A stretch of 52,411 bases of DNA from Deltaproteobacteria bacterium GWA2_45_12. Lineage in GTDB: Bacteria; UBA10199. The translations under genes and the position numbers were made by a program. Position 1 is the first letter of the stretch, and every line of letters begins with the position of its first letter. A model generated the notes under the pieces. The model saw nothing but the letters and a program-made list of their open reading frames with translations, made no database searches and was not told the origin of the DNA. The stretch lies in assembly GCA_001797365.1 (NCBI GenBank), contig MGPH01000011.1, positions 101,886 through 154,296 on the forward strand. Direction: 5' to 3'. Below, in pieces: positions 1 through 52,411 of the stretch.

Positions 1-869
1 CCGCCGTTATCCAGCGTTTCGGTGTCGAAGCTCGGACCAATTTTTAAATCGGGCCAGGCATTGGATTTCGCGATGGAGACATTGGCTTCGCTGAGCTTTT
101 TTTCAGTACGTGCTCCTTCAAGGGTGGCATTAGAAGGCTGGGCATGCTCCGTCGATTTTTCAAGTTGAGGCCATTTGGTTTTGGATGAGGGCAGATGCCG
201 CAGAATACTTTGTTCACTCACTCCCGTTGCCACCTCCAGCCAGGCAACGAGATTGGCTTGTTCTTGGAGCAGCGATATCTTCTTGAGCTTATAGTCCTCC
301 CGGGCAAGACTAAAAGAGGATTGGGAGACCTCCTGTTCTGGAGGTAGTTTGGGTCGGGACTTGAATGTGGAAAGGATCTTATTAAACGTCGCCAGGGTTT
401 CATCGGCCCGGCCAAGTTCTGATTTGATCTGCCGGAGCCGATAGAGGGTTAAGACGGTTTGAAGAGCCACTTCCTCCTGGTTTCTCTTTACCTGGACACC
501 TGACTTCTCAGCGAGCACTTTTGCTTGACCGATCCGATATTTCCGTTTTCCGCCAAGCTCCAACGTGTGCAAAAGAGAAGTCTCCGTATTCAGATTGGTA
601 TCATCGGCAGTTTGTCCACCCAAAATGCGGCTTTCCAATTCTGGATTGGGGCGTTGTTTGGCAATATTAACGAGTTTTTCGTCGCGGAATTTTTCCGCTT
701 GGGCGTTGATCACATCAGGATGCTTTTGGAGAACACAATCGAGAATATCCTGAGAAGTGCGGACAAGACACATATCCTCAGCATGAGACAGAGATGTGTT
801 CACTATAATTACTAAAAAAGCGATTCCGGCTGTGGCAAGAACCCGAGCCGGCATCAATATTTTTCTCAT
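1..869 (-). CDS. TolC/CzcC-type outer-membrane efflux protein, 5' part only
   Basis: The reading frame starts at the ATG at 867-869 and runs off the left edge of the window, so only about the first 289 residues are visible. It opens with a signal peptide of about 30 residues ending SLSHA before ED, then a long helix-rich region with typical TolC-family wording (QDILDCVLQKHPDV near the start, LGGKRKYRIGQAK in the middle, and a second-repeat start near residues 250-285). TolC-family proteins form the outer-membrane channel of tripartite efflux pumps. The small Cys/His-rich gene just upstream suggests a CzcCBA/CusCBA-type metal pump, but the inner-membrane pump genes lie outside the window. The family call is secure; the substrate is inference. 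Confidence 0.85.
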   Translation of the reverse strand, partial: MRKILMPARVLATAGIAFLVIIVNTSLSHAEDMCLVRTSQDILDCVLQKHPDVINAQAEKFRDEKLVNIAKQRPNPELESRILGGQTADDTNLNTETSLLHTLELGGKRKYRIGQAKVLAEKSGVQVKRNQEEVALQTVLTLYRLRQIKSELGRADETLATFNKILSTFKSRPKLPPEQEVSQSSFSLAREDYKLKKISLLQEQANLVAWLEVATGVSEQSILRHLPSSKTKWPQLEKSTEHAQPSNATLEGARTEKKLSEANVSIAKSNAWPDLKIGPSFDTETLDNG

Positions 870-961
870 AAAAGCCTGCCTCGTTAGAAAACCGTAAATG
901 TAGACCAGACACGCCTCTTAAAAATAGAGGTCCTGTATTTATCGATGAAGAATGGGAAAGG

Positions 962-1240
962 TTAGACGATCGGAGGACGGTCTATTCTTGAAAGGAAAAG
1001 AGTCGAGTAAAACGGGGAATGATAAGAAACAAAGCGGCTGACTGATGTTAAAGCGCCGACGGAGACTTGGTATTCTGGTGCAGGGGCTAGATGGTGGGAA
1101 GGACAACATTGGACACAACAATGATTGGCTGCGGCCTTCGTATTCGCATCGTGACCGGTATGCAATTCCAAAGCAGCAAACGCAAAAACGGCTATGAGGA
1201 CTATCCCGACAACCTGCAATTTTTTACGGATCGAATACAT
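962..1240 (-). CDS. Small exported Cys/His-rich protein, CzcI/DUF2946-like
   Basis: This 92-residue protein has one N-terminal hydrophobic segment (residues about 8-25, a signal peptide or anchor), then a metal-ligand-like cluster HCCVQCCPSHH at about residues 40-50, and ends in IDRPPIV. Short exported proteins with such clusters and a C-terminal RPP motif often sit directly upstream of czcC-type outer-membrane efflux genes, as here. A role in periplasmic metal sensing or binding is therefore plausible but not shown. No clear Shine-Dalgarno sequence precedes the ATG. A small hairpin (CCTCT/AGAGG, about 913-930) lies between this gene and the TolC gene. Confidence 0.55.
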   Translation of the reverse strand: MYSIRKKLQVVGIVLIAVFAFAALELHTGHDANTKAAANHCCVQCCPSHHLAPAPEYQVSVGALTSVSRFVSYHSPFYSTLFLSRIDRPPIV

Positions 1241-1324
1241 TAGTTAATGCATTAAGTCATAACATTCAATTTTCTTCAAGTAATTTGTGATGTTAGGTAA
1301 ATCCAATTTTTTTACGGAAATTAC

Positions 1325-1585
1325 CTACGGGTTATCCTGAAAGGCCGGTAATCTCAGCAGTTCCTCAATGTAGTTCTTGAGCGCCTCGTCGTTTTGAAGG
1401 AGGGACTTTCTCTCGACGAGACAGAAGATCCGGCCGTCTTCCACTTTATGGCATCCTCTAATTTCGACTTTGCGGAGGCTGGGTGCGGGTGGTCTGGGTA
1501 TTCTCGGGAGGGTAAGTGGACAGCAGCTCGCTAACGCGGTCGTCAGACAGATTATCAGAGGCAATCTCTTCAACTCTCTTTTCAT
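1325..1585 (-). CDS. Rz1-like outer-membrane spanin lipoprotein
   Basis: This 86-residue product starts with a basic N-terminus and a hydrophobic stretch ending in the lipobox LASC, with Cys21 as the expected lipidated residue. A proline-rich segment follows directly (PLTLPRIPRPPAPS). These are hallmarks of o-spanins, which are attached to the outer membrane and fuse inner and outer membranes in the last step of phage lysis. The gene overlaps the 3' part of the Rz-like gene by 128 bases in another frame, the classic embedded or overlapping Rz/Rz1 arrangement. It is longer than lambda Rz1, with a C-terminal extension of about 45 residues that could interact with peptidoglycan or Rz. It is the last gene of the phage cluster. 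Confidence 0.8.
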   Translation of the reverse strand: MKRELKRLPLIICLTTALASCCPLTLPRIPRPPAPSLRKVEIRGCHKVEDGRIFCLVERKSLLQNDEALKNYIEELLRLPAFQDNP

Positions 1586-1754
1586 GGGATCGCTCCCTTT
1601 CGGCTTGAGCCTGGGATGCCTTGGCCAATTCCCGAACGTCCTCTTCGGCCGTTTTCGCTCTTTCGTTGGCCGTCTTGAGTTTGCTCAAAAGCCAGCCGAC
1701 AACCGTAAAGAAAAGCGCCGAAATTGCCCTCCCTATGGAGAGGAGGAGATTCAT
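1458..1754 (-). CDS. Rz-like inner-membrane spanin
   Basis: The 98-residue product has one N-terminal transmembrane segment (about residues 3-24, including SALFFTVVGWLL) followed by a highly charged coiled-coil region (about 25-70). This is the layout of i-spanins, anchored in the inner membrane with a periplasmic coiled coil that meets the Rz1 lipoprotein. The start overlaps the end of the upstream holin-like gene by four bases (ATGA), and the 3' part overlaps the Rz1-like gene in another frame. Function rests on topology and the overlapping partner, since spanins diverge strongly in sequence. Confidence 0.75.
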   Translation of the reverse strand: MNLLLSIGRAISALFFTVVGWLLSKLKTANERAKTAEEDVRELAKASQAQAERERSHEKRVEEIASDNLSDDRVSELLSTYPPENTQTTRTQPPQSRN

Positions 1755-2020
1755 TGAGGAGGTTTATCCGTCTGACCCTTTTGAATAAAGGCCTTGGCGA
1801 TATCCATCACGACCTGGGGCAATGTTTTTTTGAAGACGAAGGTGAAAAGGAGAGCGACGATCGTTAGACCCCCGCCGATCCAATTCCACCAAGTCCCCTG
1901 GGTGAAATAGGTCAGACATTGTTCCAGATCGGCCGGTGAGCTGATCCGGAAAGGGTCAGCCCTGGCCGCTGTTATCAGCGTCAGGAGCATTATTGGCGTT
2001 AGCAGAAGCGTTTTTTTCAT
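1751..2020 (-). CDS. Small membrane protein with signal peptide, candidate holin
   Basis: The 89-residue product begins with a clear Sec signal peptide ending in ARA before DPF (residues about 1-21). A short periplasmic stretch with a WWNW tryptophan patch follows, then one strong transmembrane segment (about 48-65) and a basic C-terminus. Its place between endolysin and spanins fits a holin or a lysis regulator. A cleavable signal plus one membrane span would give an N-out topology, which is not the commonest holin design. Its start lies inside the preceding coiled-coil gene (65-base overlap in another frame). Confidence 0.45.
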   Translation of the reverse strand: MKKTLLLTPIMLLTLITAARADPFRISSPADLEQCLTYFTQGTWWNWIGGGLTIVALLFTFVFKKTLPQVVMDIAKAFIQKGQTDKPPQ

Positions 2021-2192
2021 GTCCCCCTCCTTGAACCATCATTTGGTTTTTATAAAATCCATAGAGTCGTTCGGCTTCTTCGAGTGCTCCCTCAAGCCGG
2101 GCCACTTGCTCCGATGCATTGTGCCCAGAAGATTTGAGCGCCGAGATTTCTTGATTCAAATGAAAGATCCTTTTTTCAAATTCGACCATCAT
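1956..2192 (-). CDS. Small coiled-coil protein of the lysis module
   Basis: This 78-residue soluble protein has heptad-like repeats over residues about 3-50 and a low-complexity Gly/Asn/Ala tail (about 53-78). There is no signal peptide or membrane span. A GGAAAG Shine-Dalgarno sits just upstream of the ATGATG pair, and the second ATG overlaps the endolysin stop codon, which suggests translational coupling. I do not recognise the family. Possible roles are an antiholin-like regulator or a scaffold. The low-complexity tail overlaps the start of the holin-like gene, so the tail may simply be what that overlap encodes. Confidence 0.5.
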   Translation of the reverse strand: MMVEFEKRIFHLNQEISALKSSGHNASEQVARLEGALEEAERLYGFYKNQMMVQGGGHEKNASANANNAPDADNSGQG

Positions 2193-2653
2193 GCGACTTT
2201 CCTTTCTGTAGGTATCCGATACGAGAGGACGCGATTTGCAGGAAACGCCTCAATCCTGACGGTGTTCCCTTGATTTCCCCCGAGTAGCTGGATGTGATTA
2301 GTGGGAACCTTCCCGATAAAGAAGCCAACGTGCCCTTGCCATAGTGAGAGGCCTCTTTTCAAAACACAGACACATCCCAACACAGGCTCCTTGATTTCAT
2401 CGCCCCAATGAATCCAAGAGCGGGCGGCCGCCGAGCGAGTGCCTTCGATACCCACTTGGGCAAAGCACCAGTTGACGAAGGCGGAGCACCAAGGGGTTTC
2501 ATCGTTCGTTGCCTTCAGCACCGTTGCTTGGCCATACTCTATGATCCGCGGATTATTTTTTGAGCCGGGAATTTCACAAACACCGATTTCTTCTCGGGCA
2601 ATTTCTAGCCAAGGCGGTTCAATAATTGGCGGAATGTTTTCCGAAGGGATCAT
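2189..2653 (-). CDS. Phage endolysin, NlpC/P60-CHAP-like (TIGR02594 type)
   Basis: The 154-residue protein opens with the WLEIAREEIGV segment, has a catalytic-looking Cys56 in TPWCSAFVNWC and a His108 in the GHVGFFIG motif. That is the cysteine-histidine pair of the TIGR02594 family of phage cell-wall hydrolases, which cleave peptide bonds in peptidoglycan. No signal peptide is visible, so export would need a holin. The start overlaps the stop of the upstream membrane-protein gene (ATGA). Its place ahead of small membrane proteins and the Rz/Rz1 pair makes a lysis role very likely. Confidence 0.85.
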   Translation of the reverse strand: MIPSENIPPIIEPPWLEIAREEIGVCEIPGSKNNPRIIEYGQATVLKATNDETPWCSAFVNWCFAQVGIEGTRSAAARSWIHWGDEIKEPVLGCVCVLKRGLSLWQGHVGFFIGKVPTNHIQLLGGNQGNTVRIEAFPANRVLSYRIPTERKVA

Positions 2654-2868
2654 TTCTTTTTCTCCACGGAAGACTTGATCACAGCGACATCGGACTCGAC
2701 GTCTTTCAGTTTTTCGTAGATCCGATCGACCTTTTCATCGATCTTTCCGTACATGTTATCCGTGTAGGATTTGGCTGCTGCGATTCCGTTGAAATGAGCC
2801 GCAACCACACCGCCGACCGCGATCACCAGCGAGACAATCATCATCCATCGTGTCCAGAAACCGTTCAT
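2650..2868 (-). CDS. Membrane-anchored coiled-coil protein, candidate holin
   Basis: I place the start at the ATG at 2866-2868, which has a GGAG sequence about eight bases upstream; an upstream extension would run into the fibre gene in another frame. The 72-residue product has one transmembrane segment (about residues 7-24) followed by a charged helical coiled coil that ends KKK. Small single-span proteins of this type directly before endolysins are usually annotated as phage holins or haemolysin-XhlA-like proteins. It is coupled by ATGA overlap to the endolysin gene. Holin function is inferred from position and topology. Confidence 0.55.
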   Translation of the reverse strand: MNGFWTRWMMIVSLVIAVGGVVAAHFNGIAAAKSYTDNMYGKIDEKVDRIYEKLKDVESDVAVIKSSVEKKK

Positions 2869-2884
2869 GCGAAAATCTCCGATC

Positions 2885-4444
2885 TTAAAAAGTGAACCAA
2901 TTAGACCCATCCGAAATAAGACTGATCTTTCCGTAGCCTGAATTAATGACGTTCGTTGAGGCTCCATCAATTGTCTGGGGTCCGTTGGGGTCGATGGTAA
3001 TGGGATTGGCCACGCTTGCACCACCACTCTCGTCCTTGACGCGATAAACTTTTCCGGAGCCAACCATTGTTGCCGGAGGAATATTGATGATTATCGGGGA
3101 TGCCGTGTTAATAACCCCGATATAATAATCGTCATCTTGCACGGTGTAATCGGTGCTGACAGAAACTCTTCTGACGCTCTGGCTTCCATTTATATCCAGT
3201 GTGGAATTGGGTGAGCTTGTGCCCACTCCTACCTTGCCGTCAGGCAGGATCCGGATCCGAGAAAAGTTGTTAGTAGTGATATCGAGAGGATAAGAGTTCT
3301 CGCTTCCGACTGCGGCCGCTGAGCCTTCTCCTTTGAGTTGAAGAATGCTTCCGCCATTTTGCTCGACAACGATCTTGCTTGGGATCGATCCGAAAGGTGT
3401 GACGATATGAAGGTTTGCGGTCGGATTGTTTGTTCCGACCCCAATTTTACCGGTTACATCAATGTCTTGTTGAAAATGATGGGAACCTGTTGTCGTCGAG
3501 TAAATGGCATTCGATCCGTCATGATCGAGGGTTAAAGCAGCATTTGACGAATCATCCTCGATTCTGAAAACCCCGAACGGTGCGTTCTTGAACCGCATAT
3601 CACCCCATTCAGTGGTGATGGTGCCTTGCTGTCCTGTTCCGGATCCATTCGCAAATCTCAATTTGATGTCGCCGCCGTTGTTATTACCGACACTGGCGAA
3701 TCCCGTTTGGAGATTGACATCTCCGCCTTTTCCTCCCGGGAGAAGAGTTCCTCCATCACCCGCCTTGACCATGAAACTGACACCTGCGTCTGACTTCTGC
3801 ACACCATTGAGGTCATCTCCCTCACCCAAAATGAAGCCGAAACGCTTCGTGTCCGCTCCCTCCACGAATCCCATTGCGGTGAATTCATTTCTGACCTGAT
3901 TCTTTGAGTGAAAAACGAGGATAGGACCACCAAGGGGTGGAGGGATGAATGATCCAAACCAATCAAACCCCTTGTTAGCTTCATTGACAAGATGAATGAC
4001 CCCCGATGAAGGGGCAGTCAGAACAGTTGCATGTGGGTTATTCACTGTCGAAAAGAAAAGAGAAGATTGTGTGATGCCCGATTCCCCTAAACTCAGAGTG
4101 CCGTCTATCGTAAGATCGTGAACCCCTGATAGATCATTGCCGCCGTTGAGGATGACACCGCTGTTCTGAATATGCTGTCCGTCAGGACCATCAAATCTGA
4201 CCACGGCATTGTGAGTCGAACTGCTGGGACCAGAAACGTTTCCGCTGCCACCTCCACCACTACAGGTGAGAGCAAGATTGCCCATCATATCTAGGTGAAT
4301 GGGTATTGCCTCTCCGTTGGGATTTACACCGGCGATAACCTGGGGAGTTAAATAGTCTGGTTGGCTGGAAAGGTTGGGCAGAACCTGTGGCTCAGCAAAG
4401 GCCAGCGCTGGGATGAAAATAATAGATAAAAGAAGTTTCTTCAT
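2885..4444 (-). CDS. Tail-fibre-like protein with a Sec signal peptide
   Basis: The 519-residue protein begins with a textbook signal peptide (MKKLLLS..., cleavage after AFA, about residue 17). After it come a glycine-rich linker (TCSGGGGSGNVSG), repetitive beta-rich sequence, and two copies of a motif close to VGTxxPxxxLxI (about residues 335 and 404), which is common in trimeric phage fibres and in fibres with intramolecular chaperones. The C-terminus (about 420-519) is a beta-rich domain ending NWFTF. No catalytic peptidase_S74 dyad is recognised. A phage fibre normally stays cytoplasmic until lysis, so the signal is unusual. It may be a surface protein expressed from the phage locus, or the hydrophobic start may do something else. 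Confidence 0.65.
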   Translation of the reverse strand: MKKLLLSIIFIPALAFAEPQVLPNLSSQPDYLTPQVIAGVNPNGEAIPIHLDMMGNLALTCSGGGGSGNVSGPSSSTHNAVVRFDGPDGQHIQNSGVILNGGNDLSGVHDLTIDGTLSLGESGITQSSLFFSTVNNPHATVLTAPSSGVIHLVNEANKGFDWFGSFIPPPLGGPILVFHSKNQVRNEFTAMGFVEGADTKRFGFILGEGDDLNGVQKSDAGVSFMVKAGDGGTLLPGGKGGDVNLQTGFASVGNNNGGDIKLRFANGSGTGQQGTITTEWGDMRFKNAPFGVFRIEDDSSNAALTLDHDGSNAIYSTTTGSHHFQQDIDVTGKIGVGTNNPTANLHIVTPFGSIPSKIVVEQNGGSILQLKGEGSAAAVGSENSYPLDITTNNFSRIRILPDGKVGVGTSSPNSTLDINGSQSVRRVSVSTDYTVQDDDYYIGVINTASPIIINIPPATMVGSGKVYRVKDESGGASVANPITIDPNGPQTIDGASTNVINSGYGKISLISDGSNWFTF

Positions 4445-4644
4445 AACTTCTCCGTTTCTTTCGGCTTGCCCGTGCTGGGATTTAAAGCACTCTGAAATTT
4501 ATTATTCAGGAACAAGGCGATCGGTGCATAGGAAAGCCCGCGCGCCTTGACAGCCATGTCGATCAGACCAGTAATTTCCGCGATTTCTTCCACGCTGAAA
4601 TCAATTCTGACTACTTTCGGTGTTTCTATTTTTTCTTCAGACAT
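4441..4644 (-). CDS. Small hypothetical protein between fibre genes
   Basis: I prefer the ATG at 4642-4644 because a GGGAG sequence lies six bases upstream; an ATG 15 bases earlier is possible. The product has about 67 residues and a largely helical, charged sequence including IDFSVEEIAEITGLIDMAVKA, without signal peptide or membrane span. The stop overlaps the next start (ATGA), so it is probably co-translated with the exported fibre-like protein. I do not recognise it. A fibre chaperone or an adaptor is possible from position alone. Confidence 0.55.
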   Translation of the reverse strand: MSEEKIETPKVVRIDFSVEEIAEITGLIDMAVKARGLSYAPIALFLNNKFQSALNPSTGKPKETEKL

Positions 4645-4662
4645 TTTTTCTCCCATCATTTT

Positions 4663-5319
4663 TTAGCAGCATCGAACCTGAAGGCTTTTTGAAATCAGGA
4701 TTTCCCCGGAAGGATCCTTCACGTAACAGCGCGCTGGTTCCTTGGAAGTGTCATCCGGCAGATACCATTGGAAATTCGCCTTGCTGTTTTTCATCTGCAC
4801 GCGACCGTCTCTGGGGATAAGCCGCCCGAAATTACATTCGACCAAAGCCTCGCATTCGATACTCTTCACGTTCTTGTCCTTTACGTGATCGACACAGTCC
4901 TCCTGAGTCGTTTTCACGCAGACCTGCATATCCAGAGTAACTCCGCCTTCGGTGTTCACCTCGTGCATGCAGCAACGTTCTTTTTCTTCGGACTTGATCA
5001 ATTTCTCGTGAGGAACAATTTCGAGACAAAAATAGGATCGGCGTTCGAGTTGGTCGGCAGAGTCTAGTTTTGAAGGTTTATATTCGTTGTACCCGCGTGA
5101 TATTTCTTCAGAGACCACATAGTCCATGTTTGCCGGGTTCTGATCTGTCACTTTTTCCAAAAGATGGGGCCACATGGTTCCCTGACGGATGCTCTCCCAC
5201 ATGTTTGAGATGTCCGAATCCGCAGGTATGATCGATCCATTCGGATCCTTTTCGGCATGTACATGGGAACCGATAATCTGATTTGTTATCCTGTCGAAAA
5301 AATAGGTGGATTTCGCCAT
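4663..5319 (-). CDS. Cys-rich hypothetical protein of the tail-fibre module
   Basis: The 218-residue product has no signal peptide. Its first half is ordinary globular sequence. The second half (about residues 95-218) holds ten or so cysteines, including KERCCMHE, VCVKTTQEDC, ECEALVEC and a terminal VRCC. The start has a strong GGAGGG Shine-Dalgarno and forms TAATG with the stop of the tail-fibre gene. I do not recognise the family. The density of cysteines suggests metal binding or disulfides formed after lysis. Its position suggests a fibre-tip, fibre-assembly or morphogenesis role. Confidence 0.6.
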   Translation of the reverse strand: MAKSTYFFDRITNQIIGSHVHAEKDPNGSIIPADSDISNMWESIRQGTMWPHLLEKVTDQNPANMDYVVSEEISRGYNEYKPSKLDSADQLERRSYFCLEIVPHEKLIKSEEKERCCMHEVNTEGGVTLDMQVCVKTTQEDCVDHVKDKNVKSIECEALVECNFGRLIPRDGRVQMKNSKANFQWYLPDDTSKEPARCYVKDPSGEILISKSLQVRCC

Positions 5320-6485
5320 TAGCTTGGCCCTCCTGTAGTGTCACTGCACTCGATGACACTGCGATTATAGGCGCACACGATGCTTTCATTGCCTGCCCTT
5401 TGCCGGACTCGGAATTCCCAGTTGCTCGTTCCACCATTGTAGGAAGGCACCGTCGGGGCCTCATTTCCGCCGAAGACCTGTTGTCCGGGACCTCCGATCC
5501 ACGCCTTGTTGTCACTATCAAATCCACCGCCCCCTTGAGTCATGTCGATTTGACAGATTCCCCATACGGGCATGTCCGAAGCGGTAAAGCCTCCGATGGT
5601 GAGGATATCGTCTGTCTCAATGTTTTGCGTTTGCTTGCCATAGACACCGAATGTTCTACCCAGAGAGAATGAATGAGTATGAATGTTGATATTGATACCG
5701 TCGATCGTGACTCCACCAGCGCACGCCAGATTCTGGTTCAAAGTCTGTCCGCCCTTATTCAAATGAAGATATTGGGTATGGTCGTCGTCGCCTAAGCCTG
5801 AGAGCGCCCCGTGGTCGGTCACTCCGGCGTTGGCGTCCACATAGTCCTTTGTTGCGATGGTTGTTCCCGGATCTCCCCCGCCTGTCGACGGATGTTGCAG
5901 CTTCTGACCGAAGCCCTGACCACCTTTATTCAAGTGAGCGTACTGAGTATGGTCATCATCCCCCAAGCCTTGCAGAACACCATGATCCAAGGCTGCATTG
6001 TGTTGCGTGATATTCGATTGAGCGATCCTGGCATCGGCGAATGTCCCCGACGTAATCTTGGAAGTATCGAGATTCGGGATCCGGGCATCTGCGAAGACAC
6101 CAGAAGTAGTTTGGGCGGCATCGAGGATGAGGTTGGCTTGGTGTTGCGTGACATTGGAGGAAGCAATTCGCGCGTCGGCAAAGGTGCCGCTGACAATATC
6201 TGAAGTGTCATGCGTATGAGGCGCGGGGGCAACGACACCGATCATAGTCGTAATGGCTGCGTTAAGCTGCGTGTGATTATTTTTCCCCTGCTGGTTAAGT
6301 TGGATTCCGGCCTGCTCAATGACAAAGCAAATCTCTTCCTGCATCGCGTTGGCCCAGTCGGCGGAAACAACAGTCGCCTTCTGTCCCACCGCGGGATTTC
6401 CTTTTGAGAAAAAGCCCGCTAATTGGCCGGGTGCATCCGGGGCCGGAAGAGCGGGTACTGTTCCTTGAGAATCAATCCTAAACAT
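5319..6485 (-). CDS. Phage tail fibre with modular repeats
   Basis: The 388-residue protein starts with a baseplate-attachment-like domain (about 1-80, including a QEEICFVIEQAGI segment typical of phage fibre N-termini). Three FADARI repeats follow at about 100-165. Two near-identical repeats centred on LGLGDDDHTQY-like and HLNKGGQ sequences occur at about 170-260, and the C-terminal domain is beta-rich. The DDDHTQY module is common in phage fibres. It lies directly after gp48, where Mu-like phages carry their fibre, and is followed by two unknown genes and a second fibre-like gene. Receptor binding is the likely role of the C-terminus. Confidence 0.85.
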   Translation of the reverse strand: MFRIDSQGTVPALPAPDAPGQLAGFFSKGNPAVGQKATVVSADWANAMQEEICFVIEQAGIQLNQQGKNNHTQLNAAITTMIGVVAPAPHTHDTSDIVSGTFADARIASSNVTQHQANLILDAAQTTSGVFADARIPNLDTSKITSGTFADARIAQSNITQHNAALDHGVLQGLGDDDHTQYAHLNKGGQGFGQKLQHPSTGGGDPGTTIATKDYVDANAGVTDHGALSGLGDDDHTQYLHLNKGGQTLNQNLACAGGVTIDGININIHTHSFSLGRTFGVYGKQTQNIETDDILTIGGFTASDMPVWGICQIDMTQGGGGFDSDNKAWIGGPGQQVFGGNEAPTVPSYNGGTSNWEFRVRQRAGNESIVCAYNRSVIECSDTTGGPS

Positions 6486-6497
6486 TTTTCTTCCTCA

Positions 6498-7082
6498 CTA
6501 TTGATAGATGAACAAAACCACTGCATGAGACGGCTTGGCGTGATTGATAATGCACTCCAAAATGTCGTCTCCGAATTCCACCAATCTTTCGCCCACCGTG
6601 TGGCTGTTCACGCGGAAGGGCCGGATGGTCTGCAACGGAGCAATCACCCCGAAGGCATGCATCCAATCGACGCCATAGAGCGGCCCACCAACCGGATCCT
6701 CGACATGAAACTGGTCGTACTCCTCGATCTCAATCGGGTAGCCAAGTGGAGCAGCCAAATCCTTGAAGAACTGGATGCTCTGGTTTCCTCGTTTCACGAG
6801 TTTGGAAACGATCTGGTCGCGCCGTTCCTGCAGCGTATTTGCCAGCCCCGTACACTCATCGGGAAGACCAACAGCTCTTTCCCAATCCTCCAACATCTCG
6901 TAAGTTGAGCGAGGATCAGCTTCGTTTAAAAGATCCTGGGTGCGATTCTCGATCCGGAAAAGTTCATCGGCAAAAGCGTTGACGAGTTTTTGCCACGTTG
7001 ATCCTTCATTCCGATTCCATGCCTCTCCGGTTGGAAGAAGTCTGGAAACTTGGTTCTGATAATCCTTAAGGCTTAAACCCAT
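6498..7082 (-). CDS. Mu gp48-like baseplate/tail protein (YmfQ, DUF2313)
   Basis: The 194-residue protein begins with a LKDYQNQVSRLLPTGEAW segment, the signature opening of the YmfQ/DUF2313 family, in which a run of helices is followed by WxxxVGLPDECTG-type sequence (about residues 68-82). In Mu-like phages this protein links the baseplate wedge to the tail fibre. Its start overlaps the end of the gp47-like gene by ten bases, and the fibre gene follows 12 bases downstream. Length and position both fit the family. Confidence 0.85.
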   Translation of the reverse strand: MGLSLKDYQNQVSRLLPTGEAWNRNEGSTWQKLVNAFADELFRIENRTQDLLNEADPRSTYEMLEDWERAVGLPDECTGLANTLQERRDQIVSKLVKRGNQSIQFFKDLAAPLGYPIEIEEYDQFHVEDPVGGPLYGVDWMHAFGVIAPLQTIRPFRVNSHTVGERLVEFGDDILECIINHAKPSHAVVLFIYQ

Positions 7083-8125
7083 GTGATCACCCCCATCTGA
7101 GGTAGGTGGCCAATCGGGCTTACGAAATCGGCGACGGGGGCACTGATGGTATGATCCACCTCGCCCTTGGCGATCGAGACCGCCTCATTCATGTGACTCA
7201 AAAGAATCGTTCCTCCCGGTTCCGCTTCCCGGTAAACCATGTCGGTTAATTCCGCCTCGATGGCCGTTCTGATTTCCGGCGTGTCCGGGAAAATGGAAAT
7301 CGTGAAATCAATCGGATCTGGAATCGGGGCAAAGACAATGACGTGGGCGGTCACCGGCCGGACGGTTTGAATATAATCGGCGACTTCTTGAACTTCCGAG
7401 GGGTCGGGAATAATGGGATTATCATTATCCCTCACGAAGGTAACGGCGACGGTTCCTGGTCCCAGGTATTCTTCATAAACCCAGACACGGGTTACACCGG
7501 GGACGCTCTTGGCCCAGAGTCTGTAATCTTGATCAGCTCCTCCGAGAGGAGGTTCCTGAATCCGTTCCAACAAGCGGCCTCTTAATTCTTCTGTCGTCTC
7601 TTCATCATTTCCCCCGGTTAAGCCCGTCGGATCCACAAGCCCTGTGGAATCGACTCCGGCAATCGGCGAAACGAGTGTGAGCTCGACGTCGGGATCAGCT
7701 TCGCCATTGGATCCAGCAACAAGTGCTTGAACGCTGACATTGGCTGTTCCATTGGCGATTGTCGCATCGGCCTGAGATTCGTATTGAACACCATCATTCC
7801 GGACAAAAAGTGTGAGTTGCGGAATGAGGCTTCCATTGGTTCCGGTTAAGATGATTATTCCGCTCGCAAATGTGGCCGGTTTTTTCTTGATGCCCCAGAT
7901 GGAAGCCCATCGTTCGAGATAGGATTTTATGGCGGAGTCAGGGAGGACCTGCTTGGAGATGAAATCTAGATGCCCGTGGAGAAGATGTGAGGAACCGGCC
8001 AGCACGCGGCCGACGACAAGAATAACCGAGCGCCGTAAAAAAGCCCCAGCGGTCGATAGCCTTGTCTCCAGATCGGTTTTGATCCGATCGTTGATATCCT
8101 GAAGTGTTGGTCTATTGAATCCCAT
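7073..8125 (-). CDS. Mu gp47-like baseplate wedge protein (baseplate J family)
   Basis: The start is set at the ATG at 8123-8125 (MGFNRPTLQDIN), which has a GGGGAAGC Shine-Dalgarno; the open frame extends farther upstream only through the gp46-like gene. The 350-residue product matches the gpJ/gp47 baseplate family: DINDRIKTDLETRL at the N-terminus, a TGLTGGNDEETTEELRGR segment near the middle, and a later PVTAHVIVFAPIP segment. It forms the baseplate wedge that triggers sheath contraction. The start overlaps the gp46-like gene end by 14 bases. Confidence 0.9.
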   Translation of the reverse strand: MGFNRPTLQDINDRIKTDLETRLSTAGAFLRRSVILVVGRVLAGSSHLLHGHLDFISKQVLPDSAIKSYLERWASIWGIKKKPATFASGIIILTGTNGSLIPQLTLFVRNDGVQYESQADATIANGTANVSVQALVAGSNGEADPDVELTLVSPIAGVDSTGLVDPTGLTGGNDEETTEELRGRLLERIQEPPLGGADQDYRLWAKSVPGVTRVWVYEEYLGPGTVAVTFVRDNDNPIIPDPSEVQEVADYIQTVRPVTAHVIVFAPIPDPIDFTISIFPDTPEIRTAIEAELTDMVYREAEPGGTILLSHMNEAVSIAKGEVDHTISAPVADFVSPIGHLPQMGVITWV

Positions 8126-8564
8126 TGCTTCCCCAGATAAAACCGTAGCGGTACCTGATACGGTCATCGTGAGGACGCTTAATTTCCATTGCAATCGAGA
8201 TTTGGTAGAGACCTGCTCTTTCCACAAACACAGTGATGTCTTGGGCGATCTGGTCGTCAATGAGCCATTGCAGGGCCTCTTCGCAATACCGTTTGGCCCG
8301 GTCCAGGAGATCTTGGGTGATTTTCTCCCGCTTCAATGTCCATAGCTTGGAACCGATCTGGTCTTTGTCGTCATTCAAGGCGTCGGCCCACCAGCCCCTC
8401 CGGTCTTTCTCGCCGGCGGGTAACTCATCGACAACCACGCGGTGGTCTGTGAAAAGGCTGATGATGACTGCCGTTTTGAGGCTATCATCCAATTTCAGGT
8501 CGTTGCTCTCCATCGTAATGTCGAAGGAAAGACCGTCTTGGGTATCAAGTTTGATGTCTGACAT
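8112..8564 (-). CDS. Mu gp46-like baseplate protein (phage GP46 family)
   Basis: The 150-residue protein carries the family hallmarks: DIKLDTQDG at the start, a TDHRVVVDELP segment, and DRRGWWADALNDD with the paired tryptophans (about residues 56-70), then a helix-rich middle. GP46 proteins are small baseplate components equivalent to P2 gpW or T4 gp25 in position. It lies between the gp45 spike and the gp47 wedge genes exactly as in Mu, and its stop lies inside the gp47-like start. Confidence 0.88.
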   Translation of the reverse strand: MSDIKLDTQDGLSFDITMESNDLKLDDSLKTAVIISLFTDHRVVVDELPAGEKDRRGWWADALNDDKDQIGSKLWTLKREKITQDLLDRAKRYCEEALQWLIDDQIAQDITVFVERAGLYQISIAMEIKRPHDDRIRYRYGFIWGSNGIQ

Positions 8565-8572
8565 AATGGCCC

Positions 8573-9205
8573 TTACATTGATTGATTTGGTCCTCCGGTT
8601 GTTCCGCCTTGAGGATCGCTATGGTTATGCCCGTTATAAATTCCCCTCATCTGATCCATTGATCCTGTGTGGTCGGAAACCTGACCGGACGCATTGATGT
8701 CTCCGCTGCCGCCGTTTGAGTTCAACATCGCAAGCCCACCCGCGATGCCGACATTGCCGATGAAATTTGAGTTCGGTGCCGTGACATTGAACGAGGGGGT
8801 TGTGATATTCACCGCGGAGGTGGCGTTGACCGTCAGCGTGTGCGTGACGATCTCAATCTGATTTCCCCGCTTCAGTTTGATGTAATCGCCTTCGTCGGAA
8901 TACAGAGCGACTTCTCCTTCCTGAAGGCCTTTCAATCGGTATTTCCGGTTATCCACCACAATCAAAAGACCGTGGGACCGGTCACCTCCCGGAAAAACAG
9001 CGATGCCCTCAGAGCCTTTGGGAGGATGTGAAGTAAGGCCGTAATTTTGAAACCGCTCCATGTCGTCCTGAACTTCATCGGCCAACAAACTCGCCTGCAT
9101 GCTCTGGATCCCCTGATCATCTTTGATCGTCTCGATCACGGCGCGCGAGATAGACATGAGAATTCGGCGCTTCAGAGGTTCCAATATTTTGCGGAACTCT
9201 TTCAT
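8573..9205 (-). CDS. Mu gp45-like baseplate spike protein
   Basis: The 210-residue protein has an OB-fold-like region at about 45-115 (GSEGIAVFPGGDRSHG, then KYRLKGLQEGEVALYSDEGD). Short beta-helical repeats follow with many Asn/Ser/Thr residues (about 120-185), and the end is GHNHSDPQGGT. The HxH near the tip matches the iron-coordinating histidines described for contractile-phage spikes such as P2 gpV. The trimeric spike punctures the outer membrane when the sheath contracts. The start overlaps the gpP-like stop (ATGA). Confidence 0.85.
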   Translation of the reverse strand: MKEFRKILEPLKRRILMSISRAVIETIKDDQGIQSMQASLLADEVQDDMERFQNYGLTSHPPKGSEGIAVFPGGDRSHGLLIVVDNRKYRLKGLQEGEVALYSDEGDYIKLKRGNQIEIVTHTLTVNATSAVNITTPSFNVTAPNSNFIGNVGIAGGLAMLNSNGGSGDINASGQVSDHTGSMDQMRGIYNGHNHSDPQGGTTGGPNQSM

Positions 9206-10278
9206 AATTCGTATTCCCCCACAGGATCGTTCTTTTTTTCCACCTTAGGCTTGGGGATGAAGGCATCCGGCTTCTGTAAAGTCATGACCGTTTCGCGGCC
9301 GCTTGATCCGGAAATCTTCCACTCGATATCCGCGATTAATAATTCCTGTTTAAGGCCCAGAGTTTTTGATTCGAAGTAGACGATCTCATTTACTTGCCAG
9401 AGAGGACCGCTTTCATTCTGTTCGAATCCTTGAACCGTGACGGAAACTTTGGAGGCATTGGCGGCCCGGACCGCGGCCTCCCATTGGGCTCTCTTTTTAG
9501 ACTCGGCTAAATTTGCCTGTTGCTCGGCGATGATCACCAGGGGGCGATATCGTTTAATGACTGGGTCAGAGGCATCCCCTTTAACTTGGGAGACATGCTT
9601 GCCATGTGTCTGATCGGTTCCTTTCATTTGAGCTTTCACAAAATACTCTGAGAACCGCTCCTTGGTATCCAGCGAAAGGTTCGCCTGTTTGACGTTTTGA
9701 CTTTCAATAAGCGAGGTCTGGGTTTTATTCTTCCCCAACTTCGTAATGACGATATTTCCCAATCCATCACTTGAAAAGAGAACGCCTCGCAACCTCGCGG
9801 CTCGATCCATAGCCTCAAAGACGGTTTCTCCGGTCTTGATGACAAACCCCGGAAATGGTGCTCCAACATCAGTTTCCGCCCGGACGGACAAACCAAAAGG
9901 CTCGGTGAGGAGCTGGGCAATTTTTAGAAGATCGGCATTTTTAATTTCGCCACTTTTATAGATGGCGGAACAGTCCACCAGGTCCGCGCTTTTATCTCTT
10001 CCGGAGACGCTCACTGTGTGGCCGGAGGCATCGATGGAATTTTGAATTTCTTCGATAAAACCCGTGACCAGAACATCATCTCCGATCTTGACCTGCGCCT
10101 CATCCCCGATGCTGATGAAGAAAACCGATCCCGTTCCGCCCCAATTATCGGTCACCGACAGGTTGAACTCGCCGGCGATTGCTTTGACGGAGCGTTTGAC
10201 CGAAGCCTCAGTCCAGCCTTCGTACTTCTGGCCGTTCACAAAAAGAGAAACATCAGGGAGGCTTGCCTCAACGATCAC
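9202..10278 (-). CDS. Mu gpP/gp44-like baseplate hub protein
   Basis: Translation most likely starts at the GTG at 10276-10278, which follows the very strong Shine-Dalgarno GGAGGTGATC. The 358-residue product resembles the gpP/gpD hub family: VSLFVNGQKYEGW and SVTDNWGG at the N-terminus, SVSGRDKSADLVDCS at about 90-104, and a late contractile-tail hub domain. The hub sits under the tape measure and carries the spike. Its 5' end overlaps the gpN-like gene by 11 bases. It is slightly shorter than typical Mu gpP. Confidence 0.85.
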   Translation of the reverse strand: MIVEASLPDVSLFVNGQKYEGWTEASVKRSVKAIAGEFNLSVTDNWGGTGSVFFISIGDEAQVKIGDDVLVTGFIEEIQNSIDASGHTVSVSGRDKSADLVDCSAIYKSGEIKNADLLKIAQLLTEPFGLSVRAETDVGAPFPGFVIKTGETVFEAMDRAARLRGVLFSSDGLGNIVITKLGKNKTQTSLIESQNVKQANLSLDTKERFSEYFVKAQMKGTDQTHGKHVSQVKGDASDPVIKRYRPLVIIAEQQANLAESKKRAQWEAAVRAANASKVSVTVQGFEQNESGPLWQVNEIVYFESKTLGLKQELLIADIEWKISGSSGRETVMTLQKPDAFIPKPKVEKKNDPVGEYEL

Positions 10279-11530
10279 GGATCACCTCCAGCGTGATGCC
10301 ACCGGGAACAAAACCGGGATGCTCGACTTGGTTGCGCTCAACAATATCCGTTTCACGATCCAGTTTTTCGTAGAGGTCATAAGCCAGGACAAGTGACGGT
10401 CTGGTTTGAATATTTTGGTAAGGAACAACGCTCGGAAGATCTTCGGTAGGCGGAGGAAGGGCCTCGCTCAAGGTTTTTCTTACATCGTGCAGGGCCTGAT
10501 AGGTATCATCGTCGATCTCTTCTGCTTCCATTTGTTGATCGATCACAGTCAGAATTTCGTCCCGCGCGGTGATGGCATCTTGAAGTGAAGGATAAGCGGC
10601 TTGAGCTGCAATCGGAGCAACCCAAGCGATTGCTGCCTGTTTGACAAGACCGACAATTGCATCCAGGTTTTGTTTTTCTCGAACCCGGGTTGCCGTCCCG
10701 CCCAAGGCTGCGACGAGGGCCGGGATGACGGGTGGATCAAGTTGATTGCTGGCAGGTTGATTTGGGATGTCTTTTCCTCCAAAATCCTTGCCGCCAAAGT
10801 TCATCAGAATTTTATAGGCCTCGATGACCTCCCGAGGATCCTCAGAGATGGTGCTGATCTTCGAAATGGTTCCAAGAATTGCGGGCGAGAGTTTCCCAGC
10901 ATCGGGGATCAGATCATCGATGTCCTCCGCAATTTGTTTTGCGGAATGATAAAACTCGGCAAAGGTTCCTTCGATGGACCCTTTGATTCCCGTGAACGTA
11001 TCGGACAAGGCCCGCACCGTCTCCTTGGCCGTATTCAGGACAAATTGTGGGAATTCGAGAACCTGATAGGCGAGATCAAACGCGGCTTGGGCCTTGGATA
11101 ATAAATTATCCCTCGCATTGGCAATGCGTGAGAAAATATCATTCCGAGCAGAGGGGAAAATACGCTCTCCGGCTTCGACAAAGGGGATGGAAAACCTTGC
11201 AACCCCACCCTCGGACGTGGATTCCGACACCCTGATCTTTCCTGAAACGACAACGAAAATGGATCCGTAATACGGATGAATCAATTCGCCCCGACCGGGA
11301 CGTTCACAAGCGGAGATGAGGGAGTCCCTTTCCCGCAGATAGTCATTGCCGATCACATAGGCTTCGACCGTGAATTCTTTCTGGGCGCGGCCCAAATCCT
11401 CGGCATAAGGGATATCCCGAAGGGGATATTCGTGCAGCACGTTCCTCCGGCCAAAACCGGCTGAAGAGGAATCCACGAAAAACGGGATGCCCCGGAACGA
11501 ACCTTTGCGTAAGCTTTCTCTCCATCCCAT
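10268..11530 (-). CDS. Mu gpN-like DNA circularisation/baseplate protein
   Basis: The 420-residue protein opens with MGWRESLRKGSFRG and HEYPLRDIPYAEDLGR, the signature of the DNA_circ_N domain (about residues 1-90). GELIHPYYG and a beta-rich stretch follow to about 130. The rest is long, helical and variable, with an elastic hinge-like middle. In Mu, gpN is a baseplate/tail protein; the circularisation name comes from the Sf6/P22 literature. The start forms TAATG with the tape-measure stop. Confidence 0.88.
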   Translation of the reverse strand: MGWRESLRKGSFRGIPFFVDSSSAGFGRRNVLHEYPLRDIPYAEDLGRAQKEFTVEAYVIGNDYLRERDSLISACERPGRGELIHPYYGSIFVVVSGKIRVSESTSEGGVARFSIPFVEAGERIFPSARNDIFSRIANARDNLLSKAQAAFDLAYQVLEFPQFVLNTAKETVRALSDTFTGIKGSIEGTFAEFYHSAKQIAEDIDDLIPDAGKLSPAILGTISKISTISEDPREVIEAYKILMNFGGKDFGGKDIPNQPASNQLDPPVIPALVAALGGTATRVREKQNLDAIVGLVKQAAIAWVAPIAAQAAYPSLQDAITARDEILTVIDQQMEAEEIDDDTYQALHDVRKTLSEALPPPTEDLPSVVPYQNIQTRPSLVLAYDLYEKLDRETDIVERNQVEHPGFVPGGITLEVIRDR

Positions 11531-13428
11531 TAGTCACCCGCCATTGAATAACCGAGACTTAAGTTGAGAGGCACTTCGCCTCTCGGATCTCTCTCGACTC
11601 GTGTCCCCTTGGGGAGATTTTCAAACTTGACCGTCACTTCGGATTTGTTCGCTACGATTCTCGTCGCCGTCCTGTTGTCCGCCGGGTTTGTAGAAGGGAG
11701 AAGAGCTGGTCCCATCCGAACCGCTCCGGGCGCTCCAACATCCGACATTTGAGACAGGCTTTTCAAAAATCCTTCATCGGAAACTTGAGGAAGGTTCAAA
11801 GTTTTTGGCGGAGAAAAAGGTTCCGCTGCGCTTGTCAGTTCATCGAATAAGTTCTTTTTCGCTTCGGCTTCTTGTTCGAAGAACTCTTTGAAGCCGGTGA
11901 TCTTGGTTCCGTCTTTACCGAAACCAAGAAATCTTTTGAGAGACGAGTACCCAGACATTTCTTTCAGGAGATCCACGATTTTTGAAAAGACGTCTTTTAC
12001 TTTCTCCCAATGTTTGGCGAGAAATTGTCCGGCCGTGATCAGCATGCCGATCGGAGAGAACATCCTGAAGATGGCTCCCACAGGGCCGTTCCAGAGAGAG
12101 GTGAAAAACTCTTTCACTTGATCCCAATTTTTCACGAGATAAATGCCTGCTTGAATCAACCACCAGAGCGGGGAAAACATTCTGAAAACAGCGCCGGCCG
12201 GCGAGTTCCACAAGGTGACAAAAAAATCTTTAATCTTCTCCCAGTTCCTGACGACCAACCAACCGATTCCGATGAGGGCGCCTAACGCGAGAATAAACCA
12301 GCCGATAGGATTCGTAAGCAGAGTGTAGCCAAACATCACGAGTGCTTGGACCAAGCCTCCCAAGGCGAGTAAGACTTTTGAGCTGATGAGTACGGCCAAA
12401 ACTCCCAATGCGATTTGCAGCCTGTCTGAATCTTCAATGATCCAGGAAAATGCCTTCCGGATCGGGAGAAGTTTCTGCCACAAGCCCTGAAAGGCTTTGC
12501 CAATGGCCTCTAGACGGCCGGGAAGTTTTTCTCCGAAATCATGCGCCCATGCCCGGATTGCTTCTTCTTTGCCGTGCAGAAAATCAGTGAGCTTCCGGGA
12601 AAGACTATCCAGGGACGGGATCAAGGCGCTGACAATGGGAAGAGACATTGCTCCTAATTGTCGTGAGAGACGGTGAAGGACATCCCCGAAACTTTCAGCC
12701 CGTGCCGCATCCTCTTCCGAAATAAGTCCCGGCGTCTGTTTCTCAAGCATCTTGAGATTTTCAGCGCCATCCTTGGCAAGAGAGGCCAGCGCCTTGTTCG
12801 AGGTTTTTCCGACGGCGGCTGTGGCGAGGGCCAGCCTTCCCGTATCTGTTTTTGCCTGCGAGATTCGATTGATAAAGAGCCGTAAGGCTTCACCGGTATC
12901 CTTAGTCTTGAGCATCTTATCGAGAAGAGGCCGGTCGTATTTTTGAAGAATCTGAAAGAGAGGTCCCGCATGCCTTCGGGCATCGCCTAAATTTTTTGCG
13001 AACTTAACGAGGCCGGCCTGGAAATCCTCGGCGTTTCCCCCCGACTGCTCGAAGGCGTAACCCAGGGTTTGAATCGATTCGACGCCGGCTCCCGTGGCAT
13101 TTCTGAGATCGATGAGATGACTTGCTGTCTCGACAGTATCATAAATGACCTTGGTTAAGGCGGCCCCGGCGATGCTTCCTAACAGCGCGAATTTTCCAGC
13201 GAGTGAAGTGACCGCGCTTCCGAGATTCGAAGTGGCTCTTCCGATACCAGCGAAAGATTCACCCAAGCGTCCTAGACCGGTGCTTTGAACAAGCGCGCCT
13301 AGTTGTCCTTCAAATTTCCGTATCGGTTTTTGAAATTGCTCGAGGGAGGCGTTGATTTTCCGGAGAGGTCCGGTGACGCCGTCGAAAGCCTTGAGAACTA
13401 ACCCGAGTTTGAATGTTTCACCGGCCAC
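11530..13428 (-). CDS. Tail tape measure protein
   Basis: The 632-residue protein starts at a GTG (13426-13428) that overlaps the end of the frameshifted chaperone frame by 11 bases. It has the expected tape-measure layout: a long helical N-terminus, a hydrophobic block of several membrane-like segments (about 345-410, including TLLTNPIGWFILALGA), then tandem repeats of about 45 residues built on NWEKIKDFF...LWNSP and FRMFSP, and a polar C-terminal domain. It sets tail length and probably helps DNA pass the inner membrane. Its size implies a fairly short contractile tail. Confidence 0.9.
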   Translation of the reverse strand: MAGETFKLGLVLKAFDGVTGPLRKINASLEQFQKPIRKFEGQLGALVQSTGLGRLGESFAGIGRATSNLGSAVTSLAGKFALLGSIAGAALTKVIYDTVETASHLIDLRNATGAGVESIQTLGYAFEQSGGNAEDFQAGLVKFAKNLGDARRHAGPLFQILQKYDRPLLDKMLKTKDTGEALRLFINRISQAKTDTGRLALATAAVGKTSNKALASLAKDGAENLKMLEKQTPGLISEEDAARAESFGDVLHRLSRQLGAMSLPIVSALIPSLDSLSRKLTDFLHGKEEAIRAWAHDFGEKLPGRLEAIGKAFQGLWQKLLPIRKAFSWIIEDSDRLQIALGVLAVLISSKVLLALGGLVQALVMFGYTLLTNPIGWFILALGALIGIGWLVVRNWEKIKDFFVTLWNSPAGAVFRMFSPLWWLIQAGIYLVKNWDQVKEFFTSLWNGPVGAIFRMFSPIGMLITAGQFLAKHWEKVKDVFSKIVDLLKEMSGYSSLKRFLGFGKDGTKITGFKEFFEQEAEAKKNLFDELTSAAEPFSPPKTLNLPQVSDEGFLKSLSQMSDVGAPGAVRMGPALLPSTNPADNRTATRIVANKSEVTVKFENLPKGTRVERDPRGEVPLNLSLGYSMAGD

Positions 13429-13797
13429 GTGGTAGAACCTCCTTCAGTCGATCCATCCAGAAGAGGATCTCCGCGATATCCATCTCCCAGAGTTCAGAGG
13501 GAGGAAAATGGAAGGCGTAGGCTAAGGAGCCGAGGCACTCTCGCCAGTCGCTGGCCCAGGCCCCATAAATTCCCCCATGAGTGTCAAGACCTCCGTCATG
13601 TCACCCGGAGAGAGTAGATCAATCACGGAAGGTGGTTGCCCCGAGAGTTTCGCTGCGACATTTAAAAGATCCCCGACTTTCGGTGTAATGGGCATGTCCC
13701 GAAAATCTTTGGCCTTCGCTTCTCGGAAGGTGAGAGATTCGATCTTATCGGATCCGAACTGGATGGGTGCCTTGAGTTTGAGTTCCTTGGTTTCCAT
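13418..13797 (-). CDS. Tail assembly chaperone, long form by putative -1 frameshift
   Basis: After the short frame the -1 frame stays open to a TGA at 13418-13420 and encodes LAYAFHFPPSELWEMDIAEI, which strongly resembles the P2 gpE' and Mu extension domain (FHWPPSxxxxMxxxEL). The -1 frame has no start codon before this motif, so the domain can only be reached by frameshifting. The best slip candidate is the run of five G on the minus strand (13572-13576), where a glycine tRNA on GGG can re-pair with GGG after moving back one base. The fused product would have about 126 residues: 75 from the first frame and 51 from the -1 frame. The exact slip site is inferred. Confidence 0.75.
13522..13797 (-). 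CDS. Tail assembly chaperone, short form (Mu/FluMu gp41 type)
   Basis: The 91-residue product lies between the tail tube and the tape measure. It matches the gp41/P2 gpE-type chaperone family: short beta strands around LKAPIQFGSDKIESLTFREA, then a helical region including GDLLNVAAKLSGQPPSVIDLL and DMTEVL. These proteins bind the tape measure while the tube polymerises. The stop TAG is at 13522-13524, and a small fraction of ribosomes probably shifts before it (see the long form). It ends in a low-complexity GPGPATGESASAP tail, as expected for a bypassed frame. Confidence 0.85.
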   Translation of the reverse strand: METKELKLKAPIQFGSDKIESLTFREAKAKDFRDMPITPKVGDLLNVAAKLSGQPPSVIDLLSPGDMTEVLTLMGEFMGPGPATGESASAP

Positions 13798-14165
13798 TAA
13801 CGTACCTCCTCGGCACTGGCCCCTTCGAAACGGACGGGAATATTGCCTTCTTCCGTCTGACCCGAGAGACCATCCTTGTTTGTTGAAAAAGCGTTCCTCA
13901 AGACCACGACTTTGCTGTTGGCCAGCTCGAGCGTAATCGTTGAATCGGTAATGGCCGCAAGTTTATCGACGTCCAAATCCTTGCTGTCAGTGATCTCGCC
14001 CTCGATGAAGGCTGCCTGCGGCATTTCTTTGTAGCCGTGGAATCCATCGGAACCCATGATCGATTCCCGATTCGGTTTTCCCATGCCGTAAGTGAAACTT
14101 CCCTTGGCATCAAACTGCTCACCGTCAATCTTCAGAAAAATAATTCCTGCACGTCTCTGGGCCAT
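13797..14165 (-). CDS. Tail tube protein (Mu gpM type)
   Basis: The 122-residue protein has the tail-tube signature of Mu gpM: GIIFLKIDGEQFDAKGSFTY at the start, EMPQAAFIEGEITDSKDLD, and TITLELANSKVVVLRNA near residues 82-98. The subunits form the inner tube of the contractile tail. It directly follows the sheath gene and is separated from the chaperone by a one-base overlap. Length is normal for the family. Confidence 0.9.
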   Translation of the reverse strand: MAQRRAGIIFLKIDGEQFDAKGSFTYGMGKPNRESIMGSDGFHGYKEMPQAAFIEGEITDSKDLDVDKLAAITDSTITLELANSKVVVLRNAFSTNKDGLSGQTEEGNIPVRFEGASAEEVR

Positions 14166-14205
14166 AAATCCTCCTCCTTACCAAGGATCCACTTGTGGAT
14201 CCGTT

Positions 14206-15672
14206 TTATAAGACGAATCCAATCTGGGCCGCCGTCACGATCAACTGATTCACGATATTGGGCGGCAGGAGAACATCCAGACGATTTGGATCGCCCTGGT
14301 TTCTCTCAACAATAAGATCATTTTTAAACTGCGTGATGTCTTCGACAAGTCCGATGCCTTCCCATTCCCTGAATTTGGCGATGATCTCAGCCTTCATCAG
14401 CTTGGGTGTCACGATGGCCTGACCGGGACCAAATCTTGTCCCGTCATTGGCCAGTTTGTGGCGCGGGTATTTTCTCAAAATATAATTTCTCAAATCATAA
14501 CGGAGGTAAGAAAGCGTGAGGATCGTAGTCAGATCGAGATAAGAAGTGTCGGCAGCACCGAAAGCATTTGTTTTGTAGGTCGTAATCATGCGTTCGATCC
14601 GTGCCTTGCCGCCGGCGTCGATCAAGAGCGTGGAAATCCCGTCGTAGAGAAGGAGATTCCTTTCATCGTCGGTGAGTCTTTCTCCCACCTGCGGAGGAAG
14701 GACACCGTTTAAGGCAAGGGTTTGAAAGGGTCTGGCCGGATCGATGGAGCCGTAATAGGCGACGATGGCACCCAGCGCACCGGCGATTTGCCACGGGAGG
14801 GTTGGAAACTTCGGAGTTCCCGCGATCGAGAGATGTTCCGAATTTTGTCCGTTTCCCAAAGCCACCAGGCTTGCGTAATCGACATTCGAAACGGTGACAG
14901 CAAATCCATCGTTCTGGGTGATCGGTCCCCAACGATCCGAAAGTTCGGTATCAATCTTGGTCAGGTTCGATTGATCGGTATAGGGAACGACAATCACGTT
15001 GTATTGCTCGGAGCCGATTGCGGTGAACGCTCCGTCGACATCGGGATTACCGGCTCCAGCAGCCATCGGGGTAATTGTCAGCGTCACTCCCGAGGGAATT
15101 TTTTCTCCGTCATAATAGCTGTGGCGAAGGTCGATAAAATTGCCGGTATCACCACCGTTTTTGGCCGTTACCGTGACAGTATCGTTATTGATGGTTGCCG
15201 TAATCGGAAGATAGGTCGCCGCATCAAGGGCCGCTTTCAAAGCGGTCGCGATTTGAGGGCCGGTATCTCCGGAGGTAATGCCAACTTTGATTCTGTCACC
15301 GCCAATGTAAACATAGAGGGTTCCGGATTCCGTCGCGGGACCCGCGAAAAGTAAAGTTCCAGTCGCCTTGACGGCCGCTTGGTCATCATTCAAAGGAAGC
15401 GCCCAGACCTCCGTCGATGTGTTGTTATCGAAATGACCTTTCAGCATGCGGTGGAGGATGGATCCATTCCCGAAATAGTCCGCAGCCTGATCCACGCTGG
15501 TTATTTGTACGGGAACCAAGACCGGCTTGCTACCTGCGGCGATCTTTTGGCCGATATGAAGAATCTTGTAGGGTTGCGTCTGTGGGCCAGTCACCGCCCG
15601 CGTGTTGTCGAATTCGATGTAGACAAACGGGACACGGCGATCATTAGGAATCTGGTTGAATGAAATGGTCAT
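14206..15672 (-). CDS. Contractile tail sheath protein (Mu gpL type)
   Basis: The 488-residue protein opens with ISFNQIPNDRRVPFVYIEFD, the standard beginning of Mu gpL-like sheaths. It also has LHIGQKIAAGSKPVLVPVQI at about 42-61, the IVVPYTDQSNL region in the middle, and a C-terminal sheath-handshake domain (about 380-488). The protein polymerises around the tube and contracts on infection. This gene is the clearest proof that the particle would be a myovirus. DUF2635 lies just upstream, as in Mu relatives. Confidence 0.93.
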   Translation of the reverse strand: MTISFNQIPNDRRVPFVYIEFDNTRAVTGPQTQPYKILHIGQKIAAGSKPVLVPVQITSVDQAADYFGNGSILHRMLKGHFDNNTSTEVWALPLNDDQAAVKATGTLLFAGPATESGTLYVYIGGDRIKVGITSGDTGPQIATALKAALDAATYLPITATINNDTVTVTAKNGGDTGNFIDLRHSYYDGEKIPSGVTLTITPMAAGAGNPDVDGAFTAIGSEQYNVIVVPYTDQSNLTKIDTELSDRWGPITQNDGFAVTVSNVDYASLVALGNGQNSEHLSIAGTPKFPTLPWQIAGALGAIVAYYGSIDPARPFQTLALNGVLPPQVGERLTDDERNLLLYDGISTLLIDAGGKARIERMITTYKTNAFGAADTSYLDLTTILTLSYLRYDLRNYILRKYPRHKLANDGTRFGPGQAIVTPKLMKAEIIAKFREWEGIGLVEDITQFKNDLIVERNQGDPNRLDVLLPPNIVNQLIVTAAQIGFVL

Positions 15673-15917
15673 AGATCACTTCCTCTCTTCGAAGATGTGT
15701 CGGTCGTAGACTTGTCAGCCGGGGACTTTTCAATCGTGAGTTTTTCAGTTTTCGGAAAGGCCATCTGATTTTCGACAGCCACCACTGTTCCGTCTTGAAT
15801 CCGGCGGTTCCAATAAACAGTCATTTCGACCCTGCGGCCATCGATGGGCAGGAATTCTTTTGTCCTGGGATCCCGTATTTTCACGCCCGGGGCCGGCTTT
15901 AAAAATTTGATCTCCAT
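15669..15917 (-). CDS. DUF2635 family protein
   Basis: The 82-residue protein has the DUF2635 core: FLKPAPGVKIRDPRTKEFLP then V-x-x-T-x-Y/W-NRRIQDG at about residues 33-45. This small family is found almost only directly upstream of Mu-type sheath genes, as here; its exact role is not known to me. The C-terminal third is charged and low in complexity. The stop overlaps the sheath start (ATGA). Confidence 0.85.
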   Translation of the reverse strand: MEIKFLKPAPGVKIRDPRTKEFLPIDGRRVEMTVYWNRRIQDGTVVAVENQMAFPKTEKLTIEKSPADKSTTDTSSKRGSDL

Positions 15918-15926
15918 GAAACCCCC

Positions 15927-16463
15927 TTATTGCGACAAATCCAAAACATCCTCGGCATCATTCTGATTCTGAGGAGTCGTCGGTGTATGATATTTAATAT
16001 CCATCGTGTTCAAATCGTTGTACCCGTTCTCAGGAATCCGATCCGCGACCGCCTGGGTGTAATACAAAATGTCATAAGTGATGTTGCAGGAGCCAATCAG
16101 CGTGTCGCCGTTTTGATTCAGCGTGAGTTCGGTTCCCGATAAAATCACGTCTCTGCATAATTCTCCGAGCGTATGGTCCTGTCTCAAAACATCTTCGACC
16201 TGGATCGCGATTGCATCGAGCACATCTTCCAGACTGTCGTCGGCCTTGGCCGTTATCTGGACTGACAGGGAAAGCTTTCGCTCATACTCCCTTGGAGCCT
16301 CCTGCCAGATTTCCGTACTCTCCGAGTTCGCGTAGACTTGAACAGTCGGGAGCATTTGCTCTTCAATGGGCCTCACTCTTGAGGGAAAGATATTGTTCGC
16401 CGCATCTGTTTTTCCGATGAGGAGCGAAACCACTTTGTCTCGAATCTGTTTTCTTGGATGCAT
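15927..16463 (-). CDS. Putative tail terminator/completion protein
   Basis: The 178-residue protein opens with MHPRKQIRDKVVSLL and has PTVQVYANSESTEIW and ERKLSLSVQI segments. These resemble the minor tail U / tail completion family that closes the tail at its head-proximal end. The last 40 residues are polar and repetitive (QNQNDAEDVLDLSQ). It lies between the FII-like head-tail joining gene and the DUF2635/sheath pair, a normal place for a terminator, and overlaps the former by one base. Family assignment is moderate. Confidence 0.65.
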   Translation of the reverse strand: MHPRKQIRDKVVSLLIGKTDAANNIFPSRVRPIEEQMLPTVQVYANSESTEIWQEAPREYERKLSLSVQITAKADDSLEDVLDAIAIQVEDVLRQDHTLGELCRDVILSGTELTLNQNGDTLIGSCNITYDILYYTQAVADRIPENGYNDLNTMDIKYHTPTTPQNQNDAEDVLDLSQ

Positions 16464-16780
16464 CAGCCCACCTTATGCAGATACAGTCTGCTTCCGCCTT
16501 GCCCGTCAGTTTCTACTTCCTTCACGCGATACAAAATTCCTCTCACGAGAACCTGGTCGTCCTGTCTGGGCGTTTGTCCGAGATCGGAATCCCGGATTCC
16601 CAGAATAGGTTGCCGGGAAGTGATGATCGCGTTGGTGTTCGGATCAACACCCTCGTAGAGCTCATCGAAAATCCCCGTCATATTGACGGCGGCTTGTCCC
16701 TGAGGTGTGTAAACGACGTCCTCTCCGAACGTGGTCAAACAGTTGCCCAGAACAAGACCGCATGTTTCTAGCCAGGACAT
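16463..16780 (-). CDS. Head-tail joining protein, lambda FII-like
   Basis: The 105-residue protein has an FII/phage_attach-like composition: CLTTFGEDVVYTPQG at about 14-28, an IFDELYEGVDPN segment, then a beta-rich half with LGQTPRQDDQVLVRG and YRVKEVETDGQGG (about 67-98). Such proteins attach the finished tail to the filled head. Its place right behind DUF2190 and before the tail completion protein supports this. Confidence 0.75.
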   Translation of the reverse strand: MSWLETCGLVLGNCLTTFGEDVVYTPQGQAAVNMTGIFDELYEGVDPNTNAIITSRQPILGIRDSDLGQTPRQDDQVLVRGILYRVKEVETDGQGGSRLYLHKVG

Positions 16781-16788
16781 AATTCATC

Positions 16789-17112
16789 TTAGAAAGAACC
16801 GTTCAGCCGAACATTCACGGTGAATTCAACAGCTGGCGAATCGGCTGTGGCAATCCCTATCTCCAGATTTCCCGCGACAGGGTTCACGTTCTTTGCCACA
16901 TCATCCCAAAAGACCTTTACCCCTTGAGGGATCATTGCTGCGGCTTTTGGAAGGATGAAAACTCCCTCCAAAACGATTTCCAGCGGATCCCCCAGATTCG
17001 CGTCAAAGGCTGCGATACCGAATGTGTTTTGAACCAAAACACCGTCTCCGCTTTTGACGATAGCCGGTGATGCAACCGTGATCGTGTTTCCTTCTTGCAC
17101 AAAATTTTGCAT
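16789..17112 (-). CDS. DUF2190 capsid decoration protein
   Basis: The 107-residue protein starts MQNFVQEGNTITVASPA and contains VKSGDGVLVQNTFGIA and PKAAAMIPQGVKVFWDD, the characteristic DUF2190 pattern. Members of this family are usually found next to protease-capsid fusions and probably act as capsid cement proteins. The gene follows the fusion by 24 bases and has a GGAGGAG Shine-Dalgarno. Length is normal. Confidence 0.88.
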   Translation of the reverse strand: MQNFVQEGNTITVASPAIVKSGDGVLVQNTFGIAAFDANLGDPLEIVLEGVFILPKAAAMIPQGVKVFWDDVAKNVNPVAGNLEIGIATADSPAVEFTVNVRLNGSF

Positions 17113-17136
17113 AAATTTTCTCCTCCTCTTTTAAAA

Positions 17137-19122
17137 TTACACGCCGGGGTTTTTGAAAAGACCACGATGGTCTATTGCCTTTACCCCAACATCGAGCCTT
17201 GCCTTGATCTTGATCCCGTCGATATCGAAACCTTGTTCGGTTTCTGTGTAAACACCGGCCTGCCCCTGCAGGTAGGCGATCTCGATCGTGTCGATCTGTG
17301 AAGGGTCAGCCGCCATGTACCAGGTCCTTTTCGAATCAGCATCCAGACGCGGTTCGGTGATGAGGACGTAAGCCCCGGAAAAAACATTCACCGAATTTGC
17401 GACGTTGGCTGTGATCGCGGTCAATTGCTTCTGAGACGCAGTCTCCAAAGCCGCCGGCACAATCAGATAGCGGGCTGTGACATTCAAAAACTGTTTATCT
17501 TTTCCTTTTTGAAGGCCGGTCTGGGTTCGCATTTTCTCGCGAGCTTCTCCAAATCCAGCTTCTCCGGGAGCCGCTGGTACACCCAAGTTGCTGTGGTTGG
17601 CATGAAAAAGAGTGATGCCGTCGGACATTGCTGCGTTGCCAGTGATGACACCGTAAACCAGATCGCTCTCGAGATCGGCCGCGGAACGACCGAATAATGC
17701 CGGGATCCGAGTCATGGCTTCCAAGTCATCATCAATGATCACCTGGCGGTTGATCGCGATGATCTTTCCGAAGGTGGCCAGGTTGTACTTCTCGGCCGAA
17801 TCGCTCATGGATCCGTATTTGAATTCGCCGCTCTGATTTACTTTTTCGAGTTTCGGAGCTTCACTCAGTTGGACCCGGGAAACCGGTTTGAAATCTGCAT
17901 TGAAGACCTGACGGACAAAAGGCCGGAAGGTCTGGGGTGCCATATCATAAGCCTGGCGGAGTGTTTTGTTGGCGACTGCCGAAAGAATTTCGGGAAAATC
18001 ACTCGTGGATAAAAAAGCCCGCTTGGTCAGTTCCATCTTGGAAAGACCTGAAACTTTTTGGTGATTCCTCAAAAGCATTTCTTCGGCAAGACGCAGGAGA
18101 CTCATACCTGCAAAGGGATGAGCCTTCTCGGTCAACTGATTGACCTTGGGATCGTACCGATGCATCAGAGCTTCGACGGCCCCAGCGCGACGAACATCTG
18201 CTTCGTCACGAGTGACTTCGATGCCACTCACTTGATTTAAAATTTTGTTCTGGTCGCTTCGTTCGGCGAGTTTATCGAGGATCTGCCGGCGGGCTTCATC
18301 GACAGGCACATCGCTTTCGATCAGCTTCCGGGAGAACGCCTCTTCCATCCCGAATTTTCGGGTAAGCTGGGTGATCTCGGAAGTTCTTTTACGCTCTTGC
18401 TCGAGCGTTTCCTTTCGGATCGCTTCCGGGTTGACTATAGGGGCTCGCGTCGCCCCCTCCACGGGCAAAGCCCGCAGAGCCTCCCCCTCAACGCCCCTTT
18501 GGGGCTGGTTCTGGTCTTTCATAAGTGTCTCCTCATTTTTATTTTCCTCCGTGCGCTCCACGACCTCGCACGCGTTTAAATCCTTTTCATGGGATCGGAC
18601 CGATGCTCCCGAATCAGCTCCAACAGGCACCATCGAAAGTTCCATTGGTTCCCAATCGGTTGCTCGGAACGTTTTTAGTTTGTCATTTTCTCCTGAAACA
18701 TCTTGAAAGCGATAAACGCGATACCCCACTGAGACATTGCGGATGATGCCCGCTTTCACGTCTTGAAAGATGGGAGCTACATCGGCACGCTCGCTGAAGC
18801 GGACGCGCGCAAAGCCGCTGCCATTCTCTAACCACGCGTCTTCAACGACGCCGATCTGATCCAGGACATTTTGATTGGAGTGAGTATTGAGAAGAGGTGC
18901 TCCGTTCTTGAGCCGGTTCATACGAACCGAATCAGGACTCAAAGAGAGCTCTTCGTAAAAGGGGTCTGTGAAAAAACCGCCGCGCAAAACTTTCTCGCCG
19001 GTCGACCAGCGGAGCATGATGGTGCGCTTTTCAGCGTCCAGCGTCTCCGGCTCAAAGCCTCCGCGAAAAAAGAGAGGGGGAAGATTGATTTGAGTTTTCT
19101 TCAAAGTATTCTCGCGCCGCAT
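17137..19122 (-). CDS. Prohead protease fused to major capsid protein
   Basis: The 661-residue product is two functions in one chain. Residues about 1-150 look like a U35/HK97-type prohead protease, with His81 in NTHSN and Ser131 in RNVSVGYR as probable catalytic residues. Residues about 190-330 are charged and helical, like the scaffold-like delta region. Residues about 340-661 are a major capsid protein (GMSLLRLAEEMLLRNHQK; RQVIIDDDLEAMTRIP; GNAAMSDGITLFHANHSN). Protease-capsid fusions are known in some phages with Mu-like tails. The protease presumably cuts itself off during maturation. No stop or frameshift separates the domains. Confidence 0.9.
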   Translation of the reverse strand: MRRENTLKKTQINLPPLFFRGGFEPETLDAEKRTIMLRWSTGEKVLRGGFFTDPFYEELSLSPDSVRMNRLKNGAPLLNTHSNQNVLDQIGVVEDAWLENGSGFARVRFSERADVAPIFQDVKAGIIRNVSVGYRVYRFQDVSGENDKLKTFRATDWEPMELSMVPVGADSGASVRSHEKDLNACEVVERTEENKNEETLMKDQNQPQRGVEGEALRALPVEGATRAPIVNPEAIRKETLEQERKRTSEITQLTRKFGMEEAFSRKLIESDVPVDEARRQILDKLAERSDQNKILNQVSGIEVTRDEADVRRAGAVEALMHRYDPKVNQLTEKAHPFAGMSLLRLAEEMLLRNHQKVSGLSKMELTKRAFLSTSDFPEILSAVANKTLRQAYDMAPQTFRPFVRQVFNADFKPVSRVQLSEAPKLEKVNQSGEFKYGSMSDSAEKYNLATFGKIIAINRQVIIDDDLEAMTRIPALFGRSAADLESDLVYGVITGNAAMSDGITLFHANHSNLGVPAAPGEAGFGEAREKMRTQTGLQKGKDKQFLNVTARYLIVPAALETASQKQLTAITANVANSVNVFSGAYVLITEPRLDADSKRTWYMAADPSQIDTIEIAYLQGQAGVYTETEQGFDIDGIKIKARLDVGVKAIDHRGLFKNPGV

Positions 19123-19197
19123 GGTTTAAAAACCTTGAAAGAGTTGTTCCTCTTTGACGTTCATCATGAGGACGAGAAACGGGGTTGCAATCGATTT

Positions 19198-20670
19198 TTA
19201 TGGATTATTGTTTGGAGTGGGATTTTTTTGGGACGGAGTGGAATTCCGTGGGTCCGAATCGAGTTTCAGCTTGTACTGATCGAGCAGGTCATTGTCGTGC
19301 GCCATTTCTTCCATCTGCTTTTCCGGATCGTTTCCTTGTTCCCGGATCGCTTCAGATAGCGTCTTCAAGCCTCCGCGGATAGCCGTGACCTGGGCCTCCG
19401 TCTCTTTGACGGGATCGATCATCTCTCGTTTCGGAGGAGTCCACGTTGCTTTCTTGACGCGGTTCACCGAAACGTGGCCAGCAAGCTCGGCCGCCTCTAC
19501 AAACCAGTCCCAGACCGGCTCGCAAAGATTGGGAATCAGCATGTTCCAACGCCATTGCTCCACATTCCGATGAAACTCGATCCATCCCATACGGCCGCTG
19601 GAAAAATTGACCCGGGAATAATCCTGAGTAAGCGATTCGTAAGTGACACCGTATCCAGTTGCGATGGCCCGAAGAGTGACGGCCGCGTAGGGTTCATATT
19701 CTAGGCCCACCGCCGGAGGATTGCCGAAGGTGATTTCTTTTCCGGGAGGAAGATCATAGATCAAACCCGGCTCGAGTTTTTTATCCAAGACATCACTCTC
19801 AGTTCCGGGGCCATCCGAAGCTTCTTTATCCATCACAAAAGCGGCGAAACATGCGGCGATTTTCTGGCGGATCAATTGGGCGTCGTCATAGTCGTCAAAA
19901 TCACGGAGTTTTAGCAGTGCAGGCGATCCCCACGGAACACCTCGGATCTGTCCGGCCCTGTCTTTCCGGTAGATGTGCAGAATCTCGTTTGCCGGAATAC
20001 GAACACTTTCAAAATTGTTTCCCGGAAAACTCGTCTCGCCAGGGTGTTGCCGGTAGAGATGATAGGCCACCCGGTTTCCTCGAGAATCAAATTCGATCCC
20101 TTGTTTGAGGAAACCGCCGCCCGGAATTGCCCGATCGGTCAAGTCATAGAGAAAGTCCGCTTCGATCACCTGCAATTGAAGGGGCACTTGGAATCCGTCT
20201 GAATTCCGGCGCATGATTTTACGGATCAACACCTCACCGGCCTCCGTGATTTCGCGCAGAGCCAAGGCTTGGATCCCGTAAAAATTATTTTGTCCCTCGG
20301 AGTCACACTGAAGAGTGTCGCCCCAAGAACTCCAGAGCTCGTCGATTTTTTTATTCTTGGGCTGTGGGATGATGCCCGTGCCGACCACGTTGGAGGAAAT
20401 CACTTGGATTGCTCGGCTCGCGTAGGAGTTATTCCTCACCAGATCGCGCGAGCGTGCGCGAAGTCGGTTCAAAGCAGGTTTGACCTCGGCGTTGGGGCCG
20501 GTATCCAACGCGTTCCATCCCTTGGTCCTTCTTCCAATACTTGCTGCTTCGTAGCGACGTTTTGATGGACTCTGAAATAGATCTTCAACGGCCCGATAAC
20601 GCGCCCGTTTTGCCCCGGCTTTGGGGTTGAAATAGGAAATGAGGCGATCGATCCAATGTTTTTCGGACAT
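19198..20670 (-). CDS. Portal protein, lambda gpB-like family
   Basis: The start is the ATG at 20668-20670; an in-frame TTG six bases upstream is less likely. The product, about 490 residues, has lambda-portal features: DTGPNAEVKPALNRLRARSRDLVRN at about 55-80, NSYASRAIQVISSNVVGTGI after it, WIEFHRNVEQWRWNM in the C-terminal third, and a polar Asn/Pro-rich tail. The portal forms the DNA entry ring and nucleates head assembly. It directly follows gpW with two bases between stop and start. Confidence 0.92.
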   Translation of the reverse strand: MSEKHWIDRLISYFNPKAGAKRARYRAVEDLFQSPSKRRYEAASIGRRTKGWNALDTGPNAEVKPALNRLRARSRDLVRNNSYASRAIQVISSNVVGTGIIPQPKNKKIDELWSSWGDTLQCDSEGQNNFYGIQALALREITEAGEVLIRKIMRRNSDGFQVPLQLQVIEADFLYDLTDRAIPGGGFLKQGIEFDSRGNRVAYHLYRQHPGETSFPGNNFESVRIPANEILHIYRKDRAGQIRGVPWGSPALLKLRDFDDYDDAQLIRQKIAACFAAFVMDKEASDGPGTESDVLDKKLEPGLIYDLPPGKEITFGNPPAVGLEYEPYAAVTLRAIATGYGVTYESLTQDYSRVNFSSGRMGWIEFHRNVEQWRWNMLIPNLCEPVWDWFVEAAELAGHVSVNRVKKATWTPPKREMIDPVKETEAQVTAIRGGLKTLSEAIREQGNDPEKQMEEMAHDNDLLDQYKLKLDSDPRNSTPSQKNPTPNNNP

Positions 20671-20672
20671 TA

Positions 20673-20873
20673 TCAAAGCCCTTTGTCGAATTCCGGTTTG
20701 ATCACCTTGATCTGCCCGGAGGTGAGTCCCAGAGATTTTTTCATCATGTTCAGGATCTGCATCATCTCCTCAAGAGAGCGGTAGGTCACTTCGCGGTCCT
20801 GATATTTGACGCGGGTTGTGCCTTCGGCAATCGCCTTTTCCAATGCATCGATTTGAGCTTGAGTGAATGCCAT
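20673..20873 (-). CDS. gpW-like head-tail joining protein
   Basis: The 66-residue protein (AFTQAQIDALEKAIAEG, then VKYQDREVTYRSLEEM) matches the lambda gpW family: two helices flanking a short hairpin. gpW plugs the portal after packaging and prepares it for tail joining. The gene lies between terminase large subunit and portal, as in lambda. Length and order both support the call. Confidence 0.88.
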   Translation of the reverse strand: MAFTQAQIDALEKAIAEGTTRVKYQDREVTYRSLEEMMQILNMMKKSLGLTSGQIKVIKPEFDKGL

Positions 20874-20879
20874 ATCGTT

Positions 20880-22778
20880 TCACCAGAAAGACCGGTCTTG
20901 TTTTAAAAAAGGAGAAGCCTTTCTTTTCTTCTGATGGTCCTGCGAAGGATTCTGAGGACGAGTTTTTCCTATTTCAATCGATCTTTGATTTTTCAACACC
21001 TGCCATTGATCTTTTGTGAAACGGTCCAGGCCGGAAAGGGCCGCTGCTGCGCGGGCATAGATTCGGCAATCAAGAGCCTCGTTTCTTTCCCGAATTTTTT
21101 CCCATTCATACCGCCGGCCGCCACTCTTGGTGACTCGGACAACCATCTGCTCGGCGGTCAGCATTTTGAAATAGTGTTCGTCGTATTCGGGGAAGTGACA
21201 ATAACCGGCGAGATAAGGTTCGCCTTCCGTAGTAGGCTTGTCCAGGCGGAGCCAGCCGTAAAGTTCCGTCTTTACGATGCCGCTCCCGACGGTCCAGACT
21301 TTCACGCCGCGTCGGATCTTCCGGCCTTTGAAATCTACATCGACGGTAGAAGGTGAACTGATGACCATTTGGGAAAAGTCGGATCCCTTGACCGCGATCA
21401 CGCGGTTGATCGGATGTTTGCGGACCTGGTTGTAGACAATTTGAGTATTGTAGCCGGAGTCGATCGCCATCATCCGGATTGGAAGTGCGCCGCCTGTCTC
21501 ACACGTGAATTGCTCATTTAAGAAACCGAAGAGTTCATTCCAAGGTGACTCTTCGTTGGTGTCTCCCGGAACAACCCGATAATCGATCGACCAGCTTTGC
21601 CTATCTTCACCCCATGCGACGATTTCACATTCAAGGCGATCTTTTTGCACATCAACTCCCGCGGTGATAAAAATTCCACCTGCGGGCACTCGGTTAAACT
21701 CATGAGATTCACGTCGTTCAAAAATTCTTTGCCACTCCGGAGCATCTCCTTTTTCTTTCCAGGTTTCTCCCAAGACCGTATTCACAAAGCTTCTCAGCCG
21801 ATCCGGATTCTTTTGGGCCAATTCCCATAGTTCGGCAGCATCGGCCCAGGAAAACCAACCGACGGGAGAATAAAGACTGTTCAGATGAAAACCGACGTGC
21901 CTTGGATTCGGATTGGTATTCTTGGCGACCCATCTTCCTTTGGAAAGCATGGACGTCTTGTGATGTTCTCCGATCGCTTGTTCGCAACCGGCGCAAATAT
22001 AGTGAGCCGTGCTGATTTTGCCTTTCTCCCATTTGACTCGGGGCCAGATGAGTTCCTGAAAAAAACTGCAATGCGGGCAAGGGACTTCGTACTTTCTTTG
22101 ATCGGAAGCCTCGTAAGAGGACTGGATACGCGACCTGCCTTCGATAGTAGGTGTGGAAACCTTGAAGATTTTTCTCCGCGCAAAGGTTCTCGCACGCGCT
22201 TCGGCCAGAGATACCGGATCTCCTTCACCGTCGACGTCGCCGGGATAGGCATCAATCTCATCCAGAAAAAGATAACGGGCAGGAAGTGAACGAAGTCCCA
22301 CGGCGGAGTTGGCACCGGTCATGACAAGAAGTCCTCCCGGAAACTCTTTTGCCAGAATTGTATTTCCCGAATCGCGCGAACGGGGGGATTTTACTTTTTC
22401 CCGGAGTCTTTGAGATTCCTGGATCAGAGGCTCGATTCTTTGCTTCGAATTTCTCTTGGCCATTTCGACAGTCGGCTGGACGGCGAGCACTGGCCCCGGC
22501 GCGTGATCGATGATGTAGCCGATCCAATTACTGCCGGCTTCAGTTCCTCCCAATTGAGCGCCTTTTATCAAGGTGACAGACTGAACAGGACTCATCGCAG
22601 AAAGTGAATCCATGATCTCTTTGAGATAGGGTGTCCTCTCCGTTCTCCATTTCCCCGGTTCGGCGGAGGCCCTCTGTGAGAGCATGCGGTAAGTATCAGC
22701 CCACTCGCTGACCGTCAGGATTGGATCGGGCCTGAAGCCGCCATAAAAACCTTCTCGGTAACAGTCATCTTGATTCAT
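20880..22778 (-). CDS. Terminase large subunit, GpA family
   Basis: The 632-residue protein has a Walker A-like motif KGAQLGGTEAG (residues about 72-82), a Walker B FLDEID (Asp173, Glu174), a GpA-type zinc-ribbon pair CPHC and CAGC (about 240-275), and a nuclease domain beginning near GVDVQKDRLECEIVAWG. It is the ATP-driven motor and nuclease that packages phage DNA. It overlaps the small-subunit gene by 14 bases. GpA-family terminases usually cut at specific cos-type sites, though none is recognised here. Confidence 0.93.
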   Translation of the reverse strand: MNQDDCYREGFYGGFRPDPILTVSEWADTYRMLSQRASAEPGKWRTERTPYLKEIMDSLSAMSPVQSVTLIKGAQLGGTEAGSNWIGYIIDHAPGPVLAVQPTVEMAKRNSKQRIEPLIQESQRLREKVKSPRSRDSGNTILAKEFPGGLLVMTGANSAVGLRSLPARYLFLDEIDAYPGDVDGEGDPVSLAEARARTFARRKIFKVSTPTIEGRSRIQSSYEASDQRKYEVPCPHCSFFQELIWPRVKWEKGKISTAHYICAGCEQAIGEHHKTSMLSKGRWVAKNTNPNPRHVGFHLNSLYSPVGWFSWADAAELWELAQKNPDRLRSFVNTVLGETWKEKGDAPEWQRIFERRESHEFNRVPAGGIFITAGVDVQKDRLECEIVAWGEDRQSWSIDYRVVPGDTNEESPWNELFGFLNEQFTCETGGALPIRMMAIDSGYNTQIVYNQVRKHPINRVIAVKGSDFSQMVISSPSTVDVDFKGRKIRRGVKVWTVGSGIVKTELYGWLRLDKPTTEGEPYLAGYCHFPEYDEHYFKMLTAEQMVVRVTKSGGRRYEWEKIRERNEALDCRIYARAAAALSGLDRFTKDQWQVLKNQRSIEIGKTRPQNPSQDHQKKRKASPFLKQDRSFW

Positions 22779-23253
22779 GGTCGCAAAGCTCCCGGAGGGC
22801 GGTATTGAGCTCGCGTGTCAGGACAGCGTGCATGGTGGGCTGATCGGTGATGCCGACCAGTTCCGCGCTGATCCGGTCGGGGATATTCAAAATATGATCG
22901 CGGACCGTGCGGGCGATCTCAAAAGCATCTCTTTTCATTTTCTCGGCATCAACGAGCTTTCCGCTTTTCTCCTCAAATTCGAGTTTGGCCAGGCGGGCGA
23001 GGTAATGCTCGCGGGCCGCCCGAGCCGTGGCATAACCTTTGGTCGATTCGTTATCGTCTCTTACCTTAGAGAGATCTGTATTTTGGGACCAGTCCCTGTC
23101 GGCATGAACAGGGTTGATCCATTTTCCATTAGAATCGGAAAACCGGATCCGTCCACGCTTCAAGGCATCTTGGACAGCCGCAAGCGAGACCTTGCGATGT
23201 CTCGCGTAAGCTGAAATCGACATCAAATTTCCGTCGGGAGATTTTTTAGGCAT
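22765..23253 (-). CDS. Terminase small subunit, Nu1-like
   Basis: The 162-residue protein has an N-terminal winged-helix DNA-binding region (about residues 10-50, ISAYARHRKVSLAAVQDAL then GRIRF). A helical middle follows with TARAAREHYLARLAKLEFEE, and a C-terminal segment that would contact the large subunit. This is the layout of Nu1/DNA-packaging family small terminases, which choose the DNA to be packaged. It overlaps both neighbours by a few bases. Confidence 0.85.
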   Translation of the reverse strand: MPKKSPDGNLMSISAYARHRKVSLAAVQDALKRGRIRFSDSNGKWINPVHADRDWSQNTDLSKVRDDNESTKGYATARAAREHYLARLAKLEFEEKSGKLVDAEKMKRDAFEIARTVRDHILNIPDRISAELVGITDQPTMHAVLTRELNTALRELCDHESR

Positions 23254-24529
23254 ACTGTGCCTTCTTTCCGACGAAATCTTCCCAGCGTTTGACGATCATG
23301 TCGCAGTAGCGGGGATCGATCTCCATCCCGTAGCAAACTCTTCCTGTGCTCTCGGCCGCAATCAATGATGTGCCGCTTCCAAGAAAGGGATCATAAACGG
23401 ATTCTCCGCGCTTCGTATTGTTCACGATCGGCCGGCGCATGCATTCAACCGGCTTCTGGGTGCGGTGGTCGGTGTTGGCATCCTCGATTTCGCCACCACG
23501 GGGATTGCGGTTCGCGATCTGCCATAGAGTGGTTTGTTTCCGGTCCCCCGACCAGTGACCGGTCTTTCCTTTTTTGACCGCGTACCAGCAGGGTTCATGT
23601 TGCCAGTGATAATGACCTCGGGAAATAACCAAGCCTTGCTTGGCCCAGATGATCTGCGAGCGAATTTCGTAGCCGGCCCGCATAAGGCTATCGGCAACTT
23701 GGGCAGCGTAAACTCCGGCATGCCAGACGTAAGCGACATCGCCATCAAAGAGGCGGATCGCTTCGGTCCAATCAACCCGATCATCGTTCTCAACTTTTCC
23801 CAGAGCGCGGGCGGCGTAGGCGATCTTGCCTTTCTCCGCGGCTTCATTGCGCCATTCTGGTTCGTAGTTCACACCGTAAGGGGGATCGGTCACCATCAAC
23901 ACTGGCTTGAGGCCACCTAAGAGTTTCTCGACCTGGCCGGTATTGGTTGCATCTCCACACATCAATCGGTGAGAACCCAATTGGTAAATATCGCCCAGCT
24001 TGGTTTTAGGTTTGCTGGGAGGATCAGGGATGTCGTTCTCATTGGTTAATCCTTTCTTCCATTCCTTTTCTTCCGTCTCGAAAATATTTTGAACCTCTTC
24101 ATTCCCGAAGCCGATGTCCTCAAGTTCAAAACCCTCCTGATTCAGAAAATCCAATTCCTCCTTCAAGAGGGTGAGATCCCAGTCCGCCAGCATAGGAATC
24201 TGATTGTCGGCCAGGACGTAGGCTCGCTTTTCGTTTTCGGTTAAGTGATTGAGGAGGATGGCCGGCGCCTTTCTGTGCCCAAGTCTTTTCAAAGCCTCGA
24301 GACGTCCGTGGCCGGCGATCACCATTTTCTTTTCGTCGATCAAGATCGGAACGGTAAATCCGAACTTCTCGATGCTCTTCATCAACTGGCGAATCTGATC
24401 GTCGCTGTGAAGACGGGCATTCCGCTCGTTGATTCGGAGCTTTTTAATCTCCACGACCTCGATCTTCTTGCAGGCGATAATTTCCTGAACCTGCGAGTCA
24501 CTGACTCTTGATTTATTTGGCTTTTCCAC
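23246..24529 (-). CDS. ParB-like domain fused to DNA methyltransferase
   Basis: The frame opens right after a TGA, so the GTG at 24527-24529 is the likely start. Residues about 25-120 are a ParB/Srx-like domain (NERNARLHSDDQIRQL, VIAGHGRLEALKRLG, ADNQIP). Residues about 175-427 are a beta-class N4/N6 methyltransferase: DPPYGV at 215-220 and DPFLGSGT at about 380-387, with the target-recognition region between them. Such fusions are common next to phage terminases and may modify or help choose packaged DNA. The target sequence cannot be read from the protein. Confidence 0.9.
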   Translation of the reverse strand: MEKPNKSRVSDSQVQEIIACKKIEVVEIKKLRINERNARLHSDDQIRQLMKSIEKFGFTVPILIDEKKMVIAGHGRLEALKRLGHRKAPAILLNHLTENEKRAYVLADNQIPMLADWDLTLLKEELDFLNQEGFELEDIGFGNEEVQNIFETEEKEWKKGLTNENDIPDPPSKPKTKLGDIYQLGSHRLMCGDATNTGQVEKLLGGLKPVLMVTDPPYGVNYEPEWRNEAAEKGKIAYAARALGKVENDDRVDWTEAIRLFDGDVAYVWHAGVYAAQVADSLMRAGYEIRSQIIWAKQGLVISRGHYHWQHEPCWYAVKKGKTGHWSGDRKQTTLWQIANRNPRGGEIEDANTDHRTQKPVECMRRPIVNNTKRGESVYDPFLGSGTSLIAAESTGRVCYGMEIDPRYCDMIVKRWEDFVGKKAQYA

Positions 24530-24532
24530 AAG

Positions 24533-24616
24533 TCAAAATTCTCCCTGTCGCTGGCGAAATTCTGCGCCTTTGGCCACCCGCACTGTATCTTGGCGGGGAA
24601 GGACCCGTGATTTCAT
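24533..24616 (-). CDS. Possible 27-residue leader ORF
   Basis: A short frame starts with an ATG overlapping the stop of the gpZ-like gene (ATGA) and ends three bases before the GTG start of the ParB-methyltransferase gene. Its product, MKSRVLPRQDTVRV followed by 13 more residues, is basic and matches nothing I know. The tight coupling at both ends suggests that it is translated and carries ribosomes to the GTG. It could equally be only spacer sequence. Confidence 0.35.
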   Translation of the reverse strand: MKSRVLPRQDTVRVAKGAEFRQRQGEF

Positions 24617-25215
24617 GAGCCACCTCGCTGGGTGAGGTATTTGTAATTGCGCTCAAACTCGGTTGCGAAGCGCTCCTCGGCAATGGGAGCGAGTTGATCC
24701 GTGATCTCAGGCAGAATGCTCGCGATACTTTTGTAAGCCTGCTTCTCAATGGGCAGCTCCGCCCCCTTATCGCTGCGTCTTGATTGGGTGTTGGGATCAC
24801 GCACTTTAACGCGCCTCATGACAGGGTAGCGTCCGCTCTCCGTTCTCTTTTTCATAAGAAAAGCGTGTCTGATGACCTGTCGTTTGCCCGTGATATTAAC
24901 GCTGACACCCGCGGCGACTTGTTGGGGTTTGAACTTGCTTAAGGAAATACCCTTTGCGCTGGCAGCAATGGTGAACTCCTGTGAATCAATGGGCTCGCTG
25001 GCCTTGGGTTTGTTCCGGATGGGAAGAGCGTCTTTGATATCTTTGGAGGGAAGTTTAATTTTTTTCTGAATCCGTTGCGCGGCTTCCTTCCGAATAGTGA
25101 TGCCGGTCCGGTTAAGCGAACGCGAGACAACCTTTCGAAGAGTCTTCTCATCAATAGCGTTCATGAATCTTAAGAGCTCAGGCCGGTTGAGTTTAGCTTG
25201 GATGCGGATAGCCAC
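24613..25215 (-). CDS. Minor tail protein Z-like (GpZ family)
   Basis: The 200-residue basic protein has GpZ-like features: a first helix LLRFMNAIDEKTLRKVVSRS, NRTGITIRKEAAQRI at about 36-50, and a late region FLMKKRTESGRYPVMRRV. The lambda Z protein acts in tail completion. Its location here, ahead of the terminase and early in the operon, is unusual, because tail Z genes normally sit with the tail genes. The family match is by pattern only, so confidence is moderate. Confidence 0.6.
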   Translation of the reverse strand: MAIRIQAKLNRPELLRFMNAIDEKTLRKVVSRSLNRTGITIRKEAAQRIQKKIKLPSKDIKDALPIRNKPKASEPIDSQEFTIAASAKGISLSKFKPQQVAAGVSVNITGKRQVIRHAFLMKKRTESGRYPVMRRVKVRDPNTQSRRSDKGAELPIEKQAYKSIASILPEITDQLAPIAEERFATEFERNYKYLTQRGGS

Positions 25216-25219
25216 GATA

Positions 25220-25435
25220 TTAAGCCGCCTCTTTTTGATCTAGTTGAAGATAAGCGTAGAGAATTTTCTCCAGCTTCCGGCTTAAGAGTCCTGCATTTCG
25301 GATGGAAACGAGCGAATCGTATCGGTAGTTGATTGCTTGGGCGAGTTTCTCGAGGCCTCCCGCTTTTTGAGCGGCGAGATTTACGAGCTCGCGACCTTCA
25401 ATCGTTACCTTTCGAAGAAGTCTTGATGCCGGCAT
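25220..25435 (-). CDS. Small hypothetical phage protein with possible HTH
   Basis: The 71-residue protein includes ELVNLAAQKAGGLEKLAQAI and NYRYDSLVSIRNAGLLSRKL, a pattern that could form a helix-turn-helix (about 18-55). It lacks a clear match. It lies five bases upstream of the gpZ-like gene. A Cro-like regulator of the late operon is one possibility, but nothing more specific is supported. Confidence 0.5.
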   Translation of the reverse strand: MPASRLLRKVTIEGRELVNLAAQKAGGLEKLAQAINYRYDSLVSIRNAGLLSRKLEKILYAYLQLDQKEAA

Positions 25436-25494
25436 TTGCCCTCCTGATAACGTGGTTCGGTATAAAAATAATTGTGAGACCTATAAAATCCATT

Positions 25495-25803
25495 TCAATC
25501 GATTTCTTGCTCTCTTGGCCGACTATACAGTCGCCTCATCTCCTCTTGTTTTTCAGGGGACATCTGGCTGAGCGTGATCACCGGCCGGGAAATCAAAATA
25601 TCCCTCCGCAGTTTTTCCTCAAAATCAGCCCATTGACGGAATTTGATTTTTATCGGCATTCGCCGCCTTACGGCGCCGCTGCAATGCCTTGAACAAAAGC
25701 TGCGAGGGGAGTTTCTTTCAACGCTCTGTCGGTAAAGGGCGAGGCTGACCGAAAATGGTTTTCGGCAATTCCCACAAACTAGAGTAATGAAGGGGGCGGT
25801 CAT
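25495..25803 (-). CDS. Small zinc-finger-like phage protein
   Basis: The 102-residue protein has two cysteine pairs, CGNC near residues 10-13 and CSRHC near residues 37-41, spaced like a short zinc ribbon. A charged helical C-terminus follows. The start overlaps the stop of the upstream nuclease gene (ATGA). Small zinc proteins of this kind often sit beside HNH or VRR-NUC nucleases in phages. No enzymatic motif is visible, so the role is open. Confidence 0.55.
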   Translation of the reverse strand: MTAPFITLVCGNCRKPFSVSLALYRQSVERNSPRSFCSRHCSGAVRRRMPIKIKFRQWADFEEKLRRDILISRPVITLSQMSPEKQEEMRRLYSRPREQEID

Positions 25804-26117
25804 ATCCCCCTCTCAATCAGGTCCGTCACCCCGCGTGCCACGATGGTAAGAGCGCCGGCCTGTTCTGCATTGTGGAGGAAATTTTCCTGTGGTTCGGAAA
25901 GCTGGCCTTTGGCTGTCTTGACTTCAATTGCCAACATCTGCCCGTACTTGCGACCGCACTCACATCGGCAGGGAAGGATACCAAGAATGTCGGAAATGCC
26001 GGGGGTCGCCCCGAGGGACTGAAAAACCTTCCAGTGGAAAACCTTTCGGATGGTCAGGTAATCGCGGATGGATCGTGTGATGTCTCTTTCAGAAATCTTT
26101 GCTGCTTGGATTGCCAT
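25800..26117 (-). CDS. VRR-NUC-type nuclease
   Basis: The start is the ATG at 26115-26117, which has AAGGGG about nine bases upstream; an ATG nine bases earlier is an alternative. The 105-residue product carries PD-(D/E)xK nuclease motifs in VRR-NUC order: SERDITRSIRDYL at the N-terminus, a GISDILGIL segment with the first acidic residue, then LAIEVKTAKGQLSEPQ with the ExK pair. Two cysteine pairs around CRCEC lie between them. This fold resolves or nicks branched DNA in phages. It is the first gene of the cluster. Confidence 0.75.
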   Translation of the reverse strand: MAIQAAKISERDITRSIRDYLTIRKVFHWKVFQSLGATPGISDILGILPCRCECGRKYGQMLAIEVKTAKGQLSEPQENFLHNAEQAGALTIVARGVTDLIERGI

Positions 26118-26227
26118 GTGTGTCATCCCCTTGTAAAAGCAGGAGTAATTGACACAAAGTGGCGATATGATAGTTAGGCTGCTAACGCCAGCTCGGCGCA
26201 CGCAGTTCTAAAATCGTCCAGTCGGGA

Positions 26228-26342
26228 GCGCAACGACTTTTCGCCAGAAAAGTCGTCCTCTATTTTCCATTTTCAATTATCTATTTTCTGTGTTTCTGTG
26301 CTTTGAAGTTGGCGAAAAGTCGAGAAAATAGAGGTTTAAGAA
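26228..26342 (+). promoter_or_regulatory. Structured leader of a four-helix-bundle gene, copy 1
   Basis: Arm A CGACTTTTCGCCA (26234-26246) can pair locally with GAAAAGTCG (26247-26255) or distantly with A' TGGCGAAAAGTCG (26310-26322). Arm B CCTCTATTTTC (26257-26267) matches B' GAAAATAGAGG (26324-26334), which contains the GAGG Shine-Dalgarno of the gene at 26343. The order A-B-A'-B' would let A:A' and B:B' form a pseudoknot, or let local A pairing free other options. A near-identical leader occurs at 49416-49540. It may control translation or be part of the mobile unit. Confidence 0.6.
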
Positions 26343-26714
26343 ATGCCATTTCAGTTTGAAAATTTGGAAGTCTATCAAAAAGCTCTAGACTGGGTCGAAG
26401 CCATTGAGTCCCTCTGTGAATCACTTAAAGGCAAAACCTCTTACTCATTGATCGACCAACTCTCTCGCGCTGCCTTATCGATCCCCCTCAACATCGCCGA
26501 AGGCAATGGCCGATGGCACAAAGGTGAAAAACGCCAATTTTTCTGGATCGCTCGCGGATCTACCTTCGAATGTGTTCCGATCATACAAGTTTTACACCGA
26601 AAAAATTTAATCAACGACATCCAATATTCCGGCTATTATGAACAACTCGATGTCATCGCCAAAATGCTCACGAATTTGGTGAAGTCGGTGGAGGATTTGA
26701 GAAAAGATATATGA
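26343..26714 (+). CDS. Four-helix-bundle protein (23S rRNA intervening-protein family)
   Basis: The 123-residue protein has the family signature in full: FENLEVYQKALDWVE at the N-terminus, LIDQLSRAALSIPLNIAEGNG at about 37-57, FFWIARGSTFEC at about 68-79, and a final helix. The family was first found as ORFs inside bacterial 23S rRNA intervening sequences and is now known mainly as free-standing copies of unknown function; the fold is a pentameric four-helix bundle. This copy is not in rRNA. It sits behind a structured leader and is followed by a decayed gene, as if inserted there. Confidence 0.85.
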   Translation: MPFQFENLEVYQKALDWVEAIESLCESLKGKTSYSLIDQLSRAALSIPLNIAEGNGRWHKGEKRQFFWIARGSTFECVPIIQVLHRKNLINDIQYSGYYEQLDVIAKMLTNLVKSVEDLRKDI

Positions 26715-26809
26715 TCGCTCAAGACAAAGCCGAAGAATTTGCCCATAATTGGATTAATTCCTGAAATGCCCATAGGATTACTTCTCACTACGAGGACACA
26801 AAAAAATGA
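26711..26809 (+). pseudogene. Decayed NTF2/SnoaL-like gene fragment
   Basis: A frame opening with an ATG that overlaps the four-helix-bundle stop reads AEEFAHNWINS, then TGA, then NAHRITSHYEDT. Across the TGA this matches the usual start of SnoaL/NTF2-like proteins (FAxxWIxxWNAHDLDxIxxHY). The stop probably replaces a TGG tryptophan codon. Everything after HYEDT is missing because the carbonic anhydrase gene begins there. The assignment depends on a short motif and is therefore tentative. Confidence 0.45.
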
Positions 26810-27435
26810 AACCCATCGATCGACTTCTTGCCAATAATAAATCCTGGGCCAAGCAATGCATTAGGGAAAATCCTCATTTCTTCCAGGACCTGGTGGGGAT
26901 TCAAAATCCCCAATATTTGTGGATCGGGTGCTCGGATGCGCGGGTGCCGGCGAATACGATTGTGGGGTTAAACCCGGGCGAAGTTTTTGTTCATCGCAAT
27001 ATCGCCAACCAAATAATTCCTTCCGATTTAAACTGCCTTTCTGTCATTCAATTTGCCGTGGAGTTTTTAAAGGTAAAAAACATCATTGTGTGCGGACATT
27101 ATGGTTGCGGCGGCGTTCAGGGGGCCCTTGAAAATAAAAAACTGGGATTGATTGACAAATGGCTTGCCCCCATCAAAGATCTTTCAAAGCGCAACAAGGC
27201 CCAACTTGAAAACATTCCTGATTTTGATCAACGTCTCAGCAAATTATGCGAACTGAATATTCATCAACAGGTTCGAAACGCATGCCACACTGAAACTGTC
27301 CGTAAGGCGTGGAAGGAAGGCCAACCGCTATCCGTTCATGGTGTCGTCTATGATCTGCATGACGGACTGATTAAAAGCCTCGATTTGTGCATTTCTTCTG
27401 TAGAAGATGCACAAACTTTGGACACAAGGGCATAG
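26806..27435 (+). CDS. can: Beta-carbonic anhydrase
   Basis: The 209-residue enzyme interconverts CO2 and bicarbonate in the cytoplasm. The zinc ligands Cys42, His98 and Cys101 and the Asp44-Arg46 pair (CSDAR, CGHYGCGG) fall at exactly the residue numbers known for E. coli Can. HGVVYDLHDG near the C-terminus is also typical. A GAGG Shine-Dalgarno lies ten bases before the ATG. The last 88 bases overlap the opposing trhP gene. The start overlaps the end of the decayed fragment upstream. Confidence 0.95.
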   Translation: MKPIDRLLANNKSWAKQCIRENPHFFQDLVGIQNPQYLWIGCSDARVPANTIVGLNPGEVFVHRNIANQIIPSDLNCLSVIQFAVEFLKVKNIIVCGHYGCGGVQGALENKKLGLIDKWLAPIKDLSKRNKAQLENIPDFDQRLSKLCELNIHQQVRNACHTETVRKAWKEGQPLSVHGVVYDLHDGLIKSLDLCISSVEDAQTLDTRA

Positions 27436-28685
27436 GAAGAAATCTCAGGAACATCCCCCATAATCCAGGCAGGGAGCTTGCCCCCGTGAATGGCCTCCAA
27501 AGAATGCCCGGCCTCATCGCGAATGGCATTGATGGTAAAATGGAAACTATTTTCCGGCGTGATGACTTCAAGCTTGTCCCCACAACTTAATTTGTTCCGG
27601 GGGGCGACAAACAAGCTTCCGGGGCGGCTAGCCAAAATCATTCCCCCAAATTCCTGGGAATAAATATCTGTAATGCCCGATTCATATCGTTGTAGAGAGC
27701 TGTCTGTTTTTTCCACCAAAAAACCGGGGGTATAACCACGGTTGTGAATTTTGTTTAAATCGCGGATTAAGTCCTCATTCAACGCCTTCCCCGCCATCAT
27801 GTCATCGATGGCGCGACGATAGGTTTTAGTGGTAATGGCCAAATAATAAACCGACTTGGTTCGCCCCTCAATTTTGAAGGAATCAATACCGGCCTCCCAC
27901 ATGTCTTTTAAATGTTCGATGGCCATCAAATCGCGGGCATTCATGATATAGGTTCCATGTTCATCTTCATCAATACGCATCATCTGGCCGGGGCGTTCTT
28001 TTTCTTCCAGATAAAAATCAGCCAACAATTCCAGACGATTTTGAGGGTCTTCTTCTTCTAGTTGCGGCTTTGCATACAATTTATAAGGCCAGCGGCAGGC
28101 ATTGGTGCACAAACCCTGGTTGGCATCGCGATGCCCAAAATAATTGGAAAGGAGGCACCGGCCCGAATGGGCAATGCAAATGGCTCCGTGGACAAAAGCC
28201 TCCAACTCCATTTCGGGAACCTGATTTTTGATTTCCTTGATTTCTTCAATGGACAATTCACGTGAAAGAATAATACGGCTCACCCCCACCTTGTGCCAAA
28301 ATTTAACGGCCGCCCAGTTCATGACATTGGCTTGCACTGAAAGATGAATGGGGACATGCGGGTGCCGTTCTTTGACCAGACTTACCAAACCCGGATCAGC
28401 CATGATAAGCGCATCCGGTGCGGCCTTGATCAGTTCATCCATTTTTTTAAGGAAAAGATGGATCTTCCGGTTGTGCCCCAGAATATTGGCCGTCAGATAA
28501 AATTTTTTCCCCCTTTGATGCGCATAGGCCGCCCCTTCAAAAATGGTTTCTTCCCTAAAACCATTTTCACGGGCACGCAGTGAAAACTGCGGCATCCCGG
28601 CATAAACCGCATCGGCCCCATAAGCAAAAGCATATTGAAGCTTTTCAAGATTGCCTGCGGGCATTAAAAGTTCGGGGGAAAACAT
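27348..28685 (-). CDS. trhP: tRNA U34 hydroxylase TrhP-like (peptidase U32 family)
   Basis: The 445-residue protein parallels E. coli YegQ/TrhP over its whole length: MFSPELLMPAGNLEKLQYAF, then GADAVYAGMPQFSLR, DALIMADPGLVSLV, EAFVHGAICIAHSGRCLLSN, NQGLCTNACRWPY with its cysteines, and FKIEGRTKS. TrhP makes 5-hydroxyuridine at the wobble position with prephenate-derived chemistry. The ATG at 28683-28685 is chosen over one 15 bases upstream because it matches the family start and has an AGG upstream. The C-terminal tail is antisense to can. Confidence 0.88.
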   Translation of the reverse strand: MFSPELLMPAGNLEKLQYAFAYGADAVYAGMPQFSLRARENGFREETIFEGAAYAHQRGKKFYLTANILGHNRKIHLFLKKMDELIKAAPDALIMADPGLVSLVKERHPHVPIHLSVQANVMNWAAVKFWHKVGVSRIILSRELSIEEIKEIKNQVPEMELEAFVHGAICIAHSGRCLLSNYFGHRDANQGLCTNACRWPYKLYAKPQLEEEDPQNRLELLADFYLEEKERPGQMMRIDEDEHGTYIMNARDLMAIEHLKDMWEAGIDSFKIEGRTKSVYYLAITTKTYRRAIDDMMAGKALNEDLIRDLNKIHNRGYTPGFLVEKTDSSLQRYESGITDIYSQEFGGMILASRPGSLFVAPRNKLSCGDKLEVITPENSFHFTINAIRDEAGHSLEAIHGGKLPAWIMGDVPEISSYALVSKVCASSTEEMHKSRLLISPSCRS

Positions 28686-28699
28686 AGGGTGGCCTTTCA

Positions 28700-28745
28700 T
28701 AGGGGCGTATCACGCCGTGCCTGCCTCAGGCAGGATACGCCCCTA
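28700..28745. repeat. Inverted repeat with nested hairpin (REP-like)
   Basis: Perfect 12-base arms TAGGGGCGTATC (28700-28711) and GATACGCCCCTA (28734-28745) enclose a second hairpin, CCTGCC-TCA-GGCAGG. It fills the gap between trhP and cysQ and touches the cysQ stop. No T-run follows close enough for a classic terminator on the minus strand, so a dispersed palindromic repeat seems more likely. It may still stabilise or attenuate the cysQ-trhP transcript. Confidence 0.7.
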
Positions 28746-29519
28746 CGTTTTTATCAGATCCATGATGTTTGAATATAAAAAGGGGTTGGAATGAACAATG
28801 CCGGTGGCCAGGGGATCTTTTTTGTTGAATACAAAACGACTTCCATCAATTTGAGAAACAACCCCACCCGCTTCCTCCACAATCAAAAGGCCTGCGGCAA
28901 AATCCCATTCCGTTTTGGGCTGCAAACTAAAACTGGCATCCGCCCGGGCGCAAGCCACTTGCACCATTTTAAAGGCCATGCCCCCCGAAGGAACTATCTG
29001 AAACCGGCCTTCATGTTTTTTCCATTCCCCGCGACCCAATTCAGAACGGCTGGCCAGGATTCTGGATTTTTTAAAATCTTTTTCATCCGAAACATGGATT
29101 CTCTTTTCCCCAAAAAAGGCTCCGCCCTTTTTTGACGCATAAAAAAGTTCGCTTGTGGCCGGATTATAAACAACCCCCACAACGGGCCGGGCATTTTCGA
29201 CCAAAGCGATGGAAACCGCAAATTCAGGAACACCCCCGATAAATTCCTTGGTTCCATCAAGCGGGTCCACAATCCACACACGTCTTTTGGAAAGACGTTG
29301 GGCATTATCGGTTGTTTCTTCCGAAAACCATCCGTCATTTGGAAATGCCGATAAAACTATTTTTTTTATGATGGCATCAGCTTCGCGATCAGCAATAGTG
29401 ACAGGTTGTTCGGCTGATTTGTGATGAACAGCCACCCCGGTTTGATAATATTTGGCAATGATCTCCCCCGCTTTAAGGGCCACATCAATGGCAACACATA
29501 GCTCTTTTTTCCAAGTCAT
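28743..29519 (-). CDS. cysQ: 3'(2'),5'-bisphosphate nucleotidase, CysQ-like
   Basis: The 258-residue protein belongs to the Li+-sensitive inositol-monophosphatase fold. Motif one has Glu67/Glu68 in WFSEETTD and Asp85 in the DPLDGTKEF metal-binding motif (85-93); motif two is WDFAAGLLIVEEAGG near residue 206. The KEF variant and the length point to CysQ, which removes the 3'-phosphate of PAP made during sulfate assimilation. An inositol-monophosphatase role cannot be excluded. No good Shine-Dalgarno is seen. Confidence 0.85.
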   Translation of the reverse strand: MTWKKELCVAIDVALKAGEIIAKYYQTGVAVHHKSAEQPVTIADREADAIIKKIVLSAFPNDGWFSEETTDNAQRLSKRRVWIVDPLDGTKEFIGGVPEFAVSIALVENARPVVGVVYNPATSELFYASKKGGAFFGEKRIHVSDEKDFKKSRILASRSELGRGEWKKHEGRFQIVPSGGMAFKMVQVACARADASFSLQPKTEWDFAAGLLIVEEAGGVVSQIDGSRFVFNKKDPLATGIVHSNPFLYSNIMDLIKT

Positions 29520-29600
29520 GAAAAGGGAAGTAGCAAAACAAAGTTACAATGTCAGTATTTAAATACTGATGGAAAAATAACAGTAAGGCTTCATGTACCA

Positions 29601-29636
29601 TTGTAAAAACAAAAAACCCCTTTTCTATTTTTACAA
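29601..29636. promoter_or_regulatory. Inverted repeat upstream of the DUF4143 ATPase gene
   Basis: Perfect nine-base arms TTGTAAAAA (29601-29609) and TTTTTACAA (29628-29636) lie 21 bases before the ATG of the ATPase gene. It could be an operator or an RNA hairpin near the ribosome-binding site. No sigma-70 promoter is obvious beside it. Confidence 0.4.
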
Positions 29637-29657
29637 GGGTATGTTAATCTCCCAACC

Positions 29658-30869
29658 ATGCCTCATACGCGCCATAGACATCTTACCCCGCTCCTCCAAA
29701 AGACATTACGCTATTCTCCCATCACGGGCGTCTTTGGCCATCGGCAAGTGGGCAAAACCACGCTGGTCGCCCAATTGGCCGGGCAATACAGCACTTTTGA
29801 CCAAGCACTAGCCCTCGATTACGCCAACCGGGACCCTGAAGGTTTTTTAAAAGGCCATGAGATGGGAAAAACGCCTTTTGTTATCGATGAATGCCAGTTG
29901 GCTCCGCCTTTGTTCCCGGCGTTGAAGGAGCGTATCAGGACACATCCCAAGCCCGGACAATTTTTACTCACCGGATCCGTCAGATTTTCAAGCCGCAAGG
30001 CCATCAAAGAATCCCTCACCGGCCGCATGATCGCCTGGGACCTTTTACCCATGGATTTGAGCGAGCTCCATGAGCACGACATGCCGGACTCCTTGGTGAA
30101 AATCGCGAAAGCCAAGACTATCGGTCTTGACCTTAAATCCCCAAAATATTTTTCCCACAAAGCCTATTCCGAGTACCTTCAAAAAGGGGGACTCCCTGGG
30201 GTTTTCTCCGTATGCGACCTTGCCATCCGCGAGCAAAAGTTTGAAACGCAACTCAACACCATGCTGGAGCGCGATCTCAAACTCATCGTCCAAACCACGC
30301 TTCCTTATGCCACCTTACGGCTGCTTTTGGCTACGCTCGCTAAAATGCAAGGGCTGCCCCTGGACTTAACTAATTTATCGCGTCAATCGAGAATTTCGGT
30401 CCCCACAACTAAAAAGCTATTAATCTCCTTGGAATCCATGTTCCTGATTCGAACGCTTAAAACCCGGGGAACCGAAACAAAACCCATCGTTTTTTTGGAA
30501 GACCAGGGTGAAGCGAGCTTTTTATCGGAAGGGCAAAGCCATGAGCTCCATGATTTACTGCGGTTTTGCTTCGCCAATTTCAGGGTGCAATTCATTTACA
30601 AAACAGAACTCAAAGCGGAGTTTTTTCAATATAGAAACCGCGGAGGGGCTCATGTACCGCTTGCCATCCAGATCAATGCCGATAAGAATAGGTACCACCT
30701 TGGCGTGATTCCCATCCTCGGGACCACACCGACCCCCCATGATTTGGGAAGTGCCTACAGTTTCTTGAAAAAATTTTCTTTCTCAAAAATATTATTTGTA
30801 ACTCTTAATGAAGTAGATCGCGTCTTGTCTGACGCCATGCGCGTGATTTTTATCGGAAAACTCGTCTAA
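29658..30869 (+). CDS. AAA ATPase with DUF4143 domain
   Basis: The 403-residue protein has a Walker A GHRQVGKTT (about residues 27-35), a Walker B-like FVIDECQ (about 74-80) and a sensor-like LLTGS (about 102-106). A C-terminal DUF4143 region follows with a helix-turn-helix-like stretch (SRQSRISVPTTKKLLISLES). This widespread ATPase family has no settled function and is often found on mobile or accessory DNA. The terminator at 30930-30958 closes the gene, so it is probably a single-gene unit. Confidence 0.85.
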   Translation: MPHTRHRHLTPLLQKTLRYSPITGVFGHRQVGKTTLVAQLAGQYSTFDQALALDYANRDPEGFLKGHEMGKTPFVIDECQLAPPLFPALKERIRTHPKPGQFLLTGSVRFSSRKAIKESLTGRMIAWDLLPMDLSELHEHDMPDSLVKIAKAKTIGLDLKSPKYFSHKAYSEYLQKGGLPGVFSVCDLAIREQKFETQLNTMLERDLKLIVQTTLPYATLRLLLATLAKMQGLPLDLTNLSRQSRISVPTTKKLLISLESMFLIRTLKTRGTETKPIVFLEDQGEASFLSEGQSHELHDLLRFCFANFRVQFIYKTELKAEFFQYRNRGGAHVPLAIQINADKNRYHLGVIPILGTTPTPHDLGSAYSFLKKFSFSKILFVTLNEVDRVLSDAMRVIFIGKLV

Positions 30870-30929
30870 GCTATGAACAACTGCCCCCCGAGTTTCATCC
30901 TGAGCGACCCTTCGACTCTCCGCCTTAAG

Positions 30930-30958
30930 CGGATCGCTCAGGGTTGATCCGTTTTTTT
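30930..30958 (+). terminator. Intrinsic terminator after the DUF4143 gene
   Basis: The stem CGGATC/GATCCG with a ten-base loop is followed by a run of seven T. It sits inside a larger repeat that begins with TCCTGAGCGA near 30898 and has the matching TCGCTCAGG in its loop, so alternative folds exist. A separate GC-rich hairpin CGGCCCC-AA-GGGGCCG follows at 30963-30978. Confidence 0.65.
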
Positions 30959-31001
30959 ATTTCGGCCCCAAGGGGCCGAGTTTGAGTCGAAGGATCAACA
31001 T

Positions 31002-33683
31002 TTAAATACGGCGGAAAACAAGTGGAAAAACTTTGGCTGAGCCCCCATTGAGTTTTACAGGGGAAACCATATAACGGGCAATCCTATGTGGGGCCGCCTT
31101 GGGACTTACATGTTTCTTTGGCGTATCAAAAGGAGTTTTGGAATAAGCCACCATATCCACTTTTTTTCTCTGTTGACCCAAATAACGAGCGGCCGCATGC
31201 ACATCATCTAAGTTTTCAGCAAACAAAAATCCCGTTCCTCCCAGAGCCAAAATATCCATAGAAGCATCAAGCATGTTTTGAATCGAACGCTTTTCTCCCT
31301 CCCCATTAAAATGAACCATCGAAACAGCCCGCGGTTTTCTGTTAATCATGGTTGGTTGCACATCGGTTGTTTCATGGGCATCAAGAACCCAATGCAAACC
31401 GTCCGGGATTACTTCTAAAGCACCCCATACATGGGCCAGAGTGGCCAGATCCGTTTCTTGAACGGTGGGTTGGGCCAGTGGCCAAGGATTAAGCGCCTTT
31501 AACAACCTCCAAAATCTCCGAGGCAAACGTTGGGTCATCCGAGCCACAAAATTCTGGGCCGCTGGTTCATAGGGAACCAAGGAGTGAACTTCTGCGCCCT
31601 GTTCCTCGTCTTCTGCTGGAGGTTGGGGCCTTAAGGCCATGGGAACGATTCTTTTTTTATGTTCAGCCACGATTTCCTGGACTTCTTTCATGACTTCCTT
31701 CCAGGTTTTGTCGGGGCTATAATTTTTTCCCATCATTTTCCTTAAAAGGCGTAATCGAAGGGCAAAAAGTTTTGGAAGCCACCCATGCACACGAAGTTCT
31801 TCCCTCATCAGGTTTTTAATCCCGAAAAGTTTGATGGTGGGCAGGGAAAAGGACGTTGAAAAACCACGGAACTCATGATCCACATACACCCGACCCACTG
31901 AACCCTGGATACGACGTACCGGGGCGGACCGTAGATCAACCAAGATCCCAGGATTTTCTTCGGTTTGTTGATGAATCAAGGCAATGGCCTTGAAAATTTC
32001 AGAGGGATGAACATGACGCGTTCCCTTTTTCTTGTGTTCAACACCTTCTTCGGTAAAAGGCCGGCCGATCACCACCGCCCCACGCCCTCCGGAAGCAATA
32101 TAGTTTTCAGCATTCACGATTTTGTCATCGCAAAATATATAACCATTACCATTGCCCCCATAACCCTTTTGTCCCCGGTAGGCTTCATTAATGTGCCACT
32201 CAATAAGACTAAGCGCTGCCTGCAAACGGATTTCTGGATCCAGTTTTTCAAAATCGTAGTTATGACCCCGCAATGCTTCCAACGCCTTAAAATCCGATGA
32301 GGCCAATTCTTCGTAAGTTTGGTTGGTGTCACGTTGCACTTGAATATCATAAGCTGACACCGCAGGATCTTCATTTGTCTTGTAGGTTAAAATCCATTTT
32401 AAAATTCCAAGTTCTGGATGATTTACAAAATCCCGTATACGGGAAGCCGAGGCATGGGTTCTAAAAACGATGGGGCGCTTATCCCGTGTCACCATGGCCG
32501 CAATGGCAATAACCAAAGGATTCAAACTCACGGTTTCCCCATCAAGAATCCTTCCCTTGGGGAAACCCCACACACAGTCATCCAGATCAAAACGCGTATT
32601 TAAGGTGGTGACATCCCCATTATTCCACGCATCCTGCCAGATTTGCCAAATGGCTTCGCGGTCAATTTCTTGATCAAAGTTTTGGGGCAAAAGACGAGAC
32701 AAAAAAGCAAGCACCTCTTCTTTGTTGGTACCGTCAATCTGATAATGTTCGGGAAAATTTTCAGCTCTGGGAGCTAGGGCTCTTTGCACATACAAACCAT
32801 TATCCAAATTCATCAGGGCATCGGCGGCTCGCCCAGCCCCGGTTTCATGTCCATGGGCCACAATGAATTTAAGTAAGGTTTTGAGATCACCCAAAACTTG
32901 GGGGTTTTCTTGAAGGGCATCGGCAAAAGCCCGATCCGAATCAAACTGGGCGTAAGCCGCTTCGACTCTACTGATAACTGCTTGCACCTCTTGTCTAGCA
33001 TTGACCAACGGAATCCCTGTTCGATCAAAAGAATGAGCAACACCTTTTCTTTCGTTATAATCAACAAACTCATTTAACGCGCGGCTTGTTGTAAGCGCCT
33101 GGCTTACCAAATAACGAAGGGGCACATCGGCATTGACTTCCCCATGACCCAAAAAATTATGCTTTCCCTTGTAAGAAAAAACATCGCGCCAAACAGGAGG
33201 AACAAGATTTGCAAAAAACATGAGCCCTTGTGAAAGAGGATCTGGGGGAGAAATTTCACGAGTAATATTATTTAACAAAAGTCCTACAGGATCAGCTTCT
33301 ACCATATCCCCGTTTGAAGGGCCGGGAACCATATTTAACCACTGCCCGATAAAATGATCATTTACTTGGCGTGTTGCCTGTAAAATACTCAACACAGTTA
33401 ATGCAGCCAAAGCAGGAGGAGCAAAAGTCAGAGGGTGGGAACGCCCCTGTTTTTGGGCCCTTAAATAGTCCGCCACAAAAATACGAATATCGTGGGATGT
33501 TAAATCATGCACATTACCGTCGGCCAAAGCCACGCGTAATGCAACATCCGTCACAGCCCCTTCAGCAGAGGGGTCTGTCAAAGTTGCCTCACGATTCGCT
33601 GGGGGGATACGGCCGGCTAATGCTTGGAACGTCCGCCACACTTCCCGGGCATCCCAGGCGCCATTTGTTGGGACATATTTCAT
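31002..33683 (-). CDS. Large unknown protein with HAD-like phosphatase motifs
   Basis: The 893-residue protein matches no family I recognise. In its middle, FDLDDCVWGFPKG (Asp366, Asp368) looks like HAD motif I, IVFRTHAS (about 395-402) like motif II, and GYIFCDDKIVNAENYIA with Asp519 and Asp520 like motif IV. GGRGAVVIGRPF follows, as expected after motif IV. The N-terminal 350 residues are helical and the C-terminal 330 contain another globular region. There is no signal peptide or membrane span. It stands alone, with about 400 non-coding bases upstream. A HAD hydrolase inserted in a larger protein is an inference. Confidence 0.6.
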   Translation of the reverse strand: MKYVPTNGAWDAREVWRTFQALAGRIPPANREATLTDPSAEGAVTDVALRVALADGNVHDLTSHDIRIFVADYLRAQKQGRSHPLTFAPPALAALTVLSILQATRQVNDHFIGQWLNMVPGPSNGDMVEADPVGLLLNNITREISPPDPLSQGLMFFANLVPPVWRDVFSYKGKHNFLGHGEVNADVPLRYLVSQALTTSRALNEFVDYNERKGVAHSFDRTGIPLVNARQEVQAVISRVEAAYAQFDSDRAFADALQENPQVLGDLKTLLKFIVAHGHETGAGRAADALMNLDNGLYVQRALAPRAENFPEHYQIDGTNKEEVLAFLSRLLPQNFDQEIDREAIWQIWQDAWNNGDVTTLNTRFDLDDCVWGFPKGRILDGETVSLNPLVIAIAAMVTRDKRPIVFRTHASASRIRDFVNHPELGILKWILTYKTNEDPAVSAYDIQVQRDTNQTYEELASSDFKALEALRGHNYDFEKLDPEIRLQAALSLIEWHINEAYRGQKGYGGNGNGYIFCDDKIVNAENYIASGGRGAVVIGRPFTEEGVEHKKKGTRHVHPSEIFKAIALIHQQTEENPGILVDLRSAPVRRIQGSVGRVYVDHEFRGFSTSFSLPTIKLFGIKNLMREELRVHGWLPKLFALRLRLLRKMMGKNYSPDKTWKEVMKEVQEIVAEHKKRIVPMALRPQPPAEDEEQGAEVHSLVPYEPAAQNFVARMTQRLPRRFWRLLKALNPWPLAQPTVQETDLATLAHVWGALEVIPDGLHWVLDAHETTDVQPTMINRKPRAVSMVHFNGEGEKRSIQNMLDASMDILALGGTGFLFAENLDDVHAAARYLGQQRKKVDMVAYSKTPFDTPKKHVSPKAAPHRIARYMVSPVKLNGGSAKVFPLVFRRI

Positions 33684-33792
33684 GATTAAGTATTATTGTT
33701 TACTTCGGCAATTTGAGAGAAAAGTTGTGTGTAATTGTACGCGGGAGATCATCAAGCAAATCCCCTAGAATTCTCAGAACAATACAAAACAC

Positions 33793-33990
33793 ATGATCGA
33801 AAATCCATTTTCACCCGAGATTTTGAATCAGTTGAGAATCCTCTACGCTATATTAGGTAGTGAACATGAATACCAATCGGGTTATCAGGCACGCCAATAT
33901 TTGGCAACGACCTTCCAAATTACAGTCTCTATAATAAACCAAGGCAATTTTTTCCTTATCAAAGGGAGAATTCATATTTATTTTGACTGA
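33793..33990 (+). CDS. Doubtful small hypothetical protein
   Basis: The 65-residue frame (MIENPFSPEILNQL...) begins at an ATG without a recognisable Shine-Dalgarno and has no known motif. Its composition is not obviously non-coding, with a plausible helix near NQLRILYAILG, so it is listed at low confidence. It could be a pseudogene fragment or chance. Confidence 0.25.
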   Translation: MIENPFSPEILNQLRILYAILGSEHEYQSGYQARQYLATTFQITVSIINQGNFFLIKGRIHIYFD

Positions 33991-34049
33991 TTTAAGCAAG
34001 TTTTAGCATTTAACCAGTTGTAATCATTTAATTTTTAAAGATCCCCCCC

Positions 34050-34066
34050 TTGGCATTTAAGTTGCA
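34050..34066 (+). promoter_or_regulatory. Candidate sigma-54 promoter
   Basis: TTGGCAT-N4-AGTTGCA keeps the invariant GG (34052-34053) and GC (34064-34065) with exactly ten bases between, and both flanking blocks are close to the TTGGCAC/TTGC consensus. Transcription would begin near 34077, only a few bases before the GTG at 34081. That would give a nearly leaderless message or imply a later start codon. No activator site was identified. Confidence 0.5.
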
Positions 34067-34080
34067 CGCTTAGAACTCTT

Positions 34081-34959
34081 GTGAAAAAAGATTGGTCCAT
34101 CGGCATGGTACTTTTGGTTCTTAGTTGGGCTTGGGGTGCCACAGCCCAAGTTCGCCCTACAACTCCTGTACCAACAAAAGCTATTGCTGCACCACGGTCC
34201 ACAATACCGGCTCGTCAAATTCCAAGCAATCAGATTACTCCCACTCAAAATAAAATAGTCATTCCGTCAAAAAAACCAGTAACAGCTGTGGCCAACAAAA
34301 AACCGCAAAAAAAAATCAAACCCATGACTATCGATGATGAGATTCTTTCTTCTTGGAAGCTCATCGAAAATCCCATTTTGGAATATTCAGTCAGGCTTGG
34401 GGTGTTAAGGGAGGGAGAGTTTTGGGGGCCATCACCCAAGGCCGAGTATCCATCTCAATTGATTTTTGAAGAGAAGAAAACTTTTTTGGGTAGAAACAAT
34501 AATCCATCAGAAAGCCAAAAGACGACTTTCGCCAATCAAATACAGAGCCGTTATCAAGTTTCTATTCAAGATTTAGATTTAAATAAAATTTACTCTTGGC
34601 AAAAGGCCTGTTCGTTAAAACCTCTAAATTTATCAGAGGTCCCTCCGGAAATTAGAAATAATAAAATATTTTATGAATTGGGATTAGATCAAGTTTATGT
34701 CTTTGAAGATTTTCATACCCGTGCCTTCTCCCTTCTTAACGTAAAAAAAGATGGGGTATCCATGAGGAGCTTTACTCCGGTTGGAATGGCTGTTGAAGGA
34801 AAGAAAGTTCGCTTTTCGTCTCCAAAACCTTTTTCGGATTTTAATTATTATTTAAAGAAGGTTTTGGAGAAACAAGCCTGCCCCCTAAAAAGTATACCCT
34901 CTCCGTTGATGATGACACCGGCTTCTTCTACACCCTCATCTTCATTAAAGAGGAAATGA
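34081..34959 (+). CDS. Exported hypothetical protein with Pro/Thr-rich N-terminus
   Basis: The frame begins at a GTG; an ATG at 34105 is a possible alternative. The 292-residue product has a signal peptide (about residues 1-22, ending GATAQ), a Thr/Pro/Lys-rich linker (about 24-85), a globular domain (about 85-270) and a Ser-rich C-terminus. No known domain is recognised. It is probably co-transcribed with the 1518-residue protein seven bases downstream, so the two may work together at the cell envelope. Confidence 0.6.
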   Translation: MKKDWSIGMVLLVLSWAWGATAQVRPTTPVPTKAIAAPRSTIPARQIPSNQITPTQNKIVIPSKKPVTAVANKKPQKKIKPMTIDDEILSSWKLIENPILEYSVRLGVLREGEFWGPSPKAEYPSQLIFEEKKTFLGRNNNPSESQKTTFANQIQSRYQVSIQDLDLNKIYSWQKACSLKPLNLSEVPPEIRNNKIFYELGLDQVYVFEDFHTRAFSLLNVKKDGVSMRSFTPVGMAVEGKKVRFSSPKPFSDFNYYLKKVLEKQACPLKSIPSPLMMTPASSTPSSSLKRK

Positions 34960-34965
34960 TCCTTT

Positions 34966-37900
34966 ATGAAACGGTACTTTTTATTACAGTTTTTGATTTT
35001 CGTTTTTAGTCTTGCTGGGGGCAGTTTGGGAATTTTTTCAGTGGGATGCGGAGGACCGGTAGAAGAGCTTCATCCTGAGAGACCACCTTATTCTTTTCCT
35101 TTTTTAATTCCGGATGAGGATTTAGTACGGAGTAGGTATTGCGGCGATGAGGTCTTAGGCAAAATGGAGGCTGAATTCTCACCTTGGCAGTTGGAGAATC
35201 TATCTCCTAATACTTTGGCAAGGACTTTAGAAAGTTTTCAATGTGGATGTGGAAATTATGCCCATGAGGTTAAGTATTGGCCTAACATCGTAAGTATTTA
35301 TGGGAAAGAGTATCCTTGTTCCGATCTTAATACCCTTTGTAGCGACTTACATGAAGATGGGTCACCTGATTTAGGTCGTCTTCAAACCGAGATGAGAAAG
35401 ATGAGGGATTATTCCCTTCAATTAGCTCCTCTGGGGACACCTCTTCCCCCTCAAGCAGTACCCGCCCCGGGTGCAGAAACAGAAGAACGCGCTAATGAGG
35501 TATGGCTTTTACCGGAATGCGTAGCTCGGCCCGATCCTATTCATGTTCCTGCCGCAAATGATTTAGAGTGGGTGATCAGTGCCATAGCTCTTCTTTCCGG
35601 ACGGAATGTGACAGTTCATTCCCCTGCTTGCGAGGTAGAAGTAAGCAAGGTCTTTGAGAGTGAGTATTTTAATTCTGAGTTTGTGATGCGTGAGATGAGA
35701 AGATGTTTGGAAGAGAGAAATTATAGCGCTGATTATGAGAAAGAGATTATTGAAGGAACTTTTGTTCCTCCGCTATTTGGAGGGGCCCCCTTTGTTCAAT
35801 TTAATGAAAACCAATGGCCTGAGGTAGATATTTGCCTCCAAGATGTGGTGAATAAATATTATCAGTCAGATTTAAGATATAGCTATGAACGCAACGGGTA
35901 TGAGGATGCCTCGGAGAGAGAATGTGATTATGAAGCTGGTAATTATGGGATCCATTATGTCACCGAAGGAGACCAAACTTGGTGCCACAGTGCCTGGGAT
36001 AACCAAGCCATTGATGAGGATGGGGACGGAGTATGTAGCCTCATGGATACTTGTCCTTTTGAGGCTAATCCAGGGGGAGAACAAAATATGGATGCAGATG
36101 GGGACCGAATTGGGGCAAGCTGCGATAACTGCCCCAATCATAATAATCCCCGGATGCTTAACAATAGAGTATTTCCCCATCATCGAGCGGCTATCCAACC
36201 GGATAGTGATCATGACGGGATAGGGGATGCCTGTGATGTGGATGCCCATGGCAATCTCTGTGCTGATACCGCAGATGCAGATATGGATGACGTTAATGAC
36301 GCTTGTGACAATTGTCCCCAACACTACAATCCACTTCCCACAGCTCAGCTCCAGCAAATAGATAGCGACCATGATGGCGATGGCGATGCCTGTGACGTTT
36401 GTCCGCAAGATAACTTGAATGATTGTGACGGGGATACCCTATGCGCGAATCTTGATCCTTTCCCGCTTGACCCCCAAAATCAAATGGCCGACCAAGACGG
36501 CGATGGCATTGCCCGGAGGCCGCCGCAAACCAATTGTCCAGCGACCAACGCTGCCGTTGATAACTGTCCTGCCATGGCGAACAATCTCATTCAAATGGTC
36601 CTAGGAAGACAATATCATCCACAGCAAAATTCCGATGGGGATGCCCAAGGGGACCTGTGCGACGCCGATGATGATAACGATGGAGTATTAGATGCAACAG
36701 ACAAATGCCCCATAACTTCAGATCCAGAGCAGGTGAATACGGATGGGGATGCACAAGGGGATCTTTGCGACATCGATGATGACAATGATTCAAAATTAGA
36801 TGGAAATGATAATTGTCCAAAGGTTTCTAATAGGGATCAAGCGGATCGGGATCAAGATGGAAGAGGCGATGCCTGTGACAACGATAATGATGATCGCGAT
36901 AATGACAATGTTCCTAATGATGGTGACAACTGCCCAGACACGGCAAACCAAGATCAAAAAGATCGTGATCGCGACCACAGAGGTGATGTCTGTGACAATT
37001 GTCCTAATGTCGCAAATGCCGGCTGGGCAGATCGCGACAATAATGGCATTGGGGATGCTTGCCAAGATCAGGCAGTACCTGCCTTCGCACTAACCTTCAG
37101 GCCCGACAGTCCTGCCTTCGTCAATCGTGATGATTTTGGCGTAAACATCTCTGTTGAGATAGGGAGATTTTCTTTGCAAGGTGATGTTCGCCGGTTGCAA
37201 TCCTTAAACTATTTTATTCGTTTTAATGGTGCAGTAGTGGTTCAAGGCCGTGCCAATCCAAATTTAGGTTCCATTCGCTGGAACGGCATGGTCAATGCAT
37301 CTCCTGCCAGTCCTGGTATTTACACCCTTACTCTTGAAGCGAGTGTAATTGACCAAAATAATGTGCCACAGTCTATTCCCATCGAAACTCGTTTTACAAT
37401 TTATCAAATTCGTTTTGCGAAAGTTGCTAACGCGCTACAGCAAGGCGGTGGAGCGCAGGCGAACCAAGATACCCCTTCCCTAGATCTGCTTTCTTTATAC
37501 ATCAACAATGATGATGATAATACAAATTGGACAAAAGATTTTTTGGAAAATAATCTCAATAATGAAAATGATCTGATAGGATTACGAGCTACCATAGATC
37601 CTCCGCTGCTTGGAACGATGAATATCAATGTGGAAAACAATCTGCAAAATGTCGCATCACCAAGCGTCAAACTCTGGACCTCCATACAAAAACAACAAGC
37701 CTTGGCTCCTCCTTTAGTTTACCTCCCTGGAACAACCTTCTACATAGAAGGACTTTCTGCCGTTACTTCACAGCAACAAGTGGTGCATCTTGCGGCTTCC
37801 TTCATGGCCGCACAAGGAAATCGTCAGGTTGCATTAGCAACTAAATTTCTTCCCCTTAATCTTGTCCAAGTTGATGTGGTGAAAGATAGAGATAATAACG

Positions 37901-39522
37901 CTATCATAGGCTGTGACGACAGTGGCATTGTCGCACGTGCAGAAAATCGTGATGCCAACTGGGAAAACTGTGAGATTGGCCTCATTGACGCCAGCAATCC
38001 TCCTTTAGATAGAGACAATCCTCTTCGTATTGGCTTGTGGGACCATGCTTATTTCGTCAATGACCGCAATCAACTTTCAGTTTACAATGAGGCTGATCCA
38101 CGACAAAACTTTATTGATCGTGATTCAGAACGTTTTTATGTCCGCATAATCAACCCCAAAAGAAATCAAGATCCTAATGTAAGAGAAAGAATTTTGGCCA
38201 ATGAACCTTCGCATGTGGAAATAGCCACTAGAGTAAGCGGTCAAGGAAATAATATTTTTGACGACTTTACACCTACAACGCTTGAAGAAACAGGGAATAG
38301 TACTGGTGTTTTTGTTTCTCGATCACAGCTTTTAACAACCTATGATGTCCTCCCATTAGATGTTGATTATGAAGAAAACCTCCTGAATTGTGATGGAAGA
38401 GGGGATATTGTAAGCATGCAGTGCAGCGATGACAATTTTATGGTTCATGATGGCTTTTCAGGACGAGTGGCGGATGATGAGCCAAATGATCGCACTCATA
38501 AAGCAACGGTGAGTGATTATCTGCAAATTCGCTATCAACCATTTCCTGGCATACCAAGACAGCTGACTATTGTTCCGATTTGTTTAGCAAGTGAACTCAA
38601 AACTGTTCATCTTCGAATGTTTGTTTTTAATGAACTTTTTTTGGACAATGGGGTTATGGTAGGAGATGAGGAGGGAGGGGCACCCATTCTTGAGGGGGCA
38701 GGAGATGGCCAATTTACCTTCGAAGATAGAAATGGGAATGGTGTGTGCGATTGTCCGGATAGGGACAACAATAGCACATGTGACCCCATGGAACGGGAAT
38801 GTGAACCTTTTGCTGACACCTTTCGACAGGAAGGCGAGCAGACGACTATGGATAGGGGGAAAGCTAACGGCCGTACAGTGATGAGCTATACAGGGGTTCG
38901 TGGGCCTGTTTTAGATCAAGCAAGAATCCAGCAGATGGTTGATACGGCAAACATTCTCTGGCAGCAGGGATGCATTAATGTGGTGATGGATGAAATTAGG
39001 TACATAAACCCTCCCCTGGAAATGCTCAGGGAAGAGATGCAATTGGTCATCGATGGTAATTATGATGGGATGTTCTTGACATTTTCTTCTGATGAAATTT
39101 ACAAAAATATATTTCGTACTACCCTTCCTCGATCGGATGATATTTTAAATACTTTTGTAATCCCTTTTTTAAATATGTCTGTTGGTTTTACACTAATGCC
39201 CGGGATGGTTTTTGACGATTGGTCAGCAGCACTTTTTGTATACGCTCCTGACTTTAGCAAGGATGTCCTTGCCCATGAAATTGGTCATGCGCTTACCAAT
39301 CAAGCTCATGGTGATTTTGATCAAGTGGAAGGTGTGCTTGAAGATCAACCTTACTTTTATCCTTTCGGGTATTCATCACCTAATGGTATCCTTTTGATTA
39401 ACGAGGATAGAAGAGTACCCCGTTCCGTTATTCAAACCATTCATCGCACACCAACCGACGAAGATCGGTCAGGTAATTTTATCCTTCAAAATTATGTTCC
39501 CATTCCCCACCCCCAGCAATAA
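34966..39522 (+). CDS. Giant exported protein: TSP3 calcium repeats and HExxH motif
   Basis: The 1518-residue protein starts with a signal peptide followed by FSVGCGG, a weak lipobox, so it may be a lipoprotein. Residues about 60-345 are Cys-containing and unique. Residues about 347-702 are a run of thrombospondin type-3 repeats (DxDxDGxGDxCDNCP), each expected to bind Ca2+. Residues about 705-830 are an immunoglobulin-like beta region, and 830-1380 are beta-rich with further acidic repeats (EDRNGNGVCDCPDRDNN). HEIGHALTNQAH at 1437-1448 is an HExxH zinc-protease-like site whose next His lies at position 12 rather than the metzincin position 11. A surface metalloprotease or adhesin is plausible. 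Confidence 0.8.
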   Translation: MKRYFLLQFLIFVFSLAGGSLGIFSVGCGGPVEELHPERPPYSFPFLIPDEDLVRSRYCGDEVLGKMEAEFSPWQLENLSPNTLARTLESFQCGCGNYAHEVKYWPNIVSIYGKEYPCSDLNTLCSDLHEDGSPDLGRLQTEMRKMRDYSLQLAPLGTPLPPQAVPAPGAETEERANEVWLLPECVARPDPIHVPAANDLEWVISAIALLSGRNVTVHSPACEVEVSKVFESEYFNSEFVMREMRRCLEERNYSADYEKEIIEGTFVPPLFGGAPFVQFNENQWPEVDICLQDVVNKYYQSDLRYSYERNGYEDASERECDYEAGNYGIHYVTEGDQTWCHSAWDNQAIDEDGDGVCSLMDTCPFEANPGGEQNMDADGDRIGASCDNCPNHNNPRMLNNRVFPHHRAAIQPDSDHDGIGDACDVDAHGNLCADTADADMDDVNDACDNCPQHYNPLPTAQLQQIDSDHDGDGDACDVCPQDNLNDCDGDTLCANLDPFPLDPQNQMADQDGDGIARRPPQTNCPATNAAVDNCPAMANNLIQMVLGRQYHPQQNSDGDAQGDLCDADDDNDGVLDATDKCPITSDPEQVNTDGDAQGDLCDIDDDNDSKLDGNDNCPKVSNRDQADRDQDGRGDACDNDNDDRDNDNVPNDGDNCPDTANQDQKDRDRDHRGDVCDNCPNVANAGWADRDNNGIGDACQDQAVPAFALTFRPDSPAFVNRDDFGVNISVEIGRFSLQGDVRRLQSLNYFIRFNGAVVVQGRANPNLGSIRWNGMVNASPASPGIYTLTLEASVIDQNNVPQSIPIETRFTIYQIRFAKVANALQQGGGAQANQDTPSLDLLSLYINNDDDNTNWTKDFLENNLNNENDLIGLRATIDPPLLGTMNINVENNLQNVASPSVKLWTSIQKQQALAPPLVYLPGTTFYIEGLSAVTSQQQVVHLAASFMAAQGNRQVALATKFLPLNLVQVDVVKDRDNNAIIGCDDSGIVARAENRDANWENCEIGLIDASNPPLDRDNPLRIGLWDHAYFVNDRNQLSVYNEADPRQNFIDRDSERFYVRIINPKRNQDPNVRERILANEPSHVEIATRVSGQGNNIFDDFTPTTLEETGNSTGVFVSRSQLLTTYDVLPLDVDYEENLLNCDGRGDIVSMQCSDDNFMVHDGFSGRVADDEPNDRTHKATVSDYLQIRYQPFPGIPRQLTIVPICLASELKTVHLRMFVFNELFLDNGVMVGDEEGGAPILEGAGDGQFTFEDRNGNGVCDCPDRDNNSTCDPMERECEPFADTFRQEGEQTTMDRGKANGRTVMSYTGVRGPVLDQARIQQMVDTANILWQQGCINVVMDEIRYINPPLEMLREEMQLVIDGNYDGMFLTFSSDEIYKNIFRTTLPRSDDILNTFVIPFLNMSVGFTLMPGMVFDDWSAALFVYAPDFSKDVLAHEIGHALTNQAHGDFDQVEGVLEDQPYFYPFGYSSPNGILLINEDRRVPRSVIQTIHRTPTDEDRSGNFILQNYVPIPHPQQ

Positions 39523-39528
39523 ATCTCT

Positions 39529-40017
39529 TTATTGTTTTGCTAAAGTTGCTGCACAACTTTCTGGAGCTACACTTTGGATGGCAGCATCAAGCATGCGCTC
39601 AGCGCTTGCAATATTTCCACTTTCTAGTGCAGCTTTGACAGGGTTGAATAAAGAACCCCACAAGGTATGAGCTAAGCCTAAACCTTTATTCACTTCTGCA
39701 TCTGACACTTGCTGGTTTGAATTCACAGAAGTTCTTGCCACAATGCAATTTCTCGCTAAGTCAGCTAACTGAGCTTTTTGTGCGATCACTTTTTGTAACG
39801 CGCAAAGTTTCTGGTCATCTCCACCACCTTCGCAGTAACCTTTCACCGCAGTCACTTGGCTTGCAGAAGCAACATCAGTGGGGTTTTTAAGTTGTGCTCT
39901 TAAGTCAGCGCTTTGAAAGACACTTTCTCCAGGCGCAAAAGGTACGCCCAAATCAAATGAAGCACGAATAAGATTTTGATATTCGCTAAGAATTGTAATT
40001 TTTCGCAGACTGGTCAT
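39529..40017 (-). CDS. Hypothetical protein
   Basis: I place the start at the ATG at 40015-40017, preceded by GGAAA; a longer form reading MQVFFIFIDN is unlikely. The 162-residue product has no signal peptide. It has two cysteine-containing regions (KGYCEGGGDDQKLC, and ARNCIVARTSVN) and a C-terminal helix including ASAERMLDAAIQSV. I do not recognise it. Its stop lies six bases from the end of the opposing TSP3-protein gene. Confidence 0.55.
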   Translation of the reverse strand: MTSLRKITILSEYQNLIRASFDLGVPFAPGESVFQSADLRAQLKNPTDVASASQVTAVKGYCEGGGDDQKLCALQKVIAQKAQLADLARNCIVARTSVNSNQQVSDAEVNKGLGLAHTLWGSLFNPVKAALESGNIASAERMLDAAIQSVAPESCAATLAKQ

Positions 40018-40112
40018 AAAGTTTCCTTTTTTATTATCGATAAAAATGAAAAAAACTTGCATCTCCCCCTTAGCTTATTCGAAACCTTCTTCGAAATAAA
40101 AAACAAAATCAC

Positions 40113-40895
40113 TTATGGCTGATCCAACAAATCAAGGGGTGCTTCATCAAACCGGGCCTGGCTGGCCACAGCCGTAAAATGCACGCCTCCCATGGTGGGA
40201 ATATCCTCAGGGATAATTCCCGCACTCACCAAACGAACCGTATTTTCCTGAATGGGAGCCCCTGTTACCGAAAGGAGCCCCGTGGAACCCACACCGGTTG
40301 TGAAACGATTGAGGATGATGCGATCCACATTCACAAGACCGGACATGCTTGTTGTGGCATTGTGCCCCGTCATTCCATTTTCAACAATAAACACCCGGGC
40401 ACGAATGGCCAAATTATTGATTTGCAATTTCCCATCACTGGTTAAAGTGCCCCGATAAAAAGTGGGATCTGTTCGTCCGCATGCGTGGTTGTCACGGTCA
40501 ATCCCACATGAATCAAGCACCAAATCGGCTTCCACAAAATGATCCACCAAATCAGTCACCACATCGCACCGGCTGCGATCCACACGAGGGTCATCCGGGC
40601 ACGCCTTAAAACGCTTCACCATTTTGGGGACTTCTTTTGCAAGCACGCTGACAGCCCCATTTTCCTGAATGTAAAGAGGAAGGCTTAAAGTATCGGGCAG
40701 GCTCACCACAAAATCGAGTGCCTCATCCTCGGTTGACTTGGTTTGCACACGCAAAGAAAAATCAACCACTGCTTTGGCCCCATCGCCCCCTGAACCTTCA
40801 CCAAGATTAGGATCATCGGAATTACTGGCGGTTTCAGATTGTGACCCACACGCCACCCACCCACAAAAAAACAGAATCAAAAAAACTTTTTTCAT
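40113..40895 (-). CDS. Predicted lipoprotein
   Basis: The start at 40893-40895 is favoured by a GGTGGAA sequence six bases upstream. The 260-residue product has a lipoprotein signal (MKKVFLILFFCGWVACG, lipidated Cys about residue 16), then a Ser/Gly/Asp-rich linker and a globular domain with two cysteine-containing loops (FKACPDDPRVDRSRCDVV, and SCGIDRDNHACGRTD). No known domain. The linker and its position beside other envelope genes suggest an outer-membrane or periplasmic protein. Confidence 0.65.
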   Translation of the reverse strand: MKKVFLILFFCGWVACGSQSETASNSDDPNLGEGSGGDGAKAVVDFSLRVQTKSTEDEALDFVVSLPDTLSLPLYIQENGAVSVLAKEVPKMVKRFKACPDDPRVDRSRCDVVTDLVDHFVEADLVLDSCGIDRDNHACGRTDPTFYRGTLTSDGKLQINNLAIRARVFIVENGMTGHNATTSMSGLVNVDRIILNRFTTGVGSTGLLSVTGAPIQENTVRLVSAGIIPEDIPTMGGVHFTAVASQARFDEAPLDLLDQP

Positions 40896-40954
40896 GATTT
40901 CCACCCTCTTCTTTATTATCGTTCTTTTCAAAAAAAGGTTGTTTACTCAAAACC

Positions 40955-40983
40955 TTGACAAGAGAACCTTTCAACCCTACTAA
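40955..40983 (+). promoter_or_regulatory. Sigma-70-type promoter for DUF1844-degP
   Basis: A perfect -35 box TTGACA (40955-40960) and a weaker -10 box TACTAA (40978-40983) are separated by exactly 17 bases. The DUF1844 ATG follows 37 bases after the -10 box with an AGGAG Shine-Dalgarno at 41010-41014. The leader is short and contains no other element. Confidence 0.6.
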
Positions 40984-41020
40984 TCGTTTACTTTTACTTA
41001 CTTTTTTTTAGGAGAAAGCC

Positions 41021-41473
41021 ATGTCTAACCACGAAAAGAATCCAGATTCAACCCACAAAGTGGTTGATAAACGTCTTTTTAATGCTGATGGCACGTCGCG
41101 TCATGACATTCCCCCTGCCCCGGAGGAAAGAACTCCCTCTCACCCATCTTTTAAAGAAGAGCCCAAAAAGGATGCTTCCTTTCAAAAACAAAAAGCATAT
41201 TCCCAAGAAACTGGAATTAACTTTCCCATGTTTGTCATCTCACTGGCTTCGTCCGTACAAATGGCTCTGGGACTCATTGCCAACCCGGTGACCAATACCA
41301 CTTCGGTCAATCTGGCTTCGGCCAAACAAACCATCGACATTTTAGGAATGCTTCAGGAAAAAACAAAAGGAAATCTCTCCAAGGAAGAAGACCACTTATT
41401 GCAGCAAATTCTCTTTGAACTACGTATGCAGTATGTTGAAATAGCACAAAGTAAGGGGAAACCAAATGCTTAA
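41021..41473 (+). CDS. DUF1844 family protein
   Basis: The 150-residue cytoplasmic protein has a polar N-terminal extension (about 1-65) and the DUF1844 core: INFPMFVISLASSVQMALGL, NLASAKQTIDILGMLQEKTKG and LSKEEDHLLQQILFELRMQY. The family is common in Deltaproteobacteria, Planctomycetes and Acidobacteria, and its function is unknown. It overlaps the DegP gene by eight bases, so the two are co-translated. The pair suggests a link to envelope protein quality control. Confidence 0.8.
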   Translation: MSNHEKNPDSTHKVVDKRLFNADGTSRHDIPPAPEERTPSHPSFKEEPKKDASFQKQKAYSQETGINFPMFVISLASSVQMALGLIANPVTNTTSVNLASAKQTIDILGMLQEKTKGNLSKEEDHLLQQILFELRMQYVEIAQSKGKPNA

Positions 41474-42932
41474 CGACAAAAAAAAAATTTTTGTTCTTTT
41501 TGGAATTGTCTTATTGGCCAGTTATCTTTTGGGAAACCGTTATCTCGACACGTCCCCGAAATCGCAGTCTACGCGCTCATCCCCCACTCAAGATAATGAT
41601 AAAGAAACACAGACTATTTATCATGATTCGCTGAACATCCCCATCCCTTCAGCTCTTAGCATTAATCCTCCCAATGACTTTTCCACCCTGACAAAAAAAG
41701 TAAAACCGGCCGTGGTGAACATTTACACCACCAAAGAAATGCAAACACGGATAACTCCATGGGCCAACCCCTTCTTTAACGCTCCGCCGGTGGTACAAAA
41801 GGAAAAAAAGGTGAATAGCCTGGGAAGTGGCTTCATCATTAATGAAGCTGGCGATATTTTAACCAACAATCATGTCATTGAAGGCGCCGACGAAATCTGG
41901 GTGAAGCTTGATGACGGCCGTGAATTGAAAACCAAATTGATAGGACGTGATCCACGCCTGGACATTGCTGTTTTGCGTCCTGACAAAACAGATCATTACC
42001 CTTATGTAACCCTGGCTGATTCTGAAAACCTCGAAGTGGGAAACTGGGTCATTGCCATAGGCAACCCCTTTGGCCTTGGACATACAGTCACTGCAGGCAT
42101 TGTTTCGGCCAAGGCGCGTGTTATTGGAGCGGGACCCTATGATGATTTCATCCAAACAGATGCCTCCATCAACCCGGGAAACAGTGGCGGCCCCTTATTT
42201 AACATTAATGGTGAAGTGGTGGGGATTAACACCGCCATCTTTGCCAGCGGTCAGGGGCTTGGGTTTGCCATTCCCATCAATTTGGCCAAGGAAGTGATCC
42301 CTCAATTGATAAGCCGTGGGCATGTCGATCGCGGATGGTTGGGAATTTCATTTAAGGAATTGGCCCCTGAAGACTGGAAGCATCTGGGGCTAACAGAAAA
42401 TACAGGTGTGTATGTTGCTGAAACGGTCCCCGGAGGGCCGGCAGACAAGGCAGGTCTCAAACCAGGGGACGTTATTACAGAATTTAATGGTATCAAAATT
42501 GACAATCCTCACATGCTTCCCACCATGGTGGGTAAATTACCTCCGGAAAGCGAAGTTGAAATTGGATTCATGCACGAAGGTAAGAAATATGCCCGTAAGG
42601 TTATTTTGGGGTCACTTGATAACCCCCAAGCCTCCATCACAGGGGACAAATCAAACACCATCGAGGTGTTGGGCATGTACGTACGGGACTTAAACGCCAA
42701 TGAAGCCCAACGTGTTCCGGGGGGAGTGGTTGTTATTGATGTGAAACCAGGGAGCCTGGCCCATTCGGCGGGCATTCAACCCAGTGATTTGGTCATCGAA
42801 ATCAATAGTGAACTCATCAAAAATACGCAGTACTTAACCAAAGTATTGGCCAATGTGCAAAAAGGACAAGTGGTGAAATTAAATCTGGTTCGAAATGGAA
42901 GTGTTTATTATTTTGCCTTTAGAAAAGAATAA
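41466..42932 (+). CDS. Periplasmic serine protease, DegP/HtrA (S1C) family
   Basis: The 488-residue protein has an N-terminal membrane segment or signal (about 9-25), a trypsin-like domain with the triad His136 (NNHVIEG), Asp166 (DIAVLR) and Ser240 (GNSGGP), and two PDZ domains (about 290-380 and 395-485, with GGPADKAGLKPGDVI and AHSAGIQPSDLVIEI). DegP-type enzymes degrade or refold misfolded envelope proteins. The two PDZ domains separate it from DegS. A terminator follows. Confidence 0.92.
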   Translation: MLNDKKKIFVLFGIVLLASYLLGNRYLDTSPKSQSTRSSPTQDNDKETQTIYHDSLNIPIPSALSINPPNDFSTLTKKVKPAVVNIYTTKEMQTRITPWANPFFNAPPVVQKEKKVNSLGSGFIINEAGDILTNNHVIEGADEIWVKLDDGRELKTKLIGRDPRLDIAVLRPDKTDHYPYVTLADSENLEVGNWVIAIGNPFGLGHTVTAGIVSAKARVIGAGPYDDFIQTDASINPGNSGGPLFNINGEVVGINTAIFASGQGLGFAIPINLAKEVIPQLISRGHVDRGWLGISFKELAPEDWKHLGLTENTGVYVAETVPGGPADKAGLKPGDVITEFNGIKIDNPHMLPTMVGKLPPESEVEIGFMHEGKKYARKVILGSLDNPQASITGDKSNTIEVLGMYVRDLNANEAQRVPGGVVVIDVKPGSLAHSAGIQPSDLVIEINSELIKNTQYLTKVLANVQKGQVVKLNLVRNGSVYYFAFRKE

Positions 42933-42934
42933 CT

Positions 42935-42970
42935 GTCACTTCGACTTCGCTCAGTGACCCATCTTTTTTT
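42935..42970 (+). terminator. Intrinsic terminator after degP
   Basis: The stem GTCACT/AGTGAC (42935-42940 and 42953-42958) encloses a loop that includes CTTCGACTTCGCTC, and is followed by a run of seven T at 42964-42970. The loop sequence resembles the TTCGACT/CGCTCAG elements near 30911, so this may be a dispersed repeat used as a terminator. Confidence 0.6.
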
Positions 42971-43007
42971 AACTGAGCTTGTTTGAAGCGAACGAAGTTG
43001 AGGATTC

Positions 43008-45581
43008 ATGCGTACCGATAAATTAACCATTAAAGCCCAGGAAGCCTTGGCAGATGCCCAAAACATCGCGCTTGAAAATGAGCACCAACAAGTAGAGCCC
43101 GAGCATGTTTTGCTGGCTCTGCTTAAACAAAAAGACGGGCTTGTCATTCCCCTTCTTCAGAAAATGGGGATTTCTCCCCCACATCTTCTCAGCCAGGTTG
43201 AAGCTGAAATTAAAAAATTTCCTTCGGTCAAAGGGGGCGCTGGCGAGTATATTTCCCCAAAAATTCGTGTTCTCTTAAACACAGCCACCAAAGAAGCCGA
43301 ACGTCTTAAGGACGATTATGTCTCCACCGAGCATCTTCTGATCGCCCTTTCCGAGGACAAAGATTCCAAAAGCGGGAATATTTTAAGAACCAACCACATC
43401 ACCAAAGACGCCATCTTTAAAGCGCTCCTTGATGTGCGCGGAAATCAGCGCGTAACCGACCAAAACCCTGAAGAAAAATATCAGGCCCTTGAACGCTATG
43501 CCCGTGACTTGACCGCCGCTGCCCAACAAGGAAAGCTGGATCCCGTTATCGGCCGCGATGAGGAAGTGCGTCGCGTGGTGCAAGTGCTTTCACGCCGCAC
43601 CAAAAACAACCCTGTGCTTATCGGGGAACCGGGCGTTGGGAAAACAGCCATTGTCGAGGGCTTGGCCATTCGCATTGCCAATGGGGATATTCCTGAAACA
43701 CTCAAAGACAAGCGCGTCGTGTCCCTGGATTTGGGTTCGTTGATTGCCGGTACCAAATATCGTGGTGAATTTGAAGACCGCTTGAAAGCCGTGCTCAAGG
43801 AAATCTCCAAGTCCGCCGGGGAAATCATTTTATTCATTGATGAACTGCACACTCTTGTGGGTGCAGGTTCTGCCGAAGGTTCCATGGATGCCTCCAACAT
43901 GCTCAAACCCGCACTGGCTCGCGGCGAGCTGCACTGTGTGGGGGCCACCACTTTGGATGAATACCGCAAACACATCGAAAAAGATGCCGCCTTGGAACGC
44001 CGTTTCCAACCGGTGTTTGTGGGTGAACCCACCGTCGCCGACACCATCGCCATTCTACGTGGATTAAAGGAAAAATATGAAGTGCACCACGGCGTACGCA
44101 TTCAGGATACAGCCATTGTGGCCGCCGCCACTTTATCTCAACGCTATATCACCGACCGTTTTTTGCCGGACAAGGCCATTGATTTAATCGACGAAGCTGC
44201 TTCCAAACTACGCATTGAAATTGCCTCGATGCCCCAGGAAATTGACGAGATCGAACGTAAAATCACCCAGCTGCAAATTGAAAAACAGGCTCTCTCCAAG
44301 GAGAGTGATGCTGCTTCCAAAGACCGGCTACAAAAACTGGAAAAAGAGCTGGCCGATTTCAGGGAACAATCCTCCAAGCTTAAAATACACTGGAAAAATG
44401 AAAAAGAGGCCATCGGAAAAATTCGTCAAACCAAGGAGACCATTGAACAAACCAAGATTGAAGCCGACCGTGCCGAACGCCAGGGCGATCTGAGCAAGGC
44501 CGCTGAACTGAAATATGGAAAACTCCACGAGCTTGGGAAACAACTTGAAACTGAAAATAAAAAACTGGCAACCCTTCAAAAAGACGTCAAAATGCTTAAG
44601 GAAGAAGTCAGTGATGAAGACATTGCAGAAATTGTGGCCCACTGGACGGGAATTCCTGTTTCCAAAATGCTGGAAGGTGAAGCCAAAAAACTGCTACACA
44701 TGGAAGATCGCTTGAAGGCCCGTGTGATTGGCCAAGATCACGCCATCATTAAAGTATCCAATGCCGTACGCAGGGCCCGTGCCGGCCTGCAAGACTTAAA
44801 CCGTCCCATCGGATCCTTCATCTTTCTTGGCCCCACCGGTGTAGGGAAAACTGAAACAGCCAAAGCGCTGGCAGAATTTTTATTCGATAATGAACAGGCC
44901 ATGGTGCGCATCGACATGTCCGAATTCATGGAAAAACATTCCGTCGCCCGCTTGATTGGCGCCCCTCCGGGTTATGTGGGTTATGAAGAAGGCGGTTATT
45001 TAACCGAAGCCGTCCGCCGCCGCCCTTATTCCGTACTGCTTTTGGATGAAATTGAAAAAGCCCACCCCGATGTATTCAATATCCTCCTTCAAATTTTGGA
45101 TGACGGCCGCTTGACCGATGGGCAGGGACGGACCGTTGATTTCAAAAATACGGTCATCATCATGACCAGCAATGTGGGTTCCCAGGCCATTTTGGAACAC
45201 AAGGACAAAAAGAAGGTGGAGGGCGAAATTTTGACCATGCTTAGGGCCACCTTCAAACCCGAATTTTTAAACCGCATTGATGATATTGTTTTCTTTAATG
45301 CCCTTGACCAAGCTGGCATCCGGAAAATTGTGGATGTTCAGATAACCAAACTAAAAGCCCTGCTCGAAAAAAGAAATCTTTTCCTGGATATTGACCCTGA
45401 AGTTTCAGACCATCTGGGAGAAGTCGGCTATGACCCGGTTTACGGAGCCCGCCCATTAAAACGTACCATCCAAAAACTCATCCAAGATCCGCTTTCGGTG
45501 GAAATCCTCTCGGGTAATTTCAAAGAAGGTTCAACTATTGAGGTCAAGCTTGGCAAGAATGGGGAGATTACATTTAAATAA
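43008..45581 (+). CDS. clpB: ATP-dependent disaggregase ClpB
   Basis: The 857-residue protein has the full ClpB layout: a Clp N domain (about 1-145), first AAA+ domain with Walker A GEPGVGKT at 206-213, a long coiled-coil middle domain (about 400-525) that marks ClpB rather than ClpA, and second AAA+ domain with GPTGVGKT at 608-615 and DEIEKAHPD after it. It resolves protein aggregates with DnaK. GAGG precedes the ATG. I see neither a CIRCE element nor a clear heat-shock promoter in the 50 bases upstream. Confidence 0.96.
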
Positions 45582-45627
45582 TTTTTCCTAAAAATGGTTG
45601 AAGGGCCTTCTTGAAGGGTTTCAGTCA

Positions 45628-46809
45628 TTAATAGGAACGGGGCAACCCAAGGGTATGCTCGGCAATAAAGTTCAAAATCATGTTGTTGCTCACGGGCGCC
45701 GTCTTGAAGAGGCGGGCTTGTTCCCAAAGATGAATCAGATCGTGGTTTTCGTGAAACCCCTTTCCTCCTAAAGTTTCAATGGCAGCATCTACCGCCTTCA
45801 AGCCAAGTTCGGCTCCCAAGTATTTAGCCATATTGGCGTAAAATCCAACTTGGGAAGGATCAGCTGCCTCATCAAAGAAACAGGCCGCTTTTTCCATCAT
45901 CAAACGACACGCTTCCTGTCTTATCTTTGTTTCAGCCAAGGGATGTTGAATGGCCTGATAAGAGGCGATTGTTTTTTCTCCAAAGACATTGCGTTTTTTT
46001 GCATAGTCGGTGGCCACATCTAAACAATGCTGGCTAACACCCAAAACAAGAGCGGTTCCCAAGACACGCTCTACATTAATGGCATCAAACATCACCATGG
46101 CTCCCATATCCTGCGGGCCAATCAAGTCTTCTTCAGAAATTTTTACATCTTTGAATCGAATAATGTTCTGTTGAAGGCTTACCTCCCCGCGAGTGGGCAT
46201 TTTTTCTAGAGTGACTCCCGAAGACCGGACATCAATAAAAAAAACTGACAGGCCAAAAGTTTTTGGCAATCCTTCTTTTTGGCATTCAGCCGCTGTCTTG
46301 GTGCGGACCAAGACGAGCATTTTATCTGCAATATCGGCACCGGATATGTAAATTTTGGAACCATTTAAGATATAGCGGCCTTCTTTTTTGTCGGCACGGG
46401 TCTCAATCCGAAACATATTGGTCCCCGACACCTCTTCGGTAGCCGCCACACAGGATTTAATGCCCCCGCTGGCCAGTTTGGGTAAAAACTTCTTTTTGAG
46501 CTCGTCACTTCCGTGGCGCACCAGGCAAATAATGGCCATGTTGGTTAACATGGGAAGGGGGCTGGCATAAGCACAGGTTGAAAAATTTTCCATTCCCCAA
46601 GCAAGCTCTAAAAGCCCCAGATGATTGCCCCCATACTCCTTGGGAATCAGGCAGCCCATCAACCCAACCTGGGCCATCGCCTGCCACACTTCTTCAGGAA
46701 ACCTTTTTGTTTGCAAGACTGTTTGCCGTAAACCTGAAATATTTTCTTGAAGCAAGGCAACGCTCTTTTTTACCTTTTTGTGAAAAAAATCTTGAGTTTG
46801 ATCCATCAT
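45628..46809 (-). CDS. Acyl-CoA dehydrogenase family protein
   Basis: The 393-residue protein has the ACAD fold: CLIPKEYGGNHLGLLE at the N-terminus, AATEEVSGTNM and LNGSKIYISGADIAD in the middle beta domain, and a helical C-terminus with ETLGGKGFHENHDLIHLWEQ. At the usual catalytic-glutamate place (YEGT in MCAD) it reads KTAPVSNN, so the base must lie elsewhere or the enzyme does a different job. The gene is last in an operon with two hotdog-fold proteins. The start has GGGGAG seven bases upstream. Confidence 0.85.
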   Translation of the reverse strand: MMDQTQDFFHKKVKKSVALLQENISGLRQTVLQTKRFPEEVWQAMAQVGLMGCLIPKEYGGNHLGLLELAWGMENFSTCAYASPLPMLTNMAIICLVRHGSDELKKKFLPKLASGGIKSCVAATEEVSGTNMFRIETRADKKEGRYILNGSKIYISGADIADKMLVLVRTKTAAECQKEGLPKTFGLSVFFIDVRSSGVTLEKMPTRGEVSLQQNIIRFKDVKISEEDLIGPQDMGAMVMFDAINVERVLGTALVLGVSQHCLDVATDYAKKRNVFGEKTIASYQAIQHPLAETKIRQEACRLMMEKAACFFDEAADPSQVGFYANMAKYLGAELGLKAVDAAIETLGGKGFHENHDLIHLWEQARLFKTAPVSNNMILNFIAEHTLGLPRSY

Positions 46810-46813
46810 TTTT

Positions 46814-47050
46814 TTACTCCCCCACCACCATCATCTGCGTGGTCGCTGTGGCGACAAGTTTCCCTTCGGCATTGCGGGCTTCCCCATCCATAAAAAGAAA
46901 TTTTTTTGTTTTCTCTTTAACCACAACCTCGACTGTAATCAGCGATTGGCTGCAGGGAACTGGCCTGACGTAGGATGTATTAATATAAAGCGAAATACAG
47001 GGCTTTTGGGCCACCATGTATGAAAGAGGACCAAAAGCTTCCTGATTCAT
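46814..47050 (-). CDS. Short hotdog-fold thioesterase-like protein, probably truncated
   Basis: The 78-residue product aligns by pattern with the second half of PaaI-like thioesterases: SLYINTSYVRPVP, then LITVEVVVKE and a final strand pair KLVATATTQMMVV. The HGG-type active-site helix is missing, so the protein is either truncated at the N-terminus or needs a partner. It starts at an ATG that overlaps the stop of the DUF4442-like gene (ATGA), which suggests coupled translation and perhaps a split complex. Confidence 0.6.
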   Translation of the reverse strand: MNQEAFGPLSYMVAQKPCISLYINTSYVRPVPCSQSLITVEVVVKEKTKKFLFMDGEARNAEGKLVATATTQMMVVGE

Positions 47051-47517
47051 GCTTGTTCCTTTACAGAAATAGTGAGGGTGAATTTACACACAGGCTCATC
47101 CCCGCTGACCGAAGGAGTGGTGGCCCACATATTTACCGTTCTATTGGCCCTTTTTTTGGTGCGGAGGCACTCATTGACAACAGCTTTCACCTTGGCCCCT
47201 TCTGTACAATGAAAGTGCACATCCCCCTTGGCCAGTTTTAAAAAATCCGCCTTAAAATCCTTGAAGATAAAACCCACATTTTTCTTGGAAGCTTTAATCG
47301 CCTCCATCACAAAGAGCCCACCGGCCAAGTCTGCCCCCACAGCCAACGCACCAAAGTACATCGACTTCACATGATTGCGTGTCCGGTAATTGAGGGGAAT
47401 TTTAACTTCACACCGGTTGGCATCCAAAAAAATAACCTTGGGCGTACAAAAAAGAATCATGGGAATTCTCAAAAGCGCAAAAGCCCAGGTTTGAAGTGTT
47501 TGTTTAAGAGCTTGCAT
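47047..47517 (-). CDS. DUF4442-like hotdog-fold thioesterase
   Basis: The start is the ATG at 47515-47517, which has a strong GGAGGT four to five bases upstream. The 156-residue protein shows DUF4442/YiiD-type features: EVKIPLNYRTRNHVKSMYFGAL, then AVGADLAGGLFVME and a beta-rich C-terminal half with VHFHCTEGAKVKAVV. Such proteins hydrolyse or bind acyl thioesters. It leads the operon with the short hotdog gene and the acyl-CoA dehydrogenase. Palindromic operators lie in its promoter region. Confidence 0.75.
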   Translation of the reverse strand: MQALKQTLQTWAFALLRIPMILFCTPKVIFLDANRCEVKIPLNYRTRNHVKSMYFGALAVGADLAGGLFVMEAIKASKKNVGFIFKDFKADFLKLAKGDVHFHCTEGAKVKAVVNECLRTKKRANRTVNMWATTPSVSGDEPVCKFTLTISVKEQA

Positions 47518-47532
47518 GGGGACCTCCAAAAT

Positions 47533-47609
47533 ATGAATGATTATTCATTTTTTGGAGAATGAAGGATTCATCACGGTTTTGTCAACATAAAACATGAATG
47601 GTTATTCAT
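47533..47609 (-). promoter_or_regulatory. Promoter with palindromic operators, FadR/TetR-like
   Basis: Two perfect palindromes ATGAAT-N4-ATTCAT occupy 47533-47548 and 47594-47609, and a shorter ATGAA-GGA-TTCAT lies between them (47559-47571). On the minus strand a perfect TTGACA -35 box (complement of 47580-47585) sits between the outer palindromes; the -10 box is weak. The palindrome resembles TGAATGA/TCATTCA-type operators of TetR-family fatty-acid regulators, which fits the thioesterase-dehydrogenase operon. One palindrome covers the murJ stop codon. Confidence 0.6.
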
Positions 47610-49278
47610 TTTTGGAGGAAGGTTTGAATTTGCGACTGGTCCATGTGGTCATGGCACGAGCCTCTTCCACTCCCAAGATAAGGCAGGTCACTACATAAAT
47701 CCCTACTGCCATGGCAATAGGGGCCAAGGTGAGCACAAAGCGGTCAATCAGACGAGAATTCCCCATTAAGTGAAGTAAATAGAAATAAGTCCCCCAAGCA
47801 AAAACCGCCGCAATCAAGGAAGAAATAAAAATTTTGGTTAATTGTTTAAACAAGTTTTTATTCCATACCTGGGGAATATTTTTGGACGAAATCTTGATTA
47901 AGGCGAAGGCATTCCAAAGAGCCACAGCCGAAGTCCCCAAAGCCAGCCCCCAATGCCCCCAATGCAACACAAATACAAAAATCCAGTTCAACACAAAATT
48001 AATCGCAATGGAAACCAGCGAAATAATCATGGGGGTTTTGGCATCATTAAAGGCCAAAAAAGCCGGCTGATAAATTTTGACCAAAGCATAAGCCACCAGC
48101 CCCACTGCATAAGCTTGCAAAGCATGGGCTGACTGGAGGGTATCACTGATATTAAAATGCCCCCGCTGATAAATAAGGGCCATGATGGGCTCGGCTAAAA
48201 CAATAAGCCCCAGGGCTGAAGGCAGGCACAAAAAAAGAGCCATTTGAGTGGACTGGCCCAAGGTTTTTTGTAAATGAAGGGTATCCTTAGTCGCTACCAT
48301 GCGCGCCAAAACAGGAGTGGTGGCCGTGGCAACAGCCACCCCAAAAACCCCAATGGGAAACTGCATCAGTCTGAAAGCATAATTAAGCCACGAGATACTT
48401 CCATCAACCAAGTAGCTGGCAAAATTAGTATTGATCATCACATTAATCTGAACCGCGGCCCCACCCAAAATAGCCGGAAGAGTCAGTTGAAGAACATTTC
48501 TGAAATCCTTGTTTTTAAAACTGAAACCAAAACGAAAACGAAACCCCAAACGATAAAGGGAAGGAACTTGAACAAGCCACTGCACCAAACCTCCTGCCAT
48601 GGTTCCCAAAGCCATCCCTGTCATGGCCCGTGTGGACATTTTCCACGTAACAAGTCCCTTGGACGCATCAGCCCCGTAATGCCAAACGGTATGAAACCAT
48701 TCCGGTGAAAAGAAATAGGAAGCTATCAACCCAATGGTGATGGAGGTAATATTAAAAAAAGTGGAAGCCGACTGGGGCAGGGCAAATTTCCCCTTGGTGT
48801 TAAGCATGCCCATGCAAAGGGCGGCCAGGGAGACAAAAAGAATGAAAGGAAACAAAAAACGGGTTAAAAAAACCGTATAGGTGTATTTTTCACCGGTAAA
48901 ACCGGAGGCCACCAAATGAACAAACAGGGGCGAAAAAATAATTCCCAAAACAGTCAAGCCCCCTACAACCACCAAAATATAACTCATGACCTGGTTGGCC
49001 AGTTCCCAGGCGGGTTTGTCCCCTTCCTTGGCGCATTTTTTTGAAAAAACAGTGATAAACGAGGTGGACAACGCCCCTTCTGAAAATAAATCACGCAATA
49101 AATTGGGAATGCGAAAAGCGGCGATAAAAGCATCTAAAACGGGGCCCGCCCCAAAGAAAAAGGCAAACACCATTTCACGCAATAGCCCGGCAAAACGGCT
49201 GAACATAACGGCAATGGTGGCAATGGAAGCGTGTTTTCGGATGGACACCCGGATGAATGTAGAGAAAAACCCCTTCAT
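47602..49278 (-). CDS. murJ: Lipid II flippase MurJ
   Basis: The 558-residue polytopic membrane protein has about 14 transmembrane segments and the MurJ signature FRIPNLLRDLFSEGALSTSF (about residues 51-70). Further conserved pieces include GMLNTKGKFALPQ and a long PVLARM loop. MurJ moves the lipid-linked peptidoglycan precursor across the inner membrane and is normally essential. It is not preceded by a clear Shine-Dalgarno. Its stop codon lies inside one of the palindromic operators. Confidence 0.93.
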   Translation of the reverse strand: MKGFFSTFIRVSIRKHASIATIAVMFSRFAGLLREMVFAFFFGAGPVLDAFIAAFRIPNLLRDLFSEGALSTSFITVFSKKCAKEGDKPAWELANQVMSYILVVVGGLTVLGIIFSPLFVHLVASGFTGEKYTYTVFLTRFLFPFILFVSLAALCMGMLNTKGKFALPQSASTFFNITSITIGLIASYFFSPEWFHTVWHYGADASKGLVTWKMSTRAMTGMALGTMAGGLVQWLVQVPSLYRLGFRFRFGFSFKNKDFRNVLQLTLPAILGGAAVQINVMINTNFASYLVDGSISWLNYAFRLMQFPIGVFGVAVATATTPVLARMVATKDTLHLQKTLGQSTQMALFLCLPSALGLIVLAEPIMALIYQRGHFNISDTLQSAHALQAYAVGLVAYALVKIYQPAFLAFNDAKTPMIISLVSIAINFVLNWIFVFVLHWGHWGLALGTSAVALWNAFALIKISSKNIPQVWNKNLFKQLTKIFISSLIAAVFAWGTYFYLLHLMGNSRLIDRFVLTLAPIAMAVGIYVVTCLILGVEEARAMTTWTSRKFKPSSKNE

Positions 49279-49344
49279 TGTAAAGCAGGGGAATCATGTT
49301 TGACAAAGCGGGGGTCTTGGGATAATCGTTTCCCCCTTTTTAAA

Positions 49345-49418
49345 GCGCCCGTAGCTCAGCTGGATAGAGTACCTGACTACGAATCAGGTGGTCGCATGTT
49401 CGAATCATGCCGGGCGCG
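49345..49418 (+). tRNA. tRNA-Arg(ACG)
   Basis: The cloverleaf is complete: acceptor stem GCGCCCG (49345-49351) with CGGGCGC (49411-49417), D-arm GCTCAGCTGGATAGAGT, anticodon stem CCTGA/TCAGG with anticodon ACG at 49379-49381, T-arm GCATG-TTCGAAT-CATGC, and G as discriminator. CCA is not encoded. The four-helix-bundle leader copy 2 begins within its 3' end. Confidence 0.93.
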
Positions 49419-49540
49419 CAACGCCTTTTCGCCAGAAAAGGCGTCCTCTATTTTCCATTTTCAATTATCTATTTTCTGTGCCCTTAAGCTGGCGAAAAGG
49501 CGAGAAAGTAGAAAATGGAGAATAGAAAATAGAGGTTTTT
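49416..49540 (+). promoter_or_regulatory. Structured leader of four-helix-bundle gene, copy 2
   Basis: This copy shares a 39-base identical core (49442-49480) with copy 1 (26254-26292). Arms are A CGCCTTTTCGCCA (49422-49434), local partner GAAAAGGCG (49435-49443), A' TGGCGAAAAGGCG (49490-49502), B CCTCTATTTTC (49445-49455) and B' GAAAATAGAGG (49525-49535). Relative to copy 1, one base pair changed from A:T to C:G in all three A-type arms together. This copy also has an extra inverted repeat of the A+T-rich core around 49507-49532. Confidence 0.6.
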
Positions 49541-49699
49541 ATGGCTTTTCCTTTCGAAAATCTCGACATCTACAAAAGAACATTCTTTTTCTCTAAAAAA
49601 ATCTCACCCAAAAAAAGACACCATAAAGTGAACAGCCAAGGCTGCGCCGTAGGCCAAAAACGTATAGAGAAAAAAAGTTTGAAGGGGCAGTTTCCATGA
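49541..49699 (+). pseudogene. Truncated four-helix-bundle gene start
   Basis: The frame begins MAFPFENLDIYKR, which matches the N-terminus of the four-helix-bundle family (compare FENLEVYQKA in the copy at 26343). After about 13-20 residues the similarity ends and the frame runs antisense into the 3' end of feoB, stopping at 49697-49699. None of the family's central motifs are present. The most likely reading is a deletion that joined the element to feoB DNA. Confidence 0.7.
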
Positions 49700-51433
49700 T
49701 CCGCTTTCGCGCTTCATTACGGCCAGAGTGGCCACGCATTGCAGGGCAATGGCGTAAAAAACCAGAAGGGCCAAGCCAGAGGCCAAAGTAAGCCCGGTGG
49801 CTTGTAGGCGTTCTACAAGGCTGGTTACGTCGTCGTCAGCCCTTGCAATTCCTAATAAGGCACCCATGGTTCCCACAAACACTTCCCGCGCCAAAAAGGA
49901 GCTAAGGATCGCCACGGCATACATCCAATCCAACCCCAAGGGACGCACCAAGGGCTCAAGCCAGACACCAATGCTCCCCAACCAGGACTCTCCCAAATTC
50001 ATTCCCCGATTGGGCATATACCCTAAAAACCAGACAACCACCGTGACCGAAAAAATAATGCCTCCCGCACGTCTTACAAACGCAAGTGATTTTTCCCAAC
50101 TATGTCGTAGGAGCGTGCCCCACATGGGCATGCGGTAGGGAGGCATTTCCAATACAAAGGGGGCATCATCTTTCTTTTGATAACCCACACGTGAAAGAAC
50201 ACCCGTCACCAGAAGAGCCATCACCAGCCCAAATAGATAAAGACAAAAAAACACCAGCCCCTGCAAACCAAAAATTCCTCCAAAAAATGTCTTGGCAGGA
50301 ATTAAAACGGCGATGAGCAATCCATAAACAGGTAGCCTAGCTGAACACGCCATGAGGGGAATTGCCATATAGGTGAGAAAACGCCTTTTGGGGGAATCGA
50401 TGGTACGGGCGGCATATATACCAGGAATGGCGCACGCAAAACCCGAAAGCATGGGAACAAAACTTTTTCCTGTCAGCCCAAAAAAACGAAGAGGCCGGTG
50501 GCATAAAACAGCAGCCCTGGCCAAATAACCGGAGTCTTCCAAAAAACCAACAATGAAACTCAATACAAAAATCTGCGGCACAAAAACAATGAAAGCCCCC
50601 AACCCTCCAAAGAGAGCGTCTTTGATAAAATCAGAGACAAAACCAACGGGCAAAAATCTGATGGTCCATACAGATAAAAAACTGATACCTGATTCAATGC
50701 CATCCATCAATGGCGCCGCCCAAGTAAAAATGGACTGGAACACAACATACATAATGGCAAAAAAAGCGATAAACCCCCATGTGGAGGAAAGCAGGAAACG
50801 ATCAAACCGGTATTGGGATTTTAAAAGCACATCCCCTTTGGGCCCAAAACGCCTTGCCAATTCATGAGCCAAACGCGTAAGCGAGAAATCGTCGCGAGCC
50901 AGAATTTCTGGATCCACTTCATTTAAGATATTTGTTCCATCCACAAAGGACTCTAAGTCCTTGACCCCTTCAAGGGTCCGGGCAGACAGCATGAGTACAG
51001 GGCATCCCAGTGTTTTAGAAAGCCCTTCGGCATTTAGTTTAAGCCCATTGATCTTTAACTCATCGAGCATGTTGGCAACAAAAATCATCTTATGTCCATG
51101 CTGGTGCACACGTTTAAGTACCTGCACTCCATATAAGAGGCTTCTCTCGAGTCTGGTCGCATCAAGAACACACATCACCAACCGGACATTTTTTTTCTTT
51201 AGCGCGTCTTCCATGGCCTGGACCGCCACCTGTTCGTCTTTGGTAAGCGTATTCACACTGTAGGCCCCGGGGAAATCGATGTATTCAATATCCGAATTTT
51301 TACGGCCGGCTCCCGAATGCACCTCCACGGTGACACCCGGAAAATTGGCCACTTTTTGGCTAAGCCCCGTCAGACGGTTAAAGAGAAGGCTTTTCCCGGA
51401 GTTTGGGCTACCAACAATTAAAATCTCTTCCAT
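49604..51433 (-). CDS. feoB: Ferrous iron transporter FeoB
   Basis: The 609-residue protein starts with a G domain: G1 GSPNSGKS (8-15), G3 DFPGAYS, and a G4-like NMLDE. The transmembrane domain follows with gate-type motifs (PMLSGFACAIPGIYAARTI, and ACSARLPVYGLLI with its conserved Cys). It imports Fe2+ across the inner membrane. It is shorter than E. coli FeoB (773 residues). A GAGGAAG Shine-Dalgarno lies upstream. FeoA lies ten bases upstream and is co-transcribed. The last bases overlap the truncated four-helix-bundle frame on the other strand. Confidence 0.93.
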   Translation of the reverse strand: MEEILIVGSPNSGKSLLFNRLTGLSQKVANFPGVTVEVHSGAGRKNSDIEYIDFPGAYSVNTLTKDEQVAVQAMEDALKKKNVRLVMCVLDATRLERSLLYGVQVLKRVHQHGHKMIFVANMLDELKINGLKLNAEGLSKTLGCPVLMLSARTLEGVKDLESFVDGTNILNEVDPEILARDDFSLTRLAHELARRFGPKGDVLLKSQYRFDRFLLSSTWGFIAFFAIMYVVFQSIFTWAAPLMDGIESGISFLSVWTIRFLPVGFVSDFIKDALFGGLGAFIVFVPQIFVLSFIVGFLEDSGYLARAAVLCHRPLRFFGLTGKSFVPMLSGFACAIPGIYAARTIDSPKRRFLTYMAIPLMACSARLPVYGLLIAVLIPAKTFFGGIFGLQGLVFFCLYLFGLVMALLVTGVLSRVGYQKKDDAPFVLEMPPYRMPMWGTLLRHSWEKSLAFVRRAGGIIFSVTVVVWFLGYMPNRGMNLGESWLGSIGVWLEPLVRPLGLDWMYAVAILSSFLAREVFVGTMGALLGIARADDDVTSLVERLQATGLTLASGLALLVFYAIALQCVATLAVMKRESGSWKLPLQTFFLYTFLAYGAALAVHFMVSFFG

Positions 51434-51443
51434 AAATTCTTCC

Positions 51444-51707
51444 TCATAAGATTTCTTTTCTTACTTCAATGGCATCCGCAATGTCCCTTTCAAGCGAATA
51501 CACGCAATTGCCAATCCGATAGAGCCGCGGCCCGCCGGCAAAAGTCCGTTTCACACAGAGCACTTTTTCATCCACATGAAACCCCAACTCTCTTAAGCGC
51601 CGCCGGTAGCGGTCTGGAATATTTTCAGAAAGACCGCAAATGATCGCTATTTCCTTTTCCTTAAGGTTCCAAAGGCTCATCAATTTTTGTGTAGCAAAGG
51701 GGATCAT
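51444..51707 (-). CDS. feoA: FeoA-domain protein
   Basis: The start is the ATG at 51705-51707, with AAGGAG four to five bases upstream; a longer reading begins inside the porin fragment and is unlikely. The 87-residue product is an SH3-like FeoA protein (IPDRYRRRLRELGFHVDEKV in its middle, GNCVYSLERDIADAI at the end). FeoA binds FeoB at the membrane and supports iron uptake. The N-terminal MIPFATQKLMSLWN leader is slightly longer than usual. Confidence 0.88.
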   Translation of the reverse strand: MIPFATQKLMSLWNLKEKEIAIICGLSENIPDRYRRRLRELGFHVDEKVLCVKRTFAGGPRLYRIGNCVYSLERDIADAIEVRKEIL

Positions 51708-51729
51708 AAACTCCTTTTTATTAAATATT

Positions 51730-52338
51730 CTAAAGTGAGAGCTCCCAACGCACACCGGCCAAAAAAGCATTCTCCAATCTTGCTTCAGTCCCAGGATTGA
51801 TGATGAACTGAAAATCGGGTTGGAGGGCCAGCCAAGGAGCAAGCACAGCACGATAAGTCAACTCCAGATTTATTTCCGTTTTTTCTACAGAGTTTCCGGC
51901 ATTGGCTTTCCTAAATTTTTCTCCATTGAAAATAGAGGCCAAAGCAAGACCGAACCGGTCTTTATCACGGCATGGAATTAACCCAGTGTAAGTAACTCCG
52001 GCACCCAAATAATAATTGATCTGATTCAAATCGGGATTTGCATAACCAAGGCGACTAAAAAGTGCCAAGCCTTGTGTGGGATCCCTTTCCCTGTAAATAG
52101 TGTATTCTCCAAAACCATAAATACCGAAATTACCATCTCTCCGCACAGCATTGCCAGAAGCATCCGTGTCGAAAACATCATCAAAGCGTGAAGTATAGGC
52201 CCACCCCCCAAGCGCAAATTTTCCGTAGGGCGCATTATCATGCAACTTACCCGGCATAAAGCCAATCTCAGAAGCAATTAGAACCCCATCATGGTCATCA
52301 AAATGAATTTGGGTTCCTCTAGGAGCCTGTCGGAATAA
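51730..52338 (-). pseudogene. OprB-like porin, 5'-truncated
   Basis: About 200 residues of an outer-membrane beta-barrel are open from an in-frame TGA at 52339-52341 to the stop near 51730. They include IHFDDHDGVLIASEIGF, GKFALGGWAYTSRFDD, GIYGFGEYTIYRE and a C-terminal LAGVRWELSL strand, typical of carbohydrate-selective porins, which have about 400-450 residues. No start codon exists in frame upstream, so the first half is missing. Sequence beyond about 52320 no longer looks like porin. The gene is therefore broken or interrupted at its 5' side. Confidence 0.7.
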
Positions 52339-52411
52339 TCATTTTCTTACTCATGATTTTTTCCAGACTCTGATTTTTTCGTGAACTCATTGTTCTGTAA
52401 ATCCAGTTTTT
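52339..52411. other. Window end, unassigned
   Basis: The last 70 bases hold no coding sequence that I can support. The change from porin-like to A+T-rich non-coding sequence near AGGAGCCTGTCGG (52321-52333) is where an insertion sequence end could lie, but its body would be outside the window. Confidence 0.35.

Follow-up and report, generated by a model that had tools for sequence, protein, structure and literature searches.

Does the leader in front of a small four-helix-bundle gene regulate that gene, or does it belong to something else? The question is raised by positions 26228 to 26342 of a 52,411-nucleotide stretch of DNA from Deltaproteobacteria bacterium GWA2_45_12, called the window below. 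A preliminary description had placed five arms, A, a, A', B, and B', in this leader and proposed that they hide the Shine-Dalgarno sequence of the gene. Our reading of the sequence agrees with the positions of all five arms (Table 1). The A:a stem is formed by 26233-26242 and 26247-26256, and the GAGG that ends B' lies 8 nt upstream of the ATG at 26343.

Table 1. Features of the leader, its gene, and the second copy (window positions)
Feature	Position	Strand	Basis and remarks
Conserved motif GCAGTTCTAAAATCGTCCAGTCGGGAGC, last bases like a tRNA 3' end (GGGAGC)	26202..26229	+	12 places in 8 of 46 genomes at up to 3 mismatches
Arm A and hairpin loop, CGACTTTTCGCCA	26234..26246	+	Read directly; alignment A2; arm adjoining the tRNA-end copy
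Arm a, GAAAAGTCGT	26247..26256	+	Second strand, after A, of the tRNA-proximal hairpin; 99% of cells paired, both sides changed in 3 of 10 pairs
Arm B, CCTCTATTTTC	26257..26267	+	Heptamer array begins here; pairs with B' in sequence; CCTC..GAGG core, exact pattern in 5 of 46 genomes
Heptamer units, YATTTTC type	26260..26291	+	Read directly
Arm A', TGGCGAAAAGTCG	26310..26322	+	Complement of A and the loop; both sides changed in 5 of 13 pairs; own-versus-permuted test
Arm B', GAAAATAGAGG, with Shine-Dalgarno GAGG 26331-26334	26324..26334	+	GAGG mean unpaired probability 0.11
S23 / 23S rRNA-IVP four-helix-bundle gene, 123 aa	26343..26714	+	PF05635 E 1.6e-27, TIGR02436 E 1.8e-26; nearest solved structure PDB 2gsc, E 1e-10
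tRNA-Arg(acg), intact, second copy fused to it	49345..49419	+	ARAGORN; Rfam RF00005 66.5 bits
Second leader copy	49420..49535	+	127.7 bits with model R1 (first copy, 117.2)
Truncated S23 start remnant, MAFPFENLDIYKRTF...	49541..49600	+	Read directly; no PF05635 match at this place

The folding z-score of the window leader was -2.9 relative to dinucleotide shuffles. Of 11 gene-bearing leaders, 9 have the GAGG paired in the predicted fold, at a mean unpaired probability of 0.00-0.11; in L072 (0.34) and L184 (0.67) it is less paired. As far as prediction goes, the Shine-Dalgarno sequence is therefore hidden, as had been proposed. The preliminary description had also suggested that the order A-B-A'-B' permits a switch between folds. 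This does not follow: in the modeled pairings B:B' is compatible with A:a as well as with A:A', and because it forms with either, the order alone gives no Shine-Dalgarno on/off switch. Among the 4227 models of Rfam 15, none matched positions 26150-26420 up to an E value of 1, and at gathering scores the whole window yielded a tRNA and no other RNA family.

The gene behind the leader passes the cut-offs of the S23 family, with 96.3 bits for PF05635 (cut-off 33.8) and 92.5 bits for TIGR02436 (cut-off 24). S23 proteins are widespread, and we know of no established function for them. The S23 subtype found here is 77-88% identical to the copies in four sampled genomes (G036, G006, G019, and G001), where ClpB is 66-67% identical, a pattern that horizontal transfer would give. 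In G043, the S23 protein (80%) and ClpB (79%) are about equally identical, so this copy may perhaps have descended vertically. Among the 17 S23 matches most similar to the window protein, 10 belong to loci where a tRNA gene lies a short distance upstream.

We then turned to the pairing itself, which the preliminary description had taken to be under selection on the strength of two copies in the window, naming the lack of covariation beyond them as the result that would speak against it. Covariation was found far past these two, in 40 copies and in an alignment of ten leaders. For 40 tRNA-flanking copies from four genomes, we scored how well the hairpin arm plus loop complements its own core and each of the other cores. 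The own-core sum was 332.5, against 249.5 ± 7.3 after permutation (maximum 283.5, none of 20,000 permutations as high), and for the 33 copies without S23 it was 256.5, with 205.4 ± 6.2 after permutation and no value that high in 50,000; the copies are related, and the permutation ignores the tree. A score of at least 9 was reached by 19 of the 40 copies, while the other 21 fell below 9 and have no matching A'. In the ten-leader alignment, 5 of the 13 pairs in A:A' and 3 of the 10 in A:a had changed on both sides with pairing kept; none of 500 shuffles reached the covariation score of A:A', the same held for A:a, and slid controls scored far lower. The A and A' arms of leader L206 show one mismatch and one wobble. 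B:B' pairing was checked sequence by sequence, because the variable number of heptamers misaligns B' in the MAFFT alignment. Taken together, the arms covary with their pairing kept; template switching may have altered them jointly.

The second copy in the window, previously given as near 49416, starts at 49420, directly behind tRNA-Arg (49345-49419). Its A-type arms read CGCCTTTTC / GAAAAGGCG / GGCGAAAAGGCG, which bears out the reported change from an A:T to a C:G pair in all three arms at once. Its folding z-score was -6.6 relative to dinucleotide shuffles, and nothing past the first codons remains of its S23 gene.

How far does this arrangement extend? We sampled 46 genomes of the lineage, in which the genus of the window is represented by the window genome only. 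This genome has the leader or its CCTC..GAGG core about a dozen times, mostly abutting tRNA genes. The exact core pattern matched 5 of the 46 genomes, and a covariance model built from ten leaders matched 13. Among the distinct copies detected by the model in G000 (the window genome), G019, G036, and G034, 32 of 41 lay within 30 bp of a tRNA gene where 0.14 were expected, and the tRNA lists are partly incomplete, which can only lower this count. About 30% of the sampled tRNAs in G000, G019, and G036 have the element on one side. Matches to the core pattern outside the lineage, from a whole-database scan, had neither tRNA nor heptamer structure and look like chance. Our limited literature search, which is not proof of absence, found no published account of S23 elements at tRNA genes.

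Most copies have no gene, and S23 is absent behind 33 of the 40 scored ones. This bears directly on the proposal of a riboregulator, a cis-acting translational regulator of S23 where the choice among A:a / A:A' and B:B' pairings would govern access to the GAGG. Such a role would fit the predicted pairing of GAGG in 9 of 11 leaders and the retention of the arms in at least 8 gene-bearing or gene-remnant leaders, and S23-family proteins may bind RNA; however, the gene-less copies have the same arms and the same covariation, and a switch does not follow where A:a and A:A' both fit B:B'. We therefore consider it quite unlikely. What stands of the proposal is the conserved, covarying pairing and the predicted pairing of the GAGG; dedicated regulation of S23 finds no support, because the 33 copies without S23 match A and A' alike and the element is found next to tRNA genes. 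We read the leader as one end of an element linked to tRNA genes, in which S23 is present in some copies only; it may have a regulatory side effect on the gene.

The element has a common plan. Moving away from the tRNA, the order is the tRNA end, the hairpin A-loop-a, CCTC and 7-base units, A', and inverted 7-base units ending in GAGG; past the GAGG comes a second hairpin and the next tRNA, or an S23 gene, or other sequence. The repeat begins right behind tRNA 3' ends; where it stands in front of a tRNA 5' end, it is inverted as in a mirror. About half of the copies contain an internal A', the complement of the tRNA-proximal arm and its loop. The same plan recurs with other sequences: L184 (G027, tRNA-Leu) has ACGAAGA-type units and the A' CGCCAAATTT, L181 (G001, tRNA-His) has another heptamer sequence, and L086 (G043, partial tRNA) has other heptamers and an incomplete hairpin. 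At L073, an S23 gene lies between tRNA-Cys and tRNA-Leu. Most of the remaining S23 genes of these genomes stand between inverted 7/8-mers of locus-specific sequence. Inverted 7- or 8-base arrays that differ from locus to locus flank S23 at L064-L070, L076, L077, L083, L084, and L087. The tRNA-Val/tRNA-Arg spacer of the window genome (L123) follows the hairpin-array-hairpin plan too, built of CGTTCTT/CGTAATT units and lacking S23.

Since the element adjoins about 30% of the sampled tRNAs of three genomes, mostly without S23, it might be an ordinary spacer repeat of tRNA operons whose hairpins serve in processing or termination, and in which unrelated S23 genes happened to land. Two loci speak against this: in L132 and L182, S23 genes lie in a tRNA-Lys/Glu spacer with flanking inverted 7/8-mers and a hairpin at each end, so that one spacer contains the whole plan of hairpin, heptamers, gene, inverted heptamers, and hairpin. 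Moreover, in several families the type of leader goes with the subtype of S23. We regard the spacer-repeat explanation as highly improbable.

A different possibility is that the pairing acts at the DNA level, with A, a, and A' as recognition or fold-back sites for transposition (REP/IS200-like or MITE), or held similar to one another by template switching between inverted repeats, and with no RNA function. Several observations point this way. At tRNA 5' ends the architecture is mirror-image and the opposite strand is transcribed, some hairpins are ordinary palindromes (e.g., AATCCGCC..GGCGGATT), and template switching is a possible route by which the three arms could change in concert. G040 is an exception to the tRNA linkage, with the same core away from tRNA genes and between IS-like palindromes, GAGGCTGTC...GACAGCCTC, in a dispersed, MITE-like distribution; the copies are at L036, L041, L045, and L056-L059, and two of them have possible 4-bp flanking target repeats. 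On the other hand, A' also matches 5' loop bases that arm a lacks, and the S23-linked leaders retain B:B' with the Shine-Dalgarno sequence inside B'. The element resembles REP/BIME and MITE repeats in being short, dispersed, palindromic, and mostly gene-less, and differs from them in its tie to tRNA ends, its own arm copy A', and, in some copies, S23 with an in-repeat Shine-Dalgarno sequence. On balance, we hold a purely DNA-level role to be rather unlikely.

The motif at the edge of the element consists of GCRGTTCTAAAANCGTCCAG followed by tRNA-end-like sequence, and a reversed-pattern control for it gave 0 matches. In G019 (tRNA-Glu) and G036 (tRNA-Arg ccg), the motif closes a unit of about 0.5 kb that contains the leader and S23 (truncated in G036). 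At these two loci the 3' end of the linked tRNA itself is clearly repeated at the far side, as GTTGGGAGC in G019 and GCCGGGGGC-AC in G036, and shorter matches were found at four more loci. The window unit reaches left to the motif directly before its leader; this is the only motif of this copy, and behind S23 it has no right-end motif of its own. Judging from this arrangement, an earlier insertion may have left a copy of a tRNA end, and the window unit may then have inserted behind it.

Occupancy of the same spacer also varies among genomes. The spacer between tRNA-Lys and tRNA-Glu measures 8 bp in G019; G000 and G034 have 111-114 bp there and no S23, and G036 and G003 have 481-489 bp including S23. 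Similarly, the tRNA-Tyr/Gly spacer is 1 bp in G029 versus 106-118 bp in G000 and G036.

Other features were seen around these loci. G000:C11:84017-128114, whose right part is window positions 1-26229, contains efflux genes and also phage late genes, which occupy the left half of the window; a large serine recombinase lies upstream in the contig, after tRNA-Arg(tct) at C11:83981. The region may thus be a prophage or island of about 44 kb that has its end at the motif in front of the leader. A BRO-N-like gene, recognized by eye, occurs at L226:1580-2431 and downstream of S23 in L085, in or next to tRNA-Arg-linked inserts. Upstream of the leader in L089, a tRNA-Arg 3' half follows intron-like sequence, and a tRNA 5' half precedes the S23 element at L086:1316-1365. 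Searched with Rfam for introns and further tRNAs, the loci L089, L086, L183, and L072 yielded only the tRNA-Glu of L072.

Which known systems does the element resemble? The 23S rRNA intervening sequence (IVS) of Coxiella contains an S23 ORF, an inverted-repeat stem cut by RNase III, and, upstream of the ORF, tandem heptamers and a potential Shine-Dalgarno sequence; such sequences occur sporadically (PMC4990558). Since the family was already known in this company, the setting is less novel than the preliminary description had claimed (PMC4990558). The window-type element shares with the IVS of Coxiella and Leptospira the S23/PF05635 ORF, the heptamers, the potential Shine-Dalgarno sequence, the sporadic occurrence, and complementary stem-forming arms, here B:B' and the hairpin, with inverted 7/8-mers at the classical S23 copies. 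It differs in its place at tRNA gene ends and spacers, its extra tRNA-proximal hairpin with a matching internal A', its many gene-less derivatives, and the direct tRNA-end repeat at two loci. The window copy does not lie inside a 23S or 16S rRNA gene; it stands behind a tRNA-end-like motif, the other copies are at tRNA genes, and Rfam finds no rRNA in the window, only a tRNA. Because of its location at tRNA genes and the added hairpin with A', we file the element as a relative of the 23S rRNA IVS and not as one of them. To our knowledge, mobility of the S23-containing IVS is suspected and direct evidence is lacking.

Avd of diversity-generating retroelements is also a PF05635-like four-helix bundle (PMC10053308). 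Unlike these retroelements, the element shows no template or variable repeats and has no reverse transcriptase with it: RVT_1 matches were absent from the element-bearing genomes G001, G006, G019, and G034, and the single one in G000 is on another contig (C56). The target hairpins of diversity-generating retroelements are similar in size to those of the element. A resident reverse transcriptase as the mobilizer was rejected, given four element-bearing genomes without one, and no mobilizing enzyme came to light otherwise. With tRNA-targeting integrative elements the element shares an apparent insertion at tRNA 3' ends, stacked copies, and, clearly at two loci, a far-side tRNA-end repeat; it differs in being about 0.5 kb long, with no integrase inside its smallest units.

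Weighing these comparisons, we favor, at a probability of roughly 60%, the reading that a small selfish element of the S23/IVP kind, with tRNA 3' ends or their copies as insertion sites, has its structured left end in the leader. Counting against it are the half of the copies without A', the G040 core away from tRNAs, the missing right-end motif of the window copy, and the G043 identities. Such an element would be transcribed together with the tRNA precursor. As it does in 23S rRNA intervening sequences, RNase III would cut both the hairpin and the stem of B and B', and the tRNA would thereby mature normally. S23 would be translated from the GAGG in B', with the pairing of B dampening translation. 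For A:A', three roles come into question: the RNA may adopt it as an alternative fold or a pseudoknot, S23 or a partner may bind there, or the two arms may pair while the element inserts.

More speculatively, S23 elements might form a minimal mobile family that homes to stable-RNA genes generally, both tRNA ends and rRNA helices. The target-proximal hairpin arm would pair, as RNA or single strand, with a guide-like A' for insertion or excision, and the S23 ring would serve as cofactor, as Avd does in retroelements; we think this improbable at present. One lineage shows the same tRNA spacer empty, gene-less, and gene-bearing, together with a far-side tRNA-end repeat at two loci and strongly covarying arms. 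The element thus makes the insertion route, the RNA processing, and the binding partner of S23 testable with short synthetic RNAs and tRNA-operon reporters.
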